DNA from: Verrucomicrobiota bacterium
GTDB taxonomy: Bacteria > Auribacterota > JABMQX01 > JAFGEW01
Reading direction: 5' to 3'
Assembly: GCA_016931415.1 (NCBI GenBank)
Contig: JAFGEW010000017.1
Location: 1-33,539, forward strand
Length of the DNA: 33,539 nt
Below, piece after piece: positions 1 through 33,539 of this stretch. Every line of letters starts with the position of its first letter. Within the stretch, counting starts at the first letter, position 1. Below the pieces are notes generated by a model. The model was not told the DNA's origin. It saw only the letters and a list, made by a program, of their open reading frames with translations, and ran no database searches. The position numbers and the translations under genes are program-made.

Positions 1-1
1 A

Positions 2-196
2 TGGCTCCCGGCCTACGCGCCGGAGCTCAACCCCGCCGAGCAGGTCTGGAACCATGCCAAGTACTCGGACCTGGCCAACTTCATCCCTGAGGATGTCGAG
101 GATCTTCGCCGCCATGTGGACGCTTCCATTCAAGACCAACGTGGACAGTCGAGCCTGCTCCGCTCCTTTTTCAAAACAGCCCGGCTCGCGCTATGA
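2..196 (+). CDS. IS630-family transposase, C-terminal fragment (cut by window start)
   Basis: The reading frame enters from the left edge and ends at TGA 194-196, so only about 64 C-terminal residues are visible. The peptide contains LPAYAPELNPAEQVW, the hallmark of the last block of the DDE_3/IS630 transposase domain; the Glu in NPAE is the third catalytic acid of the DDE triad. These enzymes cut and join DNA at the ends of the element, usually at a TA target. No start, helix-turn-helix or first two acidic residues can be seen, so whether the full gene is intact cannot be judged. The gene is followed by about 1 kb without a coding region, part of which may be the end of the element. The family call is firm; the state of the element is unknown. 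Confidence 0.85.
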   Translation, partial: WLPAYAPELNPAEQVWNHAKYSDLANFIPEDVEDLRRHVDASIQDQRGQSSLLRSFFKTARLAL

Positions 197-243
197 GGGA
201 AAGGACTTCCATTAGTTATGCAAACCTCAATAGGGGAAACAGA

Positions 244-275
244 AATGCCTCGCGCCAGCGTTGGCGTGAGGCATT
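244..275. repeat. 14-position inverted repeat 48 bp after the transposase stop
   Basis: AATGCCTCGCGCCA at 244-257 pairs with TGGCGTGAGGCATT at 262-275 across the loop GCGT, with one G-T pair. No T-run follows, so it is not a classical terminator. Its place just after the transposase suggests a transcription stop or an internal part of the insertion-sequence end. Confidence 0.6.
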
Positions 276-936
276 GACTCTGCGTGAGATCACCTGCCAC
301 AAGAGCGGCAGGTTCGCCGCAAAACATCTGCACGGCCATCTTGCTTCGTTCCACCCGCTGTTGTTCAGCAAAAACCAGGGACGGAAGCGCCACCTTCTAC
401 ATAGCGGAGCATCTGCTGCGACTCTCTGGATCCGGAAACAGCCTCCCAGCGGGACCTGTATCCTTGATGCGATAGTGCGCTCCCTCGTTCTTGAGCGATA
501 TATTACAGTAGCAGTGTTCTTGAGGTCAAGCCTTTTGTAAGCATATGCGTGAATTCCCCTTGAATTTGATGCAACACGCCGTGAGTGGGCAATGGAGCGG
601 TGTCATCCGTGTGTTGTCCATCGCCCTGTCGTCTCACCGAACGTGCGGGACTCGGAGCCGATCTGTGCACCAGCCTTCGCATGCGGCAGGTGCAGTCCGG
701 ATCACCCTCTCGGGCAAGCGAGAGCTTGTGTCGTGCGAGGGCAGCGGCGGGCGGGCGAAAGACGGCAGTTGGGCGCGCCAGTGTGAGCCTCGCATCGGCG
801 GTTGGGGAGCAGCGTCCCATTCGAGAAGCCCGGCTGAGGCCGGCTTCGGGTGTCTCTGGCGGCGCCTCCAACGAGCTTATGGTCATCAACGACGCGTCTT
901 CACATCACGGGGATTGCAGGCGCGTCAGCGTTGTAA

Positions 937-1041
937 GGCGGGGCCCCCCCTGGCCCCGCCGCAGCCACGAAGTGGCGTCACTTGTCATACCACAACGTTA
1001 TGCCGCGCCTCCGGCGCGCGGCGGGCGCAGGGGCGCCCGCC
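937..1041. repeat. Pair of perfect GC hairpins (REP-like)
   Basis: GGCGGGGCC at 937-945 pairs with GGCCCCGCC at 952-960, and GGCGGGCGC at 1020-1028 pairs with GCGCCCGCC at 1033-1041. A shorter stem, GCGCC/GGCGC, lies between them near 1005-1018. The 5612-5629 hairpin has the same GGCGGGGC core, so this looks like a dispersed palindromic family. Function unknown. Confidence 0.55.
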
Positions 1042-1175
1042 CTACAGCCGCTCGACGAGTTCGGGGCAGGTACCGACGCGTCATGTATGGACGCGGGAAG
1101 GAATGAGTGTCTGTCCCCACCTTCCGTGGCATGGTAGGATTGCGGCGGCTGTTGGCATCTGAATGGAGTGGTTTC

Positions 1176-2105
1176 GTGGAACAGGGTCTCGTCGAGCGGT
1201 TGCTGGCCGACCACGGGGTCACGGACCGGATTGAGCGGTGCGAGCGGCTCGTGGCCGGGTACTCGGACGACGAGAAGTGGGTCGTCTGGGCCGACGGCGC
1301 GCCCGCGTATCTGCTGCGGCTGAGCGCGCGCGATATGCTGGCGCGACGGAAGGCGGAGTTCGACGCGGTTGCGGTGCATTACGAGCGCGGGGTGTTGTGT
1401 CCGCGGCCGCTGGCGTTCGGGGAGACGCTCGATGGAACGCGCTGCTTCTCGCTGCTGGAATACATCGTGGGCGAGTCGGCGGAGACGGCGCTGCCGAAGC
1501 TGCCGGAGCGGGCGTGTTACGAGATCGGGGTGCAGACGGGCCGCGAGCTGTACCGCATGCACCAGCTCGAAGGCGACGAGACGTCCGCGCAATGGTTCGA
1601 GCGGCGGCTGCGCAAGCACGAGCGCTACATGGCGAAGGCCGAGGAGCTGAGCCTCACCTACCCCGGCTGCGAGCGGGTCGAGCGGTTTATTGATCAGCAT
1701 GTAGAGCTGCTCAGGAGCAGCCCCGTGCGCTTCCAGCACGACGATCTGCATCCGGCCAATCTCATCATCGAAGACGGACGCCTGGTCGGCGTCATTGATT
1801 TCAACCGCTGCGATTGGGGCGACCCGATCGAGGATTTCTACAAGGTGCCGTTTTTCGGCGAGCCGGTGAGCCGCCCGTACGCCAACGGGCAGATTGACGG
1901 GTATCTTGCGTGCGAGCCGGTTGCCGGTTTTTGGCCGCGCTACAACCTGTTCCTCGCCATGATGCTGCTTCCGAGCGTGGTCTGGATGCACTTCCACCCG
2001 CCGAGCCAGGGACTGGGGTGGTGGATGGAGCGCGTAGTGCATATGGCCGAGACGCACGACTTCGAGGGGAACGGGCCGCCGGCGTGGTATGTGGGGAGAG
2101 CATGA
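1176..2105 (+). CDS. Aminoglycoside/choline-kinase-like phosphotransferase (APH family)
   Basis: This is a protein-kinase-like small-molecule phosphotransferase. It carries the APH catalytic loop FQHDDLHPANLI (HxDxxxxN), followed by GVIDFNRCDWGDP, whose Asp binds Mg-ATP. The N-terminal lobe has the YSDDEKWVV and AYLLRLS strands typical of the family, and a mid-part IVGESAETALPKLPE region resembling Gram-positive APH-like kinases. Length (309 aa) is normal. I chose GTG 1176 because GGAG lies 7 nt upstream and the protein then starts at the usual family N-terminus. GTG 1107 in the same frame would add 23 residues encoded by what looks like repeat-derived DNA. It stands alone between non-coding stretches. 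The substrate cannot be read from sequence; antibiotic resistance should not be assumed. Confidence 0.85.
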   Translation: MEQGLVERLLADHGVTDRIERCERLVAGYSDDEKWVVWADGAPAYLLRLSARDMLARRKAEFDAVAVHYERGVLCPRPLAFGETLDGTRCFSLLEYIVGESAETALPKLPERACYEIGVQTGRELYRMHQLEGDETSAQWFERRLRKHERYMAKAEELSLTYPGCERVERFIDQHVELLRSSPVRFQHDDLHPANLIIEDGRLVGVIDFNRCDWGDPIEDFYKVPFFGEPVSRPYANGQIDGYLACEPVAGFWPRYNLFLAMMLLPSVVWMHFHPPSQGLGWWMERVVHMAETHDFEGNGPPAWYVGRA

Positions 2106-2133
2106 AGGATGGATGAGGAAGGATGAGACAGCT

Positions 2134-2184
2134 AACCACGGGGCGCACGGGGAACATGGGGGTTTCGCCAGAGAGGTGAGCAGG
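2134..2184 (+). repeat. Dispersed intergenic repeat, copy A
   Basis: Two joined parts. 2134-2162 matches the reverse complement of 4932-4960 at 26 of 29 positions (core ACCACGGGGCGCACGGG). 2155-2184 matches 4766-4795 directly at 27 of 30 (core AGTGAGCAGG in one, GGTGAGCAGG in the other). Similar ACCACGG-type strings are widespread in intergenic DNA of many bacteria. It ends 28 bp before the next start codon. Confidence 0.7.
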
Positions 2185-2211
2185 TGAGAAGAAGAGAGGA
2201 GCACGGGAACG

Positions 2212-3000
2212 ATGCGCGGGCTGTGGCTGATTGTTGTGGGGATCGTGATGGCGGCTGGGCTCGCTGGTATGATGCTGTTTGGTGTCACGTCGATGGGTCA
2301 GGACGACGAGGCGGAAGCGCCGCAGGTCGAGGGAGATGTCTGGCGGCTCAACGAGACGACCACCTTGACCCTCATCGAATCGCACCATGAGCGCGACCGG
2401 GGCCGGTTGCGGCTGGTCTCGAGCAAGTACGAGAAGGAATGGGAGACCGGCACGAGTCTATGGTTTGGCCACCCGTGCATTATGGGATCGTATCCGGAGC
2501 AGTACGTGATCGTGCCGTACATCACGGGGCACGGCACGGGCGTGGCGGAGTTCGACTGGGTGCTGGTCCGCTTGGGCGAAAAGCCTGTCTTCGAGGAGAT
2601 GGGCCTCTGGCGCTACTGGTGCGTGTCGCGACACTCGGAGGAGTTTCGGCTGACCCCTCTTCTCACCTGGGGGACGGGAGACGGCGAGCCCTGTCTCGAG
2701 TTCTCCTACGAGACCACTCGGGAGGGCGTGACACGGACGATCTCGGGCGTGGTGATCATCAGAGCGCAGCGGGGCGGCGACCGCCCATTCGGCCTCGTAC
2801 CGGCGCGACGAGACGATGCGCTGGCGTGCGTCGAGCTTCTGTCGTGCTCGGGATGGGGTGTCGGCCGCTTCGCCGCGGACGCGCTCGAGGTCATAGCGGA
2901 CGAAGAGCTTCGAGATTTCGTGAAGCAGCATGCGGCCGGTCAGGAGACCGAGAAGAAGCTGCACGCGGCCATCGAGCGTCACTTCACCGGCGCTGAATGA
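2212..3000 (+). CDS. Unrecognised membrane-anchored protein
   Basis: 262 aa. Residues 3-27 form one hydrophobic segment (LWLIVVGIVMAAGLAGMML) followed by an acidic stretch, so it is either a signal anchor or an uncleaved signal peptide with the rest outside the membrane. The remainder is a mixed alpha/beta soluble region with three or four Cys and no motif I recognise; its last 60 residues look helical. ATG 2212 is preceded by AGAGGAG at 2195-2201. The preceding gene is 106 bp away across a dispersed repeat, so co-transcription is doubtful. A hairpin with a T-run follows the stop. No function is proposed. Confidence 0.65.
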   Translation: MRGLWLIVVGIVMAAGLAGMMLFGVTSMGQDDEAEAPQVEGDVWRLNETTTLTLIESHHERDRGRLRLVSSKYEKEWETGTSLWFGHPCIMGSYPEQYVIVPYITGHGTGVAEFDWVLVRLGEKPVFEEMGLWRYWCVSRHSEEFRLTPLLTWGTGDGEPCLEFSYETTREGVTRTISGVVIIRAQRGGDRPFGLVPARRDDALACVELLSCSGWGVGRFAADALEVIADEELRDFVKQHAAGQETEKKLHAAIERHFTGAE

Positions 3001-3017
3001 ACGAAGGAACAGCCATC

Positions 3018-3039
3018 CCATGATTCCAATCATGGTTTT
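3018..3039 (+). terminator. Rho-independent-type terminator after the 2212-3000 gene
   Basis: CCATGATT at 3018-3025 pairs perfectly with AATCATGG at 3028-3035 and is followed by TTTT (3036-3039). It starts 18 bp after the plus-strand stop and overlaps the stop codon of the convergent minus-strand gene. Confidence 0.55.
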
Positions 3040-4538
3040 CGGACTTGGTAGTACTTCTCTGGTTCAAAGGCGAGAGGGTCGACCCAGTCGGTTGTGGCGC
3101 CTTCGCTCGATTGGGTGGTGATGAGGCTGAGGTTCCACTTGTCTGTGCCGGCGTGGATCTCGTAGGTGACGCCTGGCTCGCTGTTCCACGTGAGAGCCAC
3201 TTCGGTTGGGCCGGTCCTGGCGATGGTGAGCGTGATCGGCTCGCCGCCGAGCCAGCGGTTGACGACGGCGTTGATCCACGAGTTGTAGCCCTGCGAGGCC
3301 GCGTTGCGCTGCATGCCGACGAAGATGTCGGCGGCATGGTAGTGCTGGCGGGCGGAGGGATGGGAGTCGCCTTCCATGTCGCGCGCCTCGCCGACGGCAC
3401 GATCGGGGTTGGAGGGGATGTTGTCGGGCGCGGCCGGGTCGGTGAGCGGTTGCGCACCCATGCCGTACTGGACGAAGAGGTGGGGCGCTTCCCAGTCGTT
3501 GAAGTCGTCGGGCATGGTCCAGCCTTCGCCCGGGAACCACGCGTACGCGGCATCGCAGGTGGCGTCGTCGGCCGTGTAGGCCATCGAGTTGTAGTAGTCG
3601 AAGCAGGCGACATTGATGCGCCCGTTCTTGTCGCGGTAGTCCTCGAAGGTGTCGGTACCCGTCGGGTCATACTCGTGCAGCCAGTCCTCGCGGAACCACC
3701 GGGCGAGCTCGCGGCAGGCGGCGCGTTGCCCTTCGGTCATGTCGGTCAGCGGCGGCGCCTGCACGGCGATGAAGAGCACGCCGGGGCGCTCGTGGAATAT
3801 GTTCAGCATGCCACGGTAGGCGACCTTGAGCTGGGCGAGCGACGCGCTGGCGCCGGAGGTCCAGTAGCCGCCGCTGTTGGCGACGCCAGGCGTGGCGGGC
3901 CAGTAGGTGTAGGCGTAGGCGGCATTGACGGTCTCGACCGAGTCGAGGTAGGCGAAGCTCGTGGAGGTGTGGCCGCTGTCGGACCACGGGGTGCCGCCGA
4001 TGACGCGGCCTTCGGCGTCGTACTGGGTGTCGAAGGCGTAGAGGGCTGAGCCGGGGTAGCAGGGCTTGAACATGACGATGTCGAGCTGTTCGGGCGCGGT
4101 CATCGTCTCGCCGAGCTGGCGCGTGTAGTTGTAGCAGGTCAGCATGAAGTTCCCTGGAGCGATCTCGTTCTCGGGGAGTTGCGGCTTGTGGTACGGGTAG
4201 TTCTTGCCGTCGGCGCCCTCGACGCCCATCTCCATGCGGAACCGTTTGTACCAGTGCTGGTAGTTCGTGTAATCGTTCTGGCCGCCGTAGCCGTAGTCGC
4301 TGACGAGATACGAACGCGTGGGCGTGCCATCATTGTCCCACGTGATCGTCTGCAGCCCGGCTCGAAGGCCGTTGCTGAGCCACCCGCTGCCGGTCGAGTG
4401 GTGCCAGAAGTGGAAGCGAAGCGTGCGCCTCGGCGGGTCGAAGTCCCAATCGCCGGCAGGTTGACCGGCGGATGCATGCGTCCAAGGGCAGAACGCGGTG
4501 ACACACAGCGTGATTGCGGCCAGAAGCAGCTTGCCCAT
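3030..4538 (-). CDS. Exported protein, possible SGNH-like hydrolase, with C-terminal beta domain
   Basis: 502 aa from ATG 4538. That start has GGAG 7 nt upstream and gives a clean signal peptide (MGKLLLAAITLCVTAFC, cleavage near ASA-GQ). An upstream in-frame ATG at 4589 would put a charged leader before the signal, so it was rejected. The body has HHSTGSGWLSNGL near its start, DIVMFKPCYPGS in the middle and a strand LFIAVQAPPLTD. This resembles SGNH-type hydrolase layouts without a certain catalytic triad. The last 70 residues form a separate domain ending in EKYYQVRKP, like the C-terminal beta modules of exported PVC proteins. It converges with the gene at 2212. The function is a weak inference; export is well supported. 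Confidence 0.7.
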   Translation of the reverse strand: MGKLLLAAITLCVTAFCPWTHASAGQPAGDWDFDPPRRTLRFHFWHHSTGSGWLSNGLRAGLQTITWDNDGTPTRSYLVSDYGYGGQNDYTNYQHWYKRFRMEMGVEGADGKNYPYHKPQLPENEIAPGNFMLTCYNYTRQLGETMTAPEQLDIVMFKPCYPGSALYAFDTQYDAEGRVIGGTPWSDSGHTSTSFAYLDSVETVNAAYAYTYWPATPGVANSGGYWTSGASASLAQLKVAYRGMLNIFHERPGVLFIAVQAPPLTDMTEGQRAACRELARWFREDWLHEYDPTGTDTFEDYRDKNGRINVACFDYYNSMAYTADDATCDAAYAWFPGEGWTMPDDFNDWEAPHLFVQYGMGAQPLTDPAAPDNIPSNPDRAVGEARDMEGDSHPSARQHYHAADIFVGMQRNAASQGYNSWINAVVNRWLGGEPITLTIARTGPTEVALTWNSEPGVTYEIHAGTDKWNLSLITTQSSEGATTDWVDPLAFEPEKYYQVRKP

Positions 4539-4765
4539 AGCCCGTCTCCCAATGACAGGGTTGTCCGTCGTCGTTGGATGCCGATGCACGGAAGCGTTCG
4601 GCTTCCGAGGGGCCGGGCCAGTGAGGCTGGCGAGCGTAGAAGACAGCAGTATAATGGCTATAAATCAGCCGACGGCCATGCCCTCGTCCGTGGAGATAGC
4701 ACTGGAATCGCAGGGCGACAAGGGGTGATCTTCTTGAATGGATGAAGTAGAAGAGACCACAGGGG

Positions 4766-4795
4766 CATGGGGGCTTCGGCAGAGAAGTGAGCAGG
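4766..4795 (+). repeat. Dispersed intergenic repeat, copy B (direct to 2155-2184)
   Basis: 27 of 30 positions match 2155-2184 in the same orientation; the differences are at positions 9, 14 and 21 of the unit. The flanks differ, so this is a short mobile or recombining unit, not a large duplication. Confidence 0.65.
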
Positions 4796-4931
4796 AGACG
4801 GACGTGAGCGGAACGAGGGAGGATAAGCCAGGAAGGAGGGAGACGGCGCAGGGCACGGGGGACGGAGGAGCACCGGATGTCTCTCTGCGGTCTCCGTGGT
4901 CTTTGTGGTGGGCGTTCTCGTTCATGCCCAT

Positions 4932-4960
4932 TCCCCGTGTTTCCCGTGCGCCCCGTGGTT
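4932..4960 (-). repeat. Dispersed intergenic repeat, copy C (inverted to 2134-2162)
   Basis: The reverse complement matches 2134-2162 at 26 of 29 positions. Together with copies A and B it brackets the two genes between 2212 and 4538. Confidence 0.65.
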
Positions 4961-4990
4961 TGAATCTCCTGTGAGACGAGAGGATTGGCC

Positions 4991-5287
4991 ATGTTGACGG
5001 TTCATGTTTCCGTGCACGTGAAGGCGGAGTGTGTCGAGGCGTTCAAGGCGGCGTCGCTGGAGAATGCGCGGAACAGCCGACGCGAGCCGGGTGTGGCGCG
5101 GTTCGACCTGTTGCAGCAGCAGGATGATCCGGCGCGATTCGTGTTCATCGAGGCGTACCGCACGGCCGAGGCGCCCGCGCGTCACAAGGCGACGGCCCAC
5201 TACCAGGCGTGGCGCGACGCGGTGGCGGACATGATGGCGGAGCCGCGGTCGAGCACGAAGTACGAGGAACTGCTGCCAGCGGAATAG
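4991..5287 (+). CDS. ABM-domain protein (YgiN/LsrG-like putative monooxygenase)
   Basis: 98 aa, the usual size of single-domain antibiotic-biosynthesis-monooxygenase (ABM) proteins. These are dimeric ferredoxin-like folds that act on quinones, autoinducers or other small molecules without bound cofactor. The family pattern is plain: strand TVHVSVHVK, helix with the [18 protein letters not shown] turn, strand FVFIEAYRT, then the [10 protein letters not shown] helix. ATG 4991 follows GAGAGGA (4978-4984) by 6 nt; an in-frame TTG at 4985 is less likely. It is a single gene between repeat-rich stretches, with a strong hairpin after it. The substrate is unknown. Confidence 0.85.
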
Positions 5288-5305
5288 GAGTCTCACGCAA
5301 GAGGG

Positions 5306-5326
5306 CGACGGCCTGGGAGGCCGTCG
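5306..5326 (+). terminator. Terminator-like hairpin after the ABM gene
   Basis: CGACGGCCT at 5306-5314 pairs perfectly with AGGCCGTCG at 5318-5326 across GGG, 18 bp past the stop. Only two T residues follow, so it may be a weak terminator or an RNA 3'-end protector. Confidence 0.45.
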
Positions 5327-5439
5327 TTGGGGAGAAGCAGAGGTTCTTCACTCATCAGGGACGTGAGGCCCGTACGACCCAGATCGGCGGGTAGCAGTCG
5401 GCAGGTAGAGCCTGGAAGCTCCGTCAGGAGCGCTTGGCA

Positions 5440-5603
5440 GTAGCCACGGGCGATAGCCCGTGGACCGGCGTGTCACGCGACGTTCCGAGCCCCTTGAGGG
5501 GCGATTGAGCTCCAAACCCTCGACGAGGAATCTCAATCGCCCCTCAAGGAGCTCGGGGCGTTCCTCGTTGCGTTCGGCCCCACGGGTTCGCACCCGTGGC
5601 TAC
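5440..5603. repeat. Large imperfect inverted repeat, ~70 bp arms, 22-nt centre
   Basis: Left arm 5440-5509 and right arm 5532-5603 are inverted copies. The inner parts pair almost perfectly (CCTTGAGGGGCGATTGAG with its reverse complement), and the outer parts share GTAGCCACGGG. Each arm carries its own smaller palindrome: CCACGGGCGATAGCCCGTGG at 5444-5463 and CCACGGGTTCGCACCCGTGG at 5580-5599. The middle of the arms (about 5467-5482 against 5560-5577) has diverged. Elements of this style are dispersed in PVC-type genomes; function unknown. Confidence 0.75.
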
Positions 5604-5611
5604 TCCCAGCC

Positions 5612-5629
5612 GCCCCGCCAAGGCGGGGC
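5612..5629. repeat. Perfect 8-bp GC hairpin (REP-like)
   Basis: GCCCCGCC at 5612-5619 and GGCGGGGC at 5622-5629 with AA between. Same core as the 937-945 stem. Just 8 bp beyond the large inverted repeat. Confidence 0.6.
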
Positions 5630-5845
5630 TTGCCCTCCTCCGTGCGTCACACCCATCGGGTGAAGGGCCTCTCCACGAGGAAGGCCCGTTATCCGAAAAG
5701 CCGGGTGCGAAGTCCCACGTGCACGGCGGGCTGGAAGTGGTGTATGCTCGCGGTTCGGACGCGGGGCGGTGCGGCGAGGAAGGAATGACGCGGCGGGCGA
5801 GATCTGAAGACGGGCTCGCCGGCGAGACATGGCACGGAGAAGCGT

Positions 5846-7519
5846 GTGGCGAACAAGGTTTTCGTTATAGGGCTCGACGGCGCGACGTGGGACCTTATCG
5901 AGCCCTGGGCACGTGAGGGCAAGCTGCCGACGTTCAAGCGGCTGATGGACGAGGGCGCGTGGGGCACGCTGTGGTGCCCGACGCCGCCGATCTCGCCGCA
6001 GAGCTGGGCGTCGTTCGCCACGGGCAAGAACCCAGGCAAGCACGGGTTCATCGATTTCGTCGAGATGACGCCGCACTCCTACACGACGCGGTTCATCAAC
6101 GCGCGGATGCGGGCGGGCAAGTCGCTGTGGCGGCTGTTGAGCGATCTGGACCGGAGCGTGGGTGTGATCAATGTGCCGATCACCTACCCGCCCGAGCCGG
6201 TGAACGGCTTTCTCGTGGCAGGTTATCTCTCGCCGGGCAAGTCGAGCCCCTTTGTCTATCCGGCCGAGCTGCGCAAGGAGCTCCTCGCGGCGGTGCCGCA
6301 CTACATGATCGAGTGCGCCGACATCGAGGTGCCGAGGCTGTCGCGGCGCGATCCGCGTACGGCGTACATCGAGCGCGTGCTTGCCATGATGGAGGGACGG
6401 CGCGCGGCGACGCGCTGGCTCTACGAGCGGTTCCGGCCCGACCTGTTCATGGCAACGTTCACGGCGTTCGACCGGATCTGCCACTACTTTTGGAAGTACA
6501 TGGACCCGGCGGTGCGCGGCCGTTTCTCCGACGAGGAGATCGCGCGATATGGAGATGCGATCTTCCGGGTGCACGTGCGGCAGGACGAGATCATCGCCGA
6601 GCTGCTCGAGATGATCGAGCCGGGCACGACCGTGTTCGTCATGAGCGATCATGGCTTCGGGCCATCGTACAAACGGCTCAACCTGCAGCGGTGGCTCGTC
6701 GAGCAGGACTTCCTGACGCTCAAGCGGACGAGGCCGGGGCCGTTCGGGCGGCTGGTCAATGCGGTCATCTCCGCGTCGGTGCGTTTCACCCCGCTGCAGT
6801 TCCGGCACTTCATCAAGCAGAAGCTGCCGTGGCTGGCGACGCGGGCGATGTCGCGCGTGTACTTCCAGGGCATCGACTGGAGCCGGACGCGCGTGTACGC
6901 CGTGGGCGAGATCCGCAGTCTCTTCATCAACCTCAAGGGGCGTCAGCCGCAGGGCATCGTCGAGCCGAGCGAGTACGAGGCGCTGCGCGACGAGGTGATC
7001 GCCAAGCTCATGGCCCTGCGCGAGCCGGAGACGGGCGACCCGGTTGTCGACAAGGTGTGGCGGCGCGAGGAGCTCTACTCGGGCGAGTTCGTCTGGAAGA
7101 TGCCCGACCTGCTGGTCGACTGGCACGATTACGGCTACTCGTTCATCCCCGACTTCGACGAGGGACCGCTCGTTTCTTCGATCCTGGATTCGGCCAGCCT
7201 GCAATGGGATCGCAACGGCTTCCACCGGCCGAACGGCGTGTTCCTCGCCTGGGGCAAGGACATCCGGCGCGGCGCACGCGTCGAGGGGGTTGTGATGGAT
7301 GTCACGGCCACGGTGCTCTACGAGATGGGATTCCCCGTCCCGGGCGATATGGACGGCCGGGTGCTCACGGGCGCGTACACGCCCGAGCGGATCGAGTCGG
7401 ACCCGCCGCGCACGAGCGACATGGATACGAGCGCGCAGGCCGATTCGACGGACGTCTACAGCGAGGAAGACGCGCGGCAGGTGAGCAAGCGGCTCAAGGA
7501 GCTGGGATACCTCGAATGA
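5846..7519 (+). CDS. Alkaline-phosphatase-superfamily phosphodiesterase/phosphotransferase
   Basis: 557 aa, type I phosphodiesterase/nucleotide-pyrophosphatase-like. Metal and nucleophile motifs are all present: VIGLDGATWD (Asp11), PPISPQSWASFATG (Ser50 at the nucleophile place, usually Thr), DRICH (Asp209, His213) and MSDHGFG (Asp268, His269). The C-terminus RLKELGYLE is the usual ending of this group. No signal peptide is visible, so the enzyme is probably cytoplasmic or peripheral. The GTG start has GGAG 6 nt upstream (5836-5839). It overlaps the next gene by ATGA (7516-7519), so the two are translationally coupled. With a flippase-like neighbour and nearby glycosyltransferases, action on a lipid- or sugar-linked phosphate is plausible but not shown. 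Confidence 0.85.
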   Translation: MANKVFVIGLDGATWDLIEPWAREGKLPTFKRLMDEGAWGTLWCPTPPISPQSWASFATGKNPGKHGFIDFVEMTPHSYTTRFINARMRAGKSLWRLLSDLDRSVGVINVPITYPPEPVNGFLVAGYLSPGKSSPFVYPAELRKELLAAVPHYMIECADIEVPRLSRRDPRTAYIERVLAMMEGRRAATRWLYERFRPDLFMATFTAFDRICHYFWKYMDPAVRGRFSDEEIARYGDAIFRVHVRQDEIIAELLEMIEPGTTVFVMSDHGFGPSYKRLNLQRWLVEQDFLTLKRTRPGPFGRLVNAVISASVRFTPLQFRHFIKQKLPWLATRAMSRVYFQGIDWSRTRVYAVGEIRSLFINLKGRQPQGIVEPSEYEALRDEVIAKLMALREPETGDPVVDKVWRREELYSGEFVWKMPDLLVDWHDYGYSFIPDFDEGPLVSSILDSASLQWDRNGFHRPNGVFLAWGKDIRRGARVEGVVMDVTATVLYEMGFPVPGDMDGRVLTGAYTPERIESDPPRTSDMDTSAQADSTDVYSEEDARQVSKRLKELGYLE

Positions 7520-8583
7520 CGGACGGGTCCAGAACGCCGACGCGGCAATCGCGGTTTGTGTGGCGCATTGTTGCCGGATTGCTCGTCGCAGCGGGGCTGT
7601 TCACGCTGCTGTTGTGGCGCGTGGACCTGCGCGGGCTCCGCGCGGCGCTGTCGGACATCACGATATGGCACGTGATCGCCGCTTTGGTGAGCCGGGCACT
7701 CGTGGTTGTGTTTCGCTCCCTGCGTTGGCGACGGCTCGGCGTGGTGCATGGGCGCGCCACAGCGCTCGATTGCCTCTCCGCCAGTGCCAGCGGCATGCTC
7801 ATCGGGCTCGCCTTCCCCGGCCTGAACGAGTTCACGCGGGCCTACTTGGTCAAGCGCCGCGCACGGGTGTCCCTCGGCTCGGTGCTCGGCGTGCTTATGG
7901 CGGAGCGGGTGCTCGACCTGCTGTTGATGCTCGGCATCATCTTCGCCGTGCTGCTGTTCATCCCGGGAGTGGCGGGGGGAGTGGTCTCGACCGTCGTCCT
8001 CGTCGCCGCCGGCGCCGTGCTGCTCGGGCTGCTCGCCGTGCCGGTCATAATCGGCAAGCGATCCGTCCGCTGGATCGAGCGCGTCGTTTCCCTCGTGTCG
8101 CCGCGATGGGGGCAACGTGCGGCGGGTTTCGTCGAGAGTTTCGGCGACGGCTTGCGGCGTCTGCGCGAGTTACGCGGCGGGTCAATCGCCGAGATCGCCG
8201 TGCTGTCGGTGCTCATGTGGACGGCTAACGCCGTGACCGCCGCGATTGTCTTCCACGGCCTTGGGAATGCGGCGCCCGTCGGGTTTGGCGTGGCGCTGTT
8301 CACCGTGGCCATGATCGCCTTCGGCATGTTCGTGCCCGTCACGCCGGCGGGACTCGGTCAGTTCCACGCGATGGTGGTGATCGCCCTCGGCGTGTTCGGG
8401 GTCGGACGCGAGGCGGGGATGAGCGTCGCTCTCGTGCTCCACGGCGTCCTGCTGGCGGTGACGATCCTGCTTGGGGTGCCGTTCGTCTACCGTGAGCATG
8501 TCGGAATCGCGCGCCTCGAGCGGGTGCGCGAGGCAACCGATGACCGGCTCCCAGCGGATTCAGGTACGCCGGCGGTGGACTGA
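7516..8583 (+). CDS. LPG-synthase-TM/UPF0104-like integral membrane protein
   Basis: 355 aa with about eight hydrophobic segments, the first at residues 14-34. It has the family signatures FPGLNEFTRAYLVKR (usual P-G-E-xxR loop), VLMAERVLDLLLML (ERxxD helix) and VPVTPAGLGQFHAM (P-x-G-x-G loop). Relatives include the lysyl-phosphatidylglycerol synthase membrane half and flippase-like proteins next to glycosyltransferases. There is no aminoacyl-transferase domain, so moving a lipid across the membrane is more likely than lysyl transfer. ATG 7516 lies within the stop of the phosphatase gene. A much longer open frame continues upstream, but that part is a shadow of the phosphatase. Its last 24 bp overlap the end of the convergent glycosyltransferase. 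Confidence 0.85.
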   Translation: MTDGSRTPTRQSRFVWRIVAGLLVAAGLFTLLLWRVDLRGLRAALSDITIWHVIAALVSRALVVVFRSLRWRRLGVVHGRATALDCLSASASGMLIGLAFPGLNEFTRAYLVKRRARVSLGSVLGVLMAERVLDLLLMLGIIFAVLLFIPGVAGGVVSTVVLVAAGAVLLGLLAVPVIIGKRSVRWIERVVSLVSPRWGQRAAGFVESFGDGLRRLRELRGGSIAEIAVLSVLMWTANAVTAAIVFHGLGNAAPVGFGVALFTVAMIAFGMFVPVTPAGLGQFHAMVVIALGVFGVGREAGMSVALVLHGVLLAVTILLGVPFVYREHVGIARLERVREATDDRLPADSGTPAVD

Positions 8584-9582
8584 ATGCTCGCGGAAGTAGC
8601 GCGCGGGGAAGAGCACCTCGTGTAGAAAGCCCACCGGCCACGCCATAAGCAAGATGAGGAAGGCGAACACCGCGTTGAGCGCGGCTACGAACGAACGGGT
8701 TCCGATCCACGCGGCCACGAAGAGCCCCACCAGCCCCACCACCGCGGCACCGGCAAAGGCAAGAAGCGCTTTCGGAGTCCAGACAGCCAAGATGGCGACG
8801 AGCACGACGGCGAGCGGCATCCACGCGGCCATCGCCCAGTGCCAGAACCCGAGCATCTCGCGCGAGATCTTGCCGCACTGGCAGCGCGTGACACCGAAGC
8901 GGTAGATCTGGCGCGCGAGGCGCTTCGGCGTCGGGCGCTTGTAGTGCCAGACGCGGAACTCGGGGACCTGGAGCAGGCGCCAGCCGTTCTTGCGGATGCG
9001 CCAGTTCATCTCGACGTCTTCGGAAGCGACCAGGCCCGTCGCCAGGGGCATCACCTGCTCGATCACCTCGCGCCGGCAAATGCAGTTGCCTCCAGGCATG
9101 TCGCGAACCTCGCGCGCGCGCGTGATTGTGTCAGCCTGGCACGAGGCGCCGCCGGCCACGGCAAGTGAGAAGGCCCATGCCGCGCCCCGGCCGAACCGGG
9201 TCTCGTTCGGCGGCACGAGCGTCGGGCCGGAGACGGCCCCGACGGTGGGATCGTCGAAGTACTTGAGCGCGTCACGAATCCAGCCTCGGTCAACAACGCA
9301 ATCGGCGTCGCTGAAGGCGACGAACTCGCCTTTCGAATGCTCGAAGCCGACGTGGCGGCCGTCGGCAACGTAGAGGCCCGGGTTCTCGACCACGATCGCG
9401 CCGAGCGACTCGGCGATCTCGCGGGTGCGGTCGCCCGACATGCCGTCCGCGATGATGATCTCGAGGCGGTCTTTCGGATAGTCGAGGCGATGGAGGGCCT
9501 CGATGCACGTTCGGATGTTGGACTCCTCGTTGCGCGCGGGGATGACGACAGAGACAAACGGCAGTTGGCCCGGGGCACTCAT
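8560..9582 (-). CDS. Membrane-anchored GT2 glycosyltransferase
   Basis: 340 aa. The GT-A fold is shown by FVSVVIPARNEESNIRTC (residues 9-26), ADGMSGDRT, FSDADCVVD (metal-binding DxD at 92-94) and ASEDVEMNWRIRKNGWR near residue 190. After residue 250 two or three transmembrane segments follow (MPLAVVLVAILAVW, LLAFAGAAVVGLVGLFVAAWI, FAFLILLMAWPVGFLH). The active domain therefore faces the cytoplasm and uses a membrane-bound acceptor. ATG 9582 overlaps the stop of the upstream gene by ATGA (9579-9582); an extended open frame to 9732 is that gene's shadow. It overlaps the plus-strand flippase-like gene tail to tail. Sugar and acceptor are unknown. Confidence 0.85.
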   Translation of the reverse strand: MSAPGQLPFVSVVIPARNEESNIRTCIEALHRLDYPKDRLEIIIADGMSGDRTREIAESLGAIVVENPGLYVADGRHVGFEHSKGEFVAFSDADCVVDRGWIRDALKYFDDPTVGAVSGPTLVPPNETRFGRGAAWAFSLAVAGGASCQADTITRAREVRDMPGGNCICRREVIEQVMPLATGLVASEDVEMNWRIRKNGWRLLQVPEFRVWHYKRPTPKRLARQIYRFGVTRCQCGKISREMLGFWHWAMAAWMPLAVVLVAILAVWTPKALLAFAGAAVVGLVGLFVAAWIGTRSFVAALNAVFAFLILLMAWPVGFLHEVLFPARYFREHSVHRRRT

Positions 9583-10814
9583 GCGCCACCCGTCCCCCCC
9601 GGTGGGTCGCGATACGCCGTGCGGTCCAACTCGCGCAGGCGCAGTGTGCGCACGATGCGCTGGAGCATGCCGAGCGCCCAGGACCAGACGCCCATGAGAA
9701 CGAAGAACGCGCCGGTGACCGGGAAGACCCACGGCACCTTGACGTGGCCCTCAACGAGAAGCTGGTGGAACGTCCGCCAGTTGACGGCGAGGCCGATCAC
9801 GACGAGCACCGGCCCGGCGACGATCAGCGCGCGGTGCGAGAGCACGGCGCGCACGAACCGCTCGATGGCGCGCGCCCGCCGGCGCCGCACTTCGGCGTTT
9901 ACGAGCTCGGCGATTTGGTCGGCCACCAAGCCGACGGTCATCATCGTCAGGCTCGCCAGCACGAGCACGACGACGGCGATGAGCCGGTAGACCATCCAGT
10001 CGGGCACGTTGCGGTACATCACGTAATACTGCAGTGGGCGGATGAACAGGATCGCCGCGACGCCGAGCGCGAACGCCGCAACGTAGAAGAAGAACCGCAG
10101 CGGCCGGTAGCTCAGGATGATGTCCACGATGACTTCGAGGAAGCGCAGGCCGTCGCGGATGACGCTCAACTTCGACTTGCCGACGCGCTCCTTGTAGCTG
10201 ATCGGCACCTCGATGAGCTTGAGCGAGTCCACCGAAACGGCGCGTGCCGTCATTGCCGGCGTGAAGTGCAGCCCATCGGGCAGCGGGTACAATCTCTGCA
10301 GCGACGCCTTGCGGATCACGCGCATGCCGCTCGCGCTGTCGGTGATCTTGGCGCTCGTGAGCGCGTTGATGAGCATGGTGTAGATGCGGTTGCCGAGGCG
10401 GCGGATGCGCGGCATCTCGCTCTCGGGCCCGAGGCGCGAGCCGAGCGCGACATCGGCCTTCTGCTTCACAAGCTCGTTGACGAGCGGGATGAAGTACGCC
10501 GGATCGCACGTGCCGTCGGCGTCGAGGAACGAGACCAGCGTGCCGTGCGCCTCGTCGAAGCCACGTTTGAGCGCCGCGCCGTAGCCCTGGTTCTTGTCGT
10601 AGCTGATGAGGCGCACCACCTCGTAGCGGCGCGCGATCTCAGCCGTGCGGTCGCGGCTGCCATCGTTGACGACCACGATCTCGACCTCGCTCACCGGCGT
10701 CTCGGCCATGATGCGCTCGCGCTCGGCCAAGCAGCGCTCGATGATCGAAGCGATCGCCTTCTCCTCGTTGTAGGCGGGGATCACGATCGTCAGTGTCTGG
10801 TGCTCGTCGCTCAT
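9579..10814 (-). CDS. Polyprenyl-phosphate-type GT2 glycosyltransferase with C-terminal membrane domain
   Basis: 411 aa. The N-terminal half is a DPM1/ArnC-like GT2 domain: TLTIVIPAYNEEKAIAS, VVNDGSRDRTAEI, NQGYGAALKRG, FLDADGTCDP (DxD at 98-100), DSASGMRVI and the YKERVGKSKLS loop that precedes membrane helices. Four hydrophobic segments follow (about residues 240-265, 275-305, 335-355 and 370-395). The family moves a sugar from a nucleotide donor to polyprenyl phosphate at the inner membrane face. ATG 10814 was chosen because the protein then starts just before the first GT2 strand; the open frame to 11459 is a shadow of the methyltransferase. Four-base coupling with the next gene implies one transcript. 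The donor sugar is not predictable. Confidence 0.88.
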   Translation of the reverse strand: MSDEHQTLTIVIPAYNEEKAIASIIERCLAERERIMAETPVSEVEIVVVNDGSRDRTAEIARRYEVVRLISYDKNQGYGAALKRGFDEAHGTLVSFLDADGTCDPAYFIPLVNELVKQKADVALGSRLGPESEMPRIRRLGNRIYTMLINALTSAKITDSASGMRVIRKASLQRLYPLPDGLHFTPAMTARAVSVDSLKLIEVPISYKERVGKSKLSVIRDGLRFLEVIVDIILSYRPLRFFFYVAAFALGVAAILFIRPLQYYVMYRNVPDWMVYRLIAVVVLVLASLTMMTVGLVADQIAELVNAEVRRRRARAIERFVRAVLSHRALIVAGPVLVVIGLAVNWRTFHQLLVEGHVKVPWVFPVTGAFFVLMGVWSWALGMLQRIVRTLRLRELDRTAYRDPPGGTGGA

Positions 10815-10909
10815 CACGCCAATTCTAGCTCGATGCGCTTCCACGTCAACGCGTTTCGGCGTCTGGAAGCACACAGGGTGCGGATACCATGCGCCCGTCG
10901 GTCCTTTGG

Positions 10910-11791
10910 CTAGAGGATCGGGATGTGGACCATGGGGCGCTTGGGGACGGTGGAGGCGAGAAGGGTGAGGCCTTGGACACCCACGTTGATGGGGAGGGCG
11001 ACGCGGGGATCGGAAGCGATCGTGCGCCAAGCGCGCCCCATGCCGGGCGACCAGGCGGTGTCGTCGAAAAGGAGCACGGCCGGGTCGGCACAGTGCGGGA
11101 TGATCTGCTCGAAGTAACGGACGGTGGCTTTCTCGTCGTGGTGGCCGTCGATGAAGGCGAAGTCGATGGGGGCATATCGGCGCAGGACATCGTCGAGCGT
11201 GTCCTGGAATCGCCCCGGGACGACGGTGACGCTGTTCAGGCCGAGCCGATCGAGGTTTTCTCGGGCGACTGCGACCAGGACCGGCGCGCCCTCGAGCGTA
11301 ACAAGGCGCCCGCCGCCGTTGACATCGAGCGCGGCCGCCTGATAGGCGGCCGAGATGCCCAACGAGGTGCCCAACTCGAGGCAGGTCGAAGGCTTGACAG
11401 CACGGACGAGCCGGAAGAGAAGGCGCGCTCGCGCCGGCGTGACGCTGGCGAGCCGGCACGTCTCGCCGACGGTTCGCGTCTTGATCGCACCCGCCGGTTC
11501 GTCCTCGATGTGATCGGCTTCCTCGGGAGAACGGGACCCGTAGTCGCCTACCTCCATTCCCCGCGTCGAGGCGGCAAGCTCGGCCCGCAGCGTCTCAATC
11601 CGTTTGAACCACTCTGCCTCCTGGGGGGCGAGGTCTCCACCCAGCAGTTGCCTGAACGCATCGCCGAGCCTCTGGATGAAGGGACTCTGATCACGACGCA
11701 GACGCGACACCTGAGTCTGGATTCTCCGCCTGGTCAGCGCCTGCCCCAGCCAACGGCCGGGCATGTGGAGGAGATCGGTCAGTCGCGACAT
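10910..11791 (-). CDS. Class I SAM-dependent methyltransferase (Methyltransf_24-like)
   Basis: 293 aa. The SAM-binding motif I is CLELGTSLGISAAY (137-150), with VTLEGAP as motif II, FAFIDGHHDEKATV (211-224) and LLFDDTAW (240-247), in the order seen in O-methyltransferase-like enzymes. The first 110 residues are a charged helical extension not needed for the fold. ATG 11791 has GAGG 7 nt upstream. It is first in the minus-strand set with the two glycosyltransferases (94 bp gap to the next). A candidate promoter lies at 11848-11876. Methylation of a glycan or lipid product of the neighbours is a reasonable guess; the substrate is not evident. Confidence 0.85.
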   Translation of the reverse strand: MSRLTDLLHMPGRWLGQALTRRRIQTQVSRLRRDQSPFIQRLGDAFRQLLGGDLAPQEAEWFKRIETLRAELAASTRGMEVGDYGSRSPEEADHIEDEPAGAIKTRTVGETCRLASVTPARARLLFRLVRAVKPSTCLELGTSLGISAAYQAAALDVNGGGRLVTLEGAPVLVAVARENLDRLGLNSVTVVPGRFQDTLDDVLRRYAPIDFAFIDGHHDEKATVRYFEQIIPHCADPAVLLFDDTAWSPGMGRAWRTIASDPRVALPINVGVQGLTLLASTVPKRPMVHIPIL

Positions 11792-11847
11792 GTGGATCCT
11801 CGATGTAGGGGTGTCCAGACAGGCAATCCCTAGCGCATTTCGCCCAG

Positions 11848-11876
11848 AGCCTACCGACGGTGGAGACGGGAGTCAA
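11848..11876 (-). promoter_or_regulatory. Sigma70-type promoter for the methyltransferase/GT2 set
   Basis: On the minus strand TTGACT (11876-11871) is 17 bp from TAGGCT (11853-11848). The -35 is close to consensus, the -10 is weak. It gives a leader of about 50 nt to ATG 11791 and is divergent from the promoter at 11903-11931. Confidence 0.4.
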
Positions 11877-11902
11877 GCCGCATCCGGCGAGACAGGGGGT
11901 GG

Positions 11903-11931
11903 TTGCAGGTGGCACCGCGTCGTCGTACAAT
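11903..11931 (+). promoter_or_regulatory. Candidate promoter for the MrfB-like nuclease gene
   Basis: TTGCAG (11903-11908), 17 bp, TACAAT (11926-11931). The -10 is one base from consensus; the -35 matches only TTG. If used, transcription starts near 11938, which excludes starts at TTG 11903 and GTG 11909 and supports GTG 11954. Confidence 0.4.
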
Positions 11932-11953
11932 CGAAGATGAGGAATGGCAGACG

Positions 11954-13012
11954 GTGGATAGCGCGAAAGAACTGAGGAAGCGGTTGGCGGCGCTGAACCG
12001 CGCGCCGCTGCGCCCTGAGGAAGCGGCGGCGACGGCAAAAGAGATCATCAAGGACGAAATCAAGCGGCGGTCGAAGGCATCGGTGCGCCAGGAGGCAGGC
12101 GCGAAGAAGGCGTCCAAGACATCGGCAAAGAAGCCGGCGATCAGGATTGGGGCACGGAAAGCGCCGTCGACGAAGAAGCCGGTTGGCGGACCGCCGTCTG
12201 CTCAGCCGATTATTTACCGGCGCGATGTGCCGGACGCGGTGGTCACGCCGGTGAGGCCGCGCGTGGTGGCGGGCACGCCGGTGGAGTTGGAGAAGGCGGT
12301 GCGGGGCGTGGTGGCGGCACCCGTGCACGGCGGGACAGCGTACGTGACCTCGGCCGGCGTGCTGACGCGCGAGGGCAAGCCGAGTCCGCTCAACGCGGCG
12401 TACCGCGACGCGCTCGAATGCCGCGACACCGGCGTACGCACGTGGATCGCGGACCTGTGCGAGCTCGATGAGGTGCGACCGGCCGATGTGATCTTCTTTG
12501 ACCTCGAAACGACGGGGCTCACGAGCACGCCGCTGTTCCTCATCGGGGCGATGAGCTGGGAGAACGACGGGCTGGCCGTGCGGCAGTTCTTTGCGCGCGA
12601 CTACTCGGAGGAAGCGGCGATAATCGCGCTGTTTCTCGAGTGGGCGGCATCGAAGCGGCTACTCGTATCGTTCAACGGCAAGTCGTTCGACCTGCCGTAC
12701 GTGCGCGTTCGTGCGGCGGCCAACGGCGTGCCGTTCGCGCTCGACCTACCGCATCTCGACCTGCTCCACGTCGCGCGGCGCATCTGGAAGTACTCGCTGC
12801 CCAACTGCCGCCTGCAGACGCTCGAGGTGCACGTCTGCGGCCGGGTGAGGCACGGCGACATCCCGAGCTGGGAGATCCCTGAGGCCTATCATGCCTACGT
12901 GCGCACGTCGAACGCGGTTGAGATGGTCGAGGTGTTGCGCCACAACTTGAGCGATCTCGTGACGCTGGCCGACCTCATGGTGCGTCTCCCCCACCCGCCG
13001 GATCCAGGCTAG
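11954..13012 (+). CDS. YprB/MrfB-like DEDD-type nuclease (RNase H-like fold)
   Basis: 352 aa from GTG 11954. The C-terminal half is the YprB exonuclease domain: IFFDLETTGL (Asp183, Glu185), FLIGAM, VRQFFARDYSEE, LVSFNGKSFDLP (Asp246), LPHLDLLHVARRIW, DIPSWEIPEAYHAY and LRHNLSDLVTLADL (His330, Asp334). All four acidic DEDD positions are present. The N-terminal 110 residues are Lys/Ala-rich and probably disordered. In Bacillus subtilis the homologue MrfB works with helicase MrfA in mitomycin C lesion repair; here a MrfA-like gene lies two genes downstream. I saw no TPR region, unlike longer relatives. Longer starts (TTG 11903, GTG 11909) are in frame; 11954 fits the candidate promoter and a GAGG at 11939-11942. 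Family firm, exact start not. Confidence 0.85.
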   Translation: MDSAKELRKRLAALNRAPLRPEEAAATAKEIIKDEIKRRSKASVRQEAGAKKASKTSAKKPAIRIGARKAPSTKKPVGGPPSAQPIIYRRDVPDAVVTPVRPRVVAGTPVELEKAVRGVVAAPVHGGTAYVTSAGVLTREGKPSPLNAAYRDALECRDTGVRTWIADLCELDEVRPADVIFFDLETTGLTSTPLFLIGAMSWENDGLAVRQFFARDYSEEAAIIALFLEWAASKRLLVSFNGKSFDLPYVRVRAAANGVPFALDLPHLDLLHVARRIWKYSLPNCRLQTLEVHVCGRVRHGDIPSWEIPEAYHAYVRTSNAVEMVEVLRHNLSDLVTLADLMVRLPHPPDPG

Positions 13013-13018
13013 GCGCCG

Positions 13019-13756
13019 ATGGACCACGTCATCGATTTCTTCGTCGAGAACTCCCCCGCGGTCACGACCGCGGTGCTTTGGGGACCGCCAAGCCTGCTGT
13101 GGGCGGGTCTCTGTTTGTGGTTCGCGGGATGGCTCAGACGGCGCTACCAGCTGAAGACCGGCTACACGCGCAAGGTGTTTCACTTCCTGATCTTCTTCAC
13201 CGTCGCGGGCATCCACATGGCGGCTGGCTCGCGGTTCGTGTGTCTTTTCGGCGTGGCGACGTCGCTCGTTGTGTTCTACGCCGTCGCTCGCGGCCGGGGC
13301 CACATCCTCTACGAAGCGATAGCGCGCGAGAAGGACGAGCCGCACCGGACCCATTACATCCTCGTCCCCTACTTCACAACACTCGTCGGAGGCCTCGCGG
13401 GCAACATCCTGTTCGGGCCGGCGGCCGTGGCTGGGTACCTCGTCGCCGGTTGCGGTGATGCTATCGGCGAGCCGGTCGGCACCCGTTTCGGCAAGCACAC
13501 GTATCCCGTGCCCGCGCTGCGTGGCGTGCGCGCCGTTAGGAGCTACGAGGGCTCAGCCGCGGTATTCGTCGCATCAACGCTGGCTGTTCTCACCGCCGTT
13601 ACCCTTCTCCCTGGCCTTGAGCTCCATCTGTGGGCTCTCGCGGCAATCCCGCTTGTGGGACTTGCATGCGCGGTCGCCGAGGCCGTCTCGCCGCACGGCT
13701 GGGACAATGCTACAATGCAGCTCGTTCCAGCATTGCTCGTGTACCTGATCTGGTAG
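13019..13756 (+). CDS. Dolichol/phytol-kinase-like CTP-dependent membrane enzyme
   Basis: 245 aa, with about six hydrophobic segments. It has the CTP_transf_1/polyprenol-kinase signatures: TRKVFHF (50-56), GCGDAIGEPVGTRFGKH (144-160) and RSYEGSAAVF (174-183). Members phosphorylate long-chain alcohols such as dolichol, phytol or diacylglycerol using CTP or another NTP at the membrane. ATG 13019 is 6 bp after the stop of the nuclease gene and 22 bp before the helicase gene, so it is most likely in one operon with two nucleic-acid enzymes, an odd partnership. It may instead serve the lipid-linked glycan block that lies just upstream on the other strand. Kinase versus cytidylyltransferase cannot be separated by eye. 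Confidence 0.8.
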   Translation: MDHVIDFFVENSPAVTTAVLWGPPSLLWAGLCLWFAGWLRRRYQLKTGYTRKVFHFLIFFTVAGIHMAAGSRFVCLFGVATSLVVFYAVARGRGHILYEAIAREKDEPHRTHYILVPYFTTLVGGLAGNILFGPAAVAGYLVAGCGDAIGEPVGTRFGKHTYPVPALRGVRAVRSYEGSAAVFVASTLAVLTAVTLLPGLELHLWALAAIPLVGLACAVAEAVSPHGWDNATMQLVPALLVYLIW

Positions 13757-13778
13757 TGGCCGCAGATCGTGACGACTC

Positions 13779-16556
13779 ATGGACGTTGACGCATTTCTCG
13801 ACGAGGTCCGGTCATCGCCCGAATACGCCGGGCAGATCGCCTACGTGCGCGAGATTGTGGCGCGGCCAGCCGAGTACGGCGAGACACGCCAGCCGCTTCA
13901 CCCGCGCGTCCGCCGCATGCTCGAGCAACGCGGCATCGAGCGGCTTTACAGCCACCAGGCGCAGGCCGTCGACCTCGTGCGCGCGGGCGGAGACGTGCTC
14001 GTCGTCACGGGCACGGCGTCGGGCAAGACGCTGTGCTACGTGCTGCCCGTACTCGAGATGCTGCTCGACACGCCGGACGCACGCGCGCTCATGGTCTTCC
14101 CGACGAAGGCCCTTTGCCAGGACCAGTTCAAGGGGCTTTCCAGTTCGCTCGAGGGTGCCGGGGCCAGCAACGTGTCTGCGGGTGTCTACGACGGCGACAC
14201 GCCGGGCGCGCTGCGGCGCAAGCTGCGAGACAAGGCGTCCATCATCCTGACGAATCCCGAGATGCTCCACGCCGGGCTCATGGCACAGCACGCGCGGTGG
14301 GCGGAGTTCCTGTCGCGGCTGCGCTTTCTCGTGCTCGACGAGCTGCACGTCTACAGCGGCATCTTCGGTTCCAACATGTCGAACGTGCTGCGGCGCTTCC
14401 AGCGGCTGTGCGCGCACTATGGCTCGGCGCCGCAGATCGTCGCGTGCTCGGCCACGATCGGCAATCCGAAGGAGCTCGCAGAGGCGCTGACGGGCCGTGC
14501 ATTCGACGTGGTCGATGCCGACGGCAGCCCGCGCGGCAAGCGGACGTACGTGTTCTGGAACCCACCGCGTATCCGCGCCACGGACTGGCGCTCGCGGCGC
14601 AGCGCGAACGTCGAGGCGCACGAGGTCATGGCCCGCCTCATCGAGCACGGCGTGCCGACGATCACGTTCTCGAAGGCCAAGATGACGGCCGAGATGATTC
14701 ATCGCTACGTGAGCGAGACGCTGCGCGAGGAGGCGCCGCACCTCGCGGGCAAGGTGACGGCCTATCGCGGCGGCTATCTGCCCGAGGAGCGGCGCGAGAT
14801 CGAGCGGCGGCTGTTCGACGGCGAGCTGCTCGGCGTGAGCACGACGCGTGCGCTCGAGCTGGGCATCGATGTCGGCGCGCTCGAGGCGAGCATCATCGTC
14901 GGCTATCCCGGCACGCTCGCGAGCTTCTTCCAGCAGGCGGGCCGCGCGGGCCGGCGAGACGCCGACGCGCTCGTCGTGCTCGTTGGGCTCGACACGACCG
15001 TGAACCAATACGTCATGAGCCATCCGGACTACCTGTTCGGCCGCTTGATCGAGCAGGCGGTGATCGACCCCGACAATCCGTACGTCGTGCTCAATCACCT
15101 GCGCTGCGCGACGCACGAGCTGCCGCTGCTTGACGAGCGGTCGGACGCGTTCGGCCCGCACGCGGGCACCGTGCTCGGCATCCTCGAGGGGAATGGCAAG
15201 GTCAAACGCATCGGCGAGGCATGGTATCACGCCGCATCGGAGACACCGCAGCATGAGGTGTCGCTACGCACGTACTCGGACGCGAACGTCTTGATCGAAG
15301 ACGTTGACACGGGCGGCGTGCTTGGGCAGGTCGACAAGTACGACGCGCCGCCGATTCTGCATCCCGAGGCGATCTACATGCACCGCGGCGAGACGTACCG
15401 CGTCCTCGAGCTCGACCTGGAGCGCAACATCGCACGCGTCAAGCGAGAGGAGGTCGATTACTACACCCAGGCCATCGGCGGCACCGATGTGCACCACGTC
15501 GACCACTGTTTGCGCTCGAAACCGTTCGGCACGGGCACGGCGTCGTGGGGCGAGGTGACCGCCTACTTCCGCAGCGAGTTGTACGAGAAGATCCACTTCT
15601 ACTCGCTCGACGCGATCTCTCAGCACGGGCTGAGCTTGCCGACGTTCGCTCTCGACACGATGGCGCTGTGGCTCGTTCCGCCCGAGCCGCTCATGGAGCA
15701 GGTGCGCGCCGCGGGGCTTGACGTGCACAGCGGACTGCGCGGTATCGGCTACGCAACGCGCATGCTGCTGCCGCTTTTCATGACGTGCGATACGCTCGAC
15801 TTCTCGCACTCGATCGGCGCGGTCAACGCGCCGTGGAACGCGATCTTTGTCTACGAGCGCACTCCGCTCGGACTCGGCTTCACTGAGAAGGCCTACGACC
15901 GGCTTCACAGCATCATGCCCGCCGTGCTCGATACGGTCGTCCACTGCCCGTGCGAGGACGGCTGCCCGTGCTGCGTCGGCAAGCCGTTGCGGCAGTACAC
16001 CACGTGGAACGTCGAGCGCGGCGAGGCATCCGTGCCGTCAAAGCAGTCGTCGCTCCTCATTCTTAAGGGGTTGCTCCACGACGGTTCGAATCTGGACCGG
16101 CCGGACACGTGCGCGTTGACCGACTCAGACGCGGGCGAACGCGTGAAGCTCGAACAGGCGCTCAAGCGTCGGCTCGAGCGGATGCGCGAGCCGACGGTCT
16201 TTCACCCGATCGAGCCGAAGGTGCCGACGGCGTTCCCCAAGCCGGAGGATGAGACGACGCTCAGTCAGACCGACGCGGCTCGTCGGGCCGAACGCCGCCG
16301 CTCGTTCGCCAAGGAGCTGCGCAAGCGGACGGCGAAGCACATTCCGACGGACAAGCTCTCGCCGCATGCGAGCGCCGCTCCTTTGCCGCCGCGCATGAGG
16401 CTGAGAAGCGCCAAGCCGCCGTCGCACTTCCCGGGCGGGCCTGAGGTGCGCGAGGAGAAGGCGGCCGCCGACAGCACACCCGCCGAGCCGATCAAGGCAG
16501 GCGACGCAATCGCCGCCAGGGCACGCCGTCTCAAGCGGCGGAAGCCGGAACACTGA
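13779..16556 (+). CDS. YprA/MrfA-like DEAH-type helicase with DUF1998 and long basic tail (paralogue 1)
   Basis: 925 aa, superfamily 2. Motifs: Q-like YSHQAQAV (57-64), Walker A TGTASGKT (77-84), FPTKALCQD, TNPEML, DELH (187-190), SATIGNP (224-230), VSTTRALELGIDVG and QQAGRAGRR (385-393). The C-terminal DUF1998 region has LPLFMTCDTLD and a Cys cluster HCPCEDGCPCC (Cys723, 725, 729, 731, 732), a probable zinc site. In B. subtilis MrfA is a 3'-5' helicase in mitomycin C repair. After about residue 760 it has a 160-residue Arg/Lys/Pro-rich tail absent from its paralogue at 18247 and beyond the usual ~750 aa. ATG 13779 lacks a clear ribosome site and is 22 bp after the kinase-like gene, suggesting coupling. 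It converges with the phosphoesterase gene, 11 bp away. Confidence 0.9.
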   Translation: MDVDAFLDEVRSSPEYAGQIAYVREIVARPAEYGETRQPLHPRVRRMLEQRGIERLYSHQAQAVDLVRAGGDVLVVTGTASGKTLCYVLPVLEMLLDTPDARALMVFPTKALCQDQFKGLSSSLEGAGASNVSAGVYDGDTPGALRRKLRDKASIILTNPEMLHAGLMAQHARWAEFLSRLRFLVLDELHVYSGIFGSNMSNVLRRFQRLCAHYGSAPQIVACSATIGNPKELAEALTGRAFDVVDADGSPRGKRTYVFWNPPRIRATDWRSRRSANVEAHEVMARLIEHGVPTITFSKAKMTAEMIHRYVSETLREEAPHLAGKVTAYRGGYLPEERREIERRLFDGELLGVSTTRALELGIDVGALEASIIVGYPGTLASFFQQAGRAGRRDADALVVLVGLDTTVNQYVMSHPDYLFGRLIEQAVIDPDNPYVVLNHLRCATHELPLLDERSDAFGPHAGTVLGILEGNGKVKRIGEAWYHAASETPQHEVSLRTYSDANVLIEDVDTGGVLGQVDKYDAPPILHPEAIYMHRGETYRVLELDLERNIARVKREEVDYYTQAIGGTDVHHVDHCLRSKPFGTGTASWGEVTAYFRSELYEKIHFYSLDAISQHGLSLPTFALDTMALWLVPPEPLMEQVRAAGLDVHSGLRGIGYATRMLLPLFMTCDTLDFSHSIGAVNAPWNAIFVYERTPLGLGFTEKAYDRLHSIMPAVLDTVVHCPCEDGCPCCVGKPLRQYTTWNVERGEASVPSKQSSLLILKGLLHDGSNLDRPDTCALTDSDAGERVKLEQALKRRLERMREPTVFHPIEPKVPTAFPKPEDETTLSQTDAARRAERRRSFAKELRKRTAKHIPTDKLSPHASAAPLPPRMRLRSAKPPSHFPGGPEVREEKAAADSTPAEPIKAGDAIAARARRLKRRKPEH

Positions 16557-16567
16557 GATCCCCGGCG

Positions 16568-18043
16568 CTACAATCTGTTGGCGCCTCGCGGGTCGATGAG
16601 GACGTCATCGAGGTTGGCGTCGCAGCCAAGCTCGCGCAGGAAGCGGAGCGCGGGCGCAAGCTCGCCGATCTGTGCAAGACTGTGCGCGTCGCTGCCGAGC
16701 ACGAACTTGACGCCGGCGTCGAGACACATGCGGAAGAAACGGTGCGGCGGCGTGTTCCCTTGGCAGTTGATCTCGGCGGCAACGCCATGTTCGCGCAGCA
16801 GGTCGACTGCGGGCGAAAACAGCCGCTCGGGCGTCTCGACCTTCGCACGGTGGAAGATTCGGAACGGATGCGCGAGCGCCTGAATGCCGGACGCGGCAAA
16901 GCGCTGCAGCATGGAGAGAAACTCGTCCGCCATGCGTCCGGCATCGGGCGCCGGTTGTTTGAGCTCAGGCAGGGTGTGCATGGCGCCCAAGAGGAAACCT
17001 GCGTGCGGCCGGTCGGCCTCACGAAGCAGCGGCCGTCCCCCATTGTCACAGTCAACCTCGAAGCCGATGTGCGCCGCGTCGAGGTGCAAACGCGTCGCGG
17101 TCAAGAACTCGGGGACGCGTGATTCCTCGTCGCGGGCGCTCTCGATACCGTCGCGACACCACGCGCCTCTCGCGCAGTCGCTTCTCGCAAAATAGAGACC
17201 GTGCGTGTGCTCGGCGATCCCGACGCCAGCCAGCCCGAAATCGGTGGCAAGCGCGGGGATGCGGTCCGCCACGATGTCGTCGGCGCAGTAGGCGAACTGC
17301 GTATGGACATGGCAGTCGATCAGGCCGAGGCGTTCGGCCATCTTGAGCTCGTGGCGCGTCACGCGCACGTCCTTCCCGTCGATCTCGACCTCGAGGAACG
17401 GGAACGGCGGCTCGCAGAGCGCGGGCGCTGTAAGGAACTGCATGCCCTGACGCTCGACGAGATCGAGGCCCTCGTGCCAGTGCCCGCCGACGGCGAGCAG
17501 GGCGCCGACCTCGCGCATCGTGGCGATCACCTCATCGGCGTTGACGAGGTTGACCGGACAGGCGGTCGTGCCCGGCGGGAAGAGAGGCACATGCTGGAAC
17601 AGCACCGATGGCCCCGAGTACTTGTGGTGCCCCCCGCGCATGCGCTGCAGATCGCGCGGCGTGCGGCGTGCGTTGTAGTCCGGCTCTTCGGGATCGACGA
17701 AGGCGATATAGCGGGCGCCTTTCACATCGACGATATCGGCCGGCCGCCGGAAGATGCGGTAGAAGGCGTACGGATCGAGGTCGTGGTTGCCGGGGATGGC
17801 AAGGTACGGGCAGTCCAGCGTGTCGACAATGGCGCGGACCTGCTCGGTGCGCTCGACGGCGTCGGCCGCTGCGCCGTCGTCGATGAGGTCGCCGGCCAGA
17901 AGCACGATGTCGGGCTTGATAAGCTGGTTGATACGCCCCACGGCACGCCGGAGCAGCAGCGCGCCGATATCGCCGCGTCGAGGACGATCGGTCTCGCGCG
18001 TGGTCACGTGCGGGTCGGCTATGACGACGAAGCGTTGACGCAT
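16568..18043 (-). CDS. Metallophosphoesterase-PHP fusion protein
   Basis: 491 aa, two metallo-hydrolase domains. Residues 1-235 are a calcineurin-like phosphoesterase: ADPHV (Asp10, His12), AGDLIDD (Asp52), GNHD (85-88), FQHVPL (His151) and GHWH (187-190). Residues 236-491 are a PHP domain: IDCHVHT (Asp243, His245, His247), IAEHTHG (Glu278, His279), FEVD (Glu329), GAMHT (His356), LAHPF (His392) and GSDAH (Asp452, His454). Both metal sites look complete. The C-terminal half resembles histidinol-phosphatase-type PHP proteins. ATG 18043 has GGAGG nearby; the open frame to 18148 has no support. It lies between two helicase paralogues on the opposite strand. It could be a phosphatase, a cyclic-nucleotide esterase or a nuclease; I cannot decide. 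Confidence 0.88.
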   Translation of the reverse strand: MRQRFVVIADPHVTTRETDRPRRGDIGALLLRRAVGRINQLIKPDIVLLAGDLIDDGAAADAVERTEQVRAIVDTLDCPYLAIPGNHDLDPYAFYRIFRRPADIVDVKGARYIAFVDPEEPDYNARRTPRDLQRMRGGHHKYSGPSVLFQHVPLFPPGTTACPVNLVNADEVIATMREVGALLAVGGHWHEGLDLVERQGMQFLTAPALCEPPFPFLEVEIDGKDVRVTRHELKMAERLGLIDCHVHTQFAYCADDIVADRIPALATDFGLAGVGIAEHTHGLYFARSDCARGAWCRDGIESARDEESRVPEFLTATRLHLDAAHIGFEVDCDNGGRPLLREADRPHAGFLLGAMHTLPELKQPAPDAGRMADEFLSMLQRFAASGIQALAHPFRIFHRAKVETPERLFSPAVDLLREHGVAAEINCQGNTPPHRFFRMCLDAGVKFVLGSDAHSLAQIGELAPALRFLRELGCDANLDDVLIDPRGANRL

Positions 18044-18210
18044 AGAATCCTCCGCGGCGTTCTCGCCGGGGCGCGCCGGGCACGCGAGCGTGTGCCGACA
18101 CCATGCAGGCTGCGGCCGCCCAGCCGTCGAACGCAGGGGCTTATACACTGGATCTGCGCATGGTTCAAGGACGGAGGGCGGCCGTCGAGGTTCGACGCCT
18201 TGCCGAACCT

Positions 18211-18240
18211 TTGTACAGGCCCGGCGGTCTGGGGTAGAAT
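18211..18240 (+). promoter_or_regulatory. Candidate promoter giving a near-leaderless helicase mRNA
   Basis: TTGTAC (18211-18216), 18 bp, TAGAAT (18235-18240, 5 of 6 to consensus). The start codon is at 18247, where transcription would be expected to begin. No ribosome-binding site lies between. Confidence 0.4.
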
Positions 18241-18246
18241 GGCCGC

Positions 18247-20583
18247 ATGGAGGCCAGGACTTTTCTCGAACGCGTGCGGCGCCTCAACTTCTACTCGGAC
18301 CAGGTGGCGCACGTCAAACTGCTGCCCGAGCGCCCCGCCGTGTACGGGGCGCTGCGCGATGGACTTGCGCCTGCCGTCGAGGCAGCGTTGCGGCGCCAGG
18401 GCATCGGCCTGCTCTATCGCCACCAGGCCGATGCGATCGAGCACCTGCGCGCCGGGCGCAACGTGGTGGTCGTCACCGGCACGGCGAGCGGCAAGACGCT
18501 CTGCTACCTCGTGCCCGTCGTCGAGCGGCTCATCGCCGAACCATCGGCGACGATGCTGTTCATCTATCCGACCAAGGCGCTTGCGCAAGACCAGCTCCGC
18601 GGGCTCGGCGCGTTCCAGCGCCCCGAGGAGCAGCGCGCCTTCCTCGCCGGAACATACGACGGCGACACGCCGTCCACGCTGCGGCGCAAGCTGCGCGATG
18701 CCGGCAACGTGATTCTCACCAATCCCGACATGCTCCACCAAGGCATCCTGCCGCATCACGCCCGGTGGAACCGCTTCTTCACGCATCTGCGCACCATCGT
18801 CATCGACGAGGTGCACGCCTATCGCGGCGTGTTCGGGTCGCACCTGGCCAACGTGCTGCGTCGGCTGCGACGCATCTGCCGCCACTACGGCTCGACGCCG
18901 CAGTTCGTCTGCTGCTCGGCCACCATCGGCAACCCGCAGGCGCACGCCGAGCGCATCGTGGGCGAGCCGATGACGCTCGTGGCCAACGACGGCTCGCCGC
19001 GCGGGCCGAAACACTTCGTGCTCTGGAACCCGCCGCCGATCGAGACCGCAGCACGGGGGCAGTCAGAAAGCTGGCGCGTCGGCGGCGACCGCCGCAGCCC
19101 GCTCTGGGAAGCCGTGCACCTCATGACCGCGCTCGTAAAAGAGGGCGTGCAGACCATCGCCTTTGTGCGCACGCGGCTCGCCGCCGAGATCCTGTTCAAG
19201 AATGCACGCGACCTGCTGCGGCCCGTGTCGAAAAAGCTTTCCGAATCGATTCATGCCTATCGCGGCGGCTATCTGCCCGAGGAGCGTCGCAAGATCGAGC
19301 ACAAGCTCGTGAGCAAGGAGATCCTCGGCGTGGCGAGCACGAACGCGCTCGAGCTCGGCATCGACATCGGCACGCTGGACGCCTGCATCATGGTCGGCTA
19401 CCCGGGCACGATCGCCAGCCTGTGGCAGCAGACTGGGCGCGCGGGGCGCGGGCTCGAGGACGCGGTGACGTTTCTCGTCGGCCAGAACTCGCCCATCGAC
19501 CAGTACCTCATGACGCATTCCGACTACCTCTTTGCGCAGAACCCGGAGCAGGCGGTTGTCGATCCGGACAACCCGCACATCGTCATCGGCCACATTAAGT
19601 GCGCCATGTTCGAGCTGCCGCTCAGCGACGCGGATGCGGCGCTCTTCGGCCCGTACACCGGCGTCGTGCTCGAGCTGCTCGAGGAAGACGAGGCCGCGCG
19701 CCACATTGACGGGCACTGGTACTGGGCGCGCTCGGAGTACCCGGCCGCCGACGTACACCTGCGCAACATCGCCGGGCCGGTTTACACCATTCAGGATGAA
19801 AGCGAGGGCGAGCGCGTGATCGGCACGATGGATGAGATCAGCGCGCTCTCGCAGCTCCACGATCACGCCGTCTACCTCCACGCAGCCGAGACGTACTTCG
19901 TCAACCAGCTCGACCTCGAACAGAAGATCGTCCGCGTCGAGAAACGCGACCTCGACTACTACACGCAGTCCGTGCAGGTCTCGCAGATCCGAATCGACGA
20001 GGTCGAGGAGGAGACCGCCTGGCGGGGCGCCGCGCTCGGCTTCGGCGATGTGACCGTGACGACGACGATCCCGATGTTCAAGAAGATCCGGTTCCACTCG
20101 CGCGACAGCCTTGGATTCGAGCGGCTCGAGCTGCCGCCGCAGGAGTTGGAAACCGTAGCCATGTGGTTCAGCCCGCCTGAGTCCGTCGTCGAGCTGCTGA
20201 AGTCGCAAGACCTGCTCGTCGGTGAGGCACTCATCGGCATCGCCAACGTGCTCGTCGAGGTGGCGCCCATCTACGTCATGTGCGACACGCGCGACATCGG
20301 CACGGTGGTCGATGCAAGCTGCCTGGGCCGCGACGCGTTGTTCCTGCACGACCGCTATCCGGGCGGAATGGGTTACGCGCGCCGCTGTCTCGACGCGATC
20401 GACGACCTGATGCGAACCATCCTCACCGTCATCCGCGAGTGCGGCTGTGAGGACGGCTGCCCCTCATGCGTCGGCGCCGCCGTGCCGCCGTTTGCCATGA
20501 CCGACCTCGACTCCGCCGTCCGCGGCCGCATCCCCAACAAGGAAGCCGCCCGCGTTCTGCTCGAAGCGCTGCTGGAGCAGTAG
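18247..20583 (+). CDS. YprA/MrfA-like DEAH-type helicase with DUF1998 (paralogue 2)
   Basis: 778 aa, close to the usual length of MrfA. Motifs: LYRHQADAI, Walker A TGTASGKT (77-84), YPTKALAQDQ, TNPDML, DEVH (187-190), SATIGNP (224-230), ASTNALELGIDIG and QQTGRAGRG. DUF1998 follows with APIYVMCDTRD, HDRYPGGMGYARR and the Cys cluster ECGCEDGCPSC (Cys732, 734, 738, 741). The first 230 residues align with the helicase at 13779 with no gap: Walker A, DEXH and SAT fall at identical residue numbers. That shows common descent by duplication. It lacks the long basic tail. It has its own candidate promoter and is divergent from the metallophosphoesterase-PHP gene, so it may be expressed separately from paralogue 1. 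A role in DNA repair is inferred from the family. Confidence 0.9.
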   Translation: MEARTFLERVRRLNFYSDQVAHVKLLPERPAVYGALRDGLAPAVEAALRRQGIGLLYRHQADAIEHLRAGRNVVVVTGTASGKTLCYLVPVVERLIAEPSATMLFIYPTKALAQDQLRGLGAFQRPEEQRAFLAGTYDGDTPSTLRRKLRDAGNVILTNPDMLHQGILPHHARWNRFFTHLRTIVIDEVHAYRGVFGSHLANVLRRLRRICRHYGSTPQFVCCSATIGNPQAHAERIVGEPMTLVANDGSPRGPKHFVLWNPPPIETAARGQSESWRVGGDRRSPLWEAVHLMTALVKEGVQTIAFVRTRLAAEILFKNARDLLRPVSKKLSESIHAYRGGYLPEERRKIEHKLVSKEILGVASTNALELGIDIGTLDACIMVGYPGTIASLWQQTGRAGRGLEDAVTFLVGQNSPIDQYLMTHSDYLFAQNPEQAVVDPDNPHIVIGHIKCAMFELPLSDADAALFGPYTGVVLELLEEDEAARHIDGHWYWARSEYPAADVHLRNIAGPVYTIQDESEGERVIGTMDEISALSQLHDHAVYLHAAETYFVNQLDLEQKIVRVEKRDLDYYTQSVQVSQIRIDEVEEETAWRGAALGFGDVTVTTTIPMFKKIRFHSRDSLGFERLELPPQELETVAMWFSPPESVVELLKSQDLLVGEALIGIANVLVEVAPIYVMCDTRDIGTVVDASCLGRDALFLHDRYPGGMGYARRCLDAIDDLMRTILTVIRECGCEDGCPSCVGAAVPPFAMTDLDSAVRGRIPNKEAARVLLEALLEQ

Positions 20584-20612
20584 CCAGGCCGTTGCGGGCA
20601 AGGCAGTGCATC

Positions 20613-20641
20613 TTGACCCGGGGGCGCACCCAGTGTATAGT
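20613..20641 (+). promoter_or_regulatory. Strong sigma70-type promoter before the exported-protein block
   Basis: TTGACC (20613-20618), 17 bp, TATAGT (20636-20641): 5 of 6 matches in each box. The same two hexamers with the same spacing stand before the cytochrome gene (30783-30811). Transcription would start near 20648, leaving about 170 nt of leader. Confidence 0.6.
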
Positions 20642-20818
20642 ATGTAGAGGGTGTGCAGCGCTCGGGGGCTCTGCGCGCCGGCAATGTTCCCTGCCAGTGT
20701 GTGTGTGCGGACTCGGAGGCAAAGTCATGCGTCGGGTGCACACCAGGACCGGGGTGTTCGGTAGCCTCGGGCCGAGACCGGCTGCACAATGCGCAGGGAG
20801 TGGAGGAAAGGATTGGTG
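20642..20818 (+). other. Long structured 5' leader of the 20819 gene
   Basis: About 170 nt between the predicted transcription start and ATG 20819. Nested stems are visible: GAGGC 20716-20720 with GCCTC 20764-20768, enclosing ACACC 20740-20744 with GGTGT 20753-20757. A GGCAAAG string sits at the foot of the outer stem and GGTAGCC at its other side. The parts recall, but do not match, the second half of a c-di-GMP-I riboswitch; the first GCAAACC half is not found. Ribosome site GGAGG at about 20802-20806. Confidence 0.35.
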
Positions 20819-23800
20819 ATGGAGCGGATTGCTGTGCTGCGCTGTGGAATCGTGTCTTTCATCGCATCGTGCGTCTGTGCCGGGATGATCTTCGGCGCCC
20901 CAAGCGCACATGCGACCGACCCGACTGACCTCGATGTGCCACTCATCGAGCGGACACCGCGCTATGACTACGACGCGACGAAGAATGACCCCGCGCCGGG
21001 CGACACGGTCACGTTTCACGGCCACGTCAAGCTCTGGGGTACCTCGGGGCTATCGTCCGTCGCCTACCGGTGGGAACTCGACGGGGAGGAGCTGAGCAGC
21101 GGCACGATGACCAACTTGGCTGCCGGCGAGGAGCGCGTGCTGACCCAGACCTGGACGTGGCAGAGTGACCGGCACACGGTCAAGCTGATCGTCGATCCAG
21201 CCAATGCGATCGCCGAACGCAGCGAGACGAACAACTCGGTCGAGGACTACACCGACGGGATCATTGTCGGGTTCTGGGTCGAGCAATCGGTTTACGACTA
21301 CTTCCACCAGTATCAGAACGAGCTGGGTGACGGGGCCAACTCGTGGCAGGACTGGGCGCAGCGCCAGATCAGGAAATGGAACTCGATGTGCCCGGTGGCG
21401 GTCTGGGACATCTCGCCCGACGGCGTACTCGACCGGTTCCGGCTCGACAAGATCGTCGTCGTGGCTGACGGTGCTCTGCCGCTCAATGGCGGCCTGGCGA
21501 CCAACCACCCCGACCTGTCGGACAGGACCGTAGACCTCATGTGGGGGTTCCCGGCGACGCTGCTTGGCGGGAGCATGTACTCGAACCACACGAGCACGAG
21601 CGAGACGAACGCTTTCTACATCGAGCAGTCGCTGCTGCACGAGCTCGGCCACGCCCGCTACCTGATCGACAGCTACGGGTTCGATACTCACAACACGTCG
21701 AGCCATCACTCGGTGCAGATCTACGAGGGGAGCACGTACGTTGCGGGGAGCAGCTACATGCCGTTCCTGGCGTGGGGAGAAGTGCTCTACTACAACAAGA
21801 GCGGCGGCGTGATGAGCGGCCCGTATGGGTTCAACTGGTCGCCGTACGAGGCTGGGGCGCTCAACCTGATTGCCGGGCTGCGCGCCTCGGAGGGCAACTA
21901 CAACTCCCCGGGCAACATCGGCGTGTTCCTTCAGGACCTGCCTCAGAACAACCACCTGCGCATCATCGACCACCACCTGCGGCCGCGCGCCGGCGCCAAC
22001 GTGCGCATCTACAACGCCGTGAGCGGCCCGGGCTGGTACGGCAAGACGTTCGACAACACCTACGACCAGGAGTATACGGCTGACGCGAACGGCTACATCA
22101 ACCTGCCGCGCAACCCGTTCAACCCTGGCGGCACGATCACGCACACCTACGGGCTGGCCAATGGGGTGATGATCCTGCGCATCTCGCACAACGGTCAGAT
22201 CTGGTACCGGTTCGTCGAGGTGAGCGACTTCAACATCGAGTACTGGAAGGGCAACACGCAGCACGCGTACTACACGGAGACCTTCGAGGGCATCGAGGGT
22301 CCTGACCTCGACGGCGACGGCCTGCCCGACGAGTGGGAGATGATCTGGTTTGGGGACATGACGCACGGCCCTGCCGGCGACGATGATACGGGCGGCGCCG
22401 ACGGGCTGACCAACCTCGAGGAATACCAGCATGGCACCGACCCGGCCAATCCTGACACGGACGGCGACGGCCTGCTCGACGGCACCGAAGTGCATACGCA
22501 CGGCACGGATCCCCTCGACCCCGACAGCGACGGCGACACGATGTTCGACGGCTTCGAGGTCGACAACGGGTTCGCGCCGCTGGACTTCACCGACGGCTCG
22601 CGTGACCGCGACGGCGACCGGCTACTCAACGCCGAAGAGTCTGCCTGGGGATCCGACCCGCTCGATGCAGCGTCGCCGAGCGTGCTTTGGGTCGATGACG
22701 ATAACGCGGGCGATCCTGCTCAGGACGGCTCGTTCGCCCATCCTTATTCGAGCGTTCAGACGGCGATCACGGCTGCCGTGCCACCGGCGATTGTCCGAGT
22801 ACTGCCGGGCTATTACACGGAGCAGGTCTCTCCCCTGAGCAGTGTGTGGCTCATCGGCTCAGGAGCCGAGTCGACCACCATCGACTCCCAAGACACGCGT
22901 GAGACGATTCTGGCCGACGGTGTGAGCAACGTTGTGGTCGCGGACTTCGCCCTTACCTCGGGCGGCGCGGGCTATACGGCGCTTCGTTCCATTTTCTCGA
23001 CGATGACCGTGCGCAACTGCGTCGCCACCGGGAGCGCCAGCGGCTTCGGCGTCGGCCAGACAGGTGCCCTGACTGTCGCCAGCTGCGTCGCCTATGACAA
23101 CGCACTCCGCGGCATTTGGCAGAGCGGCGAGGCGAGTCTGACGGTTGTCAACACCACGATTGTCAACAACGGGCAGAATGGCCTTGTGCGCTGGGGTACG
23201 GGCACTGTCACGATCGTCGGCACGGTCATCTCGGGCAGCGACGACGACGTGAGCGGATCGAGCATCGCGGCGGCCTACTGCAACATCGGCGACGGCACGT
23301 TTGCCGGCTCGAATGGCAACATCTCGGCTGATCCACTGTTCGTCGATCCGGTCGCGGGCGACTTCCGCCTGCTGCCCGGCTCCCCATGCATCGACGCCGG
23401 CACGAGCACCTTCGACGGGGCCCCCGCTGGCCCCGGCAAACCGGCGGGCATCGTGCCCACGACGGATCTTGAGCGCTTCGCGCGATGGGATGATCCCGCC
23501 ACGATCAACACGGGCGGCGGCAACCATACCTATTACGACATAGGCGCCTACGAATACTGCCCGGACACGGATGCCGACGGCCTGCCCGACTCGACGGAAA
23601 CGGACACGGGCACGTACGGCGGCTACGACAACGTGGGCACAGACCCGAACAATCCCGACACGGACGGCGACACGTCCATCGATGGCGACGAGATCGCCGC
23701 CGGCACGGATCCGTTTGACCCAGCCTCGCTTTTCAAGGTCACGGACACGACGCTCGACGAGCCGGCGCGGACTGCGTGCGAGATTACGTGGACCGTCGAG

Positions 23801-24001
23801 CCGCTCAGGAAGTACAAGCTACTCTGGTCCCCTTCATTGAGTCCGCCGTCATGGGACCAGGTGAGTGGCACGGCGCTCAACGACCTCGTCGACAACGGCG
23901 ACGGTACGTGGACGTGGACCGATACGGGTGCCGATCCCGAGATGGGCGGCGTCACCCCCGGCATTACGATGGAGCGCTTCTACAGAGTGCTCGTCGAATA
24001 G
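20819..24001 (+). CDS. Large exported protein: CARDB, HExxH peptidase-like, TSP3 repeats, beta-helix
   Basis: 1060 aa. Signal peptide at residues 1-32 (ends near SAHA-TD). Order of domains: CARDB-like Ig module (about 35-130, with ERSETNNS); a zinc-peptidase-like region with [10 protein letters not shown] (His274, Glu275, His278); calcium-binding thrombospondin-type-3 repeats (about 490-615, [31 protein letters not shown]); a right-handed beta-helix (about 620-860) starting [10 protein letters not shown] and ending in the GSPCIDAG turn; a second TSP3 block (about 915-970); and a C-terminal domain ending [12 protein letters not shown] 20819 follows GGAGG and AAGGA; the in-frame ATG 20789 would add ten charged residues before the signal. 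Probably cell-surface or secreted. Third zinc ligand not identified, so peptidase activity is only likely. Confidence 0.82.
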
Positions 24002-24026
24002 AGCTCTTGTTACGAGTCCGTCCCCC

Positions 24027-24060
24027 GGCCCGGGGCCGCCATGGCCCCGGGCCTTTACTT
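24027..24060 (+). terminator. Rho-independent terminator after the 20819 gene
   Basis: GGCCCGGGGCC at 24027-24037 pairs perfectly with GGCCCCGGGCC at 24043-24053 across GCCAT, followed by TTTACTTT. An 11-bp GC stem with a T-rich tail, 26 bp past the stop codon. It separates the first exported gene from the lipoprotein pair. Confidence 0.8.
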
Positions 24061-24118
24061 TGCGGCGGTGTGCCGGTAGGCTTGGCAGGTGCTCACGTGA
24101 TCGGTCTGGGGGTGTGAC

Positions 24119-25633
24119 ATGAGCTGGTGCCGGCGATTCGCGCCCGTGTTGCTCGCGGCGCTGCTGTGCGGTTGCGCGCACTACCACTACACGTTCGACA
24201 CCTCCATCGCCGACGACGGCAGCGTGACGCGCACGATCGATTTTGGGTACAGCAACGGGTGGAACGAGGCCGCTCCGGAGGGGAGGCCCGACGTCGAGGC
24301 CATCCCGGAAATGGAAGCGGAGCTGGGAATGCCCGCGCCGGTGATCATGCCCGATCCGGCGCGGTTCTTCGAGTTCCAGTTGCGCGAGCACGGCCTGCGC
24401 GGCACGTGGCAATCCGACGGTGCAATCCACCCGGACTTCCGCTACTCGGTTCCCTCCTACACCGTGCGCGGGAAGCTGGGCCAAAAGATCCCGAGGCGCT
24501 TGAGCGAACCGAAGCGCCAGCGCGAAGCCTACAACGAGGGCACAGTGACCGTGTCGGACCTCGTGCTCGTCAAGACCTACACGTATCACGAGCGATTCCA
24601 CGACTACTACGCGCCCGAGGAGTTCGACACGTATGCCGGCGTCGCCATCGAGCGCCTCGGCGGGTTCTTCCTCGAAGTGCTGCGCGACGATCTTGGGCGG
24701 CGCTACGACCTGCGCGCGTTCGAGAACTACTTCCGGGACATCATCATGCCCTTCGCCAAGAAGTGGAAGCGCGTGCTTTACCCGTCTCTGCTGTACGAGT
24801 ACGGGATCTGGGACCTGAAGAAAGGCGACGAGCTGTCTGAGCTCCGCTCGCCCGAAGTGCTGCAGATGGCGCACGAGCTCATGGCACTCAGCGCGCTCGA
24901 CGAGCCGTACCTCAACCCCGATGACGCGATCATGGCCGCGTGGACGTGGCTGCGCGTGAGCATGCATGCCCTGATCACGCGCAAGAGCGGCCAAGTGCCG
25001 TGGAGCTTCGACGAGATCGACGCCTACTTCATGGCCGAGGAAGTGGAGCCTGGCTTCTGGCAGACGGCCGGCGAGTTGAGCCGGCGACGATACGGCAGTG
25101 ATGAGGAGATCACGCGTCGTCTGTTGGCAGTGTGGGACTCGTTTGCCCAGACGTGGGCTGACACGCACCACTTCGAACTCGCCGTGAGCGCTCCCGGCAA
25201 GCTTCTGTATCTGGTACCGGATACCGGCGTTGTGGACGACCTCCGCGACCGAGTAACCGTGACATGGGCGTTTACGAACGACCTGTTCTTCCCGGACGGT
25301 GTCACGCTCTCGCTCGTCACGGCCGTGCCCGACAGTGCCGCACAGGAGCGGCTCTTGGGCGAAGCCCGCCTCAGTGATCCCAAGAGCATGGCGGAGTTCG
25401 TGGTCCTGTTCACGCGGTTGACGAGCCGGACACGTGCAGCGGCGCTCGCCGGCCTTCGTGAGTGCCTCGAGTCGGGCAACATGGACGGGCTTGAGGATGC
25501 GATCAATGACCGGCTGCGGGACGAACTCGGGGAGCGTGAAAAAGACCGGCTCAATGATTTCATTCTGTTCCTCGACGAACTGACCGAGGCAGCCGAGTCC
25601 GAGGAGACGGAGGTCGGTTTCGAGGAGCCGTAG
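24119..25633 (+). CDS. Lipoprotein of unknown function, paralogue 1
   Basis: 504 aa. Lipoprotein signal peptide APVLLAALLCGC with the lipid-attachment Cys at residue 19, so it is membrane-anchored outside the cytoplasm. The mature part begins HYHYTFDTSIADDGSV and contains EAYNEGTVTVSDLVLVK, ERFHDYY and FFPDGVTLSLVTAVPD. These same blocks occur in the next gene. The long middle is helical and rich in charged residues; the last 80 residues are strongly charged helix. I know no named domain for it. ATG 24119 follows GGGGGTG. It lies 55 bp before its paralogue, and the terminator at 24027 makes an independent transcript likely. Function unknown. Confidence 0.75.
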   Translation: MSWCRRFAPVLLAALLCGCAHYHYTFDTSIADDGSVTRTIDFGYSNGWNEAAPEGRPDVEAIPEMEAELGMPAPVIMPDPARFFEFQLREHGLRGTWQSDGAIHPDFRYSVPSYTVRGKLGQKIPRRLSEPKRQREAYNEGTVTVSDLVLVKTYTYHERFHDYYAPEEFDTYAGVAIERLGGFFLEVLRDDLGRRYDLRAFENYFRDIIMPFAKKWKRVLYPSLLYEYGIWDLKKGDELSELRSPEVLQMAHELMALSALDEPYLNPDDAIMAAWTWLRVSMHALITRKSGQVPWSFDEIDAYFMAEEVEPGFWQTAGELSRRRYGSDEEITRRLLAVWDSFAQTWADTHHFELAVSAPGKLLYLVPDTGVVDDLRDRVTVTWAFTNDLFFPDGVTLSLVTAVPDSAAQERLLGEARLSDPKSMAEFVVLFTRLTSRTRAAALAGLRECLESGNMDGLEDAINDRLRDELGEREKDRLNDFILFLDELTEAAESEETEVGFEEP

Positions 25634-25688
25634 TGGGCCGTGCAGTGCTTTGCAGGGAGCCCGCCGATCCCGTGCAGGAGGGGAAACT

Positions 25689-27167
25689 ATGAACGCCCGG
25701 ATGATCCGTTCGCTGGCGGTCGCGTGCTGCATGCTCTGTGGCTGCGAGACGTACCGGTACGCGTTCGACACGACGATCGGTGACGACGGAAGCGTCGAGC
25801 GGACGGTGAAGTTCACGCATGAGAAAAGGAATCAGGAAGGCACAGCGAAGACCGGTGCGGAAGAGCCGCCGAATCGCGGGCTGCCCGAGAACCTCGTCAT
25901 CCCCGACCAGACGCGTTTCGAGCGGTTCGAGTGGCTTGAAAACGGCTTCGTGGGAACGTGGCGATCGAAGGGTGAGATCGAAAGCGACTTCCGCATGAAG
26001 GTCAAGGCCTACACGCCGCACGGGACGACGCTCGTGGCGCCGCTTGAGCACCCCGGCGAGCCGCAAGAGACGCGCGAGGCATACAACGACGGCGCAGTCA
26101 CGGTCACCGACCTCGTGCTCGTCAAAGTGTATACCTACGCCGAGCGCTTCCACGACTACTATTCGCGCCGTGAGTTCGAGAAGCATGGCGACCTCATGCT
26201 CGACCTGCTCGCCGGCGTCTTTCTCAGCACGCTGCACCAAGGCCTTGGCGAGCAGTACGACTTCACCGCGTTTGACCAGCTCGCGCGAGAGACGCTCCTG
26301 CCGCTGGTCAAGGAGTGGAAGGTCACGCTCTACGCCGAGGTTTTTGTCGGACAAGGTCCGGACCGGACTCTTGCCGCGTCCATGCCGGCCGACCGGCTTG
26401 CCCTCATGAACGAGCTTGTCCGGGATGGTGTTCTCGACGATCCGTTTGCCGACACCGGACGTCTGTTCGGCGCGTGCGGCGATTGGATGGTGGCCGCCCT
26501 GCACGACACTGTCAAGGACAGGAAGACGGGCGAAGGGTGGCCGGTGGATGAGATCCGCCGATACTTCGAGAACGATCCAGCGACGCACAAATCCCCCTTC
26601 ACGGCGGGTTCGGCGGCCGTCCTCGAAAAGCGCTACGCAACGGGCGACGAGTCGGAGCCCCTGACGGATCTGGATCTCGAGACCCGGGCGATGTACCAGT
26701 CCTTCGGGAATACCTCCGACACACACTTATTCACGATAGCATTGCAGGTGCCGGGAACCGTCGTCTACGCAACGCCGAAGCCGCAATCGGCGCTCGGCGT
26801 GGGCGGGCTCTCGTCGGTCAAGTGGACGTTTGACGATAGTGCGTTCTTCCCGGACGGCGTCACGCTCGGGCTGGTGACGGCTGTGCCAGACCAAGCGGCG
26901 CAGGCGGCGTTGCTGGGGCGGACGGCGCTGACCGACGCGGCGCAGCACGATCGCTACATCGCGATCGTGCAGGGGCTCGGCAGGCAACGCGACGACGTGC
27001 TGGGGAGACTCCGCGCCGCCGTGGAAGAGAAGTCTCTTACGTCGTTTGCCGAATACGCGCGTGGCCAGCTCCCAGCCGACTGGAACCGCGACGCCGAGAT
27101 CCAGCCGCCACTAGGCGAGTTGCTGCTGCTCCTCGAATCGGTCGCCGCCAAGAACGCGACCGAATAG
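25689..27167 (+). CDS. Lipoprotein of unknown function, paralogue 2
   Basis: 492 aa. Start ATG 25689 has a strong ribosome site, AGGAGGGG (25676-25683). Lipobox LCGC puts the lipidated Cys at residue 19, exactly as in the gene before it. Shared blocks: YRYAFDTTIGDDGSV, EAYNDGAVTVTDLVLVK, YAERFHDYYS and FFPDGVTLGLVTAVPD. Between the blocks the two proteins have diverged widely, so the duplication is old. The conserved DDGSV start followed by a beta-rich N-terminus and a helical centre suggests one ancestral fold kept for a shared envelope task. No catalytic motif stands out. An in-frame start at 25650 has no ribosome site and would bury the signal peptide. Confidence 0.75.
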   Translation: MNARMIRSLAVACCMLCGCETYRYAFDTTIGDDGSVERTVKFTHEKRNQEGTAKTGAEEPPNRGLPENLVIPDQTRFERFEWLENGFVGTWRSKGEIESDFRMKVKAYTPHGTTLVAPLEHPGEPQETREAYNDGAVTVTDLVLVKVYTYAERFHDYYSRREFEKHGDLMLDLLAGVFLSTLHQGLGEQYDFTAFDQLARETLLPLVKEWKVTLYAEVFVGQGPDRTLAASMPADRLALMNELVRDGVLDDPFADTGRLFGACGDWMVAALHDTVKDRKTGEGWPVDEIRRYFENDPATHKSPFTAGSAAVLEKRYATGDESEPLTDLDLETRAMYQSFGNTSDTHLFTIALQVPGTVVYATPKPQSALGVGGLSSVKWTFDDSAFFPDGVTLGLVTAVPDQAAQAALLGRTALTDAAQHDRYIAIVQGLGRQRDDVLGRLRAAVEEKSLTSFAEYARGQLPADWNRDAEIQPPLGELLLLLESVAAKNATE

Positions 27168-27400
27168 CGCGGCGCCCCGACGGCGAATCTCGACCTCTCC
27201 CGTCAAGACTGCCGTCGTCAAATCGTGCCTTCCTGTGGCGCGCCTCTTGCTCAATTCCGCCTCGTAGGTTATCTGAACCCGCAACTCGGTAGGGCAACCG
27301 TCGAAGCCGCCCGATGCCGCAGGCAGCTTCTGCCCCTTGAGAGGCGAATGTTGCCTTCCGGCGCGTTGAGCGGCGACTTGAGCACACTATGGAGGGAATC

Positions 27401-30400
27401 ATGCCACAGGCCCCCTGCCTCCGGCGCTGGGTTATGCAGAACATCGTCGTGCTTCTCGGCATCTGCCTGTGTTGGATCATGGCCGCAACGGCCCCAGCGA
27501 GAGGCCAGGAGGTGCCGCCGTTCGGCTTGGGCGACGGTCTGCCGCTCGGCTTGGGCGACCGCGAGCCGACGGCCGAGGAAGAGGCATATCTCAACGCGCG
27601 TCTGGTCACCTCAACAGCGGTCAAGGCGGACGCGTTGGCGATGGCGCGCGCCATCGCCTACAGCACGGCCGAGGGAGAGAGCGCGCCGCTCGACACGCTG
27701 CCCACGTCGGTGGACAACAGCACGCTTGTCTACATGCCGCCGATTCGCAGCCAAGGCAGCCAAGGCTCGTGCACGGCGTGGGCCGCAGCCTACTACTACA
27801 ACACGTACACGCAGGCGCGCGACCACGACATCGACGTCTCGGGCGGCGACAACGACAACATTTGCAGCCCGGCGTTCATCTACCCGCTCGTCAACGGGGG
27901 CACCGACGGCGGCGCCTACACCCCCTACGTGGTCGCCCTGCTCAACGACATCGGCTGCGCGTCGTGGACCTCGATGCCATACAGCTCATCCGACTGGACG
28001 ACGTGGCCGACCGAGGCGGCTTGGCTCGAGGCGCTCACCTTTCGCACCCTGGCAACGTATCAGATCAACGGCTCAACGACCGCGGGCCTCGACTCGATCA
28101 AGCAACACCTGGCCAACGGCAACGTGGCCGTCACACGTTTCCAGGTCTACTCGACGTGGTACAACCAGTATCCGAACGACGCGACGGGCATCAACAATCG
28201 TGTCTACTACGCCATCGCCGGCTCGCTAGTCGGCGGGCATGCCGTCACCATCGTCGGCTACGACGACGACCGCAGCTACGTCGATCACCGTGATGGTCAG
28301 ACGCATACCGGCGCATTCCTCATCGCCAACAGTTGGGGGACGGGGTGGGGCTGGTACAACAGCACGGGCGCAGGCACCAAAGGCTTCTTCTGGGTCGGCT
28401 ACAACATGTTCCTCGAATCAACCTTCGGCCCCTACGCCTATTACAGCACCGACCGAGCGGACTACAGCCCGACGCTCTATGCCGCCGTCGGCGTGAACCA
28501 CACTCAGCGCGGCCGCGTCGCCCTGCGCGGCGGGATCGGGCCAACAAGCTCGCCCGAGTTCAACAGTCCGTATCCCCTCTACAACGAGGGCGGCAACACC
28601 CTGGCCATCACGGACGAAAAGCGCGTCGTCGTGGACCTGACGGACGCCGCAAGCCTGTTCACCGAAAACGAGACGAAGCAGGCCTTTGTCCGCTTGACCA
28701 TCAGCGCATTGGCCAGCTCGAGCGGCACGATCACGAGTGCGGACTTCTACAACGACCTGGACGGCGACGGCATCTTCGAGACGACCGCCTCGACCGATCC
28801 GACGGTCACTGTCGCCCCGGGCGCCAGCGGCTACGCCAAGGCGAACGTCAGCTACGGCGAGCCGGCCGTCTATGTGGACGACTCGAACACAAGCGGCCCC
28901 TGGTACGGCACGTACACGTACCCCTACCAGACGATCCAAGACGGCCTCGACGCGGCCAGCGGCAGCGAGCGCGTCATAGTCATGAACGGCACCTACAGCG
29001 GCGCCGGCAACTCCGGCCTGGACCTGAACGGCAAGGACCTCATCGTCGAGTCCGATCGCGGGCCGAGCCTGTGCACCATCGACTGTGCCGGCGTGGGCCG
29101 TGCGTTCATCGTCCAGTCGGGCGAGACGTCGGCGGCGGTCATTGACGGCTTCACGATCATCAACGGCGACGTCTCAGGCGATGGCGGGGCCGTCGCCGTC
29201 TATCACAGCGATCCCACAATCCGCAACTGCGTCATCTACGGGAACCGGGCCGTCGGCAACGGCGGTGCCATCTACTTCGAGGACAGCCTGTCGGCCGTCG
29301 TCAACTGCATCATTACGGGCAACTTGGCTGACGGAGGTAACGGCGGCGCGATCTACACAGCGCTGAACAGCGACGTGGACTTGGTCAACTGCACTGTCGC
29401 CGGGAATGCCGCCGCAAGCGGCGGCGCGATCTACGTCTCCGGCAGCGACCCGACGTTGACCAACTGCATCCTGTGGGACAACGTCCCTGACGAGGTTGTC
29501 GTCGATTCCGGCTCGCCGACGCTCACCTATTGCGACGTCGAAGGCGGCTGGGGCGGCGCCGGCGGGAACAACATCGCCGAGGACCCGCTCTTCTACAGCG
29601 GCGGCGCGTGGGACGGCTCGACGTGGACCCAGGGTGATTACTACCTCCGCCCCGGCTCGCCATGCATTGACAGCGGCTGGGGCGACAACGGCACGACGGT
29701 GCCAGTGACCGACGTGTTCGGTGCCTCGCGCCGCGACGACGCTGACGCCGCCAACACCGGGGGCGGGTCGCCCGCCTACGTCGATGTGGGGGCGCGGGAG
29801 CGTCAGGGGACGTGGTGCATCGCGGGCGTGGGTGACTTCAACGGTAACGGCAAGGCCGATTTGCTCTGGTACAACGGGACGACGGGCCAGGTCGGGATCT
29901 GGCTCATCAACGGGTACACATTCGCCGGTGGCGGCGTCCCGGCCAGCCTCGACCCGTCGGAGGGGTGGACGATCAAGGGCGTCGGTGATTTCAACGGCGA
30001 CGGCAAGGACGACGTTCTGCTGCGCGAGACCACAACGGGCCAAGTCGCCATGTGGTTTATGAATGGGCTCCGTCTCGCGGCAGCCGGGGTGATCACCACC
30101 GTTGACCCGGCCAGCGGCTACGAGATCAAGGGTGTGGGCGACCTCAACGGCAACGGCAAGGATGACATCGTCTGGCACAACACGACAACGGGCGAGGTGG
30201 CCGTCTGGCTCATGAACGGCGGCAACATCGCCGCGGCTGGCGTGGCACGCACGGTCGATCCGGCCTCGAGCTACGAGATCCAGCACGTGGCCGACTACGA
30301 CGGCGACGGCAGAGCCGACATCCTCTGGCGCAAGACGGATACGGGCGCAGTCGCCGTCTGGATCATGAACGGCACAAGTCTCGTGCGCGGGGGCACGCCG

Positions 30401-30724
30401 GGCACGGTTGATCCGGCCTCGGCTTGGACACTGAAAGGCACGGGCGACTTCGACGGCGACGCCAAGGCTGACCTCGTCTGGTACGAGGCAACGACCGGCT
30501 ATGTCGGGATCTGGTTGCTCAACGGCACGAGTCTCAGACGCGGTGGCGTACCGGCTGCAGTCAATCCGGCGGATGGCTGGGAGATCAAGGGCGTGGGCGA
30601 CTTCAACGGCGACGGCAAGGCCGACCTCGTCTGGCGGAGCGACATCTCAGGCTCGGTCGCCGTCTGGCTCATGAACGGTCTGTCGCTCAGAGGCGGCAGC
30701 ATCCTCCAGACGATCTACCCATAG
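27401..30724 (+). CDS. Exported papain-like (C1A) cysteine peptidase with beta-helix and FG-GAP-type repeats
   Basis: 1107 aa. Signal peptide: hydrophobic NIVVLLGICLCWIMAAT, cleavage near ARG-QE. The peptidase domain (about 105-340) has the full C1A set: oxyanion Gln and catalytic Cys in QGSQGSCTAWA (Cys124), GGHAVTIVGYDD (His280) and IANSWGTGWG (Asn310). A beta-sandwich region follows, then a right-handed beta-helix (about 487-800) opening with VDDSNTSGPWYGTYTYPYQTI and closing with GSPCIDSG. Last come six 51-residue repeats of DFNGDGKADLVW type (FG-GAP/VCBS, calcium-binding). ATG 27401 has GGAGG 6 nt upstream; in-frame ATG 27389 overlaps that site and was rejected. The 233 bp before it hold no clear promoter. 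Likely a surface or secreted degradative enzyme. Confidence 0.88.
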   Translation: MPQAPCLRRWVMQNIVVLLGICLCWIMAATAPARGQEVPPFGLGDGLPLGLGDREPTAEEEAYLNARLVTSTAVKADALAMARAIAYSTAEGESAPLDTLPTSVDNSTLVYMPPIRSQGSQGSCTAWAAAYYYNTYTQARDHDIDVSGGDNDNICSPAFIYPLVNGGTDGGAYTPYVVALLNDIGCASWTSMPYSSSDWTTWPTEAAWLEALTFRTLATYQINGSTTAGLDSIKQHLANGNVAVTRFQVYSTWYNQYPNDATGINNRVYYAIAGSLVGGHAVTIVGYDDDRSYVDHRDGQTHTGAFLIANSWGTGWGWYNSTGAGTKGFFWVGYNMFLESTFGPYAYYSTDRADYSPTLYAAVGVNHTQRGRVALRGGIGPTSSPEFNSPYPLYNEGGNTLAITDEKRVVVDLTDAASLFTENETKQAFVRLTISALASSSGTITSADFYNDLDGDGIFETTASTDPTVTVAPGASGYAKANVSYGEPAVYVDDSNTSGPWYGTYTYPYQTIQDGLDAASGSERVIVMNGTYSGAGNSGLDLNGKDLIVESDRGPSLCTIDCAGVGRAFIVQSGETSAAVIDGFTIINGDVSGDGGAVAVYHSDPTIRNCVIYGNRAVGNGGAIYFEDSLSAVVNCIITGNLADGGNGGAIYTALNSDVDLVNCTVAGNAAASGGAIYVSGSDPTLTNCILWDNVPDEVVVDSGSPTLTYCDVEGGWGGAGGNNIAEDPLFYSGGAWDGSTWTQGDYYLRPGSPCIDSGWGDNGTTVPVTDVFGASRRDDADAANTGGGSPAYVDVGARERQGTWCIAGVGDFNGNGKADLLWYNGTTGQVGIWLINGYTFAGGGVPASLDPSEGWTIKGVGDFNGDGKDDVLLRETTTGQVAMWFMNGLRLAAAGVITTVDPASGYEIKGVGDLNGNGKDDIVWHNTTTGEVAVWLMNGGNIAAAGVARTVDPASSYEIQHVADYDGDGRADILWRKTDTGAVAVWIMNGTSLVRGGTPGTVDPASAWTLKGTGDFDGDAKADLVWYEATTGYVGIWLLNGTSLRRGGVPAAVNPADGWEIKGVGDFNGDGKADLVWRSDISGSVAVWLMNGLSLRGGSILQTIYP
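29816..30721 (+). repeat. Six tandem 153-bp coding repeats (51 aa each, last one short)
   Basis: Each unit reads roughly IKGVGDFNGDGKADLVW, then TTGQVAVWLMNG, then GVxxTVDPASGW. Spacing is exactly 51 residues between GVGDF-type starts, with no indels until the end of the last unit. The Asp/Asn loop DxNxDGxxD is the FG-GAP/VCBS calcium-binding type. Six blades would suit a small beta-propeller. DNA identity between units is moderate, so this is not a recent expansion. Confidence 0.85.
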
Positions 30725-30782
30725 CGCCTGCGCCACTTGAGGGTTCGGTTCCCCGTTTCACGGGCCTGCACGCTGAAACCGT

Positions 30783-30811
30783 TTGACCAACGTCGTGCTA
30801 TCTGATATAGT
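30783..30811 (+). promoter_or_regulatory. Strong sigma70-type promoter for the cytochrome gene
   Basis: TTGACC (30783-30788), 17 bp, TATAGT (30806-30811), the same hexamers and spacing as at 20613-20641. It gives a leader of about 55 nt; the ribosome site AAGGAGGT is at 30861-30868. Confidence 0.6.
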
Positions 30812-30872
30812 GTTTCCATCCTCTGCCTAACAGACGCTTGCCGCTTCGAGGCCTACGCGCAAGGAGGTCGCC

Positions 30873-33539
30873 ATGAATGGGAAGCGTGTGTGCGTTTTTC
30901 TGTCTCCGCTAGCCCTTATCATCGCCGCACTTGGGACGGCCGGCAGCTTGCTCATCTCTGCCTGGACACCCGTACCGGTGGCGGATGATCCACTTGTGCG
31001 AATGCCAGGGACTCAACCGGGGCTGGTCACGCTCGAGGGGCCGCGCCAGTGTATGAACTGCCACGCCGGTCTCTCGGATCCGAGTGTCGAGCCCGGGTTC
31101 AACTGGAAAGGCTCCATGATGGCGCAAGCGGCGCGCGACTTCCTGTTCTACGCCTGCGTGACCGTGGCGGGACAGGACTCGGCCTGGGCCATCGACCGTC
31201 CCAACGCCGTCGATATCTGTGAGCGCTGTCACTACCCTGAGGGCTGGCTCGAGGGGCGGTCCGACCCGACGAACGCATCCGCGATGGCCGGGTCTGACTT
31301 CGACGGCGTGCACTGCGCCTTCTGCCACGCGATGTACGACCCGTTCTTCGAGGGGACCTATGCCGGCACGCGCGAAGGGAGCGACTGGGCTGCATACTGG
31401 GACGAGACAAACGCGAGTTCGACACCCAGCCAGCCAGCCGCCAACGCGACGTACGCGGAAGACGCGACGCTGGCCTCCTCGGTCACGATGTTCAACGGCA
31501 ACGTGTTCTACAGTGGCAACGAGCCTTTCTCGCCAGCCTACGATGAGGCCGGCTCGGGCCAGTTCTACGTGAGCGGCGATGGGGCGAAGCGCGCGCCGTT
31601 CGCCGATGCGGCAGCGCGTCACTCGATGTTCTACAGCCGCTTCCACAAGAGCAAGCATTTCTGCTCGACGTGCCACGACGTGTCGAACCCGGCCTTGGCC
31701 AACCTCGCGTTCAACGGCACGACGCCGGGCGACGGCACAACCGTGCTGCCGACGGAGGAGAACCCCGCTTACTCGTACTACCACGTCGAGCGGACAACGT
31801 CGGAGTTCATGCTCTCGGCCTACGCGGCGCAGGGCGGCGCACCTGGGATCGGGCCATATGCGCCGGACGTGTTCACCACCTCGTACGCGAACAACTACAT
31901 TGCCAAGTGCCAGGACTGCCACATGCCCGACGGCGTTGGCAAGGCGTGCGAGCAGAACGGCGTACCCATACGCCCGGATGAGAGTGTCGAGCACCCCCTG
32001 AGCGGCCAGCCGGTGCACGATATGACCGGCGGCAACGCGTGGGTGTCGTTCGTGCTGGCGAGCGCCGTTTCCGGCTCGCCCAACTACGACGCGACGAACG
32101 ACGGGCTGCTCAATCAGGGCCCGGCCGCGTTGACGCTCGACATGACAGCAGGCGAGGGCATCGACCCCGTGGCTCTGCTCGCGGGCGCGGACCGCGCCAG
32201 GCAGAACCTGCAGCACGCCGCCGCAATCCAAGGCTTTTCATACAATCCCACGACGGGTCAGGTGACGTTCCGCGTCCAGAACCAAACGGGGCACAAGCTC
32301 ATCTCCGGCTTCCCGGAGGGGCGGCGCATGTTTGTCAGCGTCGAAGCCTATGACGCCTTGAACACGAGGCTCTATGCGGTGAACCCGTACGACGATGCGG
32401 CGGACACGTTGAAGGGCCTCGACCCGGCTTACTCGCCCAATAGCCCGGCGCTCGACCCGAACGAGTTCTATGTGGACGAGCTCGTCTACGAGATGCATCC
32501 GACCAGCGCGCTGACCGGCGAAACCCAGACCTTCCACTTTGCGCTCGCGACTGGACGCGAGAAGGACATCCGGATTCCACCCAAGGGCTTCGACATCGCG
32601 AACGCCGCCACGCGGCTCGCAGAGCCAGTCTGGCACGGTGCGTCCGCGCCCGACTACTTCACCGCCGCCGAGTACGCAGGCGGCTACGACGAGGTGGCAC
32701 TGGCCGATTACGGCGTATTGATGCCCGGCGCGGCCCGTGTCGAGGTGAAGCTGTACTACCAGACCACAAGCCGTGAATACATCGAGTTCCTGCGCAACGA
32801 GATCAATGGCACCGGCAACCTCACACTGCCCGTCAGCGCCTACATCGTCCAGACCGACCCGTTCTTCGACCGGCTCAAGGCGTGGGGCGACACGATCTGG
32901 CAGCTTTGGACGCACAACGCCGACGTGCCCGGTGCCGCGCCGGTCCTCATGACTGAAGCCAGCGTCGATACCGACGCCGACATCACGGATGTCTATTGGG
33001 ATCAACCCTCAACATCGGTCAACGTGACGTTCAACACGAAGAGCGGGGACAGCTACGACATCGAGACCGCTGAGACTGATGCCTACGACGACGGGCTGGC
33101 GTGGTCGACGATTGCGACGATCGCTGCTACGGATAGCGCGACAACATTCGCCGACGACTTGTCGGCGAATCCGTTGTCGCACGCCTTCCGCTTCTATCGC
33201 ATCCGCCGCACCGATGGCACGGGCGTGAGTCAGCAGACCGCCGGTGTGTTCGAGCTGTCGCTGACCGCCTCGCCGGCGCTCAAGTTCATCAGCACGCCGC
33301 TCGTGCCGGATGCCGATCACGCCTCGGTGCGCGAGATCTTCGGCGAGGGCACCGCGCGCCAGATTGCGCGCACGGGCTTCGCGGTCAACGACCTGACCGA
33401 GAACACGGGCCTGGTGACGCGGATGAGCTATGCGCTGGTCGACCCGAACGTATTCCTGGTCGAGGGCGGGACCGAGTTCGACCTCGCGCCGGGCGTGGGG
33501 TATCAGCTCACGATGGGCAGTGGTCCGCCGCTGACCTAC
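30873..33539 (+). CDS. Exported five-haem cytochrome c, C-terminus beyond the window
   Basis: An open frame of 889 codons from ATG 30873 with no stop before the window ends. A perfect AAGGAGGT lies just upstream. Residues 1-30 form a signal peptide or anchor (LSPLALIIAALGTAGSLLISAW). Five CxxCH haem-c sites are present: CMNCH (60), CERCH (116), CAFCH (148), CSTCH (264) and CQDCH (346). All are in the first 350 residues. Next is a beta-rich region with NQTGHKLISGFPEGRRMFV, then an Fn3-like module ending FRFYRIRRTD, then a segment KFISTPLVPD. The haem part suits periplasmic or surface electron transfer; haems may be ligated by the many free His. The tail modules suggest surface attachment. Redox partner and role are not visible here. 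Confidence 0.88.
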   Translation, partial: MNGKRVCVFLSPLALIIAALGTAGSLLISAWTPVPVADDPLVRMPGTQPGLVTLEGPRQCMNCHAGLSDPSVEPGFNWKGSMMAQAARDFLFYACVTVAGQDSAWAIDRPNAVDICERCHYPEGWLEGRSDPTNASAMAGSDFDGVHCAFCHAMYDPFFEGTYAGTREGSDWAAYWDETNASSTPSQPAANATYAEDATLASSVTMFNGNVFYSGNEPFSPAYDEAGSGQFYVSGDGAKRAPFADAAARHSMFYSRFHKSKHFCSTCHDVSNPALANLAFNGTTPGDGTTVLPTEENPAYSYYHVERTTSEFMLSAYAAQGGAPGIGPYAPDVFTTSYANNYIAKCQDCHMPDGVGKACEQNGVPIRPDESVEHPLSGQPVHDMTGGNAWVSFVLASAVSGSPNYDATNDGLLNQGPAALTLDMTAGEGIDPVALLAGADRARQNLQHAAAIQGFSYNPTTGQVTFRVQNQTGHKLISGFPEGRRMFVSVEAYDALNTRLYAVNPYDDAADTLKGLDPAYSPNSPALDPNEFYVDELVYEMHPTSALTGETQTFHFALATGREKDIRIPPKGFDIANAATRLAEPVWHGASAPDYFTAAEYAGGYDEVALADYGVLMPGAARVEVKLYYQTTSREYIEFLRNEINGTGNLTLPVSAYIVQTDPFFDRLKAWGDTIWQLWTHNADVPGAAPVLMTEASVDTDADITDVYWDQPSTSVNVTFNTKSGDSYDIETAETDAYDDGLAWSTIATIAATDSATTFADDLSANPLSHAFRFYRIRRTDGTGVSQQTAGVFELSLTASPALKFISTPLVPDADHASVREIFGEGTARQIARTGFAVNDLTENTGLVTRMSYALVDPNVFLVEGGTEFDLAPGVGYQLTMGSGPPLTY

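Follow-up and report, generated by a model that had tools for sequence, protein, structure and literature searches.

Results

A metallophosphoesterase–PHP fusion lies between two helicase genes

The window, by which we mean the whole stretch of 33,539 nt that was analyzed, encodes on its minus strand (16568..18043) a 491-aa protein in which a calcineurin-like metallophosphoesterase (MPE; residues ~1–235, 17339..18043) is joined in one polypeptide to a C-terminal PHP domain (residues ~240–491, 16571..17326). Its ORF runs from an ATG at 18043, preceded by a Shine-Dalgarno-like GGAGG, to a stop at 16568, and the mechanical ORF begins farther upstream, at a GTG at 18148. The flanking genes, both on the plus strand, encode MrfA-type helicases of 925 aa (helicase 1, 13779..16556) and 778 aa (helicase 2, 18247..20583) that are 43% identical to each other and carry the same four domains above cut-off: DEAD, Helicase_C, WHD_HRQ1, and MZB (the MrfA Zn-binding domain). 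An MrfB-like DEDD exonuclease gene (RNase_H_2, PF13482, 118 bits; 11903..13012, plus strand) stands two genes upstream of helicase 1. The fusion gene is antisense to both helicases, separated by 11 bp from helicase 1 (tail to tail) and by 203 bp from helicase 2 (head to head). The original prediction of a metallophosphoesterase fused to a PHP domain and sited between helicase paralogues is confirmed by the ORF, by Pfam and NCBIfam matches, and by the helicase domains; it mentioned neither the gene's orientation nor the exonuclease. A doubled MrfA set with an MrfB-like exonuclease in one locus (11903–20583) is itself unusual, and the region downstream of helicase 2 (20789–24001) encodes a large protein in which TSP3, CARDB, and beta-helix domains are recognized.

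Both domains carry full sets of motif residues

The N-terminal domain matches Metallophos (PF00149) over residues 4–191 at 46.2 bits (cut-off 21.5), with D10, H12, D52, N86, H151, H188, and H190 as its metal ligands. An AlphaFold2 model built from an alignment of 11 rows (the window protein with relatives from a genome-contig scan) has a mean pLDDT of 92.0 and a pTM of 0.91 for the two domains together, and thus defines each domain well and probably also the way they pack. Three structures tie as the closest folds to the MPE (VIA-align): 2nxf (Z 25.6), GpdQ (25.3), and Rv0805 (24.8), while Mre11 entries reach Z 19.8 or less. Among PDB sequences the MPE half matches GpdQ (E 2e-4) and 2nxf (E 0.013). 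The motifs DxH, GD, GNHD, H, and GHxH, with the fold, place it in class III (the CpdA/GpdQ/Rv0805 type). It scores 20 bits on the CpdA equivalog PRK11148 vs. a curated cut-off of 225 bits.

The PHP domain is HisJ-like by sequence, its nearest sequence families being of HisJ type. NCBIfam histidinol-phosphatase models cover residues 241–474 at 40.1 bits, and PRK07328 gives 40 bits on the window protein and matches 7/7 members of the family alignment; PF02811 (PHP) has no score on the window copy and scores on 6/7 of those members. The only PDB sequence match of this half is HisJ (2yxo, E 0.01). Its fold matches are PolX-PHP (Z 23.7), HisJ 2yxo (22.3), and YcdX (21.8; VIA-align). The motif residues H245, H247, E278, H279, E329, H356, H392, D452, and H454 are all present, with ligand roles assigned by motif. 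The window copy deviates at Q428, where 49/50 relatives have H, and at A465, where 47/50 do. Given these two near-invariant positions, its PHP site may be altered and the window protein may be a diverged family member.

Full metal-ligand sets had been claimed for both domains, and every motif residue is indeed found and is conserved across relatives; that conservation and the confident model back the reading of the protein as a putative two-active-site hydrolase. MPE and PHP domains are both acidic across 51 fusions (median pI 5.8 for each; net charge −7 and −9, respectively). No signal peptide was evident at the N terminus on inspection by eye, and the protein is probably cytoplasmic.

The fusion recurs in PVC bacteria with conserved motifs

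We found 50 other full-length MPE–PHP fusions, in genomes and metagenome-assembled genomes (MAGs) of Verrucomicrobiota, Lentisphaeria, and Planctomycetota, with 26–45% identity to the window protein. In the genome-contig scan, relatives that were full-length or nearly so came from Phycisphaerae, Planctomycetota, Lentisphaeria, and one "PVC group" MAG. Frequencies differ greatly among sampled phyla. The full fusion occurs in 1/44 genomes of the window's own phylum (the window's own genome), in 3/392 genomes of Planctomycetota (the phylum of G044), and in 44/387 sampled genomes of the GTDB phylum of a Lentisphaeria MAG (G046), which we take to be Verrucomicrobiota; two of these 44 have a decayed MPE.

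Conservation was counted over the 50 fusions, with duplicates removed, aligned with the window protein. In 47/50, each of the seven MPE ligands is unchanged, the exceptions being one protein with D for N86 (L201) and two in which the site is lost (L163 and L164). For the PHP, 48/50 match at all nine motif positions; one protein has E278D (L161) and another ends at a contig edge (L034). Retention of the MPE ligands over such deep divergence suggests that MPE catalysis is under selection. The two proteins that lost the MPE site (L163/L203 and L164/L204) are full-length fusions with intact PHP domains. At L034:9953–11946 a standalone MPE lies just upstream of the fusion that ends at the contig edge, forming tandem copies.

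A viral or plasmid origin was considered and rejected: no phage record matched, viral scans gave no full-length match, and the two plasmid records that matched the fusion did so in the PHP part alone. Our literature search, which stopped short of publications naming both "PHP domain" and "calcineurin-like," returned no paper describing an MPE–PHP fusion; the main text of PMC12458937 contains neither "PHP" nor "phosphoesterase," and we also drew on PMC6616362 and PMC3407115. The fusion defines a conserved, apparently unnamed family of bifunctional phosphoesterases found mainly in Verrucomicrobia-type (PVC) bacteria.

One MPE family has several phosphatase-type partners

Swapping of partners is directly observed in this MPE family, whose members occur alone, with a HisJ-like PHP, with a GmhB-like HAD, or with a CehA/McbA-like PHP. 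Family scans confirmed the HAD partner in 5/7 MPE–HAD rows, four by NCBIfam (L002, L036, L039, and L220 (=L121)) and one by Pfam alone (L222 (=L123)); of the remaining two, L122 was assigned by eye and L125 was left out. In G131 the same MPE family is joined to a CehA/McbA-type PHP (L223/L124) at 57 bits, under the cut-off of 80. Each of these partners, which differ in fold, comes from a family that includes phosphatases; phosphomonoesterases are known in the HisJ and GmhB families.

A quick LG+G4 tree search without bootstraps recovered a branch (SH-aLRT 86) with all PHP-fused MPEs on one side and the HAD-fused, CehA-fused, and outgroup MPEs on the other. Eight standalone MPEs fall within the PHP-fused side, a pattern consistent with a PHP that was joined once and later lost several times. 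Loss is also seen from the MPE end: 13/13 relatives that consist of an N-terminal part plus PHP (N+PHP) retain an intact PHP but lack the MPE ligands, and the N-terminal parts of four of them (L225, L229, L230, and L226) resemble shrunken MPE remnants by eye. For some standalone MPEs, the matches listed at E ≤ 1e-30 include no PHP partner in the same genome. Together with the MPE losses in N+PHP proteins, L163, and L164, the standalone MPEs suggest that the two activities are not always required together. Three genomes (G532, G796, and G504) combine a decayed or lost MPE with a separate intact one; constant pairing of this kind, as compensation would require, does not hold throughout the matches listed at E ≤ 1e-30.

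Neighboring genes do not name a pathway

To survey neighbors we took 127 proteins of at least 120 aa within two genes on either side of the fusion at 41 loci, leaving out five other loci where a simple gene caller missed the fusion. No neighbor family is conserved across the 41 loci, and the neighbors name no pathway. The commonest Pfam families, S41 protease and methyltransferase-type, account for 6/127 each. Individual loci include a Macro-domain/glycosyltransferase/methyltransferase operon (L179) and a ketopantoate reductase neighbor (L181). An S41 C-terminal processing protease lies directly 3′ of the fusion at L178, L180, L181, L183, L208, and L212. Among relatives with other architectures, a DapA-family gene adjoins the N+PHP gene of L225, and by eye the intact-PHP gene of L225, L229, and L233 lies directly 3′ of a dapA-like gene that is itself preceded by a dapF-like gene. 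At L039 the MPE–HAD gene is preceded by genes for a sugar-type ABC transporter and a Gfo/Idh/MocA protein, a setting in keeping with a small-molecule substrate.

The helicase neighborhood is not conserved

The gene's position had been taken to hint at a role with nucleic acids. We compared the two MrfA proteins of the window, its MrfB-like protein, and the protein encoded at 13019–13756 with 4,874 ORFs at 67 loci, of which one is the window and 66 are related loci. None of the 66 holds an MrfA or MrfB homologue; beyond the window itself, one weak SF2 helicase was found (L215, 30–32 bits). Among the first seven fusion genomes a true MrfA-like helicase occurs in G048 alone, and the 14 kb around its fusion (L033) contain none. 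MZB domains are found in 12/47 other fusion genomes (G507 and G576 left out), and in the 47 genomes none is within 26 kb of the fusion, though many MAG contigs are short and in individual cases a helicase may lie next to the fusion beyond the contig end; the nearest, in G449, is on the same contig and scores 25 bits. In a same-class relative (G001) the orthologue of helicase 2 (56%) lies on a contig of 4 kb that lacks the fusion and has a different ORF upstream of the helicase. We therefore reject a link between the fusion and the helicases or repair, on the lack of conserved adjacency, the rarity of MZB, the antisense orientation, and the G001 orthologue. With the acidity of both domains, these results tell against the nucleic-acid hint of the original prediction, which had asked whether relatives also sit beside MrfA-type helicases and had named a constant setting among unrelated metabolic genes as evidence against it; the assorted neighbors, mostly metabolic or envelope genes, come close to that second case. 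The placement of the fusion between the helicases is a chance feature of this genome, both helicases and the MrfB-like exonuclease are judged bystanders, and proximity to repair helicases proved a misleading clue to function here.

Discussion

A candidate two-step phosphoesterase

Conserved sites, acidic domains, a fold of diesterase or diphosphatase type, and repeated phosphatase-type partners point to a two-step small-molecule phosphoesterase. With moderate confidence, we propose that the fusion is a two-active-site hydrolase of small phosphorylated metabolites, probably cytoplasmic, in which the MPE acts first and the PHP second. The class III-type MPE, from the GpdQ/ADPRibase-Mn/Rv0805 neighborhood, would cut a phosphodiester or diphosphate bond and leave a phosphomonoester, and the HisJ-like PHP would then take the phosphate off that product; in the predicted structure the PHP would be held against the MPE in a fixed arrangement. 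That the same MPE family is also joined to a GmhB-like HAD and a CehA-like PHP suggests that the MPE yields a phosphomonoester and its partner dephosphorylates it. We infer that both sites are active and work in sequence on a small substrate, which may be a nucleotide-type molecule. The PHP fold, equally near or slightly nearer to the PolX nuclease than to HisJ, counts against this two-step reading, as do the deviations of the window copy at Q428 and A465 and the lack of a conserved neighbor that would name a pathway.

A broader proposal is tentative. The separate wiring of one MPE family to a HisJ-like PHP, a GmhB-like HAD, and a CehA-like PHP could reflect a route, so far unrecognised and common in Verrucomicrobiota, by which a bacterial metabolite with a phosphodiester or diphosphate bond is broken down in two steps. 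In such a route, a phosphomonoester that is toxic or valuable would be dephosphorylated by the same polypeptide that releases it. The differing folds of these phosphatase-type partners give a testable clue to the chemistry of the family.

Alternative explanations

What argues most against strict coupling is that the MPE has repeatedly been lost from proteins that keep the PHP. One could accordingly suppose that the PHP is the enzyme that matters and that the MPE plays an accessory or regulatory part as a phosphodiesterase, for example on a cyclic nucleotide, with sites that do not work sequentially. The PHP is intact in all readable relatives, including the N+PHP proteins that lost the MPE and the two fusions in which it decayed, and the MPE lies near Rv0805 as well as GpdQ. 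However, the near-universal retention of MPE ligands among deeply diverged fusions, the persistence of intact standalone MPEs, and the separate joining of this MPE family to other phosphatase-type domains all tell against this, and we consider the accessory role somewhat unlikely.

With an MrfA paralogue on each side and an MrfB-like gene nearby, the fusion invites a further explanation, that an SbcD/PdeM-like MPE and a PolX-like PHP exonuclease form a nuclease for nucleic-acid end processing or repair, working with the flanking helicases. Besides the closeness of the PHP fold to PolX-PHP, its sequence support consists of a weak match to PdeM TIGR04123 (20.6 bits vs. a curated cut-off of 150 bits) and of sbcd models that match 2/7 family members weakly, at about 1e-4, with the window protein unlisted at E ≤ 0.01. 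Against it stand the 66 related loci free of MrfA and MrfB homologues, the scarce and always distant MZB domains, the antisense orientation, the acidity of both domains, and an MPE fold clearly farther from Mre11 than from GpdQ and 2nxf (Z about 25), and we regard such a nuclease as improbable.

A role for the PHP as the histidinol-phosphate phosphatase of the cell, with the fused MPE doing an unrelated job, is very improbable and was rejected as an identification: HisJ-type models are its nearest sequence families, but it scores far under their cut-offs (TIGR01856, 16.1 bits vs. a curated cut-off of 90.2 bits), the window copy lacks the near-invariant H428, and separate HisJ-family proteins above cut-off exist in the window's genome (L018, G000:C40:27411, 134–136 bits) and in G050 and G526. 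The L018 protein has about 195 additional N-terminal residues.

Comparison with known systems

MrfAB is a mitomycin repair system (PMC11194089). Genes of MrfA and MrfB type flank the fusion in the window, but its relatives show no conserved linkage to either. PolX-type PHP exonucleases differ from the fusion in their partner, a Pol beta-like polymerase core in place of the MPE.

HisJ-type histidinol-phosphate phosphatases (2yxo, 3dcp, and 4gyf) share the PHP fold over 225 residues at 23% identity, and by alignment the fusion has their nine-residue motif, from which metal binding is predicted. They differ in that the fusion PHP falls below the family cut-offs, is joined to an MPE, and occurs in a genome that encodes a separate HisJ.

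The ADP-ribose/CDP-alcohol diphosphatase ADPRibase-Mn (2nxf) gives the best fold match, the C-terminal part of the fusion MPE can be aligned to it by sequence, and 2nxf has no second domain. For the ADPRibase-Mn-like family, PMC4334965 describes a first metal motif D[V/I]Q and, in the s2s3 loop, a catalytic Arg that is invariant (Arg43 in human). The fusion MPE has DxH (D10-x-H12) in place of that motif in 48/48 intact fusions including the window protein, and we therefore reject its membership in that family. In a loop of variable length, the fusion MPE has an Arg (R22) that is shared at its alignment column by 39/48 fusions and may correspond to the ADPRibase-Mn Arg. The fusion MPE may nonetheless work like ADPRibase-Mn.

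GpdQ of Enterobacter aerogenes (2zo9, 3d03, and 2dxl), a class III enzyme named as a glycerophosphodiesterase in PDB titles, shares with the fusion MPE both the fold (Z 25.1–25.3 over ~224 residues, 21–22% identity) and the motif set DxH...GD...GNHD...H...GHxH. It has no PHP domain, and its PDB chain is only ~274 aa, against ~235 aa for the fusion MPE. The MPE–HAD proteins carry an MPE of the same family by the tree and, like the fusion, a C-terminal phosphatase-type domain; they differ in that this partner is a GmhB-like HAD, scoring under GmhB cut-offs, and not a PHP.
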